64,000 nucleotides of DNA from assembly GCF_900473965.1 (NCBI RefSeq), contig NZ_UCNJ01000032.1:124001-188000 (forward strand). The letters are read 5' to 3'. Origin of the DNA: Synechococcus sp. UW179A. GTDB lineage: Bacteria > Cyanobacteriota > Cyanobacteriia > PCC-6307 > Cyanobiaceae. The notes beneath the pieces were generated by a model, which searched no databases, had not been told where the DNA came from, and saw only the letters and a list, made by a program, of their open reading frames with translations. This document shows, in pieces, positions 1-64,000 of this stretch. Both the position numbers and the translations under genes were made by a program. Numbering within the stretch: the first letter of the stretch is position 1; every line of letters starts with the position of its first letter.

Positions 1-917
1 AGGGTCCGTCCATAGGTCCCGGATATCCTGGATTGCGGCAGGTAATTGACCAGGGGATCCAGCAGATCCCAGCGGGTGTACAGGCTGCCATCCGGCAAGA
101 TCAGTGGCTCCTGTTCCAGCCGGGCCAGCGATGCCTGCAAGGGAACCTTCAGGTCCGGATTTAATTGCAGGAAGAAACGGATTGCGTCATCGGGCGCTGT
201 GGCGGAAAGACGCAGACCGGAGAGATCGCTCCAGGGATCGACACTCCCATCAAGGACCAGAGCACGCACTCGCCCAGGGAACAATGCCGCATAGGTGGAG
301 CCAATCACCGTTCCGTAGGAGACACCCCAGAAGGTGAGCCGGTCATCACCAACCGACTGGCGCAGGGCGTCCAGATCATGAGCAGCCTCCACAGTGCCCA
401 TCTCAGGAATCAGGGCACGATGTCGCGCAATGCAGTCGCGGTTGCGCTCGGTGAGCTCTAGCTGACGCTGCGACAGCACCCGTTGCCAGTCCACGGGTCC
501 AGTCGCTGGTCGGCGGGGCATGGGCACTTGACAATCCGACAGTGCAGGCCGGGACTGGCCAAGCCCCCGGGGGTCCCAGGTGACGAAATCAAACGCGCGC
601 CGGATCTCATCAGGCAGGAGCATTCCTTTGTAAGCACTGCCGTGTCCTGGCTGACCGGGACCGCCTGGGTTGAAAAACACAGTCCCAATCCGTTCCTTGG
701 CCGTGCCTGTTGCCGAAAGACGAAAGACCGCCAGCTCCACCTTGGGGCCATCCGGCTCTCGTCGGCGCAGTGGACGGATCAGGGTGGCGCACTCATAGCC
801 GAAGGAGGCCAACTGTTCGTCCTGGCATGCCTGCCACTGCAGAGATGGAAGAGATTGCTCGGTCTGCCCCCACACAGCGAGTGGACTGAGCAGAGCCAGG
901 CCGGGCAGCAAGACCAT
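1..917 (-). CDS. TAP-like secreted alpha/beta hydrolase (partial, left edge)
   Basis: Probable exported serine hydrolase of the tripeptidyl-aminopeptidase-like alpha/beta group, whose members remove N-terminal peptides or cleave esters outside the cytoplasm. The start has a signal-like stretch (MVLLPGLALLSPLAVWG). The oxyanion-loop motif NPGGPG is near residue 83, WDPRGLGQSRP near 118, and the nucleophile elbow GVSYGT near 197 (bases 311-328). The frame is open to the left edge, so the catalytic Asp and His lie outside the window. Start chosen at ATG 917; an in-frame TTG at 962 would lengthen the signal peptide. Large ORFs on the plus strand here are shadows. Confidence 0.85.
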   Translation of the reverse strand, partial: MVLLPGLALLSPLAVWGQTEQSLPSLQWQACQDEQLASFGYECATLIRPLRRREPDGPKVELAVFRLSATGTAKERIGTVFFNPGGPGQPGHGSAYKGMLLPDEIRRAFDFVTWDPRGLGQSRPALSDCQVPMPRRPATGPVDWQRVLSQRQLELTERNRDCIARHRALIPEMGTVEAAHDLDALRQSVGDDRLTFWGVSYGTVIGSTYAALFPGRVRALVLDGSVDPWSDLSGLRLSATAPDDAIRFFLQLNPDLKVPLQASLARLEQEPLILPDGSLYTRWDLLDPLVNYLPQSRISGTYGRT

Positions 918-1399
918 CGCCTTGCAAATCCAGGACAAACGTCCCCAAGCAGATGGTTTCAAGGCATGCGATCTTCAAGAACCACTCATCCAATCCCTGA
1001 TGCACCCGGAGAAGCAACCCCTGATGATGAACTGCACAATCTTCCGCTGAGCAGGGTTGGCTGACCAGACCACATCGTCGAGTGACTGCGGTGACGATCG
1101 AATGAATCAACCGACAAACAGCAAACCATTACAGCTGCAGTGCACAACAACATGGCAATGGTTTTTTTTCGGAGAAACGCTTCAAACAAACGTCAATAGC
1201 CAGCTGAATGCCGATGATTCATCATCGAAAATTGATTGCTCTTTTGGTAAAAGAGATGACTTCATGAGCGCTTGCAAGACCAATTCAATCCAACACCCAA
1301 TCGCTCCATGTTCCTGAAACCAAACCTGAGCAGATGGGCAATCCCACCTTTCAACTGCCAGAAAGCAGCCGTTGACCGACAAAGCCCAGAAGGAGTCAC
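918..1399. other. Intergenic, no gene seen
   Basis: About 480 bases between the hydrolase start and the first Nif11 remnant. No frame reads like a protein. The last part carries an SD-like AGGAG at 1391-1395 in front of the broken precursor. Confidence 0.5.
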
Positions 1400-1657
1400 A
1401 TGATGTCGCAGACACAACTCAAGACCCTCGTCAGCAGAGTCCTAGACAATCCAGATCTTCAGTAACGGATCAAAGCGGCCAAGTCAGCTGAGGATGACAT
1501 CGCGATCGCAAAAGAGTACGGCTGCGAACTCGCATCATTGCAGCTCAGAAAACTCAATGAGTCAGAACTGGAAAATGTGGCTGGCGACGATGTCACTCAG
1601 TGCGATATGTATTGGCAGAAGCCAACGACGGCGAGGGCTTTGTGGAAGGTTTGTTGA
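1400..1657 (+). pseudogene. Nif11-leader peptide precursor with in-frame stop
   Basis: Reads as a complete Nif11-type RiPP precursor except for TAA at 1463-1465 (codon 22). The N-terminus MMSQTQLKTLVSRVLDNPDLQ matches the usual leader start. Beyond the stop the same frame continues RIKAAKSAEDDIAIAKEYG, then ESELENVAGD at the cleavage region and a tail with two Cys. The stop sits where neighbours have Glu (LQEQLKAA), so a single G-to-T change of GAA would create it. The SD AGGAG is still present at 1391. No GG remains: the site reads AGD. Confidence 0.8.
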
Positions 1658-1709
1658 TCTGACTTCAGCTGCACTTCCAGCCTAAACACTCAAAGCACTT
1701 GCATTAGCT

Positions 1710-1783
1710 GGGGCTTTTTATTGCTTCAATAGCCCGACTAATCCCATAAATCAGCCTCCAATATCTGGCACGATTGGGTGCAG
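1710..1783 (+). repeat. Tail repeat D, copy 1
   Basis: GGGGCTTTTTATTGCTTCAA followed by TAGCC, ACTAATCCCATAAAT and TGGCACGATTG. The same block recurs after the precursors at 2143 and 2657, and its first part after 5515. The GGGGCTTTTT end is the 3' half of a rho-independent terminator that is still complete downstream of 5515. Confidence 0.7.
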
Positions 1784-1854
1784 CAAGTAATAGCCAAAGA
1801 CACTGCAGCAGACCATTGCTGTAGTGGTTACACTAACCCATTTTTTCTCAAGCA

Positions 1855-2079
1855 ATGGCTGCGATTGATGATCTGATGGCTGCTCTTATTAGCCATGTTG
1901 AATTACAGCAGGCTATGACAAACGCCACATCTCTAGAAGATGCTGTTGAGGTTGCTGTTGATGCGGGATACAAAGTAACTTCACAGGAGTTGCTAGAAGC
2001 CTACACATCAAAAACGGTTGAACTATCTGAAGAAGAATTATTATCAGTCGCTGGAGGGAAAGGACGCACTGTAGGCTGA
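1855..2079 (+). CDS. Nif11-type precursor-like protein with 6-residue tail
   Basis: 74 residues. The N-terminus (MAAIDDLMAALISH) is diverged from the usual MSEEQLKAF, but the middle (LEDAVEVAVDAGYKVTSQEL) and the end (ELSEEELLSVAGG) are typical of the Nif11/N11P leader. The tail after GG is only KGRTVG, with one Thr and no Cys, so lanthionine formation cannot occur in it. A degenerate TTGCTGTAGT lies upstream near 1822. It may be a decayed precursor or a leader-only protein. Confidence 0.75.
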   Translation: MAAIDDLMAALISHVELQQAMTNATSLEDAVEVAVDAGYKVTSQELLEAYTSKTVELSEEELLSVAGGKGRTVG

Positions 2080-2142
2080 TCGGCGGATACAAATGGCAGG
2101 ACCGTTGGTTGCTAAAATCAGGCTGTTGCAAGACTTACTCTG

Positions 2143-2397
2143 ATGTCAGAAGAGCAACTCAAAGCCTTTCTAGAAAAAGCCAAAGGCGACAGCAACCTTC
2201 AGGAGAAGCTAGAGGTAGCTGCTGATGCAGATGCAGTTCTTTCAATTGCAACAGAAGCAGGATTTAGCATTTCTGCTGATGATTTGAAGAACGCTCAATC
2301 AGAGATTTCAGATGATGAGCTGGAAAGCGCTGCTGGTGGTGGGCATTCTGGCAGCCCGTGCCACTCTGTATACACCCAATGTCCCGATGGATGCTAG
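2143..2397 (+). CDS. Prochlorosin-type lanthipeptide precursor (Nif11 leader)
   Basis: 84 residues. Leader MSEEQLKAFLEKAKGDSNLQ, then EISDDELESAAGG, the double-glycine cleavage site for a peptidase-containing ABC exporter. The core begins GHSGSPCHSVYTQCPDGC: three Cys with several Ser and Thr, the composition a class II synthetase (LanM/ProcM) turns into thioether rings. No synthetase or exporter is in the window, as expected if it is modified in trans by a distant enzyme. Followed by tail repeat D. Confidence 0.9.
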   Translation: MSEEQLKAFLEKAKGDSNLQEKLEVAADADAVLSIATEAGFSISADDLKNAQSEISDDELESAAGGGHSGSPCHSVYTQCPDGC

Positions 2398-2476
2398 GGC
2401 TTTGGTTGCTTCAATAGCCTGACTATTCCCATAATTCTGCCTCCGATACCTGGCACGATTGAGCACTGTTGAGCAG
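2397..2476 (+). repeat. Tail repeat D, copy 2
   Basis: GGCTTTGGTTGCTTCAATAG, then ACTATTCCCATAA and CTGGCACGATTGAGCA, aligning with the blocks at 1710 and 3014. It follows a precursor gene directly, suggesting that gene and tail were copied together. Confidence 0.7.
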
Positions 2477-2521
2477 AGATCAGGCTGGCGGATGCATTAC
2501 TTACCTACGTAGTTAAAAGGT

Positions 2522-2656
2522 TCTGGGACATTCACCAGAAGCTCACCAAAACCTCGTGGGGTATCCACCAAAACTATGCAGTGGTGTTCACCAGAAGGGC
2601 TGTGATCTTGAAGGAGTCGAGGGGGCAGCACGCCCATAAATTCACTCCTTAGAGGC
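2522..2656 (+). promoter_or_regulatory. Leader A, copy 1 (upstream of Nif11 2657)
   Basis: Contains CACCAGAAG, CACCAAAAC and CACCAGAAGG boxes, then CTGTGATCTTGAAGGAGTC. The end can fold into two nested helices: outer AAGGAGT with ACTCCTT (7 bp), inner GGGC with GCCC. The outer 3' strand ends 6 nt before the ATG. Other copies lie before 5273, 18593, 29918 and 32096. Confidence 0.7.
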
Positions 2657-2986
2657 ATGACACAAGAACAACTCACAGCTTTCATCGCTAACGCCAAAAG
2701 CAATACAAGCCTTCAGGAGCAGCTCAAAGCCGCAGCTGATGTTGATACGGTTATGGCGATTACCAAAGAAGCAGGATTCAGCATCTTCTGTGATGACCTC
2801 GCCAAAGCGCAATCTGAGATTTCAGACGAAGAACTGGAAGGCGTGGTTGGAGGAACTCACGTTCCGAACACTGGGATTGAGTGTCGTTCCACATGGTTCT
2901 GTATGAGCCTTAGAGTCAACACTACTGTTAACTGCTGTCCTGGAGGATCTACTAAAGGAAAGATAGTTTGGCCCTGTAACAAGTAG
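2657..2986 (+). CDS. Nif11-leader precursor with long five-Cys core
   Basis: 109 residues. Leader MTQEQLTAFIANAKSNTSLQ, SEISDEELEGVVGG, then a core of about 43 residues that is much longer than most prochlorosin cores. It has five Cys (IEC, WFC, NCC, WPC) spread among Ser and Thr and a PGGSTKGK stretch. A lanthipeptide with several rings is likely. The start is fixed by leader A, whose hairpin ends 6 nt upstream. Downstream is tail repeat D. Confidence 0.88.
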   Translation: MTQEQLTAFIANAKSNTSLQEQLKAAADVDTVMAITKEAGFSIFCDDLAKAQSEISDEELEGVVGGTHVPNTGIECRSTWFCMSLRVNTTVNCCPGGSTKGKIVWPCNK

Positions 2987-3013
2987 GCTACTCATCAAAA
3001 CTTCTCCCGCCGT

Positions 3014-3095
3014 AGGGGATTTTTATTTCTTCAATAGTCTAACTAATCCCATAAATAAATCTTCAATACCTGGCACAATTGAGCAGATTTGAGCA
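3014..3095 (+). repeat. Tail repeat D, copy 3
   Basis: GGGGATTTTTATTTCTTCAA, then ACTAATCCCATAAAT and CTGGCACAATTGAGCAG. Third copy of the block that follows precursors here. Confidence 0.7.
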
Positions 3096-3142
3096 TTAAT
3101 CAGGCAAATGAAAGCGTTTCCAAAAGGTGGAGTCAGGCCTCT

Positions 3143-3316
3143 GAGCCATTAACCAGAAGCTCACCAGAACCTTGCGAGTTCTGTACCAGAGCTGTAAAAT
3201 CTCAGCTACATTTAGGGAAGCTTCTGGCGAATAGCAGAATCAATCCACCACCTAGGCGGGCAACGCTTCCACCCACCTGACTTCTGCTGGGTTTCCCAGG
3301 ATTCGATAGCGACGCA
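3143..3316 (+). repeat. Decayed leader A plus dispersed repeat R
   Basis: 3143-3210 matches the first half of leader A (GAGCCATTAACCAGAAGCTC, ACCAGAACCTTG, ACCAGAGCTGT), but the hairpin half is gone and no gene follows. 3248-3316 is repeat R (AGGCGGGCAACGCTTCCAC, CACCTGACTTCTGCTGG, GTTTCCCAGG). Related copies of R occur near 12415, 19735 and 20405. Confidence 0.55.
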
Positions 3317-3324
3317 AACCCAAC

Positions 3325-3705
3325 TTAATTACAAACGAAAAATTGTGCATTGGGGGTTCGCTCTATATCGAGGTAATGCCCACTCTGCGTATAGGTTTTT
3401 CTAGCCGTATTAAACACAAAGAAGTTCATGAGATTATGCGAAGTCGCCGCAACATACGCAAAGATATATTCATTCTTTTGGCCAATAATGTTTACTTTCT
3501 GGTTGACATCAAAGCTTCTTCCGCTGGCAGGATTGAATGATGAAACGTGATAGACAGATGCTGTGGGCAACGACTTTACGCGCCAAACAGTCGTGAAGTT
3601 GCCATTAGATTCATTAACGCAGGTCCATTCCTGACTCCAAGAGGGAGAGGCAGAAATAATTAATGACATAGCACTCGCCAATGCAACCCAAAGTGACCTC
3701 ATCAT
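3325..3705 (-). CDS. Secreted hypothetical protein
   Basis: 126 residues with a clear Sec signal peptide (MMRSLWVALASAMSLIISAS, cleavage near SWSQ). The mature part has two Cys, one near its start (WTCVNE) and one at the end (FFVCN), which may form a disulfide. The rest is rich in aromatic residues and beta-like. Family not recognised. Confidence 0.75.
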   Translation of the reverse strand: MMRSLWVALASAMSLIISASPSWSQEWTCVNESNGNFTTVWRVKSLPTASVYHVSSFNPASGRSFDVNQKVNIIGQKNEYIFAYVAATSHNLMNFFVFNTARKTYTQSGHYLDIERTPNAQFFVCN

Positions 3706-4075
3706 CGTTAAACAGCTAAACGATTCAGATTATAAGAGCGATGAATACAGAAATTTCAAACATTGAGTCCTGAGTTTATAAAACCAAAAAATTTGTGAGA
3801 AAACTTCCGTTCACCTGACATCTGCTTACTCAGCCATGCCCCAATCACATCGAAACTGAGCATTCGCCTCACCACCTGTTGCCTACCACCCCGTAGCGAT
3901 CTCGTCTCCACCTCAACCCATTGCACGTGCTGTGTTGGTATGTCGTTCCTGAAGTTGCAGAACTTCCTCTCCTACTCGTTCAGTAAGCAACCGACATCGT
4001 TCTTCGGCGCGTGGTGATCAACAAGTGGGCGGTTCTTGTTTGGCATGAGGCCACGTTGGCGAAACCGCTTGGCGA
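3706..4075. other. Intergenic with a piece of repeat R
   Basis: No convincing gene. A fragment of repeat R (TTCACCTGACATCTGC) is near 3810. From 3996 the sequence matches 13109 onward and marks the beginning of repeat Q. Confidence 0.4.
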
Positions 4076-4261
4076 ATGCTGGCCAAACTGAATGCTTGTG
4101 ATTCAGCGCCCATGCCAAAGACAACCACGACTTGCGTTGAGATGACGTGTCTGCAGGAGTTGGCTGATCTGAAACGAATCGAGGTTCCCTGAGTAAAGAC
4201 GATCGCTGGCGGTGATCCTGAAGGCCCGGTGGTGATACTGCGTTTGCTGCTGGCTCAGATG
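4076..4261 (+). pseudogene. Broken paralogue of the 13186 protein (repeat Q1)
   Basis: Opens MLAKLNACDSAPMPKTTT, then CLQELADLKRIEVP, TGA at 4190-4192, then VKTIAGGDPEGPVVILRLLL. The copy at 13186 reads CLQGLADLERLEGPWVKL at the same place, so TGG has become TGA. Nucleotide similarity also extends upstream of the ATG into non-coding sequence, showing a duplicated DNA segment. Function unknown. Confidence 0.65.
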
Positions 4262-4582
4262 GTCTCGATGAGCAAGCGGCTACTGGGAGCAATGGTGCTC
4301 GATCGCGTGGATATTGAAGCCGATTCAGTGGAAAGACCAGCTGCTTCAGAGGCAGACGAGTCTGAGGCCAGAAACAGTTGCTGTCACTTACTTCTGGGGG
4401 TTCGCCTCTGCGCCGCGTTTGCATGTTTGTTTGCAGTTTCAGGGCATCAGCAAGACATCTGCAAGCACAGAGAACAACTGCTTTCCGAGCAGTGGGTCGT
4501 TGTCTGTCCAGGAATCGATCATCCCCTCCGTGCAGGAGCGAGCTGACAAGGATAGTGGCAAGTGATTCCTGACTGATGGCGA

Positions 4583-5002
4583 TTACCAATTTGAATGTTT
4601 GAAAAACTTCTTATGCAAATGGCAGAAAAGTTTTGCTTGGTAAGCCATAGTCTCCAGCGACCATTTCTCTACATGTTCAGCGGGCAGTTCTTGCATTAAA
4701 TTAAAACTTACGCGCTGATTTTTGCAGTCAATAAAAAATGCCGTTGGCACGACTAGACCATTGTCAGCCATGGCTTGAGTGGGTGTGGTGACTCCGACTC
4801 CAAACTCTGTTTTACTTCCTACGGCTCTTGCATAGCTAAACACGTATTTTTCAGGTTTATTGACATCAAAATAACCGTATTTTTCCATTGGCGTGCCTCC
4901 TACGTTGACTCCAAAAACTTTGCTATGTTGACCAAAAGCTGCAATTGCAAAAGATGTTGATAATAATAATTTTAAGAGTCTTCGGGGCATTTCAAATATC
5001 AA
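4583..5002 (-). CDS. Secreted hypothetical protein
   Basis: 139 residues. Signal-like N-terminus after MPRRLLKLLLSTSFAIAAFG (a start at this ATG, 4990, is as likely as 5002). The mature part has two Cys (FFIDCKNQ, KLFCHLH) and a conserved-looking YFDVNKPEKYVFSYARAVG. Not recognised. It lies between a decayed repeat and leader A. Confidence 0.7.
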   Translation of the reverse strand: MIFEMPRRLLKLLLSTSFAIAAFGQHSKVFGVNVGGTPMEKYGYFDVNKPEKYVFSYARAVGSKTEFGVGVTTPTQAMADNGLVVPTAFFIDCKNQRVSFNLMQELPAEHVEKWSLETMAYQAKLFCHLHKKFFKHSNW

Positions 5003-5090
5003 TGCTTTCTTTCTTCTAGCAGGTCTATTTCATTTGGCAGGATGGGATATGCCTGCATCGCACTACAGGAACGACTACTCCCCTGGAGCC

Positions 5091-5272
5091 TCGGCGTCAC
5101 CGACTTCCGCGTGAGCTAAGTCCAGTCAGGCAATGGGTTCTGAGCCATTCACCAGACGCGCACCAGAAACTAACGGGGTCTACACCAGAGCTGTGTAGTG
5201 GGCTCCACCAGAAGAGCTGTGATCTTGGAGGAGTCCAGGGGGTTACACCCCAACAATTCATTCCTTAGAACC
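5091..5272 (+). promoter_or_regulatory. Leader A, copy 2 (upstream of Nif11 5273)
   Basis: Starts CCCTGGAGCCTCGGCGTCAC, as at 16283 and 29685, then GAGCCATTCACCAGACGCGC and two further CACCAGA boxes. Hairpin: inner GGGGT/ACCCC, outer AGGAGT/ATTCCT (one G-T pair), ending 7 nt before ATG if the final unpaired T is counted. The leader can be read through in frame into the precursor, but leader homology places the start at 5273. Confidence 0.7.
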
Positions 5273-5515
5273 ATGACACAAGAACAACTCACAGCTTTCC
5301 TGGCCAACGCCAAAGGCAACACCAGCCTTCAAGAGCAGCTCAAAGCCGCAGCTGATGTCAATGCTGTTGCTGCAATTACTAAAGAAGCAGGATTTAACAT
5401 CCCTGTTCATGGCCTCAATAAGGCTCAATCAAAACTTTCAGAAAAAGATCTAGAAGGTGCGGCTGGTGGGCGATGGGAAACCGCACAATCAACGCAATGT
5501 GGCTTTGGATGCTAG
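5273..5515 (+). CDS. Prochlorosin-type lanthipeptide precursor (Nif11 leader)
   Basis: 80 residues. Leader MTQEQLTAFLANAKGNTSLQ almost identical to that of 2657, then KDLEGAAGG and core RWETAQSTQCGFGC: two Cys at the end with Thr and Ser upstream, suitable for two thioether rings. Part of the helix-2 region is altered (NIPVHGLNKAQSKLSEKD). A longer in-frame start at 5198 lies inside leader A and is unlikely. Confidence 0.9.
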   Translation: MTQEQLTAFLANAKGNTSLQEQLKAAADVNAVAAITKEAGFNIPVHGLNKAQSKLSEKDLEGAAGGRWETAQSTQCGFGC

Positions 5516-5548
5516 TAGGTAACATCACCAGCTCTCAACCAACCCATC

Positions 5549-5576
5549 AAAGCCCCTCCTAAGCAGGGGCTTTTTA
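5549..5576 (+). terminator. Rho-independent terminator
   Basis: AAAGCCCC, loop TCCTAAGCA, GGGGCTTTTT: an 8-bp stem and T run 33 nt after the precursor stop. It is the intact version of the terminator half found in tail repeat D. Confidence 0.85.
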
Positions 5577-5699
5577 TTGCTTCAATCACCGCCAATAGCG
5601 CAATTTCAAGAAAGATGTGGCATGAAACAGGAAATCATTTGGACAAACCTTAATTCCCTCGCTATCAATATATAACCAATAAAAGCCACAGGCAACAAT

Positions 5700-6428
5700 A
5701 TGGCTCACTACACTCACGAATTCATCAGAAGGTTGCGCTTACGCCATCGTGGATATATCGCACTGTTGGCAGCACAAGTTGTTTTTCTACTGTTACTTCC
5801 AGTAGCAGAACGCTATCCAGCTTTTCAATCTTTCCTGAACATAGCCCTTGCAGGGGTAATACTTGGGTTAGTCAGTCGCTACACACAAATCAAAAAACTG
5901 AATTCGGTCTTCTTTGGTCTAGGGATTTTTGCCATTACCCTTGAAGTGATCTGGCGTTTAAGCCTCGAATTAGTACCAAACCTAGGCCACTGGCTTACAC
6001 TCTTGCACGTACTTGCCTGGATTTTATTTTATTTTGCAAGCATTTTACGGCTAATAAAATCACTTATACGCGAACCATTCGTAACCGTTGCTGTCGTAAT
6101 GGCTGCTGTGGAAGGTTATCTCTTGATTGGAGTGGCTGGTGGCGTGCTATTAACCGCAACCCTTGAGATGCATCCCACCGCGTTTGATTTCAACATTCTC
6201 ACCAATGGTGATACAAACATCACCGTAGAAAACACATCGAATGCAGTGAGCCACTTTTCGCCGGTGTTAATGGCAGCAGCTTTTAACCTTTTGACCACGG
6301 TGGGATCTGGAGTTGTAAATTCCGGAGACACAATCTCTTCGGTAGTTGTCACAATCATTACCGTCAGTGGTCAATTGTATGTGGCGATACTGATTGCACT
6401 CATTCTTGGACGATCTCATTCTCGTTGA
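5700..6428 (+). CDS. Ion-channel-like membrane protein with altered filter
   Basis: 242 residues. Hydrophobic segments at about 18-36, 42-60, 68-86, 98-117 and 127-152, then a pore-helix-like stretch (186-198), a filter-like TTVGSGVV at 199-206 and a last helix at 213-236 (SGQLYVAILIALILG). This layout matches two-helix potassium channel domains (Ion_trans_2), where TTVGYGD is usual. Here Tyr-Gly-Asp is replaced by Ser-Gly-Val, so K+ selectivity is doubtful. Strong terminator upstream, so it is transcribed alone. Confidence 0.8.
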   Translation: MAHYTHEFIRRLRLRHRGYIALLAAQVVFLLLLPVAERYPAFQSFLNIALAGVILGLVSRYTQIKKLNSVFFGLGIFAITLEVIWRLSLELVPNLGHWLTLLHVLAWILFYFASILRLIKSLIREPFVTVAVVMAAVEGYLLIGVAGGVLLTATLEMHPTAFDFNILTNGDTNITVENTSNAVSHFSPVLMAAAFNLLTTVGSGVVNSGDTISSVVVTIITVSGQLYVAILIALILGRSHSR

Positions 6429-6550
6429 CAACTTCGTAGAATAGATAATCTATAAGCTCACTTTTTAGCCCCTAAAGGATGGTTGCACGGCGTCCACCTG
6501 CCAAAGGATGCCACTGAAATCCATCGCGCCAAGACTCTGCCAACTGGGCC

Positions 6551-6595
6551 GGGGGTCGACGGTTCGCATCGATCAGGGGGCGTCAGTTACAGCAG
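6551..6595 (+). other. tRNA T-arm-like relic, copy 1
   Basis: GGTCGACGGTTCGCATCGAT followed by CAGGGGGCGTCAGTTACAGC. It matches 16191-16236, which is closer to a real T-arm (GATGGTTCGAATCCAT). No complete cloverleaf can be drawn. Confidence 0.4.
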
Positions 6596-6613
6596 GTTTT
6601 GTCAACCATCTCT

Positions 6614-6635
6614 ACCCGCCACTCGGCGGGCTTTT
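6614..6635 (+). terminator. Rho-independent terminator
   Basis: CCCGCC, loop ACTC, GGCGGGCTTTT. Lies about 185 nt after the channel gene and just before a small ORF. Confidence 0.7.
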
Positions 6636-6683
6636 GATTGCCTAAGAAGAAAGCAGAACAGTTCAAACAATCTCATTTGAACC

Positions 6684-6833
6684 ATGAACCCCGAAACCCG
6701 CTTCGCGTTGTCCCTGCTGAACAAATTCGTCTCAGCACTCAGGACCAACGCTACAGACATCTTTAGAAGAAAGCACTCTCGTGGCACACAAGACCTTAGT
6801 TTTCCAGAAGTAGAAGAGCTGATGATGGATTGA
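6684..6833 (+). CDS. Small hypothetical protein (49 aa)
   Basis: MNPETRFALSLLNKFVSAL followed by a basic stretch (RRKHSRG) and an acidic end (FPEVEELMMD). Amphipathic, with no membrane segment. It has its own space after a terminator. Not recognised. Confidence 0.4.
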   Translation: MNPETRFALSLLNKFVSALRTNATDIFRRKHSRGTQDLSFPEVEELMMD

Positions 6834-7332
6834 ATAAACCCTGCCTAACCGTTTACAAATCGGACAGGCTGGTGGACAGTGCTCCTGACCCTGAAGCACC
6901 TCCTAGTCGAATTCAGAGCAAGCAATAAGAATCGAGGAAATATGAAGCATTGCGCGGAGGAAGCTACAAAGCGATCACGATTCCTATTGACACACCTAGA
7001 CAAAAGCAAAGAATCTCAATGGATCAGCACTTATATGCTCAAAGATTCACTGACATAAATTGCTAACAGCTGTTTCCGGGTTTTCCTCGTTCCGATTCAG
7101 ACAGAGGGAATTCCACCAGAAGGGAGCGCACGCTATCCAGCAATCAATATCTTTGAAAGCTACTTAAAGGATTGCTAGCGATGAATAACCAATAGGCGAC
7201 ACTATAAAATTAGTGCCAAGTACGACGTTTTAATTGCCCTAGAACAGCTTAAACGCGGCTCCCCCAGTGTCATCGATGATTGATCTATCCTAGTAATATG
7301 AAGCGCGTAAGTTGAGCTTTGCCCCGCAAACC

Positions 7333-7401
7333 TTATTTCTCACATCTGGCGATGCCAATGAACACCGCAATCCACGTAAAAGCAATCAACAAATAAAGCA
7401 T
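7333..7401 (-). CDS. Possible 22-aa membrane peptide
   Basis: MLYLLIAFTWIAVFIGIARC: a single hydrophobic helix followed by EK. One of several very short one-helix ORFs in this window. Too short to be sure of from sequence alone. Confidence 0.25.
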   Translation of the reverse strand: MLYLLIAFTWIAVFIGIARCEK

Positions 7402-7805
7402 GATTGCTTAGTGAGCCGAACTAAAAATGAGGAGAGTTGTCCAACTCTCAATGCCGTTAATTAAGCGACCCATTAAATCTAAAAATTGATTGTGCCAACC
7501 GTGAGTCGGATTACCGTCATTGCCGCTCTTAGCAGTTCAGGGAGGCGTCAGATCCCTCATGTCAGCTGAGGACCCATGACGGCAGCTGTTAGTGATCTGT
7601 TGTTGCTGTTGCGGTCCGATTTTCGGGATATGCACTGAGCCATGGCTGCCAAGCGAAGACCACAGCAAAACAAGGCACGAGAAGAAGCTGCAACCTAGAT
7701 CCTGGGAAAGAGTCGGAGGAGTCAACTCCGAGCTAACGACCTATTACACACGCCTGCTAAAAGCATACAGCTCGGCTGCTCAACCATCCCTGCCTGCCAC
7801 ATCGT

Positions 7806-7976
7806 ATGGGCAATGCGCTGACGATTGGCGACGTCATTCGGGAGGGCGGAATTCCGTTGAAGCATGCGGGCAAAGTGCAGATAACGGAAGAAGCAGGGCT
7901 GGTCAGGTTGAGGACCATGTGGTGGGCGACTGAGCGCGATGAAAGCCAACCATGGCTAAGGGCGAGTCGGAGGTGA
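7806..7976 (+). CDS. Possible small protein (56 aa)
   Basis: MGNALTIGDVIREGGIPLKH, then VQITEEAGLVRLRTMWWATE. Composition is protein-like, and overlapping frames on the other strand are less so. No clear SD. Confidence 0.35.
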   Translation: MGNALTIGDVIREGGIPLKHAGKVQITEEAGLVRLRTMWWATERDESQPWLRASRR

Positions 7977-8192
7977 AGAATGTGCTGGGCGCTGGAGCTG
8001 TTATTGGCAAGGAACACAAAGAAGCGAGGGCTGTTGGCCCCTTCTGCGATCAACCATTGAATTGATACCTGGAGGTACGCGGCCAACCATTACCAAGAGG
8101 TCTTATGTAGTGGAACATGATCCATGGGGTGTGGTGATGGACGCATCAAACAAAAGAGGTAAATTAAACTTAGCAATACCTTGAGAAATAGC

Positions 8193-8558
8193 ATGAAAAA
8201 ACAATTCCTTACAACAACTATTTTAGCCCTAACTCAATTAACATTACTTTTCTACACTCTAGACTCAAAATCAGCTTCAATCGAACGCTATGAGTTGAAA
8301 ACAGATGCCATCAAAGCGTGTATTAACTGGCTCAGGAACGGTACAAAATACACTTTTCATGATGACGGTACATGGCTTGAGGACAACAACCGAATCTGCG
8401 TAGACGGGAGAAAGAATTACGATTCAACAAATATCACTGGAATGGAAGACCCATCAATAGAACCAAAAAACTATGACGACATACCAAATCCCGTGAAAAT
8501 GAAAATCATCAAATTTTTTGATTATAGAGAAGATGATGGAACATCGCTTGATCAATAA
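8193..8558 (+). CDS. Secreted hypothetical protein
   Basis: 121 residues. N-terminal signal MKKQFLTTTILALTQLTLLF, then an acidic mature part with two Cys (KACINWL, RICVDG). The start is the ATG at 8193 rather than the in-frame TTG at 8181, because MKK fits a signal peptide. Not recognised. Confidence 0.7.
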   Translation: MKKQFLTTTILALTQLTLLFYTLDSKSASIERYELKTDAIKACINWLRNGTKYTFHDDGTWLEDNNRICVDGRKNYDSTNITGMEDPSIEPKNYDDIPNPVKMKIIKFFDYREDDGTSLDQ

Positions 8559-8919
8559 ATACAGGAATAATTAGAAAGGGTGTTGTTGTCAAAGACGACA
8601 GGGCATTTGCTGGTAATTGCATGCTGCTGAGTTGCGGCGATAGCAAGCGGAATACAAGGATGAGTAACAAAACGGAATTCAGATCAGGCTTGATGCATTG
8701 ACAAAGGGTGTTAAGAGTGATTGCTGCAAAGTCTTGACTCAGGTTGAGGCAGGAAGAAAAATTACTTATTGATTGATTCACACAAGGTTGAGAGATTGGA
8801 GTTAACGGAAAGGGGTCATGCGTGGGAAAGGTAAATGCAAAGCATATTGATCAAACCAGGCGATATGACAATAACGAGTGTGAGTATTGGGCAAGACGTG
8901 TGGAAAGCTGTTTTTAGGG

Positions 8920-8981
8920 CTACCCCAAACGGGGCAGGCAGGCGCAGGCAAGCGCCTGAAAGACAGACCATTGCTATGACT
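8920..8981 (+). promoter_or_regulatory. Palindromes plus element C before Nif11 9002
   Basis: CCCC-AAAC-GGGG near 8923-8934 and a 7-bp palindrome CAGGCGC...GCGCCTG (8939-8958), then TTGCTATGACT at 8971-8981. The last reads as an extended -10 (TG-C-TATGAC) and sits 20 nt before the ATG, the same spacing as before 18995, 25636 and 45837. Confidence 0.6.
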
Positions 8982-9001
8982 GCTGAAAAGACCTGATATC
9001 C

Positions 9002-9250
9002 ATGTCAGAAGAGCAACTCAAAGCGTTCATCGCGAAAATTAAAAGTGATACCGGTCTTCAGGCAAAGCTCAAAGCCGTAGCTGATTCCGATGCAGTTCTT
9101 GCGATTGCAGAAGAGGCTGGGTTTATGATTTCTGCTTACGATTTAAAAACTCAGTCAGAACTTTCAGACGATGAACTGGAAGGAGTAGCTGGCGGTGGCT
9201 TTACACAAAATAAGACCTGCACCAGTATTCTTCTTGACAATTGCAAGTGA
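9002..9250 (+). CDS. Prochlorosin-type lanthipeptide precursor (Nif11 leader)
   Basis: 82 residues. Leader MSEEQLKAFIAKIKSDTGLQ, then SELSDDELEGVAGG and core GFTQNKTCTSILLDNCK with two Cys and three Thr/Ser. Typical of substrates of a promiscuous class II synthetase; none is nearby. Monocistronic, with element C upstream. Confidence 0.9.
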   Translation: MSEEQLKAFIAKIKSDTGLQAKLKAVADSDAVLAIAEEAGFMISAYDLKTQSELSDDELEGVAGGGFTQNKTCTSILLDNCK

Positions 9251-9593
9251 TTTCTACTAAACGGCATTTGCATTTACACATTGCCAGCATGAAACCAGAC
9301 AAGGGCAAGCAAATCATATTTTTTCGGCAAAAACAACATGCTCGTTTAAAAAGTCTATAAATCATGTTGCCATGCCTGGCAAGACAGAGCGCAGTATTTT
9401 TCAGCCAAAGACGCTGAAATAGTTAGCCGCTAAAAGGGTGATAAAAACACATCTACCAAAGCCAGGGAACTCAATATGGATCAGTTGAAATGAGGTGTTG
9501 GCTCTCTATAACAGCCCTGTTCGAGAAAGAACAGATTTTGAGACCAATGTAATTCCGCAATACTCTTTTTAAATACTTCGAATTGAAAACAAC
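9251..9593. other. Intergenic, no gene seen
   Basis: About 340 bases between a plus-strand and a minus-strand gene. No convincing ORF or repeat. Confidence 0.4.
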
Positions 9594-9800
9594 TTAATGG
9601 TCGCGGTACCCCGTCACAAACACAGTGCTTTGCTGAGGCATGATTAAACCGGCCTCTTGCATACGGCATAAAGCCATCAGGTAGCCGCGAGACTCTTCCT
9701 CAAGCCATGGGTAAGGTTGAAGATTCTCTATGGAAGCTCTAGCTGAGAAGCCGAGCAGGGCAAGCAACACCGCTGCAGTCGTTTTGATTCTTTTGCTCAT
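9594..9800 (-). CDS. Small secreted hypothetical protein (68 aa)
   Basis: MSKRIKTTAAVLLALLGFSA is a clear signal peptide (cleavage near ARAS). The mature part reads IENLQPYPWLEEESRGYLMA, with one Cys. The ATG at 9800 is preferred over 9842 because it places the signal at the N-terminus. Not recognised. Confidence 0.65.
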   Translation of the reverse strand: MSKRIKTTAAVLLALLGFSARASIENLQPYPWLEEESRGYLMALCRMQEAGLIMPQQSTVFVTGYRDH

Positions 9801-10120
9801 GATTTGGGAGGTCAGCTCAAACCTGTGGGCATCAGCTTCCACTGAGCACCTTTCAGGTCTCAGGGCCGATATTCAGGTCTGCGGGCTCTTCAAACACAAC
9901 GCGCTAATCGGCAACCCGAAATGGAACGTAGTCAGTGCGCTCGATCCGGATGCCTCCCGGGACCGATGCGGCTCCGTAGAGTCCGCTCATCCAGCCCACA
10001 CCTAAACAACACCCAGCTCCGGCAATTCGGCTGCGTCGTGGATGACTTGACTGCCACATTGGCCGCCTAGGAATACGGATCGAAAGAGGCTGTATTGCTC
10101 AAAACATTCATGTTGAGTTG

Positions 10121-10843
10121 TCAAGAAGAAAGAGTCTCCCACCGATGTATTTCATCCTGAAAAGGAGACTTCTCCAGCAAAGGAGTGACACCAAGTTCAG
10201 ATCGCCATTCTGCTAATGGCCGTTCCCAACCCTCTTCCCAACGGCACCCTTCCAAGAAGACTCCAGCGAGACCCACTTGAGCTCCAAAGCTAATCGCCTC
10301 CCAGATCATGCGATGTTCATCGGGGCAGATGAAACTGTGAGTCATCAGAGCAGAGAGACCCGCAACGACTCCTGGTTGCTGTTGTGAAACAGCGTAATAG
10401 GCTTGCACAGCCGCTTCCCCAGCTACCGAAGTATCAACACCAAGAATTAAATGGTGAATATCATGAAAGCTTCTAAGCCTGCGGGATAAGTAGTCTTCCT
10501 TTTCACTGGTCTCGGCAACCTTCCTCAGGTTTTTATTTACCGGAGGAAATGGATTCATGCCGAGCTGCCTAAACATTTGCTGAGCGCAGAATCCCAAGCT
10601 TCCAATTGGCATTGCATGCATATCATCAAATGATGGCCATGCAACGCCGAATCGCTCATCAACAAGACTCTGAATTTGAGGATGAGTTAAGAATTTATTG
10701 AGCCATTCTTTTTGCAAATCCCATTTAAAAATTGGCGAGAAATGCCTACTATGTTTAAACCCATGCTCAGGATCTCTGGCGACTTGAAGAATCCCTAACG
10801 CCAAATCGAAAGCATCCTCTTTTAATTCAGTACGCGAAACCAT
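10121..10843 (-). CDS. Coq4-family protein
   Basis: 240 residues, the usual length of bacterial Coq4-like proteins. The family metal-binding signature HDxxH-x11-E is present: HDIHH at 127-131 and Glu143, within SFHDIHHLILGVDTSVAGE. Mitochondrial Coq4 acts in ubiquinone synthesis. Cyanobacteria make plastoquinone, so the substrate here is uncertain. Alone on its strand, with the leader-B/hli unit next to it on the other strand. Confidence 0.8.
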   Translation of the reverse strand: MVSRTELKEDAFDLALGILQVARDPEHGFKHSRHFSPIFKWDLQKEWLNKFLTHPQIQSLVDERFGVAWPSFDDMHAMPIGSLGFCAQQMFRQLGMNPFPPVNKNLRKVAETSEKEDYLSRRLRSFHDIHHLILGVDTSVAGEAAVQAYYAVSQQQPGVVAGLSALMTHSFICPDEHRMIWEAISFGAQVGLAGVFLEGCRWEEGWERPLAEWRSELGVTPLLEKSPFQDEIHRWETLSS

Positions 10844-11286
10844 GTCGTGAATTTCCGTGGCTTTTCTGATCTAGACCTGCTGAGCATCAAAGTCACTACT
10901 CAAAACCGAACAAAAATATTCGGTTTACAGGGCAAAGCATCAGATGTGAACTGCATTGCCCTGAAGCAGATTTGAGCGTCTCCACCGACGACTCATCAGC
11001 CTTTCTCAGCGTTCGGGGAGAGAGGAGGGGCTGCATGCAGGGGCACTAATCACACTATGGCTGAGTTCAAGAAACAACAAGCGGAAAACAAACTCGTAGA
11101 CGGAGCGCTTCACTTTCGTTTCTGTCCTCCGCCTTCGTGATTATCAGGCCAGTTCCAACCGAGTGATCACTCGCTTCACCTGAATATGAGACCAGTTCGT
11201 TGCACTTGCAGCAATGGTTAGACCAGCAACCTCTAGAGCTGCAGCTGGTCATGGCCAGTGAATGTGCTCCCGTAGTACCCGTCCGA
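10844..11286. other. Intergenic, no gene seen
   Basis: No convincing ORF between the Coq4-like start and leader B. A minus-strand ORF at 11067-11252 has poor composition. Confidence 0.4.
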
Positions 11287-11380
11287 AAAGGTCCTGAAAC
11301 CGAACCTCAGAAGACGGTTGGCCCACTACCAATCGTGATCGAGCAGCCATAGAACAATTAGGTCCCACTGGGAGAAACCC
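11287..11380 (+). promoter_or_regulatory. Leader B, copy 1 (upstream of hli)
   Basis: AAGGTCCTGAAACCGAACCT, then a variable middle, then TCCC-ACT-GGGAG-AAACCC-ATG, in which GGAG is the SD and pairs with TCCC. The same arrangement precedes 20858, 28904 (minus) and 38928 (minus). Confidence 0.65.
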
Positions 11381-11572
11381 ATGACAACTGCAACCCTCCT
11401 GGCTGATGAGCGTTACTGGCAAGACCTTGCCGCAGCGCAAATGCGTCGTGAGCGCCAGGTGAGAGCTGAACTTCTCAATGGAAGGATGGCGATGCTCGGC
11501 TTCATAGCCCTTGTTGGAACCGAAGCATTGCTGCATCAAGGACTGCTATCAGCACTTGGCATTTGCCTCTAA
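11381..11572 (+). CDS. hli: High-light-inducible (Hlip/Scp) protein
   Basis: 63 residues. Carries the single chlorophyll-binding helix signature ELLNGRMAMLGFIALVGTE at about 31-49, with the Glu and Asn-Gly-Arg that bind pigment. Such proteins sit in the thylakoid membrane and protect photosystem assembly from excess light. The N-terminal 30 residues are charged and likely on the stromal side. Shares leader B with three unrelated genes, hinting at common control. Confidence 0.9.
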   Translation: MTTATLLADERYWQDLAAAQMRRERQVRAELLNGRMAMLGFIALVGTEALLHQGLLSALGICL

Positions 11573-11584
11573 ACGCAGACACCC

Positions 11585-12025
11585 ATGACATCAGCTAAGC
11601 CTCAGGCAAGGCGACCTGAGGGACTGGTGCTGATCTACGGCGTGCTCGACCTTGAACTGGAACGTCATCAGTCCATGATCGAATTCGGAGTGGGCATCCC
11701 CCTACAACGGCATTGAACTACTCGCATTTCAACGGGCCCTCTATGCCCAAGGGTTGACCAATGGAGCCAGCCCCTCGCAAGTCCTGCCCATGGCGATCTC
11801 AACAGCCTGACACCGATCCGGGTGAATCTGGGCAAACACGATCCACTCAGGGACGATGGCCTTGGTTTCACAACTAAAACCAACAGCAGGGGATCAAGGG
11901 TGAAAGTCCATATCGGCTCCGGTATGCCCCATGGTTTTGTCATGCAGCACTTTCTTGTCGGGGAAGCGGGTACAGCCGCAGAAAAGCAGAACCTGGCGTT
12001 CTTCCATGCAGGCAAAGCGCCTTAA
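11585..12025 (+). pseudogene. Remnant of an alpha/beta-hydrolase-3 esterase
   Basis: One frame with a stop at 11711-11713. Before it: PEGLVLIYGVLDLELERHQS, matching the IYPVLD region of lipase/esterase family proteins. After it: LASPAHGDLNSLTPIRVNLG, then KHDPLRDDG (acid residue region) and SGMPHGFV (catalytic His). The N-terminal half with HGGG and GDSAG is missing; hli lies where it would be. A dead, truncated gene. Confidence 0.75.
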
Positions 12026-12182
12026 AGATCCAGAGCGATAACCCCCACCTGAATTACGAACCGACCCACGCCACCGGGGTAGCAATGACGACGCTGTGAG
12101 CGCCAATCACAAAGGCTTTGGTTGTCTTGTCGATCAGACAATTCCACCGAGCAAAACCTCACGCCCATTGATCAGGGACACA

Positions 12183-12323
12183 TCACCCATTAGGGCTATT
12201 TCCTTCTAAAACGCCAGATTCCTGAAGGCGATGACGTTCGATCAAGTACAGGGCTCCTAGGACGCTGCCGCACCAGAAGCCGAGTATCAGCAGAAACAGC
12301 CCCATGCTTTTCAGAAAGTTCAT
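12183..12323 (-). CDS. Small membrane protein (46 aa)
   Basis: MNFLKSMGLFLLILGFWCGS plus VLGALYLIERHRLQESG: one hydrophobic helix of about 25 residues with a basic N-terminus and charged tail. Good composition, and no competing gene on the other strand. Not recognised. Confidence 0.55.
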   Translation of the reverse strand: MNFLKSMGLFLLILGFWCGSVLGALYLIERHRLQESGVLEGNSPNG

Positions 12324-12414
12324 CAGCCGTGCCTCAGTGAACTGTTGTCTGCAGGGTTCGCCTCGACATAGCCCCGAGTCGTGCTGGTGAAACAGTATCC
12401 CCCATTTGAAGCAA

Positions 12415-12482
12415 AGTCACCACTAGGCGGGAAGGCTTCCAGCCACTTCACTTCTGCAGGGTCTCCTAGTTTTCAATCGGGT
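12415..12482 (+). repeat. Dispersed repeat R, copy 2
   Basis: CACCACTAGGCGGGAAGGCT, then TCCAGCCACTTCACTTCTGC and AGGGTCTCCTAG. Aligns with 3248-3316 and, less well, with 20405-20465 and 19735-19795. No coding role is apparent. Confidence 0.5.
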
Positions 12483-12586
12483 TATAACAGTGAAATTGTC
12501 TGACAACAAATGACCATATAGAAAAGATTGCTCAGCTCTCCGATGAAAATTGAATAGCCAAACTGCACTTCATATCAAAGCAACGC

Positions 12587-13008
12587 ATGAAACGACTTGC
12601 ACTCACAGTTGTTTTTTTACTAACAATCACGCCAGAGGCCCATATATCAAGAGCCCATGACGTTAATGGAGCGGAAAGTCTTGGTATCAAGGTCGAGAGC
12701 CTTGCGAAGCCAATAAGACAATGGGATGGAACTCTTTTACCACACTATCCGCAAGGCCAACCAGAAATCGCGATTTTAAGGATAAAATACCTGCAGGCAT
12801 GACTCTACCTTGGCACCATCATCAAGTCATCAACGCCGCAGTGATTCTTGATAGAACCCTCGATTTATATCTGAAAAATAGAACAAAAAGGAGGTATGAG
12901 AGTGGAGATGCCTTAATTGAAGTTGTGAATAGGCTGCACATGGGAAGAGCTATCGGCAATAAGGACGTTCACTTAATTGTTTTTTATGCAGGAAAAAAGG
13001 ACAGCTAA
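12587..13008 (+). pseudogene. Secreted cupin-like protein with frameshift
   Basis: Frame 1 gives a signal peptide (MKRLALTVVFLLTITPEAHI) and then AKPIRQWDGTLLPHYPQGQP and EIAILRIK, ending at 12802. Frame 2 continues KIPAGMTLPWHHHQVINAAV, with the HxH metal motif of cupins, then YESGDALIEVVNRLHMG to 13008. One missing A in the run AAAA near 12784 accounts for the shift. Either a recent pseudogene or an assembly error; joined, it would be about 140 residues. Confidence 0.75.
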
Positions 13009-13185
13009 CAACTATTTTGAAAGAGTGAAACACATCACGGAACTCTTTGCGCAATAAGAACACGCATTAGGCTGACCTGGTCTGCATGCAGTAAAGCCAA
13101 CACACGCCATGCTTCGGCACATGCCGATCAACTAGCGGGCGGTCCTTTTATGGCATCCCGACACGTTGACGAAACCGCCTAGCGA

Positions 13186-13518
13186 ATGCTGGACAAACTA
13201 AGTGCTTGTGATTCAGCGCCGACACCAGAAACCACCAGTCCGCAAGTTGGATTGATATGTCTGCAAGGCTTGGCTGATCTAGAACGACTGGAAGGTCCCT
13301 GGGTAAAACTGATCGCCAGCGGCGATTCAGAAGACGCGGCGGTGATTCTGCATTTGTTGCTGCCAAAGAAAAACGGGATGACTGCGGGCCACCCCGTACC
13401 ATTCCTTTTTTCTTGGCTTTACGGTTCTTCAGCACCTCTGTCATTTGGACATAACAGTTTTGTAGACCACCAAGAAAGTGGAGTCGTCAAAAGCACATTT
13501 GCCAGGGTTTTAATGTAG
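13186..13518 (+). CDS. Hypothetical protein, repeat Q family
   Basis: 110 residues: MLDKLSACDSAPTPETTSPQ, then GLICLQGLADLERLEGPWVK and LIASGDSEDAAVILHLLL. A broken copy is at 4076, and a partial relative (GLTCLQTLAGLEQIDRAWRR) lies within 24107-24388. Three relatives with the same CLQ-LA-LE core suggest a real small family, though the last third here looks less conserved. Confidence 0.5.
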   Translation: MLDKLSACDSAPTPETTSPQVGLICLQGLADLERLEGPWVKLIASGDSEDAAVILHLLLPKKNGMTAGHPVPFLFSWLYGSSAPLSFGHNSFVDHQESGVVKSTFARVLM

Positions 13519-13550
13519 TTTCTTATTCTTCCGTTGATGAATAAATTATT

Positions 13551-13733
13551 TTATGCGATCCAAGGGAATGAAGGATCATATTTCCTGTCTAATTTTTGCA
13601 TTAACTCTTCAGCATTGTATAAGTCAGCACAAAAACTACATTGTCCTTCAGGGTCGCAGACAATGAAGCCGTCGCTGAATTTGTGTAAAGCCGTTCCCCG
13701 ACTAGTTGTTGCCAAAAGAGTTTCGCGATCCAT
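13551..13733 (-). CDS. Small hypothetical protein (60 aa)
   Basis: MDRETLLATTSRGTALHKFS, then DGFIVCDPEGQCSFCADLYN and AEELMQKLDRKYDPSFPWIA. The spacing C-x5-C-x2-C could bind a metal. Composition and compactness favour a real gene over the overlapping plus-strand ORF. Confidence 0.6.
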   Translation of the reverse strand: MDRETLLATTSRGTALHKFSDGFIVCDPEGQCSFCADLYNAEELMQKLDRKYDPSFPWIA

Positions 13734-14019
13734 CGAGGTAATACGATTACATTTGTAATGGCATCTGTCAATCGAACGGTGTTGTATCAGTACTTACAAT
13801 TATCGCAACTCACAATATGATTATTTGCTTTAAAGCACAGACACATAACTAGAACGGAGCTCGGCGTGTGCTGGAGGGGCGGGATATCTCATAACTCAGC
13901 TGGCATTCATCGGTTCATCGTCATCAAACCAACCTTCACTGATGCAAGCACCCTTTACGGAAATCAATGCCCTGACCGTTCTAAAACAAGGTTTTTTTGC
14001 TTTGACGTTTGGAATACAT
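13734..14019. other. Intergenic, no gene seen
   Basis: ORFs on both strands overlap at 13866-14126, but none reads convincingly. The minus-strand protein starting at 14289 ends at its right border. Confidence 0.35.
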
Positions 14020-14289
14020 CTAACCCTGCCTTGGTTCCTCGCAGCGAATTTCTTCAATAGAGTTGGGGTGAGCCTTAATAAAGGGAACCGCCTCCATAGC
14101 CAGAACGCGGGCTTCGAAAGCATCACCGGCGTAGAAACAGCTTTCGATTCTTCGACTACTGGTCTCGCGGTGTCTGACGGTGTAGCGCTTGTGGCTTTTC
14201 ATGGATCGAGACATGGTTTCACTTAAAGCTTCTGCCTGATCGAGCCAGTAATCAACAAAAATCTTTAATTGCTTCGGGATCATTCGCAT
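14020..14289 (-). CDS. Hypothetical protein (89 aa)
   Basis: MRMIPKQLKIFVDYWLDQAE, then a basic middle (SHKRYTVRHRETSSRRIES) and CFYAGDAFEARVLAMEAVPF. Soluble and helix-rich. Preferred over the plus-strand ORF at 13942, whose composition is poor. Start at 14289 or the ATG at 14283. Not recognised. Confidence 0.55.
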   Translation of the reverse strand: MRMIPKQLKIFVDYWLDQAEALSETMSRSMKSHKRYTVRHRETSSRRIESCFYAGDAFEARVLAMEAVPFIKAHPNSIEEIRCEEPRQG

Positions 14290-14449
14290 ACACGAGAATC
14301 AATGCTTTCAGCTTTCGTATCAACCACAACCAAACACTCTGGACAAAGGGTTCTATTGAATACAGTTAATACTAACTTTTAACTTCGATTAAGACACGCC
14401 TAGGATCTAGTTGATCGGTTTTAATTTTAATTCAATCAAAAGCTTTCCT

Positions 14450-14608
14450 ATGACTCGCCAATCAGGGACCAATCTCCGCAAACTGAATGGGCACCTCGTG
14501 CATCTTGCCCTAGAAGTCGAGGCTAAGGTCAACGATGCTCGAAAAAATTACTTTGATGAGCTTGCACAGATGCATCGGTCGACCGGCAAAGAAGCTGAGA
14601 AGCAGTAG
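14450..14608 (+). CDS. Small hypothetical protein (52 aa)
   Basis: MTRQSGTNLRKLNGHLVHLA, then LEVEAKVNDARKNYFDELAQ: a charged, probably helical protein. The internal ATG at 14450 is preferred over 14411, whose first 13 residues do not look coding. Confidence 0.45.
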   Translation: MTRQSGTNLRKLNGHLVHLALEVEAKVNDARKNYFDELAQMHRSTGKEAEKQ

Positions 14609-15515
14609 GTGTATTCATTGTTGCCTTGAGCTTTGGACTAATACTGGCCATCGATAATGGGCTTAATACCAAAACCGTTAACAACTGTTGCTTAACATCC
14701 AAGACGAGCATTGTAAAAAGTGCTCCCTATCCTCTTGCATCTTCCAATCCAAAAATCAGGTATAAACTGACACGGAGCAACCGTGCTGCAGGTCTGCGCA
14801 AAAACAAAGTCATGAAAGACAAGAGCAAGTCCTTCACATCGTGAAGAAGTACTCTTCAATCTGTTGCCTTTCAGTTCCTTAACACAGAAGACTACAACGT
14901 AGTTCCCAAGTATGTTCTATCCTTCGATTGTATCCATGCGTGGCTGTCACGATTAAATCTTGAGACTTGGCGAGAGGAGCAGTCAATCCCTGGTAAAATT
15001 TACTAGTTGCACAATGATCTTCCCAGGTAATGTAGTGGTGCTGGTGAAAGCTGTATTGACATGATTGTGGTGCTGACAGCCAAGCGCAGATCAAGGCTTT
15101 TTCGTCAACAAAAACCGAGATTCTGAAGAAGGTCAGATAGGTCCGAACTCCCCGACGAAGAACCACTCCACAGCCCTGGGCAGAACAAAGAGGCGCAACG
15201 ACGATGCCGCCAGTTGATCGAAAGAATGCCGATGCGGCCTATTGGTTAGAGCTTTACAGCCAGAATCAATCAAGGTGTACTCCTGACATCTGCAATAGGC
15301 TCTAGGGCCATGAATGCATCGATTTCCTGCCAGAAAGCAGGACGCCAACAGGCCTCGGCTGGTGTGATCAACATAAGTCTCAAACGTGGCGCAACAGGGC
15401 ATACACTCGAAGCAACTTCGGCGATGGCTACTCGATCGTCCAACATGCCATCCAAAAAGCACTCACATTAATCAGCTAAAAATCCATAGGTGAACAGTTT
15501 TCATACGCAAGCCAA
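14609..15515. other. Sparse stretch
   Basis: About 900 bases. A minus-strand ORF at 15270-15455 is the only candidate. Other ORFs here are shadows or have poor composition. Confidence 0.35.
15270..15455 (-). CDS. Possible small protein (61 aa)
   Basis: MDGMLDDRVAIAEVASSVCP, then LRLMLITPAEACWRPAFWQE. Protein-like composition, but no SD and no neighbour in support. Confidence 0.3.
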   Translation of the reverse strand: MDGMLDDRVAIAEVASSVCPVAPRLRLMLITPAEACWRPAFWQEIDAFMALEPIADVRSTP

Positions 15516-15956
15516 ATGCAATCGAACCATGAAAAAAATCCAACATGGACTACGCTTGATAGAGCATATGAATCGATGATGACATCTACAAAAATCATTC
15601 ACATTGGACTGTGGAAAATCAAAAAAGACGTAAGCCCGAAAGCAGTATCAGACGTGAACAGACAGGTAATATCATTCAAAACCAGAATCCCGGGGATTGA
15701 GTTGGCATACGCCGGACCCTTGGAGACATTTAATTTCCCACAGGAAATTGTAGACGCCTTCGGCATTCCGCCTGATGCGACATTTCTAGCCAGAGGTTAC
15801 AATCATGCTTTGTTTATTATCTTTGAAAACAAGAATTATCGCATTTTGTATGACACATCAAAGCCACACCTAGACTTGTCCCCAATCATGATGCCATTAA
15901 TCGAGGGCGGTATGAACGGCGTGCTAACTATCGATTTTTGTCTGCCCAGGCTGTAG
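15516..15956 (+). CDS. Dabb (stress-responsive A/B barrel) domain protein
   Basis: 146 residues. KIIHIGLWKIKKDVSPKAVS opens like a Dabb domain (HxxLxxFK-DVS), followed by IPGIELAYAGP and RGYNHALFIIFENKNYRILY, the usual central strand, and KPHLDLSPIMMPLIEGG. Dabb proteins are small dimeric alpha-beta barrels, some acting on aromatic substrates. ATG at 15579 would start just before the domain. A second Dabb protein is at 24915. Confidence 0.7.
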   Translation: MQSNHEKNPTWTTLDRAYESMMTSTKIIHIGLWKIKKDVSPKAVSDVNRQVISFKTRIPGIELAYAGPLETFNFPQEIVDAFGIPPDATFLARGYNHALFIIFENKNYRILYDTSKPHLDLSPIMMPLIEGGMNGVLTIDFCLPRL

Positions 15957-16190
15957 CCACCAACACTTAGTAGTCATACAAATGATTAAAGGGCTCCACT
16001 ACGGCCCATTGAGCAATACGTAGGACAAGTCTTCGTAAGCCTGCAAACCTTTCCCTGTTGGGTGTTCTTCAACCAACCCGCACCATTCTTCGGTAAAGAG
16101 CGATCAACCAATGGTCGGTCCTTGATCGCCATCGGCACGGTCTGGCAAAGTCATTTGCTCTGTAACCGAAAGTGCGACTGCCTGCAGAAC
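15957..16190. other. Intergenic with repeat Q fragment
   Basis: The stretch near 16087-16130 (TTCTTCGG...GCGATCAACCAATGGTCGGT) resembles the upstream part of repeat Q. No gene. Confidence 0.35.
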
Positions 16191-16236
16191 AATCGGTCGA
16201 TGGTTCGAATCCATGAGAGGGCGTCTAGTTACAGCG
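16191..16236 (+). other. tRNA T-arm-like relic, copy 2
   Basis: ATCGGTCGATGGTTCGAATC with CATG behind it: a near-perfect T-loop (TTCGAAT) with a GATGG/CCAT stem, then AGAGGGCGTCTAGTTACAGC as at 6551. The preceding bases do not form an intact anticodon arm or acceptor. It is followed about 45 nt later by CTTAAACACC and a decayed leader A, the same order as at 29575. Confidence 0.45.
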
Positions 16237-16282
16237 TGGATTTTCAGCCAGGACCGGTTGCCCTTAAACACCGTGAGGATTG

Positions 16283-16410
16283 AGTGCCCTGGAGCCTTGG
16301 CCTCGCCAGCTTCTGCATGAGCTGATTTCCGCCTGGACGACCAATCTGAGCCATTCACCAGAAGCTCATCAGACATCCTTGGGGCTGCACCAGTGCTGGG
16401 AAGTGGAGAT
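16283..16410 (+). repeat. Leader A, decayed copy without gene
   Basis: CCCTGGAGCCTTGGCCTCGC, then GCATGAGCTGATTTCC, GAGCCATTCACCAGAAGCTC and a CACCAG box. The terminal hairpin is absent and no start codon follows. Confidence 0.55.
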
Positions 16411-16647
16411 CTCCCAAGCAGCAATTGCAGAATTAGACCCAGCACAGACAACCACCGTCGCCGAACACATAGGCTTAAGTAGAAGTGAAATTCTGGAGTG
16501 TGGCTACTGGAACCATCTCCCAGACAACAAGACGTCCCATAAGGACAATGCTTCTGCACGTGCGAAGCCTGCAGTCAATCAGGGTGTAGTCGCTGCGATG
16601 CATTAGGTGGAGCTGTAAAGACAAAAAAACTTTGGCCCGTTCTGGGG

Positions 16648-17130
16648 ATGCGCCTTCAACAGCCTTTTAGCGACGATGCCATCAGACGTGATCAGTCAAT
16701 GGAAGGCCTCAGACGTGTCGTTGTCGGATCTGCTGTTGGCAGCCTTCTAGGTGCGGCGGCGTTTTTCGCAGTCGACGTGCTGATTTCAACGAGCGCCGAG
16801 GCAGTGCCAACGCATCTCACCTGTAAAGATACAACATCAACATGGAATAGTTCTCCATACACATTGTTCACACGGCAAGTCATTTTGGATTTTGATACAA
16901 ATAGCGCAACTGTTGATGGAAATGAAAGACACTTCAATGTGACGCCTGCGGAACTAACAATTCACGAACAAGGTAGGAATAAAAACGGCACACGCACGAG
17001 TTATATATTCAAAGTCGATCGCAGCACATTAAAATATAATCACGAATATGAGTTCATCAGCTCTGGAAGCAAATTCAGAAGTAATGGACAGTGTCAGATC
17101 ACCAAAGCGACGACAGCACACAAAAGTTGA
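16648..17130 (+). CDS. Membrane-anchored or secreted hypothetical protein
   Basis: 160 residues. Charged N-terminus, hydrophobic segment at about 24-50 (RRVVVGSAVGSLLGAAAFFA), then a mature part with two Cys (LTCKDTT, GQCQIT). The ATG at 16699 would leave a standard signal peptide. Not recognised. Confidence 0.65.
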   Translation: MRLQQPFSDDAIRRDQSMEGLRRVVVGSAVGSLLGAAAFFAVDVLISTSAEAVPTHLTCKDTTSTWNSSPYTLFTRQVILDFDTNSATVDGNERHFNVTPAELTIHEQGRNKNGTRTSYIFKVDRSTLKYNHEYEFISSGSKFRSNGQCQITKATTAHKS

Positions 17131-17294
17131 CTATCACTTGAGGAGCAACGGTTCCAACCGCCTTCCTTCTACATCATTTCCCAGCCTTCGCTGGCGTTAT
17201 GGCGCAGCATCAGTCTGTCGAGGAGCTGAGCAGATTCAAGCAAGCTTTTAAGGTATTCACTAATGCATAATGAATGCAAGCTCTCGATCTTCAG

Positions 17295-18164
17295 TTAGGC
17301 GCTCATAAAAAAGTCTGCATTCGCTATCCACCACTCCCGCACTGATTTTGGTTTCTTTCCTGTAAGACTGGTAAAGTCATCCGTGATTCGAGCTGCTTTA
17401 CCTGCACGAAAGGCATCAAGGTGACACATCACCTCAATATCTACATCTGCCTCTGTAAAACCAGCTTCTGTAAGCATCAGATTCCGAAACTCATCTCTAG
17501 GCATGTCTTGATAGATGATTCGGCGATCAAGAGCTTCTGTGGCAGCAGTTGCAACATCCTCAAAAGTCACCGCTTCCGGCCCAGTGATCATATATTCACA
17601 ACCAACATGTGCTTCCTTTGGCGAATCCAAAACATTGATGAATGCATTTGTGACATCTTCTAAGGCCACAAAACCCACCTTTGCCGAACCGACACATGAC
17701 ATCAGCATGCTTTCGGCTTGGATCAATTCACGAAATGGTTTGAAGTTTGTTTCCATAACCGTCTGAGGACCGACAACCGTCCAAGGCAGTCCAGAAGAAC
17801 GCATCAATCTCTCAGTGGCTAATCCAGCCGTGCCAAGTTCATCGTCATGCTCAACACCGCCAGTTAGCAGAACAATCTTCGCTCCATGACCGGATTGGAT
17901 CATGGCCTCGATCACATTTCTCAGTCGAACTTCTTTTTTGTCGTCCATTGGTGCATTAACGAGCACCTTGTCGACTCCTTTCATTAATTGGGGCAAGGTT
18001 GAGGGATCATCCATATCGGCGGATATGAGTTCAGCCCCAGGTGCATCCAAAGCTGCCAACGCTTTTTCAGACCGTCCTGTCGCCCTGACTGAAAGACCAC
18101 GTTTCGCTAAGCCTTCCACGACTGGACGACCAAACATGCCGGTGGAGGACATAACAAGGATCAT
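17295..18164 (-). CDS. NmrA-type NAD(P)-binding reductase (atypical SDR)
   Basis: 289 residues from ATG 18164. MILVMSSTGMFGRPVVEGLA carries a variant of the TGxxG dinucleotide-binding loop. AELISADMDDPSTLPQLMKG is the acidic turn typical of NmrA proteins, and VLLTGGVEHDD and SGLPWTVVGP follow where active-site and hinge residues lie. C-terminal EYMITGPEAVTFEDVA matches the family. No Tyr-x3-Lys is evident, as in atypical SDRs. The longer start at 18278 would cross a divergent region. Probably a quinone- or redox-sensing reductase; substrate unknown. Confidence 0.85.
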   Translation of the reverse strand: MILVMSSTGMFGRPVVEGLAKRGLSVRATGRSEKALAALDAPGAELISADMDDPSTLPQLMKGVDKVLVNAPMDDKKEVRLRNVIEAMIQSGHGAKIVLLTGGVEHDDELGTAGLATERLMRSSGLPWTVVGPQTVMETNFKPFRELIQAESMLMSCVGSAKVGFVALEDVTNAFINVLDSPKEAHVGCEYMITGPEAVTFEDVATAATEALDRRIIYQDMPRDEFRNLMLTEAGFTEADVDIEVMCHLDAFRAGKAARITDDFTSLTGKKPKSVREWWIANADFFMSA

Positions 18165-18339
18165 CTTGGGTGAATCAGCTCTGAGAATTGAATTAGCAGA
18201 TTTTTCAGCTTCCGGCACGATGGCAATATTCACACGACCCCAGACCGATGGTCTGAAGCCGTGTGAACGATGACTCACAAAGCACAGGAAGCCGGAATGT
18301 CATTCGTGAGAGTGCGGTCCTTTCCTTGCTAAGCGTTTA

Positions 18340-18425
18340 TCAGCAAACCGAAACCGTTCTTCGGTCAATGGCGATCAACGAGCAGTCAGCGGTTTTTATT
18401 GCCATTGAGCCTTGGCTTCACAAGC
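18340..18425 (+). repeat. Repeat Q fragment
   Basis: CCGTTCTTCGGTCAATGGCG, then ATCAACGAGCAGTCAGCGGT. Matches the upstream part of repeat Q at 3996 and 13109. A 69-codon ORF crosses it (18263-18472) but is weak. Confidence 0.4.
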
Positions 18426-18473
18426 TTGAGGATGAACTAGAGCCAGCCTTGAAGAAAATTCTGAGCTATTGAT

Positions 18474-18592
18474 CAGACATGCACCAAAACTCTGCACTCT
18501 CCATACAGAGCTGTTTTGCAGGGTTCCCCAAAAAGGCTGTGAACTTGAAGGAGTCAAAGAGCTCGCAAGCTCAACATTCACTCCCAGAAACC
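18474..18592 (+). promoter_or_regulatory. Leader A, copy 3 (upstream of 18593)
   Basis: CACCAAAAC and GGGTTCCCCAAAAAG boxes, then GTGAACTTGAAGGAGTC. Inner stem GAGCT-CGCA-AGCTC replaces the GGGG/CCCC seen elsewhere, and the outer GGAGT/ACTCC is kept. The 7-nt outer-arm site ends 6 nt before the ATG. The changed yet paired inner stem supports a real RNA structure. Confidence 0.7.
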
Positions 18593-18889
18593 ATGGGGAC
18601 TACCGTTAAAGTCAGAGTAACTGCTTACCCATGGGAAAAGTGGGACAAGCTGCCGAAAGAAGAGAGAAAAGCGGAAACGATAGAGGGAGATCATCGAGCC
18701 GTTGAAGAGCAACGGCAAGAAGATACAGTCAAGGAGGGGGTCACCCCATCGGCTTTCCAGATTAAGCTAATACCCACGCAAGCGCAGAAGCTGAAGCCGT
18801 TGGGGTTAATGAGACCTATCGGACAACTTTTAACCCAGCTAGTGGCGGCCAAATGGTTTGCAAACACTTCAACTTTGAGTAGTTACTGA
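18593..18889 (+). CDS. Hypothetical protein under leader A (98 aa)
   Basis: MGTTVKVRVTAYPWEKWDKL, a charged Glu/Lys-rich middle (KEERKAETIEGDHRAVEEQR), then AFQIKLIPTQAQKLKPLG and a weakly hydrophobic end. No signal or membrane helix. The start follows from leader A spacing; the frame is open upstream to 18479, through the leader. Function unknown. Confidence 0.55.
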   Translation: MGTTVKVRVTAYPWEKWDKLPKEERKAETIEGDHRAVEEQRQEDTVKEGVTPSAFQIKLIPTQAQKLKPLGLMRPIGQLLTQLVAAKWFANTSTLSSY

Positions 18890-18963
18890 GGAGTCCACAT
18901 AAAGCCCCAACAATTGCGAGTTTTTAGTGTCAACACCGTAGATGCACTTCGCCCAGCAGAGCG

Positions 18964-18974
18964 TTGCTATGACT
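18964..18974 (+). promoter_or_regulatory. Element C before Nif11 18995
   Basis: TTGCTATGACT, 20 nt before the ATG. Extended -10-like (TG-C-TATGAC), identical to the boxes at 8971, 25605 and 30944 (minus). Confidence 0.6.
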
Positions 18975-18994
18975 AGTGCACAAGCTTTATATCC

Positions 18995-19336
18995 ATGTCA
19001 GAAGAACAACTCAAAGCATTCCTCACCAAAGTTAAAGGAGATTCAAATCTTCAGGAGAAAGTAAAATCATGTCGAGACGCTGGTGCCATGGTCAAACTCG
19101 CCAAGGAACTAGGTTTCGTTATTTCTGCGCTAGAAATATTGAATGATTTTAATTCTGACAGTTCTCAATTAAGCAAACAATTATCAGACCAAGACACTTC
19201 TGAGATTTATGGCGGAACAGGTGGATGGAATAACGGCAGCTTGGGCGGATTTAATAATGGCGGATTGAGTGGATGGAACAATGGAGCCTCGAGAGGATGG
19301 AGCAATGGTGGCGCAGGTGAATTCAACAATGCCTAA
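18995..19336 (+). CDS. Nif11-leader protein with aromatic-x-Asn repeat core
   Basis: 113 residues. Leader MSEEQLKAFLTKVKGDSNLQ is standard, with an insert (LNDFNSDSSQLSKQLS) before QDTSEIYGG. The core has no Cys in 38 residues and is built of 8-residue units: GWNNGSLG, GFNNGGLS, GWNNGASR, GWSNGGAG and a last EFNNA. The DNA repeats with an exact 24-nt period. Each unit has aromatic-x-Asn, the three-residue motif cross-linked by cyclophane-forming radical SAM enzymes (GrrA/OscA-type substrates). No such enzyme is in the window. Confidence 0.85.
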   Translation: MSEEQLKAFLTKVKGDSNLQEKVKSCRDAGAMVKLAKELGFVISALEILNDFNSDSSQLSKQLSDQDTSEIYGGTGGWNNGSLGGFNNGGLSGWNNGASRGWSNGGAGEFNNA

Positions 19337-19916
19337 AGGCAGAAAACTAAAATCTATATATTTTCTCGAGCCATTTACTCCGCCAAATCTCATTGAGCAG
19401 CAATCAGTTCCAATGAGCTGGCATAATTGGATCCTTTTGATTGATACATAAAGGCATAGAGTAATAAGCAGTGGGATCATCTCTTCAACAAATCTTACAT
19501 TGGTACCTCTAAAGCTTCAACGCCAAAACTAAAGAGCATCATGCTTTAGGAGAAGTTCAGAGCTAGTCAGTCGCTTGTCCAGATATTCGGAATGAAGGCG
19601 ACCCGCCTGGATCAACAAAACTCTAAGATTACGACTAATGCACGTCAGCATCCATAGAAACTAAAAAATATGGGACTTAAATGAACTGCTCTAATACATT
19701 CGACACGATGAGCCGGCGGTGATCCATCTCCACCTCCGTTGGCGACATTTTCAACAACTGACTTCTACATGGTCTGCCAGGTATCGATTGCCTGGTATCT
19801 CAGCATTCCCCTGATCAGAGCCTAACAATTGCCCCGCCATGACCTGACCTCCACACGAATCGCTACATTTAAAGATCACGAGTGACTGGTCATATTATCT
19901 GCATTAGAGAACTGAA
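19337..19916. other. Intergenic with a piece of repeat R
   Basis: About 580 bases without a gene. 19735-19795 resembles repeat R (CAACTGACTTCTACATGG, TCTGCCAGGTATCGATTGCC). Confidence 0.4.
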
Positions 19917-20120
19917 TCACTCTGTAGCATCAAGGCGCTTCACTTCCTCCACAAACTTCTCTCCACTGTGAGAGTGCTCCCGATTCTTTTCATTCGGGTG
20001 GCTATGTCGTTCATCTGCACTAGCTTGCTTCAGCAGTTCTTTCTCGCGATGAACCGGATCAAGCCGTTCAAGATCAGCTTTATTTGGGCGTCTGCCACTT
20101 TGATGATGTTCGTTACTCAT
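19917..20120 (-). CDS. Small hydrophilic protein (67 aa)
   Basis: MSNEHHQSGRRPNKADLERL, very rich in His, Glu, Lys and Arg (NEKNREHSHSGEKFVEEVKR). No hydrophobic core, so probably intrinsically disordered. SD AAGGAG precedes the ATG, and the gene starts 1 nt after the stop of 20122-20334, so the two form an operon. Confidence 0.65.
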   Translation of the reverse strand: MSNEHHQSGRRPNKADLERLDPVHREKELLKQASADERHSHPNEKNREHSHSGEKFVEEVKRLDATE

Positions 20121-20121
20121 A

Positions 20122-20334
20122 TCAATTGATCTCCTTGCGGAATGGGGTTGGCCCCTGGTCTTTCATGAGTTCATTTGTCTGGCTGTCTACCTTCTTGAGT
20201 GCTTCATCACTGACCGTATTGGTTGACAGATGATTCACACTGCGATTTCGCTCAACCTGAACGTCAAGCGAACTGGCATCGGAACGGTGCTTCTGGTCGT
20301 TCTCATGACGCATAGCGTCCTGACTCTGATTCAT
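20122..20334 (-). CDS. Small hydrophilic protein (70 aa)
   Basis: From ATG 20334: MNQSQDAMRHENDQKHRSDA, then VERNRSVNHLSTNTVSDEAL. Like its neighbour it is charged and disordered-looking. First gene of a two-gene operon. A longer start at 20361 would add a hydrophobic MSWLVVSTL. Function unknown. Confidence 0.6.
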   Translation of the reverse strand: MNQSQDAMRHENDQKHRSDASSLDVQVERNRSVNHLSTNTVSDEALKKVDSQTNELMKDQGPTPFRKEIN

Positions 20335-20762
20335 CAAGGTGGATACAACTAACCAGCTCATAGCAAACTCTGAATTCTCCGACCATCCTTGCGCGAATCC
20401 TTTAGCTCACAGCGTTTCCACACGCCTGACTTCTGCAGCGTTTCCCAGGCTTCGTTGCGACTGGATTGGCCAAGCGATCAAAAAGCCCACTTGTGAAACC
20501 AACGCATTACGTCAAAAGGCTGGGCTTGAAATACTGTTCAAGCTCACAGCCCAACGGCAATCCCGCAGGATTCCGCAGCTAAAAGGTCGGCAAAACCGGT
20601 ATTTCTTAGTTGGGGACTGTCTGTCCCGCCTCGGGGGACTGTCGACGGGGTCGCATCAGGTGCTGCAGCTCGCGCGACGGAGAGGACTGGTTTGAAAACA
20701 TCATCGCTAATGGCAGGAAACACGATCGAAGCCGGCTATTTTCCTCCCGTGCAACCCGCCGG

Positions 20763-20857
20763 GGAAGGTCTCGAAACCGTACCTCTAAGGTCGGCTGCCC
20801 CTCTGCTGCCTGCGGTGCAACAGGCCTAGAACCAAGAAGTCCCTTCCGGAGAAACTC
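20763..20857 (+). promoter_or_regulatory. Leader B, copy 2 (upstream of Nif11 20858)
   Basis: GAAGGTCTCGAAACCGTACC, then TAAGGTCGGCTG, a variable middle, and GTCCCTTCCGGAGAAACTC before ATG, with TCC/GGA able to pair around the SD. Parallels 11287-11380. Confidence 0.6.
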
Positions 20858-21115
20858 ATGACTCAAGAACAACTCAATACATTTCTCGTAAAACTCGAAG
20901 GCGACAGAGGCCTTCAAGAGAAGATTAAAGCTGCAAAGTCAACAAAAGAAGTAGTTAATGCTGCGCAAACAGAAGGTTTTTCGATTTCTACTAACAACCT
21001 CAATCTTCCCGCTAGAATTTCAGAAGAAGAGCTTGAAGCTACAAGTGCAGGACAGTTTGGATCTTATTGCCAATGCCACGGAACTATCTGCAAAAACTAT
21101 ACGATTGACAACTGA
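20858..21115 (+). CDS. Prochlorosin-type precursor (Nif11 leader)
   Basis: 85 residues. Leader MTQEQLNTFLVKLEGDRGLQ, RISEEELEATSAG, core QFGSYCQCHGTICKNYTIDN with three Cys, two close together (CQC). The cleavage pair is Ala-Gly rather than Gly-Gly. Followed by a strong terminator; preceded by leader B rather than A or C. Confidence 0.88.
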   Translation: MTQEQLNTFLVKLEGDRGLQEKIKAAKSTKEVVNAAQTEGFSISTNNLNLPARISEEELEATSAGQFGSYCQCHGTICKNYTIDN

Positions 21116-21136
21116 AGCTAAGGACCATCAAGAATG

Positions 21137-21158
21137 CCCGCCAAGAGCGGGTTTTTTT
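21137..21158 (+). terminator. Rho-independent terminator
   Basis: CCCGCCAAGAGCGGGTTTTTTT, 21 nt after the precursor stop. Confidence 0.85.
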
Positions 21159-21410
21159 GGGAATCAAAGCTTGTCCCTGGACAATCTTTTGTTTCCCAGA
21201 AACATCAAAACAACGCAAGGAGCAAGCAATTCCTAGGGAAATTTAACAAACTTGAATCCAAAACAATCACTGCCAGGAAGTAAACATCAAAAGGGTAAGA
21301 CCTCTAAGCAAAATATACTTTACCAGCACACTGGTCCCGACTGGCAGTGTTGATCCGTTATCACTTGGGCGGGCATCACTTCGATTCTTAATACTTGGAC
21401 ATTGAGCCCG

Positions 21411-21620
21411 CTATTGAGTATTGCCGGCTTGGCCTCCTTGACAGTAATTAACTGCTTTTGCATGAATTCTGTTCTTAGGCAAATCACGATTGCGCAAGTA
21501 CTCTCGCTGATAGTCGACGCATCTGTTGATCTGATGACTCTCCCAAGCAAAAGGGAAAGCGTGCAAGATTGCGATTGATCCGAAGAAAATCGCGATTAGT
21601 TCGCCCTCTTTAAAATTCAT
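21411..21620 (-). CDS. Small membrane-associated protein (69 aa)
   Basis: MNFKEGELIAIFFGSIAILH with AFPFAWESHQINRCVDYQRE behind: one hydrophobic helix near the N-terminus, then a basic, soluble tail with two Cys. Not recognised. Confidence 0.6.
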   Translation of the reverse strand: MNFKEGELIAIFFGSIAILHAFPFAWESHQINRCVDYQREYLRNRDLPKNRIHAKAVNYCQGGQAGNTQ

Positions 21621-21830
21621 TGCACTGGCTTACGCCACTTCATATTAAGTGAAATGGCGGAGACCTCTGGTCTCCTGATCACCTGGATAAGCATCGCTTC
21701 CACCCGACTGTTTGATACCTGGTCTCGCAGGGTTCAAGGTAGTTGTGCCTGGCAACCGGCGCACAGAATAACTGCACACGAAACGACAGATCTCTTGAAT
21801 GAGGAGAATGACAAACGAACAATGGACTGT

Positions 21831-22706
21831 TCAGAGCGCTTTAAGGCGTTTCTCACCAGAAAAGATCGCACTTAGGGCCGATAGCATAATAAAAAATATA
21901 CCAATCCACTGGTAGTCATCGAGGTGAATGTCGAACATCCAAGACTCAACAAAAGCAACAATTGGCAAGTTAAGCAATAATATATTCCTATAGGTCACAG
22001 GGGGAAGCGCAAATGCGGTCTTTGAAGCTGTAAAACTTTCCAGCATTTTCAGGCATCCAGTGGCAAGCAGCAACACCCAAAGGACTGCCAATGTCGGATA
22101 GGGCGCAGCAGGCAATCGTGAAATCAGAATAAGGCCAAAACACGCAAAAATAACCTTACTAAGCTGCTTCGAGAAAACAACTTCTTTTGCATTAATAATT
22201 CCACGGATTCTGCCGGTCAATATCACAGCATTTGTGCCAAATATTAGCGCAAAAGCACCAAACATTAGACCAATAAAAGAAAACGATTGAAGCTTCACTC
22301 CTAAAACAAGAAAAGCACCAAAAGCAGCAAAAAAGACCGCCAAGAACTCTAACGGCATAGGCAATCGACCCTCGATACTACACGTTCGAAGCAACAGTGT
22401 CACAGACGATAGTCCGACAAACATTGTTGCAATAGATGCCGGCAAATAATTAATGCTGAGCAGGATCGAAAAATTAAACAACCCGCTCAACAAGGCCATC
22501 AGAATAACTAGCCTCCACTGCTTGCGATTCCAACTTTTATAGACATGACCTCGCTTGAGAACAGATGGAATCAAGGCAACAATTCCGACCCCCGAAGCAA
22601 GCAACAACCATGGCGAAGAAAAATGTGAAAGAAGATATTTAGACAAAACAATATAGATGCTAAAAACAAAAGCAGTACTAACTCCCCAGATCAACCCCCT
22701 GACCAT
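21831..22706 (-). CDS. EamA/DMT-family transporter
   Basis: 291 residues with about ten hydrophobic helices in two halves, the layout of the drug/metabolite transporter superfamily. The first half begins GLIWGVSTAFVFSIYIVLSK and contains LPASIATMFVGLSSV at the usual end of helix 4. The second half ends YQWIGIFFIMLSALSAIF. Such proteins export or import small metabolites across the inner membrane; the substrate cannot be predicted. Single gene. Confidence 0.85.
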   Translation of the reverse strand: MVRGLIWGVSTAFVFSIYIVLSKYLLSHFSSPWLLLASGVGIVALIPSVLKRGHVYKSWNRKQWRLVILMALLSGLFNFSILLSINYLPASIATMFVGLSSVTLLLRTCSIEGRLPMPLEFLAVFFAAFGAFLVLGVKLQSFSFIGLMFGAFALIFGTNAVILTGRIRGIINAKEVVFSKQLSKVIFACFGLILISRLPAAPYPTLAVLWVLLLATGCLKMLESFTASKTAFALPPVTYRNILLLNLPIVAFVESWMFDIHLDDYQWIGIFFIMLSALSAIFSGEKRLKAL

Positions 22707-22957
22707 GGCATCGGATACAACTAAAACAATAATACAAGGCCACGAAAGTAATCAATCAAACATTTCACAAATGGTACTCCAGAAAATCAAGACCCATCAA
22801 CACGAATATCACAGCAATAAACCATGTCATTACCGTGATCTTTAAGCGTAGAGTGGTTAATCAATCACTTAAAAGTGAGATTGCCCATTGTGAAAAATCA
22901 GCCAACAGCCTGCTCAGCAAACCAGAGCTTATTCAGCCAGGTACGGGGCCTGACTTG

Positions 22958-23287
22958 CTAGTCCGACTGACGCATGGAGGCCAATAGGTCGAAAACAAAC
23001 TCGTAGTCAACACAGCTCAGCATCTGTTCAATGCATCCATAGGCACTTCCGTGCCCAACCTCAAATCGCTCTGTGAATGCCTCCTCGCTTAGCGTTGCTT
23101 GAGAAGCGAGTGCATCTCGCCGTATCCAGGCCGATAGTTCTTCAGATGTTTGACAGCGCAACAGCTCTTCGCTCGTGGCACAACTGATCAAGTCAACGAC
23201 TCTTAGGGCATAGCGATAAGTGGCTTCTTCAAGCACCCCATTCCCTGACAGTTGTTCGATGTACTGCAGGGACTGAGATCGATTCAT
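22958..23287 (-). CDS. Hypothetical protein (109 aa)
   Basis: MNRSQSLQYIEQLSGNGVLE, then EELLRCQTSEELSAWIRRDA and FEVGHGSAYGCIEQMLSCVD. All-helical, soluble, with four Cys. Likely real from composition and isolation. Not recognised. Confidence 0.65.
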   Translation of the reverse strand: MNRSQSLQYIEQLSGNGVLEEATYRYALRVVDLISCATSEELLRCQTSEELSAWIRRDALASQATLSEEAFTERFEVGHGSAYGCIEQMLSCVDYEFVFDLLASMRQSD

Positions 23288-23563
23288 GGATCTGCTCCAT
23301 AGAAGAATACGGGATCTTCTCCTGTGCAGCAGTGATTCTTTGACCGACTAGCTGAACCAGGTGATCATCAACCATGTCATGGCTTTTATGGCTTGCGAGA
23401 AGTGGTGTGAACGTAAGGACGACAAACAGATGACAGTCCGGCTGTAGCCGGACTGAACGCACTGAAAATAGCCACAGTGCGGAAGATCAGCGCGGGACTA
23501 TGCATTTGAGTCCTTGCCTGTGTCCTTACAGGCGATGATTGAACAACCATTGCAAGCTTTTTG

Positions 23564-23866
23564 ATGGCACGCTTCATGATCCAGTGGTCCGCTCCCGATC
23601 CCGCTAGTGAGGAGTACGCCAAAGCCATCGTTGATTACATCAAGGGCGGCAAGCCCATGGATGAATTCGCCGGTTTCAAGTTGCTGGCACGCCAGATCCA
23701 CCCTCAGACCGGTGAAGGTGTGCTGCTTGTGGAAGCCGACAACCTGGCAGCAGTGCAGAAGCACACCTATCCCTGGACCAAGGGCCTCGGCGTCACAGCG
23801 GAGATCATCCCCGGCCTCAGCGATGAGGAGTTTGTCGAGCTGGAAGAGGGCATGAATAAGGTCTGA
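23564..23866 (+). CDS. DUF3303-like protein
   Basis: 100 residues. MARFMIQWSAPDPASEEYAK, then FAGFKLLARQIHPQTGEGVL and LVEADNLAAVQKHTYPWTKG. This fits the small ferredoxin-like-fold DUF3303 family (xFMxxW, short acidic end). The second of two ATGs is preferred. Function unknown. Confidence 0.7.
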   Translation: MARFMIQWSAPDPASEEYAKAIVDYIKGGKPMDEFAGFKLLARQIHPQTGEGVLLVEADNLAAVQKHTYPWTKGLGVTAEIIPGLSDEEFVELEEGMNKV

Positions 23867-24106
23867 CCAAAAGACCTAGGGACGAATAGCGGTGGCCCCA
23901 GGCTTCGAGACATTGTTTCTAAGCAGCCGCCAAACCACCGCTTTTCCCCCCACCACGGAGGAGCCTGGTGGCAATCACAACCCACTGCGTATGCGCGGCT
24001 GATAGGGCATTGCTGACGCTGTTGTAGACCCCCCTTTCCTAAGAAATAAAAAAAGACAAATCTCGCCACTCTTTGGCGATACCGCTCAGTCAGAGGACTG
24101 TCCTCA
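23867..24106. other. Intergenic
   Basis: No gene seen. CTAAGAAATAAAAAAAGAC near 24040 is AT-rich but has no clear hairpin. Confidence 0.35.
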
Positions 24107-24388
24107 TTGGGGAACTGGCAACGATGTCGAAAACAGCTGCACTTAGACGCCACACTGAAATGGTTAACCACTCCCTCCATGGCCGACGTTGGGCTGACAT
24201 GCCTTCAAACGCTGGCGGGTCTGGAGCAAATAGACCGTGCATGGAGACGTTGGCTAAACTGTGACCGCAAGGGAGCCTCTACGGTGCTGAGGCGGAGAAT
24301 CGGTGATCTATCAATCACTGCCAAACGGCCAACCAGTGCAATGGTTCTAGATTGGCTTGATACAGATCGTGAGGTCAACTCTTTCTGA
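24107..24388 (+). CDS. Possible repeat Q-family protein (93 aa)
   Basis: The middle, GLTCLQTLAGLEQIDRAWRR, resembles GLICLQGLADLERLEGPWVK of 13186. The rest (ITAKRPTSAMVLDWLDTDRE) differs. Could be a diverged family member or a decaying copy. Confidence 0.4.
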   Translation: MGNWQRCRKQLHLDATLKWLTTPSMADVGLTCLQTLAGLEQIDRAWRRWLNCDRKGASTVLRRRIGDLSITAKRPTSAMVLDWLDTDREVNSF

Positions 24389-24445
24389 CTTGGCGGCCAA
24401 AGAAAAAACTAAGAATCCGGGCCCAAACTGAAGAGACAGGCGTAA

Positions 24446-24562
24446 TCACGACTTCTCTCTTTGGTTTTGAGAAGTTCCCACACGCCATGCCCAAAGAGTC
24501 GTCAGAGCCGCGCCAAAAGCCATCACGACCAACAACAGCTGTTCAGTAGTCACAACAAGCAT
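24446..24562 (-). CDS. Small membrane protein (38 aa)
   Basis: MLVVTTEQLLLVVMAFGAAL, then TTLWAWRVGTSQNQREKS: one helix with a basic tail (cytoplasmic if N-out). No competing gene. Not recognised. Confidence 0.5.
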   Translation of the reverse strand: MLVVTTEQLLLVVMAFGAALTTLWAWRVGTSQNQREKS

Positions 24563-24914
24563 CCAAACGAAACGTATTAACTTTTAGCCACACAACCTTG
24601 ATTGGCGCTTCAAATACCGTTTACAGAAGAAAAATCCCAATACCATGGAAGCGAAGCAAAAAGCGATATAAGACCCGAATGGGAACAGCAGTGCGGTTGA
24701 GTTGGACGAATCGATCTCCCGACACACACACACCAAGCACACACAGCACTGGGCAGGGTTGTCACAAGCCATCCGTGCAAAACGATGGGACTAAAACGTA
24801 TTTGGTTAGAAGTAAAAACACCAGCATCAGAAACGTCGGCATGAGGTTGTGAAGGGCTTAGATGGTCTGAAACATCAGTAAAGTTGTTACCAAGGTTATT
24901 GGACTGTTTCAACC
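24563..24914. other. Intergenic, no gene seen
   Basis: About 350 bases. ORFs on both strands (24598-24930) have poor composition, with CACACACACC and similar low-complexity runs. Confidence 0.35.
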
Positions 24915-25292
24915 ATGGACTCGGAAGCATTGGTCTGTCACCTCTTGTTAATTTGCTTTACTGAAGAAACAAGTGACGACAAAATTGCTGAAGTTTGGAG
25001 TCTTTTCGAGGACTTACCGAATGGATCAGATGGAGTTGAAGGAATTATTTCAGTCCAGTTCGGCACGAACAATAGTCCCGAAGAGTTAAACAAAGGTTTC
25101 ACTCATTCAGTTGTAGTGACGTTTGACTCTGTCGCCTCAAGAGATGCTTATACCGGCACATCGTCTCAACCTGCTGCAACAAAGCACCTTGCATTGAAAG
25201 AGGTGTTCCTTCCAACAATTAAAGATATTATTGTATTTGATTACTCGCCTGAACCCTACTCCTCAAAAATCAGCCAAAACCAGAGGCCATGA
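24915..25292 (+). CDS. Dabb (stress-responsive A/B barrel) domain protein
   Basis: 125 residues. LLICFTEETSDDKIAEVWSL is the first strand and helix; GVEGIISVQFGTNNSPEELN is the beta-turn region; FTHSVVVTFDSVASRDAYTG is the GYTHxxxxxF-like central motif; and HLALKEVFLPTIKDIIVFDY the closing strand. The last 10-15 residues run into a Nif11 fragment, so the C-terminus may have been altered by a rearrangement. Confidence 0.75.
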   Translation: MDSEALVCHLLLICFTEETSDDKIAEVWSLFEDLPNGSDGVEGIISVQFGTNNSPEELNKGFTHSVVVTFDSVASRDAYTGTSSQPAATKHLALKEVFLPTIKDIIVFDYSPEPYSSKISQNQRP

Positions 25293-25363
25293 ACTCACCA
25301 CAACGGGTTCTTACTATTATCAAAAAATACGGTTACGAATTCACCGCTTACATAACCTACTGA
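25289..25363 (+). pseudogene. Nif11 leader fragment
   Basis: ATG then NSPQRVLTIIKKYGYEFTAY, ITY, stop. This aligns with SPEEVVIIGKENGHEFT of the precursor at 30677 and similar helices. Both the first leader helix and the core are missing. Probably debris of a precursor. Confidence 0.45.
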
Positions 25364-25604
25364 CCCAATAAAAGGAACCAGCAGGCACATTTTAGGCGGC
25401 GGTCTGCTGAGCTTTCACAATCAAAACTCAAACTACTAATCAACAGGCCTCTGCGGGACTAGGACTGCCTAAATCCTGTGCCGGAAGACCTCACGAATAC
25501 AGATACTTCACTTATTAAATGCGACTAAAAGCCTTAAAACAAGTCGCAACACCTGGAGCAGTAGAATTCAATAAATTTACAAGCAAAGACACATCCTTAT
25601 ACCT

Positions 25605-25615
25605 TTGCTATGACT
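25605..25615 (+). promoter_or_regulatory. Element C before Nif11 25636
   Basis: TTGCTATGACT, 20 nt before the ATG at 25636. It lies inside the upstream in-frame extension (to 25519), supporting 25636 as the true start. Confidence 0.6.
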
Positions 25616-25635
25616 ACGGAAAGGATCCGAGAACC

Positions 25636-25833
25636 ATGTCCGAAGAGCAACTCAGAGCATTCAAGAAAAAAATCAAAACCGATTCAAATCTCCAAAAAAA
25701 AATTAAATCCACGACAGATCCCGATGCCATCTCAGAAATTGCCAAAGAGTTGGGATTTTTAATTTCACCATCTGACCTTGCGGACGGCCTGGGCATAGAC
25801 GAATTAGATGGTGTTGATTGGGGAGCTGATTAA
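25636..25833 (+). CDS. Nif11 leader-only protein (65 aa)
   Basis: MSEEQLRAFKKKIKTDSNLQ, KKIKSTTDPDAISEIAKELG, then ISPSDLADGLGIDELDGVDW and GAD. The leader is well kept, but it ends exactly where GG and the core should be: Asp-Trp replaces the cleavage pair and no core follows. It may be a truncated precursor or a leader with a separate role such as binding the synthetase. Lys-rich helix 1 is unusual. Confidence 0.8.
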   Translation: MSEEQLRAFKKKIKTDSNLQKKIKSTTDPDAISEIAKELGFLISPSDLADGLGIDELDGVDWGAD

Positions 25834-26287
25834 GGCGAGAACCACAAAAGATTTTCTGATTAGTCACTACGTCAGTCAAGATGTGATTCATATGGCATGT
25901 TCAAGCGCAATTAGGCTGAAGCAGATCAAACCGTCTTTTTAGAGAGGAGTGGCACCAAGCAATATCACAATCAGGCTAAATCTGATGACAACGGTTTTTT
26001 ACATTAAAGATTTCTAGGTTAAATCAATCCCTATGAGACGACGTACCCAAAGCAAAGAACTGAGTAGTCCTTAGCGATATTCCAAGATACAAGCCGTGGA
26101 CATTCCTATAGAAAACGGACATCACGAACCATTGGCGGGTCCAGATTGGTGTCAATCTCAAGCCAAATATTGCAAGCTGCAAACTCTGTACTCCAAGCAT
26201 TGCAATATTATTTTGCTAGCCCGGTCTGACCCGCTATACAAGCCTGATAGCTATTAATGCGCTAGCAAAGTATTTATGAATACCTAA
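25834..26287. other. AT-rich intergenic
   Basis: No gene seen. Start of a 1.4-kb stretch without an intact gene. Confidence 0.4.
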
Positions 26288-26692
26288 AGAGGTTTATTTT
26301 TTGATGATTTGACATCTGTTTTCGGCAGCATTCATCCGGTCACTTACCTTGCCAGAGACAAAAGACGACCGCACCATCCAATAACTGATAGACATAAATT
26401 TTTCTTTGAAAATCTTACGTCATTTGGCCATCCACTGAATATCGCATCCTGTTCCTCAGAGCAACAACTGATTCAGTAATTCCTTGAGTCTTTTGCCTCA
26501 ATAATCAATGATGGGAAAGAGATACTCGAAATCTTTTTGTCAACATACTCCCGCGTTGAATGGCTGTCTATCGGCCCTCTCTTCATAGCTCCAACAAAAG
26601 ATCTAAAGCCGCTTTTGGTAGAAATATTACTGTTCCTAGCAATCATTATTGCTTCACTTAATTGGTGCTACCGGAGGACAAACTATTCATAA
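26288..26692 (+). pseudogene. Broken ORF with C-terminal membrane helix
   Basis: A 134-codon open stretch interrupted by TAA at 26477-26479. Before it: FGSIHPVTYLARDKRRPHHP and FFFENLTSFGHPLNIASCSS. After it: FLESFASIINDGKEILEIFL, then VEWLSIGPLFIAP and a helix (LLVEILLFLAIIIASLNW) with a basic end. No ATG opens the frame. Composition is protein-like on both sides of the stop. Family not recognised. Confidence 0.5.
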
Positions 26693-27239
26693 TTTCCAAA
26701 CAGCGAGCTGGAAACTGGGCTTATCACATTCAAAACACCGGCGCCAATGCCGGATTACTTATGTCTTTGAATTGATACATTTTACAAATCCCAATCAGCT
26801 ACATATGGTTCAACACTAAACGAGCAGAATCACTCTATTTACTTCATGCCATTGTCAGATTAAAAGTTTGAGATCTGACATTAGGTCGCGTAGCTATCCC
26901 AACAACTCCTACAAAACAACAATCAGGTTGTCTTCCATGAAGCGACCCAAACGTATTCCGGCAAACTCAACCTAGCAACCACAACAACACTGATGATTCT
27001 TCATTTTATAATTATTCTAAGGTGGCGAAGCTTACCGCCACCATCAAGCAATCTGCTCGCGAAAATCACCCACTGGGCATCTGCAGACGGCATCTCGTTG
27101 CTGAAGCTACAACTCTTCCTTTCCTGTGAATTCTTAAGCCTGCCGATACCGTTTTTCGGCGGATGACACTTAACCAGGGGCTGGCGCCCTTAAGAGTAGC
27201 TTCAGGTTAGCGAAACATCAGGTGCTGTTTGAAACGCTT
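26693..27239. other. Intergenic, no gene seen
   Basis: A small hairpin CCGGC-GCCAAT-GCCGG lies near 26740, about 45 nt after the broken ORF. It has no T run. Nothing else recognised. Confidence 0.35.
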
Positions 27240-27509
27240 TTAGCGCATCCTTCCAATGCCATAACCGACGAGTAAGCCTGCAGCAACTCCCAACACACCC
27301 CCAGTCAATGCAGATCGTTGCGTGACGTTGAGGCGTCCTCCGAAAACGATTGCAATAGCGACAACTACAAGAAGTCCAGATGTCGCGACGACGGCATCCA
27401 GACTTTGATGCTTCGCTGTCTTGCCAGTCGACGGAGGCTTTTTTAACTTGCCTACCTCTTTATCCAATTCACGCTCAATCCTATTGATCTCGTCGTGTGG
27501 GCCTGCCAT
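27240..27509 (-). CDS. Small two-helix membrane protein (89 aa)
   Basis: Charged first half (MAGPHDEINRIERELDKEVG, KLKKPPSTGK), then two helices, LDAVVATSGLLVVVAIAIVF and GGVLGVAAGLLVGYGIGRM, with Gly-zipper spacing. The N-terminus may form a short coiled coil. Not recognised. Confidence 0.65.
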   Translation of the reverse strand: MAGPHDEINRIERELDKEVGKLKKPPSTGKTAKHQSLDAVVATSGLLVVVAIAIVFGGRLNVTQRSALTGGVLGVAAGLLVGYGIGRMR

Positions 27510-27655
27510 TCGATCTAAAGCGCTTCAGGGATTCTGGCCATTGCCAGTCGATCCAGCTGAAATCAACAAGTGGGCGAAACTTGTTTTGATCAGTTGAAGA
27601 TTGGCCACTATCCGGACAAAACAATGACAATGTGCAGCATCACAACATTCACGCC

Positions 27656-27820
27656 ATGGGCAGCATCAAGAAGGTATCGATCAAAAGAGCGTTAATTGTT
27701 GGCGCAACATCTGGACTCGTCGTCAGCTTCCTGCGTGGTCTAAACCCAGCTATCGCCCTCCTCATTGCTGTTGCCTGCGGCGTAGGCGTCGATCGACTCA
27801 TCAGGAAAATCTGGCCATAG
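27656..27820 (+). CDS. Small membrane protein (54 aa)
   Basis: MGSIKKVSIKRALIVGATSG, then LNPAIALLIAVACGVGVDRL. Two short helices with a positive N-terminus. The ATG at 27656 is preferred over 27632 (MQHHNIHA). Convergent with no neighbour; function unknown. Confidence 0.6.
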   Translation: MGSIKKVSIKRALIVGATSGLVVSFLRGLNPAIALLIAVACGVGVDRLIRKIWP

Positions 27821-28040
27821 CCCTGATCCATAAAGTCTCCCCAGCCTCCGGCGTGAGTCGGATCAGACAACATCAGAACAGCAGTCAGGCCAACAGCAAT
27901 GCGAACTGCGCTGCGCAGGAAGCCAGCATCAGGCAGCGAAACGAAACAAGTCAGGTGATCTCGTAACAACAAACTCCGCAGGCTGGGCACCGGCAAGCAA
28001 GTCGCATCGGCGACATCGCGGGGAGAAGAGTGTTGCCAAC

Positions 28041-28063
28041 AAAAAGGCTCCCTTTCGGGAGCC
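28041..28063 (-). terminator. Rho-independent terminator
   Basis: On the minus strand: GGCTCCC-GAAA-GGGAGCC followed by TTTTT. Likely ends the transcript of the secreted protein at 28184-28435, about 120 nt upstream. Confidence 0.75.
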
Positions 28064-28183
28064 ACTGTTTGGTGTTGAAAGTTCCAACACCATTTACGCG
28101 CAAGCATCCAGTCCGCGTTGTTCGTTTAACGACTGAATCGCAACGATCCGAATCGAGCTGAACCTCTCAGCCAGCGGACATGG

Positions 28184-28435
28184 TCAGAAGATGCCGAGGG
28201 TCTTCTTCTTGCAGTAACCAGCGCCGATGTTCATCCATCCCGACTTGCAGGCTTCACCGTAAGTGGGTGCTACCTCGTAGTAGATGGGCGACACGCAAGT
28301 GCTGCCAAGGGTGTTGACGTAACCAAGTGGGCACTGGTCGTGACCAGGAGCTTTGGGAATTTCCTTCTGAGCCATGACGGCAGGCGCTGCTGTTGCAAGA
28401 GCTAAAGGCAGCAGTGCAAACAGTGATCTCTTCAT
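28184..28435 (-). CDS. Secreted four-cysteine small protein, copy 1
   Basis: 83 residues from ATG 28435. Signal MKRSLFALLPLALATAAPAV-MAQ, then a compact mature part with exactly four Cys: QCPLGYVNTLG, TCVSPIYYEVAP, GEACKSGWMNIG, GYCKKK. This pattern suggests two disulfides. The gene at 57318 encodes the same mature sequence with 6 differences in 56 positions, while the signal peptides have diverged. A Lys-rich tail TLGIF extends this copy. Role unknown. Confidence 0.8.
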   Translation of the reverse strand: MKRSLFALLPLALATAAPAVMAQKEIPKAPGHDQCPLGYVNTLGSTCVSPIYYEVAPTYGEACKSGWMNIGAGYCKKKTLGIF

Positions 28436-28673
28436 GAGCAGATAATTACTTGATTTCGCTTTAGCCACCTCAGTTAGCTGAGACAAGCCGGTCAGACTGG
28501 CAGCTGATCGTTATCCTCCATGCCAATCCCCTGGAGCCAGCACCTCCAGAGGAAGCTGATACTCGATCTGTGAAACAGGAGATTGAGCCACCGCCAAACC
28601 ATCATGGGTGTCAGTTTTACCAAGGCTTCAATGGCATCGTGCCTGAACAACTGGCAAACCAACGCCTGACTGT

Positions 28674-28904
28674 TCACCAGCCCAGCTCAGGCGCGCTCTT
28701 GACTCCTGGCAAAAGAATGGTCCGTTCACGACGAACTGTGGCCGGTGTGACTCCTAGCTCCGTGGCGATTTTGGTGATAAGTCCCCGTGGCCAAATATCA
28801 GGATGCTGTTCGGCGGCCTCATAAATGGCCTCATCCAAATCAATTTTTGCAAGGCGGCGGCTTTGCACCGCATTGAGATCAGGTTGAAGAGCTGTTGCTG
28901 TCAT
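28674..28904 (-). CDS. Small HTH-like protein under leader B (76 aa)
   Basis: MTATALQPDLNAVQSRRLAK, then DEAIYEAAEQHPDIWPRGLI and TKIATELGVTPATVRRERTI. The last stretch reads as helix-turn-helix (TELGVTPATVRRER), so DNA binding is plausible. Start at 28904, where leader B ends in ATGAC as for the other genes; 28913 is a less likely start. Confidence 0.6.
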   Translation of the reverse strand: MTATALQPDLNAVQSRRLAKIDLDEAIYEAAEQHPDIWPRGLITKIATELGVTPATVRRERTILLPGVKSAPELGW

Positions 28905-29005
28905 GAGTACCACCAGGTGGAACCCTTTAGGTCTATGGCCGCTAGATGCTTCTCGAAAGCGGTGACAGCCGCCCTGGAAGGTTCGGTTTCAGGATCTTGG
29001 CTGGC
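28905..29005 (-). promoter_or_regulatory. Leader B, copy 3
   Basis: On the minus strand: AAGATCCTGAAACCGAACCT, then GGGCGGCTGTC and, next to the start, CCACCTGGTGGTACTC-ATG. CCACC pairs with GGTGG where other copies pair TCCC with GGGA or TCC with GGA, so the stem changes but pairing is kept. Confidence 0.6.
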
Positions 29006-29059
29006 AAGTTCCATGGGAAGCACAGTTCTCCCATCAGGCTTCGATGGTTATTTCTTAAA

Positions 29060-29179
29060 ATGCGTCCTGAAGATGAAATCTGGCCTGTTGTATTGATTGC
29101 TGGAAGCATCGTGGCCGTTTTGATGATTCTTGCCTTCAGTGATCCAGGTACCTTCGTGTGCGTTGGAGTCTGCGAGTGA
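29060..29179 (+). CDS. Small membrane protein (39 aa)
   Basis: MRPEDEIWPVVLIAGSIVAV, then LMILAFSDPGTFVCVGVCE: one helix, short lumenal or periplasmic end with two Cys. Good composition for so short an ORF. Not recognised. Confidence 0.55.
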   Translation: MRPEDEIWPVVLIAGSIVAVLMILAFSDPGTFVCVGVCE

Positions 29180-29574
29180 ATCTCAGCGCAGAAGTGGGTA
29201 ATAGCGATTCATGCCGACCGTCTGCGCATCGTTGCCCTCGTTGGTCTGAACCGATGAGCTTTGAACTGTCAGCAGCTCAGCTGAACGACATGGTTCAGGA
29301 TGGCTTGTACACCAAACTTGGCGTCAAGTCTTTTTGACTTAGCGACCAAAGAAGAACCGAGGCATCCCTGGGCCTTTCAATCTCACGATAGTCATCAAAG
29401 CGAAAGGATTGAGTGACGGGCAACAAAACCTTGAAGGCGCGTGAACGTCTCTTAACAGGAGCCAAAATCTAATGCGAACATACTTGGAAGTAACGCCCGA
29501 TTGAGGTTCATCACAAATAGCCTCCAAGCATTAAAAACCTGTCATCGAACATTCTTGCTTCACGGGGGGGGGAT
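29180..29574. other. Intergenic, no gene seen
   Basis: A minus-strand ORF at 29339-29527 has poor composition. Nothing else recognised. Confidence 0.35.
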
Positions 29575-29630
29575 TGTTGTCTATTCCGTAGGTCGATGGT
29601 TTGAATCCATCAAGGGGGGTTGCTGTAGCA
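29575..29630 (+). other. tRNA T-arm-like relic, copy 3
   Basis: CTATTCCGTAGGTCGATGGT then TTGAATCCATC: reads as the 3' strand of an anticodon stem, a variable loop and a complete T-arm (GATGG/CCATC). The 5' half of a tRNA is not present (a run of nine G instead). About 40 nt further comes CTTAAACACC and leader A, as at 16191. Confidence 0.45.
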
Positions 29631-29684
29631 ACGCTTCTCAGCCAACACCAGCAGCTCTTAAACACCATGAACGCTAACTGCCCT

Positions 29685-29860
29685 GGAGCCTTGGCGCCGC
29701 CAGCTTGCGTATGAGCTGATTCCTACCTGGAAGTGGTATCTGATCGATTCACCAAAAGCTCACCAAAGCTTCTTGAGCTCATCACCAGAGCTATGTAGCT
29801 GGGTTCACCAGTAGGGCTGCGAGCTTGAAGGAGTCGAGGGGGCAATACCCCACGAACCGC
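29685..29860 (+). promoter_or_regulatory. Leader A, copy 4
   Basis: CCCTGGAGCCTTGGCGCCGC, GTATGAGCTGATTCC, several CACCA(A/G)A boxes, then GAGCTTGAAGGAGTCGAGGG. Inner stem GGGG/CCCC is kept, but the outer ACTCC arm is lost, and the next gene starts about 58 nt further on. A partly decayed copy. Confidence 0.55.
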
Positions 29861-29917
29861 TCAAGTCACTGATTTCAAGCCAATGGCCGAAGTCATGATT
29901 AATTCCAACTTGAACCC

Positions 29918-30169
29918 ATGTCTCACACCTCTCTAAAAGCGCTTTGCTGTTCGCTAGTCATCACATCACTGCATGGGATTCAAGCGTCTGCCCTAACGAA
30001 TCAACAGCTTTTGAAGCAACGTCTGATCACCCCAGCCGTCTATGTGCTGCTTCATAGTCGTGAAGCAAACACACCAATCAAGCGATGGGAGGTGATACAG
30101 GAGGCCTGTGGATCAGGTCGGCTCTCTCCAAGTGAATGCGGAACCTCGAGAAAGCGGAGGGAGTATTGA
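29918..30169 (+). CDS. Small secreted hypothetical protein (83 aa)
   Basis: MSHTSLKALCCSLVITSLHG is a signal peptide (cleavage near IQASA). The mature part is LTNQQLLKQRLITPAVYVLL, then a basic stretch with two Cys (EACGSG, SECGTS). Ends just before a terminator. Not recognised. Confidence 0.65.
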   Translation: MSHTSLKALCCSLVITSLHGIQASALTNQQLLKQRLITPAVYVLLHSREANTPIKRWEVIQEACGSGRLSPSECGTSRKRREY

Positions 30170-30202
30170 TTAGGGGGTCGTGAATCTGGAATCTAACCCC
30201 TC

Positions 30203-30235
30203 AAAGCCCCTGCAAAAACTTGGGGTTTTTATTTG
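30203..30235 (+). terminator. Rho-independent terminator
   Basis: AAAGCCCC, loop TGCAAAAACTT, GGGGTTTTTATT, 33 nt after the preceding stop. Same AAAGCCCC arm as at 5549. Confidence 0.75.
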
Positions 30236-30455
30236 CCTTGCACCTTGGGGTGCAGCTTCCGAACATTTATTGATCCATTTTCTACTCGCAGACCGTTGCA
30301 GTAGCGACTGACACAAGAAATCTCGTTCAATACAAAATCCACTTCGCCTCAATTACCGGGTGATCGAAATTTACCATTTGCACTCCAAAACACAGCTTAG
30401 AGACTGATAATCTTTAGCCCTCACAAGCTTCTGGAAATCGCCTAACAGAAACACC

Positions 30456-30624
30456 TTATAATTCTTCTTCACTGAGTTCATTTCGCCAATCAACAGTAAT
30501 GGTGGCCACACTATTAGAGAATTGCGACCACTTCATCAGGAGAATCAACAGCTAAACACATCCCCGGAAGACTCTGATCACCTTCCAGCTTATGAAGAAA
30601 AGATTTGAGTTAGTCCAGACGAAC
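30456..30624 (-). pseudogene. Nif11 precursor, decayed copy
   Basis: Minus-strand frame: TAA at the fifth codon, then LKSFLHKLEGDQSL, PGMCLAVDSPDEVVAIL, two stops. After a shift comes NELSEEEL and a stop. The intact precursor at 30677 reads LKSFLDKAKSNTTL at the same place. The ATG is GTT here, CAA has become TAA, and the frame is broken before the cleavage region; no core is left. Confidence 0.7.
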
Positions 30625-30676
30625 GGGCCTCAGGTCTTTTCAATAGATTTGAAAAAGCAAGCGTCAGATTTCTCTG

Positions 30677-30922
30677 TCAAAGAGCATCAATGGGATATCC
30701 CATTAAAGGCACATTTTCTTCATGCCATTTGAATCCCCCCCTAGCTACTTTTTCCAAGTCCGAGTCGTTGAGAAGACTAAGCTTGTCCAGAGTAAATTCA
30801 TGACCATTTTCCTTGCCGATAATAACGACTTCTTCAGGTGATCTAGCTGCTTTGAGTTTGTTTTGGAGGGTCGTATTGCTTTTTGCCTTATCAAGGAAAG
30901 ATTTGAGTTGTTCTAGGGACAT
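30677..30922 (-). CDS. Nif11-leader precursor with cysteine-free core
   Basis: 81 residues. Leader MSLEQLKSFLDKAKSNTTLQ, SPEEVVIIGKENGHEFT, DSDLEKVARGG, core FKWHEENVPLMGYPIDAL. The core has no Cys, Ser or Thr, so it cannot form lanthionines. It could be processed by a different enzyme class or not modified at all. Element C is 21 nt upstream; a dead copy lies just downstream. Confidence 0.85.
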   Translation of the reverse strand: MSLEQLKSFLDKAKSNTTLQNKLKAARSPEEVVIIGKENGHEFTLDKLSLLNDSDLEKVARGGFKWHEENVPLMGYPIDAL

Positions 30923-30943
30923 GGGTGCTACGCCGGTTCAACA

Positions 30944-30954
30944 GTCATAGCAAG
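30944..30954 (-). promoter_or_regulatory. Element C before Nif11 30922
   Basis: TTGCTATGACT on the minus strand, 21 nt before the ATG. Confidence 0.6.
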
Positions 30955-31028
30955 GGTCTGAATCAACAATCAAGAGGGCAGCGCGCACGACCCGTCTGTT
31001 ATTTGGACTGCCGTCCCACTATCCGGTT

Positions 31029-31181
31029 ATGCCTGTAGGTGCGTCTCCAGATCTACTGAAAAAATCTGTGGACCTCACCCAGCGATCAGTGTCAGCACAA
31101 CGCATTTGCCTTGAGCCAGTGAATGTCGTTACTTATCGTGGTCAGCAGCAGCTCATCGCTGAGCCAAAGCAGGCCCGCTGA
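31029..31181 (+). CDS. Possible small protein (50 aa)
   Basis: MPVGASPDLLKKSVDLTQRS, then AQRICLEPVNVVTYRGQQQL. Protein-like, soluble. No clear SD. Not recognised. Confidence 0.35.
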   Translation: MPVGASPDLLKKSVDLTQRSVSAQRICLEPVNVVTYRGQQQLIAEPKQAR

Positions 31182-31934
31182 GCTTCGATGAAGTTCAGCA
31201 GGAGCTGACGACTACTCTTTTACCCTTACGTTGATCTTCCTCTCCATATCTCAGAGCTCCTGCGAGGTGGTCCTCCGGAAAAGAACCATCAGGGAGTTCA
31301 GCAAAGCCTTTGTACATAGCGAGAGCACTTTGACCTCCTGTGAGCCTGAAATCAAGGCTTGCTACATAGCCATCGCGGCAGCCACGTTTCCTGCGCCGTC
31401 ACTTCATCATCGAATGGGGACCTCAGCAAAGAAGGTCTGAGAATCCTCCACACATCAGGCTTACCACCAGGTCACGCGCTGAACTGCAGACGACACACTG
31501 AAATGAGCATCTTGTCTTGACTCACTGCGCTGCATTCTTGAGGAGGATATGAGTCGAAATCCGGTCCAGGCTTGCACAAAGGTCAGATTTTTCGAAAACT
31601 ATCGTTGCTACCGCGTTGGCCCCAGCCACCAGCAAACCCATTCGTGAAGTTCATGAGCAGAGCCTCTACGAAATGCTGTCAACGGGCAACTGTCACCCAT
31701 AGAAGACTGGATAGAGATTTGACTCAAGTGGAGCCTGCGCCCTGAAAGATTTGAAAGGGGCTGATCCAAACAGGTGCAATTAACACCCAAAAGCAACCTA
31801 GCTGGGGACTATGGCTTTGGTTCGGTGAAGTGATCGTCACTACAGCGGAGGGACAACCTCTGCAGCTCCACCCCCCTCGCCAAGTTCGTTTTTTTGCTGT
31901 TTCCCCAGAACCCATATATCGACCGCGTCCGCAT
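31182..31934. other. Sparse stretch, no gene seen
   Basis: About 750 bases. ORFs at 31231 (plus) and 31608/31724 (minus) have poor composition. Likely decayed sequence. Confidence 0.35.
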
Positions 31935-32095
31935 GAGCTGATCTGAAGCTGGGCACGGTATCTGAGACATTCACCAGAAGCGCACCAGAACCTCTTGAGG
32001 TAGGCACCAGAGCTCTTTAGCAGGGTTCACCAGAAGTGCTGTGATCTTGAAGGAGTCAAGGGGACAAACACCCCATCATTCACACCTTTAAAGCC
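31935..32095 (+). promoter_or_regulatory. Leader A, copy 5 (upstream of 32096)
   Basis: GCATGAGCTGATC, GAGACATTCACCAGAAGCGC, CACCAGAACC, GCACCAGAGC and TTCACCAGAAG: four CACCAGA boxes. Hairpin: inner GGGG/CCCC, outer AAGGAGT with ACACCTT (one mismatch), ending 7 nt before ATG. Confidence 0.7.
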
Positions 32096-32395
32096 ATGAC
32101 TACTTTCAACAACACATACAAATCAACCAAAGCGATTCTTTGCGCCGGGTTGATTGGAGCCACAACTTGTGCACTGGCACCTGCAGCAGAAGCCAGAGGC
32201 TACGAGTATCAGAGACGGCATGAGCTGAGGCAACTCCGCAGAGAAATTCGTCGTGAGACTCGTGACTACCGACGTGCGCGGAGAGAATATCGCCGCGAAG
32301 TCAATCGTTATCCACGTATCATTCCAGCCTATGGATTCGGTCGAGGGTATGTTTATGGGCAACCTGCAGGCTTTGGGATTCAATTGCGTTTCTGA
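32096..32395 (+). CDS. Secreted arginine/tyrosine-rich protein (99 aa)
   Basis: Signal peptide (AILCAGLIGATTCALAPAAE, cleavage near AEARG), then a mature part dominated by Arg: RRHELRQLRREIRRETRDYR and RRARREYRREVNRYPR. It ends in aromatic/Gly-rich sequence (GFGRGYVYGQPAGFGIQLRF). Strongly cationic; may bind nucleic acid, polysaccharide or membranes outside the cell. Under leader A and ended by a terminator. Confidence 0.75.
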   Translation: MTTFNNTYKSTKAILCAGLIGATTCALAPAAEARGYEYQRRHELRQLRREIRRETRDYRRARREYRREVNRYPRIIPAYGFGRGYVYGQPAGFGIQLRF

Positions 32396-32456
32396 AGCAT
32401 GATCAGGAATTTTGACGCAACTGAAGAGAAAAAGAATCTTGCATTGAACCAACCAT

Positions 32457-32483
32457 CAGCCCCGCCATGTGCGGGGCTTTTGG
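32457..32483 (+). terminator. Rho-independent terminator
   Basis: AGCCCCGC, loop CATGT, GCGGGGCTTTT, about 60 nt after the stop of 32096-32395. Confidence 0.85.
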
Positions 32484-32632
32484 ATTACGACACCCTGCTC
32501 AGAAAGAATCCCCTGAATAAGCAATACGCAGAAATCACCTAAAGGAGAACAACATATGCACAAGTAAACTCATCAGCTTCTCACCGAATGCTTGTCAAGC
32601 ACTTTTGGTCTAGGCGAGCGACACAATAGACA

Positions 32633-32926
32633 ATGGGGATAAGCGCCATAGATGCAATGACAACTCTCTGCTACCTATCTGCTGAAGAAACAAAGAACTT
32701 TATTGACTCCGTAATCGAAGAAGGACTCACAAGCACCACCGAGCATCATCACAAACTTGGAGCAGCCGATGTATGGAACTTCACCCTCTCAAATGGTGAA
32801 CGCTTCCAACTCTGGGAAAGAAGCCGTGCATTTGAAACTATCTATACCTATTACAAACAAGGAATCGGCTCAATGCAATTCAAGACACTAGAAGGTGCGG
32901 TGCAGTCCATGAAGAAATTCTTTTAA
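32633..32926 (+). CDS. Hypothetical protein (97 aa)
   Basis: MTTLCYLSAEETKNFIDSVI (from the internal ATG 32657, an alternative start), then GAADVWNFTLSNGERFQLWE and YTYYKQGIGSMQFKTLEGAV. Soluble alpha/beta protein with many aromatic residues. Likely real; family not recognised. Confidence 0.6.
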   Translation: MGISAIDAMTTLCYLSAEETKNFIDSVIEEGLTSTTEHHHKLGAADVWNFTLSNGERFQLWERSRAFETIYTYYKQGIGSMQFKTLEGAVQSMKKFF

Positions 32927-33515
32927 GATTTTGGTTAGAGCAACCAATTTTGGGTTGATTTCACAAGTTTCCAAGCAATTGAACTCGGGCAGAAGTAGCT
33001 ATCAGTCTTATCGTTGCTGGTTTCAGAGATCAGTGAGTCCCGGCGACTAGGGCGCGAGCTGAAATGAGTCCTAATAAAACCGAGACGAGCAATGATCAGC
33101 TGACGCCAACAATTACAAATAAGTTCAAACCCTCTGCAAAACTAGAAAGAGGAAAAATAGTTACTTCTTGCTAACCACTTCGATCTGCCCTCTAGAAGCA
33201 TCGATCTTCCCTCTGCCGATATTGATGAGCATCCGCGGCTGGATTGCTCCGTGGCACAGAGAACTGATCACCAGCACCAGTGTAGACATAGCGATATGAG
33301 GCCAGCCGACGCTGCTGATGGATCAGTGGGAAGGAGGCTAGCGGCAGATCACCGCAGACAGGTGGCCGCATCAAGTGCAGTACTCCACAAGGCTCTGAGA
33401 CAGGTACGTCACACAGCAGATAGAGGCGGCCAAGTCTCCATAGCGGTTGGGACACTCGTGATCCGTCCTCAACTGCTGCGCAGGCATCATCCGGAACGGA
33501 AGGGTTGTCCTGTAT
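32927..33515. other. Intergenic, no gene seen
   Basis: Several ORFs on both strands overlap at 33192-33679, but none has convincing composition beside the minus-strand gene at 33516. Confidence 0.35.
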
Positions 33516-33731
33516 TCAATGAAGATCGTCCCAACGTGGCTCTGGATAAAGAGCGCGGTCACGCAGAGAAAAAACAGTTGCACGCCCCTCTTCCGTCTGC
33601 CAACGAGCTTTCTGGTGAAGCAGCAGTTCCTTCAGTTGCTCAACGCGGGAGTCCACAAGAAGTTCCAACGCAAGGTTGATGAGATCGGCTTCTTCTCTGG
33701 TGATCGTTATTTGACGGGTCTCTTCTGCCAT
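33516..33731 (-). CDS. Small hypothetical protein (71 aa)
   Basis: MAEETRQITITREEADLINL, then ALELLVDSRVEQLKELLLHQ: a short strand followed by amphipathic helices that could dimerise. Soluble. The 142-codon ORF on the other strand is its shadow. Confidence 0.6.
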   Translation of the reverse strand: MAEETRQITITREEADLINLALELLVDSRVEQLKELLLHQKARWQTEEGRATVFSLRDRALYPEPRWDDLH

Positions 33732-34057
33732 TGGAATAAATCAGATGTCTGAACTTCACCTCACTTTGAAGCCAAAAGGCGCGGACGGCATCGTCGATCT
33801 CGAACTGCCTTGATGCCTACCCACAGATGCTACAACGAAGCAAAGAACGTGGCGGGGCAAAGTAAGAGTTTCAGGGGAACTGCACACCTGCGTGAAAGAA
33901 GCAGCATGGCATTACTGGAGGCATTGAACGAGGGGGGATCCAATGCCACAGATTGAATGCCTGCATGGGCCGAAGTGATGGCAATTAAGGAATCATTCAA
34001 TTATTAACAGCACCAACAACAGAATCACCACAAGAATGGGTTGGGCGACTGTTTTAC
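33732..34057. other. Intergenic, no gene seen
   Basis: A 22-codon ORF (MSELHLTLKPKGADGIVDLE) near 33746 ends early and may be a remnant. Nothing else. Confidence 0.35.
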
Positions 34058-34246
34058 ATGACGAAAAAATGGACACGACATCCTGACGACATCACTCACC
34101 ACATGATTCGTGCTGCAGGGGTCTTTATCCTCGTAACTGGAACTTTTGTAACGTATTGGGTAATACGCGAAAACAAAAAAGATGTTTCGGTCCCCACTAT
34201 CGAGCCAATGACTCGTCACGAAATTCCGAAGGACTCACCTCGCTAA
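34058..34246 (+). CDS. Small membrane protein (62 aa)
   Basis: MTKKWTRHPDDITHHMIRAA, helix GVFILVTGTFVTYWVI, then a charged tail (RENKKDVSVPTIEPMTRHE). One membrane span. Not recognised. Confidence 0.6.
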   Translation: MTKKWTRHPDDITHHMIRAAGVFILVTGTFVTYWVIRENKKDVSVPTIEPMTRHEIPKDSPR

Positions 34247-34477
34247 ATCGAACGAATTCAATCAACTGTACAAGCAGAAGTGATCAACCCCAAGGCAAGC
34301 CAGGCTTCAGCAAGTCTGCTGTCTGGTCTCTACTACCAGCAAGCGCATCTGGCCAGACACCCTATCGGCCCAGAGCCAACATAACTTTTCATACTGCATG
34401 GACAAGCTGCAAAGACCCAACACATCGTGGTTCGTCAAAGCAAGAAGCTGGAGATCGATGCCTAGCCAATCGGCGCA

Positions 34478-34906
34478 TCACCTTGCTTCATCGAAAACGA
34501 GTGCATCAATCTCAGAACATTCTCCTTCAGTAATGATCGTGACCAAGATTTTATCGCTAGAGGCAACTGTATTCACAGAAAACTTCCCTGGAGGCTGTAT
34601 CCACACAGCACGATTGGCCTCAAATCTGAATCCATCGACTTCACCCTTACGCAAGTCTCTTATAACACCATCGACAATCTGAATATCCTCCCAGTCAGTT
34701 GCGCTAGCCCCCATACTTCTACTCTTTTCAAGATCAACCTTAAAAACAATCGATCCAGCTTTTGTGCTTTCTTCTAAGATCTTTTTAGTGTCCAAATCGG
34801 TTTTTGTATTGACAACTTCAACTTCGCAGTTTAAATGCAGATAATCGTCAGCGTAGGCAGCAGAAGCACAAAAGACAAGTACGCCAAGGAACGAGACGGC
34901 TTTCAA
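34478..34906 (-). CDS. Secreted hypothetical protein (142 aa)
   Basis: Signal MKAVSFLGVLVFCASAAYAD. The mature part starts DYLHLNCEVEVVNTKTDLDT and is beta-rich with two Cys (LNCEVE, EGECSE). Probably periplasmic. Not recognised. Confidence 0.7.
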   Translation of the reverse strand: MKAVSFLGVLVFCASAAYADDYLHLNCEVEVVNTKTDLDTKKILEESTKAGSIVFKVDLEKSRSMGASATDWEDIQIVDGVIRDLRKGEVDGFRFEANRAVWIQPPGKFSVNTVASSDKILVTIITEGECSEIDALVFDEAR

Positions 34907-34964
34907 AACAAAAACAACGAAGGATACAAAAGGAACAGTTCAGTGATTAGCAAAGAACAATGTT

Positions 34965-35216
34965 CTAAGTTTTCAGGCAGGTTTTACCCCAGTTAAACAT
35001 CAAAACCCAAAAGAAGACAGCGCCTCCCAAAGCGACTTTCCAGGTATGTCTCGAAAAGAAACCATCTCTCTCAATCTTTTTCGCTTTATTTTCATCAGTA
35101 CCATAGTTAGCGGCGAGGGTATGGACAAGTCCATACAACTGCAAGCAAATGGCAAGACCAACCACTCTTACGACTTCCGCAAACAACTGACTCATAACAG
35201 ACTTGGAATTCAACAA
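34965..35216 (-). CDS. Small membrane protein (83 aa)
   Basis: Helix EVVRVVGLAICLQLYGLVHT, a charged loop (GTDENKAKKIERDGF) and helix VALGGAVFFWVLMFNWG. Two spans. ATG at 35195 (MSQLFAEVV) is an alternative start. Not recognised. Confidence 0.6.
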   Translation of the reverse strand: MLNSKSVMSQLFAEVVRVVGLAICLQLYGLVHTLAANYGTDENKAKKIERDGFFSRHTWKVALGGAVFFWVLMFNWGKTCLKT

Positions 35217-35262
35217 AGGCTACCAACTGACCGACTAGGCTGATTGGGTAATTTTCAGGTCA

Positions 35263-35403
35263 ATGACTACAAACAGACTTTTACTGACCAGTTTGGCTCT
35301 AGGTGTTCTCGTAGGCCTACTAGCGATCGCTCAAGGAATGACAACCAACCCCAGCGAACAGAATGAAGCAATGCCAGCAACTGGCGCCTTCCAGGCGAAT
35401 TGA
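35263..35403 (+). CDS. Small membrane protein (46 aa)
   Basis: MTTNRLLLTSLALGVLVGLL, then AIAQGMTTNPSEQNEAMPAT: one helix or a signal peptide with a short polar tail. Lies 15 nt before the VanZ-like gene, so the two may be co-transcribed. Confidence 0.55.
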   Translation: MTTNRLLLTSLALGVLVGLLAIAQGMTTNPSEQNEAMPATGAFQAN

Positions 35404-35418
35404 AACCATAGAACGACA

Positions 35419-35784
35419 ATGAAGATTGATGCAATCAACACTATCCAAAAAAACTGGTTTATCATCAGCATCATCACTTTTACAAGTATCACAGTTCTAT
35501 CACTGGTTCAGCCAGAAGAACTAGCTGATGCTCCTGGATCAGACAAAACACATCACTTTATTTCATACGCAGTCCTGGCTTTTCCTGCATCTTTGCGAAG
35601 ACCAAGTGGATGGAAATACTTGATCCTATTTTTCGCCTTTTACAGCGGTCTGATCGAAGCAATTCAGCCGTACGTGAATCGCCAAGGAGAATGGCTCGAT
35701 TTTATTGCGAACATTTCAGGATTACTTCTTGGTTCTATACTTGCGCTATGGGCCAGGGAGCTTACTGCAAAAATTAGTGATTAA
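35419..35784 (+). CDS. VanZ-like membrane protein
   Basis: 121 residues, three to four helices. Carries the VanZ-type signature DKTHHFISYAVLAFP, then the IEAIQPYVNRQGEWLDFIAN region with its Glu, Gln, Arg and Asp residues and GLLLGSILA. VanZ proteins are small inner-membrane proteins of mostly unknown activity; one confers teicoplanin resistance. Follows a 46-residue ORF by 15 nt. Confidence 0.75.
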   Translation: MKIDAINTIQKNWFIISIITFTSITVLSLVQPEELADAPGSDKTHHFISYAVLAFPASLRRPSGWKYLILFFAFYSGLIEAIQPYVNRQGEWLDFIANISGLLLGSILALWARELTAKISD

Positions 35785-35863
35785 TTTCAACAAGAGACCG
35801 ACTGGAAAGCAATGACTCATTTGATGAATTTACACCGATGCTTACTTCAACCTCCTGGTCTAA

Positions 35864-36343
35864 TCAGTAACGAAAGTACTTAACCACTTCGCCCTTACCC
35901 TTCGCTCCTTGCTTATTCTTCCAGGCTTTAGTAATCACTGTTTTATTCTCATAACCGAGAACTTGTTCGTTAACACTGTCTTGTCTGCACCACCGGGCAG
36001 TGACTGCATGCTCAATCATTTCGCGGCCTTCCTGGTCTTCTTGAATTAACTCATCATAAAAATCAATCTGGAATGCTCTTGTTTCTGCTCGGAATCTATC
36101 GGCATCTCTGTAGGCGCCTAAATCCTCCTCTTCTATCTCATTCAACGCAATCTCCAACTCTTTCTCTCGGTCTGCCGGTTTAGATGGCTGCTCATCTCTG
36201 AAACTGGTAATCGTAACTTCAGCAGTCCTACTTCGCCACTCATCACAGGCTTCTTTTGCTTTCTGCTCAGATGGATAGCTGCATCCTGCTAGAACGAGCG
36301 CAAACAGGATAAAAGGGAGCCTCTGGATCATTTGCTGACTCAT
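35864..36343 (-). CDS. Lipoprotein (159 aa)
   Basis: Signal with lipobox LAGC at 18-21 (FILFALVLAGC), so Cys21 is probably lipidated. The mature part is charged with an acidic helix (ELEIALNEIEEEDLGAYRDA) and two further Cys. Probably attached to a membrane facing the periplasm. Not recognised. Confidence 0.75.
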   Translation of the reverse strand: MSQQMIQRLPFILFALVLAGCSYPSEQKAKEACDEWRSRTAEVTITSFRDEQPSKPADREKELEIALNEIEEEDLGAYRDADRFRAETRAFQIDFYDELIQEDQEGREMIEHAVTARWCRQDSVNEQVLGYENKTVITKAWKNKQGAKGKGEVVKYFRY

Positions 36344-36503
36344 TAATCTATTTTACATCAATACGGCAACATCAATGCATCAGCGACATGTTTACCAGAC
36401 AATCATTATCCCAAAGCAGAAAATCAAAACTTCTTAGCCGGCGGTCTGGATAAACAAGAAAAACTTAGCATGACTGAGAATAACTATTACCGATAGGAGG
36501 TAT

Positions 36504-36812
36504 CTAGTTTCTGATCCAACAGATTGCATATATACTGAGAATCAAAGTAAAAGAAACCATGCCAACTGTGCTCTTATAACGCATCCACTTTCTGTCCCAC
36601 TTGTAAGGGGCCATCAAAACAATCGAAGTAAGGCTAAAGAAAGCAAAACTCGCCAGAGACCAATGGGGCTTAAGATGGTGCAGCAAGAGGTAAACAGCAT
36701 GCGCAAGAAAGCAAAGCTGTGAAAAATAAGAGCTAAGGGCACCAAGATTATAGACAAGGGCTTTGTGAGAAATTGCAAATTTAAATAGCGAGTTTGGCTT
36801 CATTGCAATCAA
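36504..36812 (-). CDS. Membrane protein, three helices (102 aa)
   Basis: Hydrophobic segments LGALSSYFSQLCFLAHAVYL, LASFAFFSLTSIVLMA and MVSFTLILSIYAICWI with basic loops (KWDRKWMRYKST). ATG at 36803 (MKPNS) is an alternative start. Not recognised. Confidence 0.65.
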   Translation of the reverse strand: MIAMKPNSLFKFAISHKALVYNLGALSSYFSQLCFLAHAVYLLLHHLKPHWSLASFAFFSLTSIVLMAPYKWDRKWMRYKSTVGMVSFTLILSIYAICWIRN

Positions 36813-36902
36813 TTATTCATCAACAAAGCGACAAGATACAAATCTCTAAAGCAATCAAGACTAGCCAAATAGACGTGCAAAAGCCGAAGGGAGACCTCTG
36901 AG

Positions 36903-37580
36903 TCAAAGGTCAAGTTGATTCCAAAGCAATGAAACAAGAGCATCGGCGGCCAGTTGTTTATTGGATTCATACTGGCTGTGGGACTGTTCTGCATCCTGAG
37001 CATCGACATCTGTGACAGCAATTAAAATCTCAACTCGCGTCGATGAATCAATCACTCCTTTTCGCTGAAGCCAAGGAATAGATAGGGAATTGGATGAAAG
37101 CAGTACAGGGCGTTGACTGCATACTGGCTGCTCCAATCCGCTACTGAGCCAGCCAAGGTCATACAACATCATCGCTGGAGGTGGACCGTCGGTGCCAGTT
37201 CCCTTAACAGGAAAGCAGGAAGACTGAAACTGAATCTGTGTGATGCGATAAAGACTGTTGATCTTGGCAGTTCCAGGAACAGGAATTCCTCCGGTTTGCA
37301 GAGTGAGGAGACGTTCAGGCCGGTGCTGCTGGTAAAGATCCTCAATCAAGCGAATACATTGCCTGGGAAGATCGGATACACCATGATTCGAACAGCGCAG
37401 TAAAGGATGGACAAATAATATCTCACCAAGCTGATAAGCCCTAAAACGCGATCGCACAGGCAGTTGCTGAATTGGTAACTTTTCCGCTTCTAAACGGTTT
37501 TCAAGAGCATCGTAGGAATAGATATTCCAGTGAACTACTAATGCTTGAACAGGCGGCAGGGGGGGGGAGACAGGAATCAA
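36903..37580 (-). CDS. Hypothetical protein (225 aa)
   Basis: MIPVSPPLPPVQALVVHWNI, then FRAYQLGEILFVHPLLRCSN, PERLLTLQTGGIPVPGTAKI and RVEILIAVTDVDAQDAEQSH. Soluble with mixed composition and no signal or membrane helix. One of the longer unrecognised genes here. A run of seven G (37561-37567) lies near its start and could hide a frameshift. Confidence 0.65.
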   Translation of the reverse strand: MIPVSPPLPPVQALVVHWNIYSYDALENRLEAEKLPIQQLPVRSRFRAYQLGEILFVHPLLRCSNHGVSDLPRQCIRLIEDLYQQHRPERLLTLQTGGIPVPGTAKINSLYRITQIQFQSSCFPVKGTGTDGPPPAMMLYDLGWLSSGLEQPVCSQRPVLLSSNSLSIPWLQRKGVIDSSTRVEILIAVTDVDAQDAEQSHSQYESNKQLAADALVSLLWNQLDL

Positions 37581-37990
37581 TTTAACAGTTTAGAACAAAG
37601 AACTCGAAGGGAAAGAGCATGCGACTGATGACAAACATATCAAAGCCGCGCAGTGAATGGCCATCCTGACCATAACTTATGTGCACAAGATGGTTTTGCG
37701 TAGAAGAGCAAGAAAAAAAGTCATGCTGTAAATGATTCAACAGGATCTCAACGAACAAGATTAATCGTTTCGAGCTTCACGCACAAAACTAGACCACTGA
37801 CAGCTGGCAGCCGTTCTGAAAATAAAAATGGAATCTCTGAAGGGTGACGACTCGCTCCAAGAGCTCCAAAGGATGACCAACCCACTAAGCAGCTTTAGAT
37901 TTTGCCAGTGCAACTGTTGATTACAGCGGCAATCGCTATCGATGTGCTTCTGGCTAACTGGATCGGCTTTTTATTTCACGGTTTGTTCCC
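37581..37990. other. Intergenic, no gene seen
   Basis: About 400 bases without a convincing frame. Confidence 0.35.
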
Positions 37991-38206
37991 ATGAGATTGA
38001 CCCATGCTTGGCCGTCTTCATTCGATGCTCTCAGCCGTTTCGTTTATTCGTTCAGCTCGGTCGAAAGCCCGCCAGACGTTGAGAGTGATTGGGATGAATG
38101 TAGTAGCAGTTGCTGTGTGCCTGAAAAACCTGATACAACAAGCCTCAACCAGCTGAGCCAAGCCCTACCGAGAGTGGCTGGGTTTTTGGTGGTTATGCAA
38201 ACATGA
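37991..38206 (+). CDS. Possible small protein (71 aa)
   Basis: MRLTHAWPSSFDALSRFVYS, then an acidic middle with three Cys (DWDECSSSCCVPEKPD) and a weakly hydrophobic end. Composition is only moderately protein-like. Confidence 0.35.
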   Translation: MRLTHAWPSSFDALSRFVYSFSSVESPPDVESDWDECSSSCCVPEKPDTTSLNQLSQALPRVAGFLVVMQT

Positions 38207-38340
38207 CCGCAACGGAACGGTTAATCACGAAGCTAAATCAACGAATACACTCCAACAACTGCAACCTATACCCAGAACATGCGACCGTTTCTGGGATCAT
38301 CTGATCGGATTCAGCTTGGAGAAACGGCTTAGCTTCTCCC

Positions 38341-38730
38341 ATGTTCTGGAATTTAAAACTTGAAATGGACGGGCTGTTGATGGAATCCGACTTACACAAG
38401 ACAGCAGCCGCAGCAAGGGAATCGCTTATCGCTTTTGCTGTGATGTGGATTCGCGCCAATTGCACCGAGGATGAACGCACCCGCATGGAGTGGATCAGCA
38501 ACGCCGATCTCAAAAAGGACAGTTCGTTTGGCTGCGAGACCAGCGAAGAGCACAACCAACGGCTAGAAACAGTGCTCGGTCAAGCGGCTGATGGGGTCAT
38601 CGCTGTTCTCGTTGATCATTGGGGTGTCACTTCAATCAGGAACTCTGTTCATACGTACAACGAAACTGATCAATCTGAATCCACAGAGCGAGCGCGCTCA
38701 ATAATCAATGGCTCAGGTTTGAGGTCTTGA
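38341..38730 (+). CDS. Hypothetical protein (129 aa)
   Basis: MFWNLKLEMDGLLMESDLHK, then AAARESLIAFAVMWIRANCT, MEWISNADLKKDSSFGCETS and VLGQAADGVIAVLVDHWGVT. Soluble, helical. ATGs at 38365 and 38380 are alternative starts. Not recognised. Confidence 0.55.
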   Translation: MFWNLKLEMDGLLMESDLHKTAAAARESLIAFAVMWIRANCTEDERTRMEWISNADLKKDSSFGCETSEEHNQRLETVLGQAADGVIAVLVDHWGVTSIRNSVHTYNETDQSESTERARSIINGSGLRS

Positions 38731-38742
38731 GTACCAACAGTT

Positions 38743-38928
38743 TCAAAGATGGTGGGTACCGAAACAGCTCAGCAAAGCCTCGCCCCAACCGTCGTTGTGA
38801 TCTAGACGATCCGCTTTCAGATTCTTTTTTTGATCAGCCTGCATTTTCATCATTGTGGCCTCAGTGAACACCTGACCCCTGTCCTGGGCAAGGTTCACTT
38901 CATGCACCGGCAGAGTTGTCGTAGTCAT
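38743..38928 (-). CDS. Small protein under leader B (61 aa)
   Basis: MTTTTLPVHEVNLAQDRGQV, then FTEATMMKMQADQKKNLKAD. Hydrophilic, with one Cys near the end. The Thr-rich start after ATG resembles that of hli (MTTATLL), the other leader B gene. Function unknown. Confidence 0.55.
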   Translation of the reverse strand: MTTTTLPVHEVNLAQDRGQVFTEATMMKMQADQKKNLKADRLDHNDGWGEALLSCFGTHHL

Positions 38929-39032
38929 GGGTAGCTCCGATAGGGACGTTTTCGGTCTATTGCCACGGAATGTCGCTCGCGAGATGGGAGAACCGCACTA
39001 CCAGGTACGGTTTCAGGACCTTCCTTATTAGG
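38929..39032 (-). promoter_or_regulatory. Leader B, copy 4
   Basis: On the minus strand: GGAAGGTCCTGAAACCGTAC, then CTGGTAGTGCGGTTCTCC, a variable middle, and GTCCCTATCGGAGCTACCC before ATGAC. TCC pairs with GGA around the SD. Confidence 0.65.
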
Positions 39033-39077
39033 CGTTATGCAGCAAAGTGAATTTGTCCAAACTTGGAGGCCGCAACT

Positions 39078-39215
39078 GTGATTGGACAAACCAGGCTGTA
39101 TTGCACCAAAGGCAAAGGATTCCGTCTCGTTGAAGTGCCCACAAAACACGCTTCAGATGAGGCTAAAAGGCTCAAGGAGCAAGGCTGGGCAATTGATGCT
39201 GCCATCCCTGTTTAA
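39078..39215 (+). CDS. Small basic protein (45 aa, GTG start)
   Basis: GTG start with SD GGAGG 8 nt upstream. MIGQTRLYCTKGKGFRLVEV, then PTKHASDEAKRLKEQGWAID. A short beta-alpha unit, complete in itself. The SD and composition favour a real gene. Confidence 0.55.
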   Translation: MIGQTRLYCTKGKGFRLVEVPTKHASDEAKRLKEQGWAIDAAIPV

Positions 39216-40092
39216 GAGCCAGGCTGGCTGCTCAAATTGGTCGTGATCGGACAAACCTTCAAGCAGGTTGATGCTCGTTGCCATCGCTGCCACTGAAGTC
39301 TTTACGCAGCATGAGTTCAGGCTTCAAATAAATTGAATAATCGAAGAAACCAATGAGGTGGCGCAAAAACTCAAGAGTTACCGATTCTCCATTAAATCTT
39401 GATTAAGACAGGTGCAGAGACATGGCAACTAAATGCGAATTATAATTGAATCAACTTCCTACCAAGACGAAAGAGAACACCCCTTCTACAGGTTAATCGG
39501 CTAGTCCCAATAATCCCAAACCAAATTGTTCAGAAGATTTATCCCACAATAAAAATCCGAATATTCCCACCTAGAAACTGTATTTCACACGCCTTGAGTA
39601 GGGGGATTTCATAGATCCTTTCGGCGAGAGGCAAATACGACACATCAGGGTTTGCGCAACCGTGGTATTAATCCAGCATCGCTTAAGAACACTCATTCAA
39701 AACGTTAATTCCAGAGACATTCATCCTGTCTCCCAATCATCAACAACTGACAGTCGCGTGAAGGCACGACTTGGAATGGTTGTGTTTTGGGTTTTAGCCC
39801 TGCAAAGAAATCAGCACGAGCGATCACCATTACTCACCTATGGGGTGTGCGAACGGACTAGAAACGCTTTATCGCTTCGGTAGATAGCAGTGGCGTCCTA
39901 AGAGAGAGAGGTCACAATGCATTGCATAGCTCTCGATGTGACATTGAAATCGCCTTCAACCACCAAGAAAAGCCGCTGCGCTGAAGAGGCATGGGTCGTC
40001 GCAAAAACCCCATAAACCCGCTTCGCAACATTTGACTGTTTACAGACCGTTACATACAGGCTATATTGACACGTAAATTCATATTAAATGCA
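39216..40092. other. Sparse stretch, no clear gene
   Basis: ORF 39662-39883 has poor composition. A 32-codon ORF near 39918 (MHCIALDVTLKSPSTTKKSR) is too short to judge. Confidence 0.35.
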
Positions 40093-40218
40093 ATGGCTGC
40101 TCAAAAAGGCTCAATCCAGGCAACTTCAGCCATGAATTACGAAGAACTTCTCGAGGAAATGGAAAAGCTCGATATCGCCGATCTGCTCTTGATTCATCGC
40201 AGAGTCGCTATACGTTAA
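40093..40218 (+). CDS. Small helical protein (41 aa)
   Basis: MAAQKGSIQATSAMNYEELL, then EEMEKLDIADLLLIHRRVAI. The second half is a strongly amphipathic helix. It may be the start of a truncated longer protein. Promoter-like TATATTGACACG upstream is not placed precisely. Confidence 0.4.
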   Translation: MAAQKGSIQATSAMNYEELLEEMEKLDIADLLLIHRRVAIR

Positions 40219-40681
40219 AGCACGATGATTCAGTAGAAAAGCGCAAAAAACTCATAAAAACTCTTAGAATTTTCATCCCATAGCAATCATGAATAATTAA
40301 AACAAGTTACTGCTAATTATCTGGACTAAATTGGGTGAATACTAGTTCCATCTTTTCTAAAAAGTCAATACCACCAACCCAAACCCTCGTTAAAATTTAA
40401 AACTAATTTTTTGGAATCGTATATGAATGTATCACGTATAAAATGCACTTTGCAACCAAAAACTCATGAACGTTTTGCCACTCAACTGCGGCTCAGTGCC
40501 ATAAGCCGATCAAAAGCTTGATTGCTCACACAAAGACTGCCTGTAAAGGCTGCCTTACTGAGACCAGTCAGAAGAGGCACCGCAGGTCAAATCAGCAAAA
40601 AGTTTCCTCGAACTCAACTGAGCGCGAAAGGGTGAGCATTGAGCTTCACCACAGCAGCTGAATCGATTGCTGAACTACCGG
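40219..40681. other. AT-rich intergenic, no gene seen
   Basis: About 460 bases, AT-rich in the first part. Confidence 0.35.
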
Positions 40682-40861
40682 TCAACGGCGGACAGTGGTC
40701 TTTTGAGCATGCTTGACAGGGCGCTGACGACTTTTCAGCGCCTTGAGCATCCCCTTTTCAAGCGAAGTCAGCTTGGGTGAAGTCTCATGCAGCGCAGCCC
40801 TGGCCCGCTCTTTGGCGGCATCCATGAACCGCTCTGTCTTGTCCTTCGCTTCAAATGCCAT
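40682..40861 (-). CDS. Small basic protein (59 aa)
   Basis: MAFEAKDKTERFMDAAKERA, then SPKLTSLEKGMLKALKSRQR. Helical and Lys/Arg-rich; may bind nucleic acid. SD GGAGG lies upstream of ATG 40861; an in-frame ATG at 40882 overlaps it. Not recognised. Confidence 0.5.
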   Translation of the reverse strand: MAFEAKDKTERFMDAAKERARAALHETSPKLTSLEKGMLKALKSRQRPVKHAQKTTVRR

Positions 40862-40976
40862 GATCTTCGATCGGTCCTCCATCAAAAATTACACATACAA
40901 ATCGAAGCTGTCCTCAAATCCATCGATTTATCTCGAACTGGAGCTGGACGGTGTGCTGAGCAATTTGCCAAACGAA

Positions 40977-41175
40977 ATGGCCTTGCTTCATCAGGCATAC
41001 GCGCCAGCACTGAAAGAGCAAAGAGTTCGTCGAGACCTTGATCAGGCCAAGTGAACATGAACTTGCTGAGCAACAGAACCCTTGACCCAGCAAGTCTGCG
41101 GAAGCCATCAGAGAAGCAGACGAGATCAGAGCACATGGGGAACCGAGCAAGGCCGGTTCTCAACAAAGCTCTTGA
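40977..41175 (+). pseudogene. Degraded small gene (frameshift and stop)
   Basis: MALLHQAYAPALKEQRVRRD, DLDQAK, then one extra base, EHELAEQQNP, TGA, PSKSAEAIREADEIRAHGEP and a stop. Charged helical composition holds across the breaks. Low certainty. Confidence 0.3.
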
Positions 41176-41303
41176 CAGGCAGTTGGCAAGATCCATACTC
41201 AGAACGGTGATGAGCATAAAGTTGCTTATCACCAGTCATTGCTGAAATAAATATCTACAATAAAGAATACTAACAAGCATCTGAAAAACTGAGCGAGCGA
41301 TTG

Positions 41304-41480
41304 TCAGGAAGACAAGCCCAAAGAAGAATTCTCCGTACGTTGCCCAGAACGAAGTAACTTCACCCAAGCCTGACCAAGGATGGTGGCCTTTCTTGTATCA
41401 ACGCGACCAAGATCAGGGTCCTCAGGGAATTCAAGCCTGTCAACCGCAAGCAAATCATTTCTTTCCTCGTTGGTGAGCAT
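41304..41480 (-). CDS. Small hypothetical protein (58 aa)
   Basis: MLTNEERNDLLAVDRLEFPE, then DPDLGRVDTRKATILGQAWV. Soluble, charged; good composition and distinct from the overlapping 41360-41587 ORF, which is its shadow. No clear SD. Confidence 0.55.
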   Translation of the reverse strand: MLTNEERNDLLAVDRLEFPEDPDLGRVDTRKATILGQAWVKLLRSGQRTENSSLGLSS

Positions 41481-41909
41481 ACGGATTGACTTAGAAGAAC
41501 TCCATTATAGACAAGAGAATCGGAGCAAATGTGATGGCAATAGATAACTCGCCCGAGACCATCAGTGCAATCAAGGGATAGGTCCATGATGAAGAACCAG
41601 CTATCATTGAGGAATGAAGTAATAGACTGAAGTATTCAGCCAAAGCAACCGCGCATCACAAGAACGTGAATTGAATATTCAAAAGTGAACGTGACACGAT
41701 TGTCATTACTGGGCGGCGGAGATGGTTAGAGACTATCCAAGCTTTCAAAACAAAACCAAACGAAGGAAAGCGTGGCAACAAAGTCCAAAAAAACAATCAT
41801 CGAATAAGTCCTAATGCTTATGGACCACGCCGACTCAAGACCTTAGAAAGCACGTAACGCCTTTGGCGAAATGAGAGTGTGAGGTTCTTATCAGCAGAGC
41901 TGGAGAACC
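41481..41909. other. Intergenic, no gene seen
   Basis: About 430 bases without a convincing frame; the DUF3104 gene follows. Confidence 0.35.
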
Positions 41910-42188
41910 ATGCCAACAAGCAATGACCGTCCACCATTTATCGGGGTGAAAGCCGGAGACTTCGTTCTTGTGCAGTCAACTCTGAATCCTGAGCCCACGG
42001 ATACAAATTGGTGGATTGGCTTGATTATTGGCTATCCGGATCAATTCAGAGAAATACATGGTGTTACGATGCTAAACATTGTTGATACCGATAGTGGGGA
42101 AATACGACAAGTCAATGCCGAACAAACAACACGCCTAAGCCTTGCAGGGATGGAACACAATAAGGTTGTTCCACTCATACGAGGCTGA
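41910..42188 (+). CDS. DUF3104-like protein (92 aa)
   Basis: FIGVKAGDFVLVQSTLNPEP, TNWWIGLIIGYPDQ, VTMLNIVDTDSGEIRQVNAE. Matches the picocyanobacterial DUF3104 pattern: GDFVxV, WWxGxVI, then a (F/L)xVxDxDxGxIxxVN strand. SH3-like beta barrel is plausible. A second member is at 53908. Function unknown. Confidence 0.7.
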   Translation: MPTSNDRPPFIGVKAGDFVLVQSTLNPEPTDTNWWIGLIIGYPDQFREIHGVTMLNIVDTDSGEIRQVNAEQTTRLSLAGMEHNKVVPLIRG

Positions 42189-42238
42189 ATAACAATGGTT
42201 GCTTTTCCAGCAATGGAAACTTAATGAAAATATGATAG

Positions 42239-42376
42239 ATGCGTAGCCAGGTTGAAAATGACACCAAAAATCGCATAGGTCAACTGATCTTAGTTCTGAA
42301 CATAGTATTTCTCATTGCACTGTTAGCCCTGATGATCTCATGGGCCATCAAGAGTGGAAAAAGCAAACAACATTGA
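42239..42376 (+). CDS. Small membrane protein (45 aa)
   Basis: MRSQVENDTKNRIGQLILVL, then NIVFLIALLALMISWAIKSG. One long helix. Its end overlaps the start of 42340-42705 in another frame. The two may be parts of one gene split by a frameshift at the run GGAAAAAGC near 42357. Confidence 0.5.
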   Translation: MRSQVENDTKNRIGQLILVLNIVFLIALLALMISWAIKSGKSKQH

Positions 42377-42705
42377 CGCAGGAATTCGAAAGATGCACGG
42401 AACAAGAGCCGTTCAAAAGATCATCACAAACAAATAATCCGCAAACAATACTGGAAGCCAAAGACCTTCAGAAATATTTTGATGAATTCAATCAAATCTT
42501 CGATGCAACAGGATTACCACCAATCTGGAATGGACAAAAGCTTCTTCCTTGGAAGCAATACCACCAGGAATCGATCCAGGTTGTCCAGGGGTGTCATGAA
42601 AAACTTGGGGTCACGCGACCACAACATGAACTACATGGTTCATACTCCAAGCCGGTATGGGATCCAAATTCAAAAATTTGGCAACCTGAACAATCTCCAA
42701 CCTAA
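42340..42705 (+). CDS. Hypothetical protein (121 aa)
   Basis: Hydrophilic: TTLTQEFERCTEQEPFKRSS, ILEAKDLQKYFDEFNQIFDA and TGLPPIWNGQKLLPWKQYHQ. No signal of its own; if joined to 42239-42376 it would be anchored by that helix and be about 155 residues. Not recognised. Confidence 0.5.
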   Translation: MGHQEWKKQTTLTQEFERCTEQEPFKRSSQTNNPQTILEAKDLQKYFDEFNQIFDATGLPPIWNGQKLLPWKQYHQESIQVVQGCHEKLGVTRPQHELHGSYSKPVWDPNSKIWQPEQSPT

Positions 42706-42900
42706 GCTCAAATCGTGGAGAAATCAAAGTGAACGTGGGATATTTACAGCAGGTCATCTTTAGTGAGCAAACCACTAACACCACCTCATCAAAACCTGTG
42801 ATTTTATGGTTAAACAGTCAGCAGCTCATTGCAATGTTCGAATGATGCAAACGATGGTGTGCGCTGAAGCAACGGCAAGCAATACAACAAAGGCATGATC

Positions 42901-43461
42901 ATGGAAGTGAAGCTCGGTGAGGGTCCGTTGACAATCAACATTCAGCCTCTGGCAGGCCTCACCGAAACCCAACGCCTTGGGCTGCGTGACGTACTAGTGG
43001 ATGTGAGCAATGCTAGGGCCTGGTCATGGGAGCTGCCGGTCCTTCTTCGAAATCGGTGCTGGCTACGCCTCGACCGCATACAGCTCAACCAACTGTTGCG
43101 ATACATTCCCCCAGATGGACGCGATGAGGCACCTGAACTGACGCACTACCAGCAACTCATCGCAGAGGGAAGCGATCCATTACTGGCTCAACAGAGGTGC
43201 TGGCAGGAGTTTGGAATGGACGATTGTCAACGAGCCCTGCATGAATACTGGCAGAGTCGCGACAACACAAACCATGGTTGGACTGCACAGCGATATCGCG
43301 AACTTGTGAGCCTTTACCGAGAGCACATAGAACAAGGGGTGGCAACTGTACCGATGCTCGTACTAGCGCGCCAAGAAACCACCGAGAAACACCAGATCCA
43401 CTGGATTACAGAAACTACTCCAGTTAAAGGCTCAGCGGATACAAAACCCTGCTGTTGCTGA
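42901..43461 (+). CDS. Hypothetical protein (186 aa)
   Basis: MEVKLGEGPLTINIQPLAGL, LRDVLVDVSNARAWSWELPV, LLAQQRCWQEFGMDDCQRAL and RYRELVSLYREHIEQGVATV. Soluble, helical, ending in three Cys (KPCCC), which could bind metal. ATG 42901 preferred over 42895. Converges with the propeller gene, stops 29 nt apart. Not recognised. Confidence 0.65.
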   Translation: MEVKLGEGPLTINIQPLAGLTETQRLGLRDVLVDVSNARAWSWELPVLLRNRCWLRLDRIQLNQLLRYIPPDGRDEAPELTHYQQLIAEGSDPLLAQQRCWQEFGMDDCQRALHEYWQSRDNTNHGWTAQRYRELVSLYREHIEQGVATVPMLVLARQETTEKHQIHWITETTPVKGSADTKPCCC

Positions 43462-43490
43462 GGCAAAACATGCTGGGATCATTAATATTC

Positions 43491-45410
43491 TCACAACAGT
43501 GACATTGTGGGACCAATCAAAGGCGTAACAACCGGTTCAGCAAGTCCAATGATCTGAAAAACACTATGAGCACCGTAGGAACGGGGATCTTTCGAGTAAT
43601 TATTACAAACCCAGACGTTGCCAAGAGTATCAATCTCAATTCCCGTTGGGCGTTCGAGTTCTCCATCAAAGTTGAATCCACCTAATGGACTGAGGAGCTC
43701 CCCACGTTGATACAAGGAATCTTGTTTCAGCCCCTCAAGAACAAAAACAGAAAAACTCGAAAATCCACTAACATAAACATGACCAGCACCATCAATATTA
43801 ACCCCCCATGGGCCTGATGAAGAGCCTAATTCAAATTGGTTAAAGCTACTGTCACCTTGATCAATACGGATCAATTGATTACCACTATGCAAAGGACTAC
43901 CACCATTATTAGTAATCCAGATACCATCATCAGGAGCAATAGCAATACCATAAGGTGAATTAAATTGATCACCAACGAATTCGCGTTCAAGCCTCACACC
44001 GGTAACAGAGTCAAAGCTGAACTCGGCCACACCACCCTGGCTATCCTCTCCACCCTTTTGAAAAGTGACCCATGCATCGCCATCAGAATCGATTGCAATG
44101 TCAAAAGGCGCATAAAGACCTGATTGATCAAAACTAAGCTCAACAAAATCATCAGGTATCCCATTCGGATAAACGACCAACTTGCTGCGCTGACCACCAA
44201 AGTCATGAAAATTACGAGTATCGCGATTACTAGCAATCCAAATATTATTCCGCTGATCACTGACCACTCCCTGCACACCCAGCATGTCTCCCTGGGTAAA
44301 TCCCCCAGAAGGCTCTCTGCCGAATACGAGGGTAGAATCTGTCGCAAAGCGACTACTTAGCAAGGACAACTCTGGGGTGATACCTGGGGACAGCGGCAAG
44401 CCATCCTTATCAAATAAACTAACACTGTTGCCATTACCATTCAGGGGAATCTTCGAGCCACCGAAGCCAAAATTACCAATCCAAACTTGCTCCTTAGTGT
44501 CAATCCCGATTCCAAACCCAGAACCATAAATCCCTCCACCCCGAATGGGTGCTCCGTTCACCATCCGCCCGCCAGGATCAAGACGGATAGCGGTTCTACT
44601 AGGGAAAGGTACACCTTGGGTACTCACATAAGGATTAAAATTGTTAGCGATCCAGAGGTCTCCATTTTTATCAATCGCAATATTTCCAGGTCCAAACATC
44701 GGCGAATTAGATTCTTGTTCAGCAGCAAAATGCTCAAGAAACAAAATCCAAGATGTAGGCGGTTCAGATGTTGACAGATCATTTCCATAAATGTTGCGAA
44801 CTTGCTGAGAAAGCTTAAAAAGCCGTTCAGCATTATGCGTTGGATTTTGCGCAATGTTGATAGCCGCCTCGAGGGTGGTAGTGGGCTCTTGTTGATCAAC
44901 AGTGGTCAACGCAAACAACTGTTGACGAACATTTAAGTCTTTTTTTGCAGCAGCAAAAAGATTAGCCAGTGAATTCAAACGCTGCGCAGAAACTGGGTTG
45001 TTGAGCAGCGTCGCATCTAGCGATCCATCCTGACGAATCAGGTTGTTATAGGTATAAGCTGCTACACGTTGACTCGTATCACTGCCTCGAATGTGTTCTC
45101 CGCTAATGAAAGAATTCAGCGTGAACGCCAAAGCAAGTGTCGTGCGCTCGTTCACTTCCAACTCAATTTTGCGAGAGCCCGAATTATTCAGAAACACAGA
45201 TCCCCACTGCATCTCCCCTTGCTTTGCCATCAAGTAATAGGTCTTGTCCTGGTCAATAGATGTAACGTCAAAGAAGAATTGTCCAGACAGGTCTGAGCGG
45301 GTCGTTGCGATAAGCTCAGGCTTAATGGCATCAAGATCGGTAACCGCAAAAAGTTGAATATCTGCCGTGACGCCAAGGAGGCCGGAATTCAATTGGCCTT
45401 TAATAACCAC
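43491..45410 (-). CDS. NHL/virginiamycin-lyase-like beta-propeller protein
   Basis: 639 residues, the longest gene in the window. Residues 1-110 look like a beta-sandwich (carboxypeptidase-regulatory-like: TTRSDLSGQFFFDVTSIDQD). A helical part follows, then from about 235 a propeller with seven blades marked by DLWIANN, QVWIGNF, NIWIASN, DAWVTFQ, GIWITNN, HVYVSGF and NVWVCNN. Such propellers bind ligands or carry lyase activity. No signal peptide is seen. Confidence 0.8.
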   Translation of the reverse strand: MVIKGQLNSGLLGVTADIQLFAVTDLDAIKPELIATTRSDLSGQFFFDVTSIDQDKTYYLMAKQGEMQWGSVFLNNSGSRKIELEVNERTTLALAFTLNSFISGEHIRGSDTSQRVAAYTYNNLIRQDGSLDATLLNNPVSAQRLNSLANLFAAAKKDLNVRQQLFALTTVDQQEPTTTLEAAINIAQNPTHNAERLFKLSQQVRNIYGNDLSTSEPPTSWILFLEHFAAEQESNSPMFGPGNIAIDKNGDLWIANNFNPYVSTQGVPFPSRTAIRLDPGGRMVNGAPIRGGGIYGSGFGIGIDTKEQVWIGNFGFGGSKIPLNGNGNSVSLFDKDGLPLSPGITPELSLLSSRFATDSTLVFGREPSGGFTQGDMLGVQGVVSDQRNNIWIASNRDTRNFHDFGGQRSKLVVYPNGIPDDFVELSFDQSGLYAPFDIAIDSDGDAWVTFQKGGEDSQGGVAEFSFDSVTGVRLEREFVGDQFNSPYGIAIAPDDGIWITNNGGSPLHSGNQLIRIDQGDSSFNQFELGSSSGPWGVNIDGAGHVYVSGFSSFSVFVLEGLKQDSLYQRGELLSPLGGFNFDGELERPTGIEIDTLGNVWVCNNYSKDPRSYGAHSVFQIIGLAEPVVTPLIGPTMSLL

Positions 45411-45805
45411 CTAGATCTAAATATGCTTGCTCAATTCTGAAGAATACAAGGATGGTCGTCAACCAAGAGGTTGTTAACACATATAAAACGAGTGAAGTGT
45501 TAAAAACAAATCATTGGAATATTGATAAACTGTATCAACAAAGTCAATACTCCAAAGCCACCGCACAAAAAGAGCAGAGTCAATTCCAAAAAATCAAAAG
45601 CTCACGCAACTAGCAGACAAAATGAATAACAGCACGTCGTCGATCAAGAGAAACAAGACCAACGATCATCAAAACAATAACTCACTCATTGAAATAGACA
45701 CAGCAAAAATAAGTTTTCAACGCCCAGGGTCCTACAAATAAGAGTGATGCACAAAGCAGCAGATATTTGCAAATGGAATCACGCAGAAGGCGAAGGGGCT
45801 GGTCA
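45411..45805. other. AT-rich intergenic, no gene seen
   Basis: Upstream of both the propeller gene (minus) and a Nif11 gene (plus). An in-frame extension of the latter to 45744 is not coding-like. Confidence 0.4.
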
Positions 45806-45816
45806 TTGCTATAAAA
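45806..45816 (+). promoter_or_regulatory. Element C variant before Nif11 45837
   Basis: TTGCTATAAAA, 20 nt before the ATG. Here the -10 hexamer would be TATAAA, closer to consensus than TATGAC. Confidence 0.55.
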
Positions 45817-45836
45817 AAATACAGACTGTGCTATTG

Positions 45837-46067
45837 ATGTCCGAAGACCAACTGAAAGCATTCCTGGAAAAAGTCAAGGCCGATCCAGAACTTCAACAGA
45901 AAATCAAGGAATCTAAATGTGAGGGCTGCATCGTAGAACTCGCTGAGCAAACAGGATTTTCCATCACAACAGACGACTTAATTGACGTTCAGCTGGGACT
46001 TGATAGCCAACAAGTAACAGAGTTAAGCAATGAAGAGATTAATAAAATGGATTACGAGACCAAGTGA
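45837..46067 (+). CDS. Nif11-type protein without cleavage site (76 aa)
   Basis: MSEDQLKAFLEKVKADPELQ, KIKESKCEGCIVELAEQTG, then an insert (LIDVQLGLDSQQVTEL) and SNEEINKMDYETK. It has no GG and no core. Two Cys (CEGC) lie within the leader helix, as one does in 18995 (KSCRDAG), with which it shares the insert region. Leader-only protein. Confidence 0.8.
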   Translation: MSEDQLKAFLEKVKADPELQQKIKESKCEGCIVELAEQTGFSITTDDLIDVQLGLDSQQVTELSNEEINKMDYETK

Positions 46068-46262
46068 CACCTTTTCAATCCAAACAATATTAAATAAACA
46101 ATTGCAAAATCAGCTGACGATATTGAACAAGGATGGTAAATTAACCAATAAAGAGCCAATCTTCAGAACAAAAGCCAACAGGTGATCACAATGATACGCT
46201 CGTTAGTATTAATACACTAGTCAGCCATGCGACTGCAATGTTAATCAACGACTACAAATGCC

Positions 46263-46469
46263 ATGAACATCTCGAAACCAAGTTTCTACGAATTCAAAGC
46301 CAACTACGACTCTCAGCCGGAACAATGGAGGAAGAGGCTCTTGGCAATTTATGTTACTGATCAAGACGCTGCTATTGCAGCATGGACACTGATCATGTCA
46401 ATGGATGATTTAATGCTGGAAGTCGAAGATACAGCCATTTATTTGGACAAGATCTATTCCAAAAAGTAA
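46263..46469 (+). CDS. Small hypothetical protein (68 aa)
   Basis: MNISKPSFYEFKANYDSQPE, LLAIYVTDQDAAIAAWTLIM, then an acidic end (DDLMLEVEDTAIYLDKIY). Soluble, helical. Followed 22 nt later by the next gene, possibly co-transcribed. Confidence 0.6.
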   Translation: MNISKPSFYEFKANYDSQPEQWRKRLLAIYVTDQDAAIAAWTLIMSMDDLMLEVEDTAIYLDKIYSKK

Positions 46470-46491
46470 ACAGTCAGCCTAAAACAAAGCA

Positions 46492-46902
46492 ATGAAACCA
46501 TCAGCAAGTAAATGTACTTTGATTAGTGAATTGAAAATAGCACTAAAAGCACTTAACCGATATGCCTGGATTTCAGCCCTATTTGCATTCCTATTACTCT
46601 CATCACCCACACAATCAAATGCAGATATACAAAAATACAACGTCGTAACTGATGAATTCTATGGGCTCAATGCCGAACGAGTCCTACTTGTCCCAGTTGC
46701 TGATGCAGCAGATAAAACCGTGCTCATGACGGGCAAATGCAAAAGCCGAGGGGCAACAGAGCTCTATCTTGAGGATGACCCAGTGAATGCCAGAGAGAAG
46801 TGGTTTATTGTGACGAAAAACGATTCGATCAAAGTTGACCAAGAAATATGTTTAACAGGAAATCTACCAGCATGGTTCGAAAAGATATCATCGCTTAGAT
46901 AA
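46492..46902 (+). CDS. Secreted hypothetical protein (136 aa)
   Basis: Long signal-like start with helix YAWISALFAFLLLSSPTQSN-A, then DIQKYNVVTDEFYGLNAERV, a beta-rich mature part with two Cys (TGKCKS, EICLTG). Not recognised. Confidence 0.65.
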   Translation: MKPSASKCTLISELKIALKALNRYAWISALFAFLLLSSPTQSNADIQKYNVVTDEFYGLNAERVLLVPVADAADKTVLMTGKCKSRGATELYLEDDPVNAREKWFIVTKNDSIKVDQEICLTGNLPAWFEKISSLR

Positions 46903-47180
46903 AGTCAATTTGAAATATATCTAAGCACATTACACCTTTAGACAAAGCCTTCTAAGATACTTCTAGACATCTAATCACGAACCAGAGCGTTCAATTAAGA
47001 GTTCAAAAACACCTTAATCTCAAATAAGCATCTTAATAAGTGGTTAAGTTAAGGATCAAGGATCACCAGCCTCTAAATTTATAACACTGCAAGCAAAAAG
47101 GGAACAAAAAATAATCAATAAAGAACAATGGGATTTTTGAAAATCCATAGCTAAAGCAGTGGGGAGACGCTCTATGCAGC
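46903..47180. other. AT-rich intergenic, no gene seen
   Basis: Nothing recognised; leads into mscL. Confidence 0.35.
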
Positions 47181-47570
47181 ATGCCAAAAAAAATCACATT
47201 CTTTTCAGATTTCAAAGCTTTTATCAACAAAGGCAATGTTATCGACCTTGCAGTTGCTGTCATCATCGCAGGTGCATTTGGGAAAGTTGTTAACTCAACT
47301 GTTGAATTGATCATGACCAATGCACTTGAACCAGCATTGAAAGAAGCGAATGTTCAATCATTAGCTCAATTACCAGGGGGAGAGATTATTGTCGCAGCAA
47401 TAAACTTTATTATCATTGCTTTTGTCTGTTTCCTGGTCGTGAGAACAGTCGAAAGAATGAAGCGGAAAAAAGAAGTCATTGAAACGTCAAAACCTGACCC
47501 TCAGGTTCAACTGACATCAGCCATCACACGCTTAACAGAAGTCATGGAAAGCCTCAATAATAAATCCTGA
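47181..47570 (+). CDS. mscL: Large-conductance mechanosensitive channel MscL
   Basis: 129 residues, usual MscL length. FKAFINKGNVIDLAVAVIIA is the conserved N-terminal helix and pore-lining TM1, followed by GAFGKVVNSTVELIM. The periplasmic loop is short; TM2 is AAINFIIIAFVCFLVVRTV, and the C-terminal helix is basic then acidic. It opens under membrane tension to release solutes on osmotic downshock. The only broadly conserved housekeeping-type gene in this stretch. Confidence 0.93.
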   Translation: MPKKITFFSDFKAFINKGNVIDLAVAVIIAGAFGKVVNSTVELIMTNALEPALKEANVQSLAQLPGGEIIVAAINFIIIAFVCFLVVRTVERMKRKKEVIETSKPDPQVQLTSAITRLTEVMESLNNKS

Positions 47571-47793
47571 GGCATGTTCAACTATTGCACAGTTACGACC
47601 AGAAAAATCTCAGGAGTGATGCGAGAATAGCCCGAGTCAGACGGGCTTAAATCACTCATGGAAACAACGTCATATGGTGACGTCAGGCCAAACAGCGACA
47701 GCACCGTACCCCAATAACAAGCATGGTTCAGGGTCATAGGCGATCAACTGAAACCGATGGTGCAAAACAATCAAAATTGACAAGTCAGTTTTA

Positions 47794-47825
47794 CTCACCG
47801 TTGTAATCCTGATTACAACGGTGAG
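47794..47825. repeat. Perfect 15-bp inverted repeat
   Basis: CTCACCGTTGTAATC-CT-GATTACAACGGTGAG. Perfect arms, 2-nt spacer, 21 nt after the stop of the minus-strand gene at 47847. No T run on either side, so it may be a binding site or processing hairpin rather than a classic terminator. Confidence 0.7.
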
Positions 47826-47846
47826 AACCTCCGCAATCAGCAGCTG

Positions 47847-48053
47847 TTAAGCGGCCTTACGTCGTCGAAAAGAGAAGTTTGGAATCGAACGCTTGAGCAT
47901 CTCGATTTTTTCGTCAAACCTCTGCTTGGCAGAAAACAGTACAGCTTCGCTCGCCCAGAAGGTGTAGAGCTGAAGAGCAGTTGCAAACAGGACTGCACCA
48001 ACAACAACCAGAATAAGACCTGACAGCTGGCTTAGAACCATTGGGCTTCTCAT
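47847..48053 (-). CDS. Small membrane protein (68 aa)
   Basis: MVLSQLSGLILVVVGAVLFA (ATG at 48041 is an alternative start), helix continuing to YTFWASEAVLF, then a basic tail (KRSIPNFSFRRRKAA). One or two spans. Not recognised. Confidence 0.6.
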   Translation of the reverse strand: MRSPMVLSQLSGLILVVVGAVLFATALQLYTFWASEAVLFSAKQRFDEKIEMLKRSIPNFSFRRRKAA

Positions 48054-48308
48054 GCGTCCCCCTACTCAATACTCATGGTTCATTCGTGTGTCAGCGTTCC
48101 TACTGTTTCGGTCGCGAATCGTTACCCCCCGACCACCTTGGCAGAGGAAACGACGAGGTTATGCCGGCTATCGAGGCCAGATCCATAAGGAATTCTTTGG
48201 CGAGAGACTCAGCTGAAACATCAGGCGTTTTAAATCAATTGCAATAGTTTAAGGAGAGATCCACGATTCGAATTAAACTTTTTGGTAGCTAAATTAATGC
48301 TGATATTA

Positions 48309-48446
48309 ATGAATGCACTCTACAAAATGCAGCAGGCAAAGATTGACAGGGTTTTTATGGACTTCAACCACGTAAAACCAGTCTTTACAGAGCAGCCTCA
48401 GTCGTTGGAGACGTTCAACAGTCTCGTGGCTCAGTGGGCTAAGTGA
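48309..48446 (+). CDS. Small hypothetical protein (45 aa)
   Basis: MNALYKMQQAKIDRVFMDFN, then HVKPVFTEQPQSLETFNSLV. Soluble; good composition. The minus-strand ORF at 48306-48560 is its shadow. Confidence 0.55.
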   Translation: MNALYKMQQAKIDRVFMDFNHVKPVFTEQPQSLETFNSLVAQWAK

Positions 48447-48711
48447 CGTGAGGGTGAAGAAAGAAATTTCACGGGCAAGATTCCTAGAGCAGCTAGCCAA
48501 ACAACTTGACTGAAGATTGATCATTCCTTGGTAAAACTGACCTATCTTGGACACAACCATTCAATCGTTCGAAAAATAGAATAAAACGATTGCCTCCAAA
48601 ACAAGCTTTCTACAAAGACGTATTGATAACTTAGCTGAGTTAGTTGACTCTTCCACTCTAGAATATAATAATTGAATTCACCCACCCAACTCATGACCAT
48701 TAAATTCCACC

Positions 48712-49263
48712 ATGAATCATGATCTGAATGAAGAGCTTGCAAATCGCTCGACCGAGTTAGCAGAATTATCGAGAATGACGCCAGACGATCGAATAGCAAG
48801 GATTGTCTGGTCCAGAATTCAAAACGATTTAGAACGGGAGGACAGCCTTATTTTTGGAATGCAATATTGCTTGTCAAATATTTATCATTTTATCAAGAAA
48901 GAGATCCAAGAGAGTAAGCAGACCAACTTAGCCCTAAGAAATTGCAGCGAACTGATACAACAGTTGGGCTGGAATGCTGAAGATATTTTTGCCAAAGACT
49001 TCTCAAAAATTGTTTTCATAGACTACATCAAAGAAGTTGTTGCAATGTATACAGACACAAGACAGCAGCATTGCGAGGACGCTCAGTGCATTCTTGCGAT
49101 GAACATGATTCACATGGTCATACAAGATATCCAGTATGTCATCAAGAAAAGTCCAGCCCAGGAGAAGAGCTTGTTGACAGCGTTGAAAACTGCGGCAAAT
49201 TTACGCAATCTAATGCTCAATATCTTTGGATATCAGCCCACTAAAACAGATACAAATATCTGA
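48712..49263 (+). CDS. Hypothetical helical protein (183 aa)
   Basis: MNHDLNEELANRSTELAELS, DRIARIVWSRIQNDLEREDS, CLSNIYHFIKKEIQESKQTN and FIDYIKEVVAMYTDTRQQHC. All-helical, acidic and basic faces alternate, no signal or membrane helix. Not recognised. Confidence 0.7.
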   Translation: MNHDLNEELANRSTELAELSRMTPDDRIARIVWSRIQNDLEREDSLIFGMQYCLSNIYHFIKKEIQESKQTNLALRNCSELIQQLGWNAEDIFAKDFSKIVFIDYIKEVVAMYTDTRQQHCEDAQCILAMNMIHMVIQDIQYVIKKSPAQEKSLLTALKTAANLRNLMLNIFGYQPTKTDTNI

Positions 49264-49425
49264 CCAAAACATAAAAGCCAACCCGCAGACGAATAAGAGG
49301 AGCAACATTGGCCAATTAATTGTTGTAGAGTAAAAAACTCTATACGTGATTAATTCTGATCAAATCAACTGAATCAGATTACTTTCTGTTGCCAAAATCA
49401 TAAAAAGCCAACAATGCACGACCCT

Positions 49426-49806
49426 TTACTGTTTCAGTTCAACCCCAGAGTTGAGTACTTTAATCTTAAGCCATTCGTCATACATACGAGATTCAAAGCG
49501 GCGTGCAATCCGGCCCCTTGCCTTATGCAAGAAATCTCGATTTGCCGTAACGTTATATTCATACATTTGCTTGTCGTTCATTGATTTAATAACCAAATCA
49601 CTCAACCTAATCAACCCCAGGTCAGAAATATCACTTGGCGACCAGTTTTTAAAAAAATCAACCAAATTGCACTCACCAGCCTTAATGATTTTGACCTCTC
49701 CTCCACAATACTGCTTTCGGTAATATTCCCACTCGATCCGGTCATTGATTCTGTTACTCCAAAGAGACGATTCACATGCGCTTTTCCATACTTTTTCACT
49801 CGGCAT
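49426..49806 (-). CDS. Hypothetical protein (126 aa)
   Basis: MPSEKVWKSACESSLWSNRI, EWEYYRKQYCGGEVKIIKAG, CNLVDFFKNWSPSDISDLGL and FLHKARGRIARRFESRMYDE. Soluble, basic, three Cys. Not recognised. Confidence 0.65.
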   Translation of the reverse strand: MPSEKVWKSACESSLWSNRINDRIEWEYYRKQYCGGEVKIIKAGECNLVDFFKNWSPSDISDLGLIRLSDLVIKSMNDKQMYEYNVTANRDFLHKARGRIARRFESRMYDEWLKIKVLNSGVELKQ

Positions 49807-50044
49807 CGCTACTCATACTGATATTCTACACCACATCATAATCAATTTCGAAAAGTGCAAAAGTTTTTAAATACGAGGATATTATGAAAGGTCGTTCTTA
49901 ATCCTCATAGCCCTTAATTCACGCATTCTAACTCACACCAACGCGATATTTAAACAAGACGTACAATTCCTGTTGACTTGCTACATGAAAACGCACCATT
50001 TTTCATTTTAAGGTCCACACCAACAGCTTCAATATTTCAGTAGC

Positions 50045-50251
50045 TTGCAATCACACATGGATCGGACTCATTCAAAAGCACCTGCATCTTGGGTACTTCC
50101 TGCTTCGATCGCCTTTGCAGGACTTTGCATCTTCGGAGCAGGATTAGTAATCCACGAACCTCTGGAAAAAATCGCTACTCGTCAAAGTCACTCCATCATC
50201 ATCGAAAACACAACCACTGAGCCCCTGGTCATCGCGCCAAACAGGCCTTGA
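50045..50251 (+). CDS. Small membrane protein (68 aa)
   Basis: Helix SWVLPASIAFAGLCIFGAGL after a polar start (ATG at 50057 is an alternative), then VIHEPLEKIATRQSHSIIIE. One span. Not recognised. Confidence 0.6.
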   Translation: MQSHMDRTHSKAPASWVLPASIAFAGLCIFGAGLVIHEPLEKIATRQSHSIIIENTTTEPLVIAPNRP

Positions 50252-50362
50252 TGAGGGATTGAGCTCTTGCTTTGGTCAGGGTGAAACTCAGCAAAGCAAA
50301 ACACACCATTCCTCTAAGAGCACTTGAACTAAAAAGCAAGGAAGCCCCCCTGCTTCAAGCGC

Positions 50363-50506
50363 TCACTCCCGCCTGAGCTCAACAGCCTCAGGTGTATCCG
50401 TTTCTGCTTGAGGTGAATCCTTGATGTCTGAAAACTCTTTCTGGGAGAGGAGCACTGTGGCGATTACAACGCCGACGATCCCCAGGAGGGCGAGAAAAAC
50501 TTTCAT
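50363..50506 (-). CDS. Small membrane protein (47 aa)
   Basis: MKVFLALLGIVGVVIATVLL, then SQKEFSDIKDSPQAETDTPE: one helix with an acidic tail. Typical N-in/C-out bitopic layout. Not recognised. Confidence 0.55.
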   Translation of the reverse strand: MKVFLALLGIVGVVIATVLLSQKEFSDIKDSPQAETDTPEAVELRRE

Positions 50507-50778
50507 TGCCAATACTCTGCTGAATCAGTTCTGGCCTCCCTTGAGGCTCAGGTCTATGGGTGAGTGACGAATTTCTCCATCAACGCTTCAATGGATACAT
50601 CCGGACTGGTTGCCAGAAGCAATGTCAATCCTGAATCTCATGAGTCGTCAGAACGGCCATAGATAAGGGAGCACGACAAAGACCTACACAAAACCCAAGG
50701 TTTCGCAGAACACAGTATAAATACTCATCACCATTCATAATCAACTGCATCCACGGGTAACACACCACCCATCTGAGA

Positions 50779-50865
50779 ATGATCGCGTTTCTGGCCTTGT
50801 TCTGGGCATTCGTGCTCGCGGTTTATTTCCGCTTCCGGGATGATGAAATGAATCCAGACAGCTGA
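50779..50865 (+). CDS. Possible 28-aa membrane peptide
   Basis: MIAFLALFWAFVLAVYFRFR followed by DDEMNPDS. One helix then charges, the layout of photosystem or cytochrome accessory peptides, but no match to a known one. Confidence 0.35.
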   Translation: MIAFLALFWAFVLAVYFRFRDDEMNPDS

Positions 50866-51101
50866 TGCTGATTGCCGTAGCACTACTACTGCTCCTCTCT
50901 TTCTGCCTGTCAGATATTGAGAGATAACGATCAGGTTGTTTCTTGATCATAAATCAATGGCTTACCCATATTCTCAATCAGCAATCAACAAATAGCCTAC
51001 GTTCAAGGCCGCCAAATTGTTTAGAAGAAAGACCAAACCAAAACAAGAATCGCATTCATCAGACGTGATCGCCAGAATCAAAAGAATCGATTCATCAAGC
51101 T

Positions 51102-51416
51102 ATGGCGAAGGGCTACTGGCTCGCGACAGGCCACATTAACGATCCCAGAGGTTTCATGGCTTATGCAGCCGCAGCCGAAGCATATCTCCAGAAGTGTGGA
51201 GCAAAAATGTTTATCCGGGACGCTCACACTGATGTGAGAGAAGGTAACCCTGGGCACCTGACTGTTTTGGTGGAATTTCCGAGCGTTGAGGCAGCTAAAA
51301 CCGCCTATGAGGCACCTGAATATCAGGAGATGATTCGCCTGAGAGCTCCTAACAGCGAAGCATGCTTCAGCATCCTAGAAGAAGGAGACAAGCTTGCCCA
51401 CCGAGTTTCAGCATGA
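51102..51416 (+). CDS. DUF1330-family protein
   Basis: 104 residues. AKGYWLATGHINDPRGFMAY is the usual GYxxAxxxVxDPxxYxxY-like start; AKMFIRDAHTDVREGNPGHL and TVLVEFPSVEAAKTAYEAPE match the central strand and helix, and YQEMIRLRAPNSEACFSILE the end. Ferredoxin-like fold, probably dimeric, role unknown. Confidence 0.85.
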   Translation: MAKGYWLATGHINDPRGFMAYAAAAEAYLQKCGAKMFIRDAHTDVREGNPGHLTVLVEFPSVEAAKTAYEAPEYQEMIRLRAPNSEACFSILEEGDKLAHRVSA

Positions 51417-51704
51417 ATCAGCACCGTGAACGAAGGAAATCAACCACGAATCGGTCTAGGTCATTTCATCCTGCTTGTTGATTCAAGTGATGCAGACTAA
51501 TCGAGAACTACATGCCATCTTGAAGTTCTGATCGCGGTCTCGACAGGATGCGATTGGTCGTCTACAGCACGCCCGACACTGTCATCCTCTGCAGTGTCGG
51601 ACTAGACGGTAATAGCAAATGAAATGCGTACAAGGATACTGATCCGAGCAGATCTATCCCCCTGAAACAATCACGACAACATCAACGATCGTTTTTAGAT
51701 ATTT
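51417..51704. other. Intergenic, no gene seen
   Basis: An imperfect GC-rich hairpin (GACACTGTCATCCTCTGCAG, TGTCGGACTAG) lies near 51575. Not assigned. Confidence 0.35.
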
Positions 51705-51902
51705 TTAGCCCTGATGCATTTTTTCCTTCATCCATCGAATAATATCTTGCTCTAACCACACAACTGTCCTTGCACTGATTTGTATCTGTTTAGGAAAAGT
51801 ACCTTTTTCCATATGGGTATAAATAAATGTTTTCCCAACACCAGTCATCTCAATCACCTGCGAAAGCCTGAGGAACCGAGGTGCACCAGCGTCATTGGCC
51901 AA
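51705..51902 (-). CDS. AlpA-like regulator
   Basis: 65 residues. FLRLSQVIEMTGVGKTFIYT is the MerR-like winged helix-turn-helix of AlpA/phage excisionase-type regulators, then HMEKGTFPKQIQISARTVVW and LEQDIIRWMKEKM. These regulators usually sit in prophages or integrative elements and control excision. No integrase is visible nearby, so this may be a relic. 41 nt downstream of the PsbN-like gene, same strand. Confidence 0.88.
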   Translation of the reverse strand: MANDAGAPRFLRLSQVIEMTGVGKTFIYTHMEKGTFPKQIQISARTVVWLEQDIIRWMKEKMHQG

Positions 51903-51943
51903 GGCGAATGATATTCGATGTGAGCATGGAGGGACTCAGGCAC

Positions 51944-52189
51944 TCAAGAATTGATTGCATCATGGCTTGCGTGAGCTTGCCCACCATGGGCAACAGCCCG
52001 ACCCTGGCCTTGATGAGAATGCGCAATACCAAGCTTATGCAGCCTGGCATGCTCTTCAATCTGATCTGTCAACTGCACAGAACCGGCACCAAATGCGGTG
52101 TAAATCCCATACAGGAGGGTTCCCAGGACCAAAACGGCCAACGAACCAATCATTAGATATGCGGAAAGATCTTGATTTGCAAGCTCCAT
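51944..52189 (-). CDS. PsbN-like membrane protein (81 aa)
   Basis: MELANQDLSAYLMIGSLAVL, helix to LGTLLYGIYTAFGAGS, then LTDQIEEHARLH. This resembles PsbN (one helix, YTAFGP-S-L-DPF-EH), a factor for photosystem II assembly, but the Pro and DPF are lost and a His-rich tail (IAHSHQGQGRAVAHGGQAHA) is added. Either a diverged PsbN paralogue or a look-alike. Confidence 0.6.
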   Translation of the reverse strand: MELANQDLSAYLMIGSLAVLVLGTLLYGIYTAFGAGSVQLTDQIEEHARLHKLGIAHSHQGQGRAVAHGGQAHASHDAINS

Positions 52190-52675
52190 GAAGACCTTTT
52201 AATACTCACTGAATATTGGCCGCTCAAAAAGCTCTTGCTGTAACGATTGCTTCGCCAAACATTTACAATTGGCATAAATACAGCCCTTAAAGATTAACGC
52301 CGACAAGTTAATTCTATTGACGGATTATGGGCGAATGCAACCAGCGGCAAGGCAACAAGATGCATGCCTATGTGTGCAAATGTTAGGGCCAGAGATGCGA
52401 ATGCACAGCAGCGATGCACCTGCAACATTTGTGCCTTAAAAGAAAAATAAATAGTAAAGCGTCGGATTTGTGCGGCGAACTTCTGCGAACATCTGCGAAC
52501 CCTAAAAATCGTTTTTGCAGACGACGATGAGCCGCAGAGGCCTGATGGCGAATCAGCTTGCAAGTGCTTAGTCAATCTCTCGGCTTTTGGCCACAGCAGA
52601 TCAACTCACGTAAGAGCCAGGATTGGTCAGATGCCAGTCAGCGTTGGGTTCCACTCAAGGCTCATCAATGCATGA
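52190..52675. other. Intergenic with TGCGAAC repeats
   Basis: No convincing gene. 52471-52500 holds three CGAAC units at 10-nt spacing (listed separately). Confidence 0.4.
52471..52500 (+). repeat. Three 10-nt direct repeats ending in CGAAC
   Basis: TGCGGCGAAC, TTCTGCGAAC, ATCTGCGAAC in tandem. One helical turn spacing suggests a protein-binding array; it lies 280 nt upstream of the PsbN-like/AlpA pair. Confidence 0.5.
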
Positions 52676-52897
52676 ACTGAAGCCGATTCAAGACGCTTTA
52701 AGCCTCACAGCAGAAGCCTATGGATCCTTGACTCCCAGAAGCTGATCGTCGATCTGTCAAAAACCAGGGCAACGTTCGCTCACAGACATGACAAGGCAGC
52801 TGAAGCTCGATGGATTATTGACGTGTTTAAAGGAGGGCTGATGGCGTTCACGCCTGATGGTCAGGGACCTAATCACATCAAAATCAGCATGGTCTGA
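52676..52897 (+). other. Open frame without a start
   Basis: 74 codons. FKPHSRSLWILDSQKLIVDL, then DKAAEARWIIDVFKGGLMAF and TPDGQGPNHIKISMV. The second half is protein-like, but there is no ATG before MAF. Possibly a decayed gene or one with an unusual start. Confidence 0.3.
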
Positions 52898-53037
52898 TGC
52901 TCTGACCTCTGAATGATCAAACAATGCTCAGTGACCACTCACTCACGCTCTGGCCAGCTGTACGATGAGTCTGCTTAACCGCCTTTTAACCTTCTTAAGG
53001 CCTTTGAGCGATGAGTCACTGAATGCAGGTGAAATAG

Positions 53038-53184
53038 ATGAATCCGGACAAACAGCACCGCAAACTTGTCAGGCTCAAGATCAAAGCAGAGGAATGCCTC
53101 ACGAGGGAGCAGGCTCAAAAAATCATTCGCAAAGCTGACAAAGCTCACAGGAAGCTCTCAGAAGGCCACAACAACGCAGCCTGA
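53038..53184 (+). CDS. Small basic protein (48 aa)
   Basis: MNPDKQHRKLVRLKIKAEEC, then LTREQAQKIIRKADKAHRKL. Helical, Lys/Arg-rich, two helices like a nucleic-acid-binding hairpin. Good composition. Not recognised. Confidence 0.55.
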   Translation: MNPDKQHRKLVRLKIKAEECLTREQAQKIIRKADKAHRKLSEGHNNAA

Positions 53185-53322
53185 TGTGTTGGCCCCGTTG
53201 TGATTCCTTGGTAGCGAGCTCAGAGCAACACCACTCTCGAGGCATGCGAACCGGTAGAGATGCGGGTCGACAGAAGGCTTCATCATGGTGACGATCGGTG
53301 GAAATGCCACCATCACGGCCCA

Positions 53323-53559
53323 ATGGAAGACACCACACTGGCAATGGAGGAGCATTGGCCCGTTGAGGAGCAGCTCAAACTGGTCAATCAAGCCTGTGAT
53401 CAGATCGAACAGATTCTGGATGACCTTGTGCAAAACACGGCATGTTCCAATCATGCGATTCGCGATCTGCTGAACACACTGTCAGAACAATGGTCTGACA
53501 GCGAACAGACCATGGCCTGGGGAAAGCCAGTGAACAACCAGCAACTGGAGGCCTGTTGA
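53323..53559 (+). CDS. Hypothetical protein (78 aa)
   Basis: MEDTTLAMEEHWPVEEQLKL, then VNQACDQIEQILDDLVQNTA and RDLLNTLSEQWSDSEQTMAW. Acidic, helical, probably a coiled coil. Start at 53323 because the upstream part (His/Arg-rich) is not coding-like. Confidence 0.6.
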   Translation: MEDTTLAMEEHWPVEEQLKLVNQACDQIEQILDDLVQNTACSNHAIRDLLNTLSEQWSDSEQTMAWGKPVNNQQLEAC

Positions 53560-53907
53560 CTGAAGCCCAGAGCCTCACAAGTTCAAGATCCTGACTCAAT
53601 TCATCCGCCTTCCTGAAGCATGTGATGCAAGGGCCGGTAGTGAACCCATGCCAGGTTGTCAGTCCAATCGTCGACAGGCGCGATTGGTCGCCTAACTGCG
53701 ACTCCGGCGCTTCCATCCAGTTGCAGCGCCGGACTAGGCGAGACCAGACAGTTGCAGGTTCTACTGCGACAAGTGGCGGAAAACCGCCTTGGCAGGACAT
53801 CTGCAGGGCCGAAAAGGACTAATACCTAATCCTTGCAAGTGCGTGTCTTTACTCTTTCCATGGGCGACGAACCAGGGTTAGACCAGAGGAAGAACAAACG
53901 TACTTCA

Positions 53908-54231
53908 ATGCCGATTTATCCTCCCTTGGGACCGCCCACCTCAAACGTCATCGATGCGGCTTCAGCTTTCCTGTCGATCCGCCCTGGTCAGTTCATCATC
54001 GTCAGAGAACTGACACCTACCACTGAGAGAGTTGATATCGAAAGGAACTGGTGGTTAGGGCAAGTGATTTTCTGCAAGGGATGGGGGAAACATTCAAAGC
54101 TGAACTCGCTTTTTCAGGTGGCAGACGTTGAAGACGGCGCAATTCGCTGGGTTCATCCCACCCAGGTAACCCACGTCCTGCATGGACTGGACGGGATTGG
54201 ACAAGAAGGCTGGGATGGATTCGAGGATTAA
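53908..54231 (+). CDS. DUF3104-like protein (107 aa)
   Basis: LSIRPGQFIIVRELTPTTER, ERNWWLGQVIFCKGWGKHSK, LFQVADVEDGAIRWVHPTQV, THVLHGL. A clear match to the DUF3104 pattern seen at 41910 and closer to its core (WWLGQVI, SLFQVADVxxGxIRWV). AGAGGA lies upstream of ATG 53908; ATGs at 53860 and 53833 are alternatives. Ended by a terminator. Confidence 0.75.
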   Translation: MPIYPPLGPPTSNVIDAASAFLSIRPGQFIIVRELTPTTERVDIERNWWLGQVIFCKGWGKHSKLNSLFQVADVEDGAIRWVHPTQVTHVLHGLDGIGQEGWDGFED

Positions 54232-54263
54232 TCGATTCTCCACAAAAAGCTGTCAGAAAAAAA

Positions 54264-54282
54264 AGGAGGCCTTCCCGGCCTC
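54264..54282 (+). terminator. Hairpin terminator
   Basis: GGAGGCC-TTCCC-GGCCTCC, preceded by a run of A and 32 nt after the DUF3104 stop. The A run before the stem would act as a T run for minus-strand transcripts, so it may work in both directions; no gene is called downstream on the minus strand until 55310. Confidence 0.65.
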
Positions 54283-54663
54283 CGTCTACCTATCACCAAA
54301 GGAGAAGTGCTCGACGCCTCTCCTGTCTTCAGTATGTGTATCGCATAGAACATGTGCCTGAGATCACATACTCATTGCCGAAGGGCAGCTTTCTCTGGTA
54401 ATGAGCTCGCCAACTCGGCAATCGGTCTGGCCAAGACTTAAATTGTCGCTGCTTCACGATCGAGGCGTAAATCATCATGTTCAGTGGATGATTCACCGCC
54501 AGCTCTGTTAAACATTCCTGGATTGACTGGAATGGCAGCACAGTGAAAAAGGAGGTGAAAACGATCGAGCGAATCTGAGATGGTTGGGACCTAAAAAATT
54601 GGCAATCTGGGGGCATGCTCGTTTGCCGTGATGATGCCTAGCCAACCGACATAACAAACAACA
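54283..54663. other. Intergenic, no gene seen
   Basis: The minus-strand ORF 54329-54616 has poor composition. Nothing else. Confidence 0.35.
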
Positions 54664-55194
54664 AGAATAATTCTCGAGTCAAGTGGAACCCTGATCGAGA
54701 ATGACCACTTTGTGCATACATCAGGCGACCGTGGCGCTAGATGGGTAGTGAAGGGTCTTATCAATCTGAAGCCCGAATTAGCCTATCAACTTGGCCAATT
54801 AATTAGCCAAGAAATTAAGAATCACGGCTTGCAACCTAACACTATCTATAAACCTAAAACTGGAGGGTTGGTTTGCGTTCAATACACAGCACTGGCACTT
54901 GTCAGTCGCTGCATATTCACTGAAAATGCAGTCTACGAACAAGGGGAAACTATTAACTTCGAAATTAAGCGAGGTTACACCGAAATCCTCAAAAATCAAT
55001 CTGTTCTGATTATCGACGATATTATCAACACAGGCTTTTCAGTGCGCCTAACCTATTAATCCGTTATACAAGCAGAAGGACAACCTCTTGAGATTGCCAC
55101 CTACCTAAACCGCGAATATGTTGGTGCCGGTAAGTTGGGAGTGGAGAATTTTGTTTTCCTCTACAAAATTCAATGTCAGCCTGGCCTGAAATGA
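54664..55194 (+). pseudogene. Phosphoribosyltransferase (OPRT-like), broken
   Basis: One frame with TAA at 55057-55059. IILESSGTLIENDHFVHTSG and DRGARWVVKGLINLKPELAY match the N-terminus of orotate phosphoribosyltransferase-type enzymes, and VLIIDDIINTGFSVR is the PRPP-binding loop. After the stop: SVIQAEGQPLEIATYLNREY to the end. No ATG opens the frame (the codons are AGA ATA ATT). Start lost and stop gained: a recent pseudogene. Confidence 0.8.
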
Positions 55195-55309
55195 AGCGTT
55201 CGCCCTACAAGCCAGCCAAGCCAGTGACTATTCAGCACGCACAAGGGGCAGAATTCAACAGACAGCGGCAAAGCTTTTAAAGCTGAAAAGCCATAAGATC
55301 ATTGCGCTC

Positions 55310-55489
55310 CTAGAGATTCTTGGCTTGATCCACAAGGGTTGCTGAGAATTCCTGAAAAGCAACAGCTGCATCTGCAGGGCTTGAATTGTATTTTGATTCC
55401 CACTGGTCGACCAGGGCGCGCATGTCTTGCCACATATCGACCATGGCGAGTGGGTTAAATCCGGCGGGCTGAGATGAAGTATCGGGCAT
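55310..55489 (-). CDS. Small hypothetical protein (59 aa)
   Basis: MPDTSSQPAGFNPLAMVDMW, then QDMRALVDQWESKYNSSPAD and AAVAFQEFSATLVDQAKNL. Helical, acidic, compact. Good composition, no overlap with a better frame. Not recognised. Confidence 0.6.
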   Translation of the reverse strand: MPDTSSQPAGFNPLAMVDMWQDMRALVDQWESKYNSSPADAAVAFQEFSATLVDQAKNL

Positions 55490-55642
55490 GGATGAGGATG
55501 GACACCGGACAGCCTCCTTCTAATTGATCAGCAGCGAAACTGCTGAACAGCTATTCCCAGCAGCAACAATCAGCGATCTCAGATCAAATCAGCTCGACTG
55601 TCCCGCGAAGAGTCATGATCAAGACAACTTCTGCCCTGATTC

Positions 55643-55879
55643 ATGTCCAGAGCCACACAACTCTTCAAAAAGCTCGACAAGTTACTTAGCAAGCACGACA
55701 CCTTTGGAGACACCCCGGAAGCATTTGTAGATGAAGTGCTACGCAAGCTTGATGGTCCAATCAAGGCCATCCATGACAAGGACAAGCCAGATCACTGGGC
55801 TGCCATCTACGTGGAACGAGACCGGGCTCGCATCAAAACAGCCGTGCTCAACAAGGTGATGGACCGCAGCCCGCAATGA
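55643..55879 (+). CDS. Hypothetical protein (78 aa)
   Basis: MSRATQLFKKLDKLLSKHDT, FGDTPEAFVDEVLRKLDGPI, KAIHDKDKPDHWAAIYVERD. Charged helical protein. Converges with the next gene on the other strand. Not recognised. Confidence 0.65.
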   Translation: MSRATQLFKKLDKLLSKHDTFGDTPEAFVDEVLRKLDGPIKAIHDKDKPDHWAAIYVERDRARIKTAVLNKVMDRSPQ

Positions 55880-55901
55880 AACGCAGAAAGACAGTTCCTG
55901 A

Positions 55902-56147
55902 TCAAACTTCGGCTCTTCTGGCATCAATGATCCGGGCCAATTCCAGCATATATCCCGCAGTGCACCAGCGGCCATGGCTGCGAGCACGGTTCTCCCCGTC
56001 AGAGCGGATCTCTGCCGTTTCGGCCATCAGCAGGTCCAATTCACTCTGAGGGAGGTCATAGAGCTCCTGGAGTTCCACCTCACGACCCAGCAGATGACTG
56101 CGAAACCATTTACGCACCTGTTCCTGAAGTGGGATCTCTTGTGACAT
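55902..56147 (-). CDS. Hypothetical protein (81 aa)
   Basis: MSQEIPLQEQVRKWFRSHLL, GREVELQELYDLPQSELDLL, MAETAEIRSDGENRARSHGR. Soluble and helical; one Cys (RWCTAGYM). Not recognised. Confidence 0.65.
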   Translation of the reverse strand: MSQEIPLQEQVRKWFRSHLLGREVELQELYDLPQSELDLLMAETAEIRSDGENRARSHGRWCTAGYMLELARIIDARRAEV

Positions 56148-56268
56148 GCAACCGAAGCAGCAGAGACCATTCTGGCCACTGAACCAATGTTCAGGACTCA
56201 GCTAGCACGTTTCAAAAACTTGCTCATTGAGCTAAAGCTCGTTTGATTGATGCAGATACCAACAATGG

Positions 56269-56361
56269 ATGACACGCGTTCTGAAGGACAACTGGCTTTC
56301 ACTAGCCATTGCATCACTGTGTCTCAGTGGACTGCTATGGCTTGAGGTAATCGCCGGCTAG
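56269..56361 (+). CDS. Possible 30-aa membrane peptide
   Basis: MTRVLKDNWLSLAIASLCLS, then GLLWLEVIAG: positive N-terminus and one helix. Overlaps another short frame starting at 56265. Confidence 0.35.
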   Translation: MTRVLKDNWLSLAIASLCLSGLLWLEVIAG

Positions 56362-56424
56362 TACCTGGAGCACTTCCAATCACCGCTGACATAGGACAAA
56401 ATCGGCCATGACAGAAATGGCTGC

Positions 56425-56679
56425 ATGTTGCTTGCATTGCTTCTTTCAGGACCAGTCACACCTCCGATGCCACCCTTGGAAAGGCAAACGCCCGAGCAGG
56501 AGGAACAGCAAGGCCTGCAATTAGAGACCTTTCAGCTGAATATCGATCAGCGGGGATTCAATTGCTCAGCAGGGGTCTTGGGCACAGGGAACAAAGCACC
56601 TCACGCTTACAGCACGTCAAACAATACTTTCGAGAGCGAGCTACAAATTCACGCCGCTCGCTGCAAAACACGCTTCTAG
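56425..56679 (+). CDS. Secreted hypothetical protein (84 aa)
   Basis: Short signal-like start (MLLALLLSGPVTPPMP), then Glu/Gln-rich PLERQTPEQEEQQGLQLETF and NIDQRGFNCSAGVLGTGNKA with two Cys in the mature part. Not recognised. Confidence 0.55.
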   Translation: MLLALLLSGPVTPPMPPLERQTPEQEEQQGLQLETFQLNIDQRGFNCSAGVLGTGNKAPHAYSTSNNTFESELQIHAARCKTRF

Positions 56680-56749
56680 AACATATCAGCTCAGAATGAT
56701 GGCAAATCAGCAAAAGCAATCGACATGATGCAGTTCTATCGTTTTAACT

Positions 56750-56968
56750 TCAGAGTGGCTCATCCGGACCTGGCAGAGGCCTCCTACTCTTGCCTTTAGG
56801 CAACAATGATTTCAAAGAACCAATCATGTCATTGGTTCGAGAAACATAGACAAAACTCGCCATGAAAAAAACTGTTGCAATGACAAAAACAGTTGAAGTC
56901 AGTGCATCCAGCTCAAGATTTCCAAGCAACAAACCAACCATGTTCCACATCCGGAAATGACTCAACAT
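56750..56968 (-). CDS. Small membrane protein (72 aa)
   Basis: MLSHFRMWNMVGLLLGNLEL, then helix LTSTVFVIATVFFMASFVYV and a basic tail (LLPKGKSRRPLPGPDEPL). ATG at 56950 is an alternative start. Not recognised. Confidence 0.6.
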   Translation of the reverse strand: MLSHFRMWNMVGLLLGNLELDALTSTVFVIATVFFMASFVYVSRTNDMIGSLKSLLPKGKSRRPLPGPDEPL

Positions 56969-57317
56969 TGCGATGAATTAACAGTACCCCCGGCCACTCC
57001 GCAGAGGCAATGCCAAGACACAAGACAGATCGCTGCGTGAAAGCGGAAACAAAAAGGATCATTTAAGTGCTTCAAGACATACAAATGACGCTGAAGAGTT
57101 ATAAACTGTTCTAAAGCGAATCCGAGCAGCTCGCTTGCAAGACTCGAAATGCTGTCCAACGAGTCGATCAGCGTACAGGGCTGCTCGACTCACCCGTAAC
57201 TCACGGCAGAGCCTCGCTCAACCAGCCTGCCTGCAGGAGAAGCGGATTTCCTTCGATTGTTGGCAGTTACGGTGGGTCTGACTTAAAACACGTCTCAAAC
57301 AACAGCCAAGGCTCTCT

Positions 57318-57548
57318 ATGCGTCCATCACTCCTAATCCTGCTGACTCTTCTCGTGACACCGGGTACTGCTCTAGCCCAGAAAAAAATCCCCAAAGCTCA
57401 GGGACACAATCAATGCCCCTTGGGTTACGTCAACACGCTTGGTACAACATGTGTTTCGCCGATCTATTATGAGGTTGCACCCACGAATGGAGAAGCCTGC
57501 AAGTCAGGGTGGATGAATATCGGCGCCGGCTATTGCAGGAAAAAGTGA
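57318..57548 (+). CDS. Secreted four-cysteine small protein, copy 2
   Basis: 76 residues. Signal MRPSLLILLTLLVTPGTALA-Q, then QCPLGYVNTLG, TCVSPIYYEVAP, GEACKSGWMNIG, GYCRKK. Nearly identical in its mature part to 28184-28435 (50 of 56 by eye), with a different signal peptide and no C-terminal extension. Strong constraint on the exported part. Possibly a structural cell-surface peptide or a toxin-like peptide; unknown. Confidence 0.8.
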   Translation: MRPSLLILLTLLVTPGTALAQKKIPKAQGHNQCPLGYVNTLGTTCVSPIYYEVAPTNGEACKSGWMNIGAGYCRKK

Positions 57549-57636
57549 AATCTGATCACTCATCGATCGGATTCTCAAGCCTTTGGCACAAGCAGAAGAA
57601 GATTGCTATGGGTCGACTAGAATCAATTGAGCATCA

Positions 57637-57885
57637 ATGAGACGTTTCATCAAGACCACAATATTGGCGGTGGCAGCCTTGATTGGCATGACAGCCATGA
57701 TCGCTCATGCTCAACCTCGGACAATCTCTGAATGCTCGCAGAAACTAACAGCAAGGGGATTTAATATTATCGATAAGGAGAATGATGACGGCCTATACGA
57801 ATTCGAAGCAATCAAAAATAATCAGCAATGGGACATAAAAATGGATTATAAGTGCAATGTATTGCTAGAGCGGCTCGACGATTAG
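57637..57885 (+). CDS. Secreted PepSY-like small protein (82 aa)
   Basis: Signal MRRFIKTTILAVAALIGMTA (cleavage near AHAQ), then ISECSQKLTARGFNIIDKEN and GLYEFEAIKNNQQWDIKMDY, a helix-strand-strand unit like the PepSY or PepSY-like periplasmic fold. Two Cys (SECSQK, YKCNVL). Lies 88 nt after the four-cysteine gene. Confidence 0.6.
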   Translation: MRRFIKTTILAVAALIGMTAMIAHAQPRTISECSQKLTARGFNIIDKENDDGLYEFEAIKNNQQWDIKMDYKCNVLLERLDD

Positions 57886-57952
57886 ACGATTAGTTGACTC
57901 TCAGAGTAGCAGACAAAACCCCAAGCCGAGAACAAATCAAAATCTTTAGCTT

Positions 57953-58336
57953 TTACGTCAAACCCAAAGAGTGAAATAAACCTTTGCTAACAAATACAAG
58001 CATGCATATGGAAGTAAATGCAACAAGATTGATGGCTGCGATATCGAAAACAACCGGACTTCGCTCAGCCTGATCAGAGCCACTTGCAGAGAACGCTTGA
58101 TTAATATCGTCCCAATAGGCAAGCACGAACCCCTTTTTGGCAGTAAGACTTCCGGAACCAGTCAAAATTTGGCTTTTACTCTGGCTGCCAATCTGCTGAC
58201 GGTCGATCTTCTCAGCTTCGCGCCTAAAAGCATTTTGGAACCAGTTGACATGACTAAAAAATCCAACCGTGAACCAGAAAATAAGCGAAACACCAATCAA
58301 AGCACTCAGCATCACCATGGCTGACGGACCTTTCAC
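57953..58336 (-). CDS. Membrane protein, two helices (127 aa)
   Basis: N-terminal helix MVMLSALIGVSLIFWFTVGF, a polar loop of about 70 residues (REAEKIDRQQIGSQSKSQIL) and a C-terminal helix (AINLVAFTSICMLVFVSKGL). Not recognised. Confidence 0.65.
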   Translation of the reverse strand: MKGPSAMVMLSALIGVSLIFWFTVGFFSHVNWFQNAFRREAEKIDRQQIGSQSKSQILTGSGSLTAKKGFVLAYWDDINQAFSASGSDQAERSPVVFDIAAINLVAFTSICMLVFVSKGLFHSLGLT

Positions 58337-58474
58337 CTTAACTAATTAGACATCATCTCCTTAATGCCTGCCAAGCAAGTATCATTTCAACCGAAAGCGA
58401 AAATCATTTGACGTCACTGGCGACTGGGTGAAAATTATTAACGGCCGCTTGTATCAAGCATCAGCTTTAGTCAA

Positions 58475-58759
58475 TCAGGATTTCCCTGATGGCAACTGTG
58501 CGCGGTAATCGTCGGCAACGACATCCAGAAGCCCTAAGACGTAACGGTCACTCGCTCCGATGTCACTTTGAAGCGTTTGAAGAATCGTGCGAATATCTTC
58601 AATCGCAACATTGATTTGATTATCAAGCTGTGGCTGGCTGGGCTGCCATTCCTCAGTGAAGGACGTTGAGGAGGCAATTTTCAGGTTGATCGAATCCTGG
58701 GGCTTCGGAGGCATGGATCCTCGCCGTGGAGCCTGAGAATTCCGTGCTTGGTACGCCAT
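58475..58759 (-). CDS. Hypothetical protein (94 aa)
   Basis: Basic, Pro/Gln-rich start (MAYQARNSQAPRRGSMPPKP), then INVAIEDIRTILQTLQSDIG and DRYVLGLLDVVADDYRAQLP. Disordered N-terminus, helical C-terminal half. Not recognised. Confidence 0.6.
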   Translation of the reverse strand: MAYQARNSQAPRRGSMPPKPQDSINLKIASSTSFTEEWQPSQPQLDNQINVAIEDIRTILQTLQSDIGASDRYVLGLLDVVADDYRAQLPSGKS

Positions 58760-58922
58760 GTGGATCTCTTTTTTTCAAGCTTTTCATCGCAATGCCAAGA
58801 AGACTGTCAAATAGCCAACCAACGAAGCATTCAAAGACGACGCAGCAACGCGAAAGGATCAGCAGGGCCATAACAGGGACAAGCCCTACCAGAGCTGCGA
58901 GCTAAATGGAAGACTCTTCTGA

Positions 58923-59285
58923 TTAAGAGCCGCGCTTGCGCCCCAAAACTTTTCTCGTGACAACACCATCTTCTTTCTGATAAAGAACAAGGCGGTTATC
59001 TTCCAATGTATTCAAGCTCAGGATGCCTTTGGAACGATATTGACGATTAAAAGGAACCACCCATGAGGTACCCATAGCCATGACATAGATCAATTCTTGT
59101 TGATCAGCGCTAATGCAAAAGCGCACTTTCGCATCTTTATACACACCAACATCACTGACATATGGAGCCTTAAAATAGTCGCAACCTTGAGCACGTTGAA
59201 ATTCGTCTTTGATATTGGCTAATGCAAAGCTGTTGAAACTGAGACCGAGCAACGCCAAAACCCCAATCCCAGGGATGCACTTCAT
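58923..59285 (-). CDS. Secreted hypothetical protein (120 aa)
   Basis: Signal MKCIPGIGVLALLGLSFNSF (cleavage near ALAN), then RAQGCDYFKAPYVSDVGVYK, VRFCISADQQELIYVMAMGT and SWVVPFNRQYRSKGILSLNT. Two Cys in the mature part, beta-rich. ATG 59285 preferred over 59291. Not recognised. Confidence 0.7.
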   Translation of the reverse strand: MKCIPGIGVLALLGLSFNSFALANIKDEFQRAQGCDYFKAPYVSDVGVYKDAKVRFCISADQQELIYVMAMGTSWVVPFNRQYRSKGILSLNTLEDNRLVLYQKEDGVVTRKVLGRKRGS

Positions 59286-59411
59286 AATCAATCACTCATA
59301 CCTTGAACAACAGCAGCAGCATGGCGCCTCACAGCTTCGATGCAAGCGGTACCCAGCCACATACACCCGAAATGATCACCCTAAACAGCGCAACGCAGCA
59401 GAGGCCAGCTA

Positions 59412-59687
59412 GTGCAATCGCTACTTGAGCTTGATCTGATCAATACATCCTGTTCTGAGCATGGCAGTAATTTTTCGCCATCACAGAGACAAGCCTTGTC
59501 AAAACGCCACTGCGGAGAATCTGAAGATGCAAAGCTTCGGTTCACTGATCCAGTGTTTTTGCAACATGCTGAGGCCAGAGTTGGGCCATGGTGGGAGGCA
59601 CGCATTCGCATGCTAATGAAGCAGGATTGCACTGAAGAAGCCGGTGCCCTGTTCAGAGAATTTGAGACTCCTGAGAAGGGTTTCTAA
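59412..59687 (+). CDS. Hypothetical protein (91 aa)
   Basis: MQSLLELDLINTSCSEHGSN, ALSKRHCGESEDAKLRFTDP, VFLQHAEARVGPWWEARIRM, KQDCTEEAGALFREFETPEK. Soluble with three Cys. Not recognised. Confidence 0.55.
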   Translation: MQSLLELDLINTSCSEHGSNFSPSQRQALSKRHCGESEDAKLRFTDPVFLQHAEARVGPWWEARIRMLMKQDCTEEAGALFREFETPEKGF

Positions 59688-60104
59688 TCTCTGCTGCTAA
59701 GCCCTTGCTGAAACACGCAGCAAGATCCGGGGGTATTAACAACTGGAACAAACAGAACGCAACGGCTTGCCCTGATGAAAAGTCAACTTGATGATGCCTC
59801 CATTAGAAAAGGTGCTTGATGAGCAAATACCTCATTTGAGCTTTTGGGAAATTGATTTTTAAATAAAAAAAGACCAGTCTTTCTGATGATTGGATCATGT
59901 GGTGAGCCTTTGAGAAAGCGGGTAATACAAGTATTAGCTGAACCTTATTTTTTTCATTTCGCCTGCAATATGCGTCTCGCGCACTAGTAAAGCCAATATT
60001 CTCAAAATGCTTTAAGTTTCACGCCCAATTAACAATACAAACCGATAACGCCATCACTCAAGCCTCGACCTAAAGGTACTAGACTTTCTCATGCTTTAAA
60101 CACA
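59688..60104. other. Intergenic with small palindrome
   Basis: No gene. AAAGACCAGTCTTT near 59868 is a short palindrome in an AT-rich setting. Confidence 0.4.
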
Positions 60105-60332
60105 ATGATGCCAGACGAAACAAAAGATGCAAGACCTATTTCTGAAGAACACAAACCAAATAGGGCTCTAACCTACACAGAAATGATGAATGAAGGAAGG
60201 CAGAACATCTCAGCTAGCAATCATCCGCAGGGAGAAAATCTGCAAAAACGAGTGGAGGAGCTTGAGAGAAAAGTGGAGCACCTTCAGAAAATTATCCAAC
60301 GCCAGCTTCGCCTCGATCGAATGGTTAAATAG
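60105..60332 (+). CDS. Small coiled-coil protein (75 aa)
   Basis: MMPDETKDARPISEEHKPNR, LTYTEMMNEGRQNISASNHP, then LQKRVEELERKVEHLQKIIQ, a clear heptad-repeat coiled coil, and a basic end. Probably a dimer or trimer. Not recognised. Confidence 0.6.
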   Translation: MMPDETKDARPISEEHKPNRALTYTEMMNEGRQNISASNHPQGENLQKRVEELERKVEHLQKIIQRQLRLDRMVK

Positions 60333-60454
60333 TCAAGTAGCAACGTCAATGATCTACGAGACAGCTAACATCTTAAGAACACGTTATTATAATCAAGGAT
60401 TAAAAACCGTATCTAGACAGAGAATAAAAGCAACTCTAAAAGTAGTTAGAGCAA

Positions 60455-61051
60455 CTACGACTTTGCAGAGCGCATATCCAAACTCAAGCAATCAAGGCTG
60501 TCGTAGGTTTCAACACCAGTGACCGGATTAACTCCAGCGGCTCTGGAGCACATCGCCTCACGTTGAGGATCATCGATAATCGCTCCCGAGAAGTCAGCTC
60601 CATCAATGGTCGTTGCCATAAAGAAACTCTTGGTCAGCACAGAATCTCTAAAATTCACATTAGTGAGATTGGCCTCTTCGAAGTGAGTTGCATAAGCAAT
60701 ACTTCCTTCTAGATTTGCTCCCTCAAGATCTGCACGCTTCAGAGTCGCAACACTAAACAATGCACCTCTCAGATCAAGTCCAGACAGGTCATAGTTAGAC
60801 AAATCGTATTTAACAAATTCCTTGGTAATTGGCTTTCCATCCTCATCTCGTTCGTAAAAAGGATATTTTTCTTTAAAGGCCTCTGTTGCCTGATCACTTC
60901 CCTGAAGACTTCGGTCAAGACCGATATCTGGAAGACCACCACCACTTGGGTAAATCGCCAATGCTTTTGATGGCAGCATCAGCAATGCGCAGAATAAAAT
61001 CGCAAGGAATGGTCGAAATAACTGCCTGCCAAAACGATTAAGCGATTTCAT
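60455..61051 (-). CDS. Exported pentapeptide-repeat protein
   Basis: 198 residues. Signal peptide (LFRPFLAILFCALLMLPSKALA), then about 60 residues, then A(D/N)LxX repeats: YDLSNYDLSGLDLRGALF, ADLEGANLEGS, EEANLTNVNFRDS, GADFSGAI. These stack into a right-handed beta helix. Two Cys near the end. Cyanobacteria have many such lumenal or periplasmic proteins; partner unknown. Confidence 0.85.
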   Translation of the reverse strand: MKSLNRFGRQLFRPFLAILFCALLMLPSKALAIYPSGGGLPDIGLDRSLQGSDQATEAFKEKYPFYERDEDGKPITKEFVKYDLSNYDLSGLDLRGALFSVATLKRADLEGANLEGSIAYATHFEEANLTNVNFRDSVLTKSFFMATTIDGADFSGAIIDDPQREAMCSRAAGVNPVTGVETYDSLDCLSLDMRSAKS

Positions 61052-61211
61052 CAAGCACTCCTTTTATTCAAAAACCTACGGCAAGCAAGTGCAGCACTCT
61101 GACAACATGACCCACCCAGGCGAAACAAATCGAGCAGTGGCAAGAGCTAAATCTCACTGCCTTGAATCTCATTGATTGCCCGAGCAGGTCCAAGATGAAT
61201 AATCAAATTCC

Positions 61212-61409
61212 ATGCGCGAAGTATGGTTATACAAGAGTTCTCTACCAACATTGGAAGATCAAACTCAAGCACTTCTTGCAGAACTTATTCGACAAGCACT
61301 AATCAGAATTCACAGCGGCGAAGCAGGTGCGGACTCAGCACTTTATAGGGCTATCTACACTCTTCAAGAGCAAAATATAATCGAAAATATTGCTGCCACT
61401 CTTCAATAA
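61212..61409 (+). CDS. Small hypothetical protein (65 aa)
   Basis: MREVWLYKSSLPTLEDQTQA, LLAELIRQALIRIHSGEAGA, DSALYRAIYTLQEQNIIENI. Helical and soluble. Not recognised. Confidence 0.55.
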   Translation: MREVWLYKSSLPTLEDQTQALLAELIRQALIRIHSGEAGADSALYRAIYTLQEQNIIENIAATLQ

Positions 61410-61613
61410 AGCTTTAACGGCATAGCGACAAACGAAAGCACACCAACAAACAAACTTGCAACGAAAGCTGCCGCATACCTAACCACCAAGCGACAGAATC
61501 ACCCCATCAAATAAATGTAACCTGAAACCAAATACATAGAAAACCAAATCAATGCCGAAAAATAAACTGCGGCAAAGACAACTTCTTCAATAAATTCAAA
61601 TGAATCCATTTGG

Positions 61614-61913
61614 TCAGTAAAGCGTTGCTCTACGGATAAACTGCATCGCTGCGAGCGCTCCCAAAAAGAACACTGTTGGAATGCCTAATGCATTCACGGC
61701 CAAAGTCCTGACTGTAAAGACAGGGTAGCCTCCATCTTTTCTCTTGAAAGGAGCCAAAGGGCTATCGATCCATTCTTTACGATTCTGAATCGATGGCACT
61801 CCAAAGAACTGCTTCCCCCAAACAATAATTTCCCATCGAGTCAGCCAGAATGCCGTGCTGACAACTGAGAAAGCTATTGGAGAGGCCACCAAAAGGATCT
61901 TGTAATTGAACAC
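61614..61913 (-). CDS. Membrane protein, two helices (99 aa)
   Basis: Helix [20 protein letters not shown], a polar loop with [20 protein letters not shown], then [20 protein letters not shown]. Not recognised. Confidence 0.65.
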
Positions 61914-62428
61914 AACAACAACCTCATTTCAAACAGTTTAGAAGGAGGCATTCTCCTCCAAGTATTGATTGATGCACTATTTCGGCCTCAATGCTGCACT
62001 TGCATCGACTCATTTTTATCAATCAAATTGATAGCAGCAATGTGACTTTTTCAGAAAAGCAAGCGTCATTTGCCCTTCGAGGTCGATCCAATTTGATCGG
62101 CCCGCCTTTATTTCATCGACATCGCCAATTCTGATGCCTCAGCAAGCAACATAAAATTACGTATCGACCCATGATTTTACGCACCTCTGGCGCAGATGTT
62201 TCAAATCAATAAGTGTGTACAGCGAAGCGATTCGACCATCCTGAAGAAAAGTATTAGTTGATTGACAAGCATGAGAATTTAGCCATCACGCTTAATAATC
62301 TTGCTCACTCAGCAAGACACCGATTTGGAACAGACCTGAAAAAACAGTCCTAATCCCTCTCCAGACCGACACATTCAGGCCATGCCTACCTTGACTGAAC
62401 AAAAACAGACGTTCCGCCTGAGAACAGC
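61914..62428. other. Intergenic, no gene seen
   Basis: About 515 bases without a convincing frame or repeat. Confidence 0.4.
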
Positions 62429-63070
62429 ATGGACAACACACTGGTGTGTGGCCCTCTGACGGGGCCGGCGACGGTGGTGCTGGCCCATGGGGCCGGAGCC
62501 GGTATCGACAGCCCTTTCATGAACGAGATGGCTAAGGGCCTTGCGGAGAAGGGATGGCAGGTCATCCGCTTCGAATTTCCCTATATGACCCAGCGACGCA
62601 TCACTGGCCGCAAAACACCACCGAACAGAGCAGAGGTCCTGTTGAAGTGTTATGTCGAACAAGTTCAGTCTTTAGTCGCCAATCAACCGCTGATCATCGG
62701 AGGCAAATCCATGGGAGGGAGGATCGCCAGCCTGCTTTCCGATGAGTTGTGGAGCGAAAACAAGATTTTGGGATGCATCTGTCTTGGCTATCCATTTCAT
62801 CCCCTAGGCAAACCAGAGACATTACGAGTGGAGTATTTACAGAATCTGCAGACACCGACTCTTGTTGTTCAGGGAGAGCGTGATGCGATGGGCAGCAGGG
62901 AGGAAGTGAAAAACTATGAGCTCTCCGAGCGGTTAAAGCTTGCCTGGATTCCAGATGGTGACCACAGTTTCAAGCCACGAAAACGGTCAGGGCTTAGTGA
63001 AGAGCAGAACTTGAAACTAGCTGTGGAACGCATGCATGACTTTTTAAACAAACTGATGGATCCGGATTGA
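62429..63070 (+). CDS. Tex30/KANL3-like alpha/beta hydrolase
   Basis: 213 residues, full length. VVLAHGAGAGIDSPFMNEMA is the oxyanion-side start of this small hydrolase family, GGKSMGGRIAS holds the nucleophile Ser94, VVQGERDAMGS the Asp near 152, and PDGDHSFKPRK the His near 179, so the triad is complete. Cytoplasmic (no signal). Substrate unknown; relatives are called dienelactone-hydrolase-like. Confidence 0.85.
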   Translation: MDNTLVCGPLTGPATVVLAHGAGAGIDSPFMNEMAKGLAEKGWQVIRFEFPYMTQRRITGRKTPPNRAEVLLKCYVEQVQSLVANQPLIIGGKSMGGRIASLLSDELWSENKILGCICLGYPFHPLGKPETLRVEYLQNLQTPTLVVQGERDAMGSREEVKNYELSERLKLAWIPDGDHSFKPRKRSGLSEEQNLKLAVERMHDFLNKLMDPD

Positions 63071-63114
63071 CAATCTCAAAGACATCCACTCGTGAGGACT
63101 GTGCACTTAAGCCA

Positions 63115-63399
63115 TCAGGTCTGGTTGCCACCCAGCATGTCGTCATACCCCTCATAGGGGTTGTATTCCGCCCATCCAGGACTGGCCTGATCCATCAGGC
63201 CGAACTCGCCGTCAATCATGTCGGCACGGGTGTTGCCGTAAGGAACTGTGTTGCAAGTAATTCCTCCACCCGCGACAGGCTGGCAGTCATCGAAACGAAC
63301 CTGTGCCCGAACGGCACTGACCAGACTGGCGTTGATCGTGACCAGAGCGGCAACACTCATCAGAAACACGCTCACGACGCTTGATGCATGGCCCTCCAT
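63115..63399 (-). CDS. Secreted hypothetical protein (94 aa)
   Basis: Signal SSVVSVFLMSVAALVTINAS (cleavage near VRAQ), then VRFDDCQPVAGGGITCNTVP and YGNTRADMIDGEFGLMDQAS. Two Cys, acidic mature part ending GYDDMLGGNQT. Not recognised. Confidence 0.65.
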   Translation of the reverse strand: MEGHASSVVSVFLMSVAALVTINASLVSAVRAQVRFDDCQPVAGGGITCNTVPYGNTRADMIDGEFGLMDQASPGWAEYNPYEGYDDMLGGNQT

Positions 63400-63422
63400 T
63401 CTGAAGGAGATTGAACTTCAGA

Positions 63423-63794
63423 TCAAAGGCTTGAGCAAAGACGCTCACTCTCCCGCAAAGTCTCGAAAGCTTTCTGACCACGATGTTCAGCAAGCTGCAC
63501 CATTAAGACTTCCGCCTGTAGTCCAAGTAGCAAGGTCTGACAGGGATACATCTCCCGCTCGGCGGCCCGGCGCTGCATCGCCTCCATCAGCACAAGAGCT
63601 CGATCACAGCTGCTTGCATTGGCGCTGCGGAAGCATGCAATCAGAAGCGGCTGCACGACCTCCAGCGACGTTGCCTGCACCGGGGCTTCAACGCTGCCAA
63701 AAACAAAGGAGACAGTTGCAGGCATCAATGCCCTAACCAAATTGTTCAAGGAGTTGTTGATCAGGAGACACAACCGAGACAGGACCTGAAGCAC
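63423..63794 (-). CDS. Hypothetical protein (123 aa)
   Basis: ATSLEVVQPLLIACFRSANA, SSCDRALVLMEAMQRRAAER, EMYPCQTLLLGLQAEVLMVQ. Helical pairs resembling a TPR-like arrangement with Cys. Follows the signal-peptide gene on the same strand with its stop 24 nt upstream. Not recognised. Confidence 0.6.
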   Translation of the reverse strand: MLQVLSRLCLLINNSLNNLVRALMPATVSFVFGSVEAPVQATSLEVVQPLLIACFRSANASSCDRALVLMEAMQRRAAEREMYPCQTLLLGLQAEVLMVQLAEHRGQKAFETLRESERLCSSL

Positions 63795-63873
63795 TTCAGA
63801 GAATTCAAGGCCAAACGCTTGGCACGAATCCTGAGATCAACTGAAAGAATGAATTCACTCGATCGAAGATCGG

Positions 63874-63990
63874 ATGTATACCGACTGGACTGCGGTCGCA
63901 CTCTTACTGTTCACAGCTATACCGCTGTTGGCTGTCGTGGCGACAGCCACATTTTTTATTTGGCAGAAACGCAAGTCGCCGCTGTCTTGA
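63874..63990 (+). CDS. Small membrane protein (38 aa)
   Basis: MYTDWTAVALLLFTAIPLLA, then VVATATFFIWQKRKSPLS: one long helix, basic tail, the layout of photosystem or cytochrome accessory subunits. No match recognised. Ends 10 nt before the right edge. Confidence 0.5.
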   Translation: MYTDWTAVALLLFTAIPLLAVVATATFFIWQKRKSPLS

Positions 63991-64000
63991 AGACCACCTC

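Follow-up and report, generated by a model that had tools for sequence, protein, structure and literature searches.

This locus raised the question of what kind of element stands, copy after copy, before otherwise unrelated small genes in a 64,000-nucleotide stretch of DNA, hereafter the window (G000 C32:124001-188000, in a genome of 3.06 Mb; window position equals contig position minus 124000). An earlier note had read the element as an RNA leader with a covarying double hairpin that controls translation and that is copied with, or recruited by, accessory genes. The computed architecture, register, gene content, co-occurrence and adjacency of a regulator, boxes at a kinase gene and hairpin conservation point elsewhere: we consider it likely that the element is a portable cassette of operator, promoter and 5′ stem-loop belonging to one two-component regulon.

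The five full and two decayed copies listed in the earlier note were all recovered as profile matches (Table 1). With copy E as BLAST query, 29 places at E<0.01 were found in the host's own genome, and a sequence-only profile built from 25 own-genome copies gave 30 matches there at E<=0.01; these numbers exclude chance as the source of the repeat. Within the window, CACCAGAAG with at most one mismatch occurred 40 times, against 17.9 (sd 4.05) in shuffles. Relatives of the host yielded more than 100 further copies, nearly always preceding a short gene. By kinship labels the host is no LLIV Prochlorococcus; they place it in the genus of Synechococcus WH7803 (G010). Among the matches listed, 15 genomes among 60 relatives, all of this genus, had profile matches at E<=0.01 (G017 37, G000 30, G011 26, G019 21, G012 14, G016 12, G008 8, G002 6, G021 4, G025 4, G010 3, G023 3, and one each in G003, G013 and G026, those of G013 and G026 being marginal and partial). 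The exact pattern was carried by Synechococcus WH7803, UW140 and UW105, two single-cell genomes, and Prochlorococcus MIT0701 (G082), which belongs to another genus of the same family than the host.

Table 1. Copies of the element, their parts and the genes that follow them (window positions)
Feature	Position	Strand	Remarks
Copy A, full	2530-2636	+	profile match G000:C32:126530-126636
Copy A, four CACCAGA-type boxes	2533..2595; starts 2533, 2544, 2566, 2589	+	offsets 0, 11, 33, 56
Copy A, extended -10-like TGTGATCTT	2601..2609	+	putative promoter; start point expected at ~2615
Copy A, inner hairpin GGGC/GCCC	2623..2635	+	
Nif11-type RiPP precursor, 109 aa	2657..2986	+	PF07862; TIGR03798 63.8 bits (cut-off 32.3)
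Decayed copy, boxes only	3148..3196	+	model positions 2-50, E 1.1e-8
Copy B (Leader A locus of the earlier note), full	5147-5252	+	profile match G000:C32:129147-129252
Copy B, four CACCAGA boxes	5150..5212; starts 5150, 5161, 5183, 5206	+	
Copy B, extended -10-like TGTGATCTT	5218..5226	+	putative
Copy B, inner hairpin GGGG/CCCC	5238..5251	+	
Nif11-type RiPP precursor, 80 aa	5273..5515	+	PF07862; TIGR03798 63.6 bits (cut-off 32.3)
Decayed copy, boxes only	16353..16414	+	model positions 2-64, E 2.4e-7
Copy C, full	18468-18567	+	profile match
Copy C, degraded box array	18470..18532	+	1-nt deletion; boxes 1 and 3 eroded
Copy C, -10-like TGTGAACTT	18538..18546	+	putative
Copy C, inner hairpin GAGCT/AGCTC	18559..18572	+	compensatory variant
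98-aa protein, PWEKW..LP motif	18593..18889	+	no family match
Copy D, full	29747-29851	+	profile match
Copy D, four boxes	29750..29812; starts 29750, 29761, 29783, 29806	+	
Copy D, -10-like TGCGAGCTT	29818..29826	+	putative
Copy D, inner hairpin	29834..29855	+	
83-aa protein, N-terminal hydrophobic stretch	29918..30169	+	ALTNQQLL family (own grouping)
Copy E, full	31969-32074	+	profile match
Copy E, four CACCAGA boxes	31972..32034; starts 31972, 31983, 32005, 32028	+	
Copy E, extended -10-like TGTGATCTT	32040..32048	+	putative
Copy E, inner hairpin GGGG/CCCC	32060..32074	+	
99-aa protein, signal-peptide-like start	32096..32395	+	LRREIRR family (own grouping)

Both copy D and the decayed copy at 16353 have, some 130-160 nt ahead of their boxes, a remnant resembling the 3′ part of a tRNA (GGTTCGAATCC-like; window positions 29590-29620 and 16194-16220, respectively); ARAGORN recognises no tRNA in either. 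The portion of PMC2784084 available to us describes a pseudo-tRNA-Met near nif11 genes in MIT9313.

Copies were aligned on the anchor CTTGAAGGAGTC; 3 of 144 rows without the anchor were dropped and two anchors were reset by hand, leaving 139 usable copies and, after a redundancy filter, 111. Relative to the anchor the CACCAGA boxes start at -74, -63, -41 and -18, with spacings of 11, 22 and 23, and at least five of the seven box letters were present at these positions in 88, 91, 93 and 99% of the 111 copies, against a background of 0.6%. All four boxes stood in exact register (0, 11, 33, 56) in 87% of the 111 non-redundant copies. One register was kept across copies from about -85 (TCTGAGC) to about +17, with few single-base gaps within it in the alignment of 25 own-genome copies. 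The boxes are followed by a near-invariant TTCACCAGAAGGGCTGTGATCTTGAAGGAGTCGAGGGG, then by the inner hairpin and a spacer of variable length to the ATG. Direct repeats at 10-11 bp, by which OmpR-family operators are recognised, were found; three loci in G021 carry six contiguous 11-bp box units, and copies in other genera retain both the register of the boxes and a hairpin. A reading of the CACCAGA boxes as DNA is preferable to one as RNA, and they appear to behave as an operator phased at 11 bp.

Two arrays depart from this form. A six-box array without the anchor, at L221 (G021:C1:661500-668500, 2610-3550, minus strand), adjoins the regulator gene described below and stands before the gene of a 266-aa protein that carries RTX-like GGSGND repeats. 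A further diverged array at L032 (near G011:C1:803963), also without the usual anchor, has boxes at 0 and 11 and GACCAG at 33 and 44.

Immediately downstream of the last box, the extended -10-like TGTGATCTT may form a promoter; it is conserved across the 111 copies and is matched in phase by four kinase promoters (see below). It is weak: its hexamer begins with G and is not AT-rich, and no -35 is visible near it; the promoter is therefore probably activator-dependent. A conserved promoter upstream of box 1 was rejected on the AT profile from -160 to -88, in which the highest six-column mean was 0.56; single columns upstream of box 1 reached 81% AT, and the proposed -10 itself only 0.62.

Since 7-bp boxes in 11-bp phase are reminiscent of OmpR-family operators, the genus was searched for PF00486, and one regulator of this family was found beside copies of the element in several genomes. 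It has 230 aa (G000:C2:260220-260909 in the host), with a PF00072 receiver domain (101.7 bits, cut-off 30.2) and a C-terminal PF00486 winged helix (94.9 bits, cut-off 26.2); its nearest PDB sequences are PrrA, MtrA and PhoP, and with 216 bits it stays below the TIGR02154 cut-off of 296.2 for PhoB. Seven regulator loci were read at 5.5-8 kb. By eye, a sensor kinase and a binding protein were seen beside the regulator in G000, G011, G017, G016, G002 and G025, and a kinase without a binding protein in G021. The binding protein was confirmed as PF12974 for two orthologs (G011 and G000), and the kinase as HisKA plus HATPase in the one tested (G002), in which HAMP was below cut-off. The distance from element to regulator was 285-293 bp in G000, G011, G016 and G017, 0.4 kb in G212, 1.1 kb in G021 and 3.0 kb in G002; an element thus lies within 3.1 kb of the regulator in seven genomes, the adjacency in four of them being one orthologous arrangement.

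The kinase gene carries boxes of its own. In G000, G017, G011, G016, G077 and G148 two to three tandem boxes, with neither anchor nor leader nor hairpin, precede the WSIARRF codons of the kinase by 114-118 nt; these six promoters fall into related pairs. In five of these genomes the kinase frame is closed upstream of the start, short of the array; that of G000 runs on through the array, with a GTG 17 nt ahead of the array, and the boxes would be coding if that GTG were the start. When every fetched locus was scanned (1841 strand-kb in all), three CACC in series at 11 bp turned up away from anchors at four of these kinase promoters and in the G021 arrays alone, and strict CACCARA pairs nowhere but at kinase genes, in those arrays and in two diverged copies. 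The start of the last kinase box is followed after 25-26 nt by TATCTT (G000, G017) or GATAAT (G011, G016); in the element the distance from box 4 to GATCTT is 15 nt, shorter by about one 11-bp unit. It is because of these -10-like sites that TGTGATCTT is tentatively taken as an extended -10. G077 and G148 have no visible site of this kind at the corresponding distance; their arrays score 17-19 on the four-box score, against 15-20 in shuffles, and stand out only as tandem triples. At the remaining regulator loci that were read, which in part may fall short of the kinase start, no box array was seen. The double-box pattern had 28 matches in the own genome and its reversed control 2; the 28 comprise 21 elements, the site at the kinase gene and six more. 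All of these six lie in open frames of more than 100 codons (four of more than 300), and the kinase-gene site also lies within an open frame, that of the kinase.

The regulator and the element occur together. Regulator orthologs of at least 69% identity were present in 11 of 31 genus genomes among the matches listed, the other matches listed, apart from the G014 remnant described below, being paralogs 37-44% identical. Among genus genomes at least 90% complete, and taking a profile match at E<=0.001 as element-positive, the regulator was found in 8 of 9 positive and 0 of 15 negative genomes (matches listed; Fisher 1.2e-5). Across the family, a full-length ortholog (E<=1e-70) was present in 17 of 400 genomes and the conserved anchor pattern, among the matches listed, in 18 of 400; they overlapped in 12 genomes against 0.77 expected (hypergeometric 4e-15, a statistic that ignores kinship and takes both counts as the same 400-genome draw). 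Six genomes had the anchor only, of which three look like chance and WH7803, G023 and G170 stand. Matches in G151, G158 and G202 were judged to be chance, as was, by eye, one in G238. Five genomes had the regulator only; four of them (G021, G077, G183 and G345) carry diverged elements found by the profile, three copies in G183 preceding double-glycine peptides, and G015, which is 63% complete, has no profile match. All six regulator-positive genomes outside the genus had profile matches (best E 4.3e-32 to 0.002); by E-value the best match of the regulator-negative G013 (0.0016, partial) is as good as that of G183 (0.002). Elements without a regulator ortholog were found in WH7803, with three elements (among the matches listed), and in G023, G003 and G170, which are 74-80% complete. 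A 2.4-Mb genome from the genus of MIT0701, G123, has neither the anchor nor the regulator among the matches listed.

A regulator remnant was observed in G014, a genome without elements: a 107-aa frame at L235 (G014:C1:350000-355000; 1935-2258, plus strand), 67% identical over residues 86-229 and with one in-frame TAA. It suggests a joint loss of regulator and elements.

Within the operator reading, a minority share goes to two variants, which we regard as unlikely: that the regulator represses, or that the boxes are read by a different paralog of OmpR type. Occlusion would be possible, since box 4 directly adjoins the -10-like site; the weak -10 without a visible -35 suggests activation. A paralog could be at work because every genus genome has OmpR-type regulators among the matches listed and because WH7803 keeps elements without the ortholog; against this, the paralogs are present in genomes with and without the element.

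More doubtful is the reading of the earlier note, in which the whole of about 140 nt would be transcribed, a double hairpin would hide AAGGAG by the start codon and so control translation, and CACCAGA would be an RNA signal. It is supported by the inner hairpin, with a mean of -8.1 kcal/mol in 126 copies, against -3.6 in shuffles, and 69% of copies among the best 5% of their own shuffles (a set that includes at least one mis-anchored row). The inner stems described earlier are present up to register, GAGCT/AGCTC of copy C included, and GGAGGC/GCCTCC and GGGAA/TTCCC are further compensatory variants. Swapping 3′ halves weakened the hairpin from -7.5 to -6.8 in 87 segments, hand-chosen from 131 distinct ones by leaving aside two mis-anchored rows and others that were mostly canonical, and from -6.0 to -4.4 for 25 non-canonical 5′ arms. 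Native hairpins beat 90% of the chimeras in only 15 of 87 cases overall and 5 of 25 non-canonical ones, and for this reason covariation of the inner stem is held to be present but modest. The inner hairpin is thus genuine and modestly covarying.

The outer stem fared differently. Pairing of the AAGGAGTC arm with the segment before the ATG was stronger on average than in shuffles (-6.6 against -4.7 kcal/mol, in 106 of the 111 copies), except in two gene families, Sec3 (4 copies) and GG3 (3 copies). Among the 22 copies whose outer 5′ arm differs from AAGGAGTC, the real arm paired over a longer stretch than the consensus arm in 3, a shorter one in 11 and an equal one in 8. AAGGAGT is missing from the copies of G345, G077 and G183, where the arm is replaced by TGTGAATGTC, GCAGGTGTCC and GAATACATC, respectively, and where the boxes, and possibly a hairpin, are retained in modified form. 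An outer stem as a general feature was rejected on these uncompensated variants and on the replacement of the arm in other genera. That pairing is kept while sequence changes, as claimed earlier, therefore holds for the inner stem and not for the outer one, and a covarying double hairpin is not supported.

Nor do the boxes look like part of a folded RNA. RNAalifold of the 25 own-genome copies gave -2.74 kcal/mol with a covariation term of 0.03 and 11 pairs, none in columns 1-63 (boxes 1-3) and one, in the inner stem, with a compensatory change; a consensus RNA fold of the whole leader was rejected for want of pairs over boxes 1-3. The fold z-scores of the five window copies were 0.17, -0.49, 0.41, -0.62 and -1.57, so that none, or at most one that comes near, folds better than 95% of its own shuffles; for copy D, folded as a 101-nt stretch, 17 of 200 shuffles were as good. 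An Rfam scan of the 64 kb gave two matches below gathering score (E 0.012 and 0.85), neither at a leader, and a known Rfam family was accordingly discarded as the identity of the leader. Boxes that stand at kinase genes without a leader, the 11-bp phasing and the co-occurrence with an OmpR-family regulator are likewise unexpected for RNA. Speaking for the RNA reading, G148 has AAGGAG 7 nt before an ATG, which must be transcribed if it acts as a ribosome site. Taken together, a whole-leader RNA seems improbable; what stands of the translational-control proposal is a conserved cis-element with a hairpin in the presumed 5′ UTR.

Two copies are of note as to the ribosome site. At L194/L305 (G148:C19:289-374) an anchor-like GGCTGTGATTTTCAAGGAGTCGAG stands immediately ahead of the ATG of a signal-peptide-like protein; the boxes there are eroded and a hairpin is lacking. 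This could be a derived copy using AAGGAG as its ribosome site, which would favour transcription through it. The second copy at L176 (G212:C7) is a diverged element whose gene has its own AAAAGGAGG ribosome site 6 nt before the ATG, unlike the window copies.

The genes that follow are varied. The earlier note had named two Nif11 precursors and three unrelated proteins in the window, which agrees with our searches: two proteins exceeded the PF07862 and TIGR03798 cut-offs, and the other three had no Pfam or NCBIfam match at E<=0.01. The 141 anchored copies precede Nif11-type genes (22), four other double-glycine groups (53), five signal-peptide-like groups (29), PWEKW proteins (5) and others (24, some of more than 300 aa), and 8 have no reachable open frame of 25 codons; family labels are our own regular expressions and amount to about a dozen gene groups. 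Seven representative peptides of the genus and three of other genera had no Pfam or NCBIfam match above cut-off, four showing weak bacteriocin-type matches; one double-glycine representative scored 21.5/24 and 17.8/32 bits against the CCRG-2 and CTB families, below cut-off. From their leader and signal-like sequences, the peptides are probably exported. The C39 exporter was rejected as a tracking partner: the 21 of 31 genus genomes that have it include both carriers and non-carriers of the element, and it is missing from the element-positive G021. PWEKW..LP..ER-type proteins of 98-259 aa were seen after several elements (window 18593-18889; L020; L087).

Among 109 leaders kept (the label "other" was left out), the nearest leader neighbour was in the same gene family in 54, against 15.5 in shuffles, in the same genome in 47, against 18.5, and on another gene family in 55. 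The cassette is thus partly inherited with its gene and partly exchanged, and the earlier "copied with, or recruited by, accessory genes" stands to the extent that the element turns up repeatedly ahead of different small genes, from which it is in part uncoupled. That transposition or recombination has spread it chiefly as a unit of duplication, with no regulatory role, is suggested by some 30 copies in the own genome, decayed copies, these neighbours in other families and the tRNA-like remnants near two copies, yet is hardly credible for an element that in 133 of 141 anchored copies is followed within 140 nt by the start of a same-strand open frame of 25 codons or more (a lenient criterion), keeps box register and hairpin in other genera, tracks a regulator and, in one scan, is missing as an exact pattern from viral contigs. 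Carriage by phage was rejected on that same scan.

For the portable operator-promoter cassette, the following mechanism is proposed. A periplasmic signal, for which the PF12974 phosphonate-type periplasmic binding protein would be the candidate receptor, would act through the kinase on the response regulator. We infer that this OmpR/PhoB-family protein binds the 7-bp CACCAGA boxes in 11-bp phase and activates rather than represses, so that dozens of small peptide genes would be switched together: RiPP precursors, double-glycine peptides, signal-peptide-like proteins and, in several genomes, the kinase gene itself. Transcripts would begin about 8-10 nt after the anchor start; the hairpin would therefore cap the 5′ end of the mRNA, which it may protect, most simply as a stabiliser. 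With less confidence than in the cassette itself, we lean towards the view that one system of binding protein, kinase and regulator controls the entire arsenal of exported peptides in several picocyanobacteria by way of this one cassette, and that new genes join by acquiring it. If true, the Nif11-type and other double-glycine peptides of these strains would have their control system here, and one sensor-regulator pair would give the arsenal a single control knob.

No earlier description of the element was found in the open-access literature searched, and this is apparently an undescribed two-component regulon of small peptides. One promoter cassette is reused over about a dozen gene groups by our own grouping, and its DNA motif finds small candidate exported peptides outside Nif11. 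With prochlorosin and Nif11-type RiPP systems the element shares two window genes and the 22 of 141 anchored copies that precede Nif11-type genes; it differs in that signal-peptide-like proteins and at least four double-glycine groups other than Nif11 are served as well. In the parts of PMC10783134 available to us, LuxR or response-regulator genes are reported in some prochlorosin clusters, the biological function of prochlorosins is called unknown and regulation is discussed only as a possibility; nif11 genes of MIT9313 respond to nitrogen stress according to the available portion of PMC2784084, and the corresponding parts of these two papers and of PMC2887384 contain no promoter or leader of this kind. 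With a named candidate regulator, kinase and operator, the question of prochlorosin regulation becomes testable.

The closest likeness is to the Pho box of PhoB and other OmpR-family operators, which have 7-bp boxes with 4-bp spacers in an 11-bp direct repeat and, in the Pho-box type, adjoin a -10 without a clear -35. The element likewise has 7-bp boxes, 4-bp spacers and 11-bp direct repeats beside a -10 without a clear -35, and the candidate regulator likewise combines receiver and winged-helix domains. It differs in the box itself (CACCAGA), in having four to six boxes at 11/22/23 spacing, in a regulator below the TIGR02154 cut-off, and in targets that are peptides and not phosphate genes. 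In plantaricin-type bacteriocin regulons, one two-component system also acts on a direct-repeat operator repeated at many peptide genes, as proposed here for the candidate system; those regulators are of LytTR type and respond to an induction peptide, whereas here the regulator is OmpR-type and a phosphonate-type binding protein lies beside the kinase. Pairs of a binding protein and a sensor kinase are known from AioX-AioS-AioR-like systems, which resemble the PF12974-type protein beside the kinase here but use another class of regulator than the OmpR type. Operators of this type are therefore already known; it is the scale, the portability and the link to a peptide arsenal that are new.
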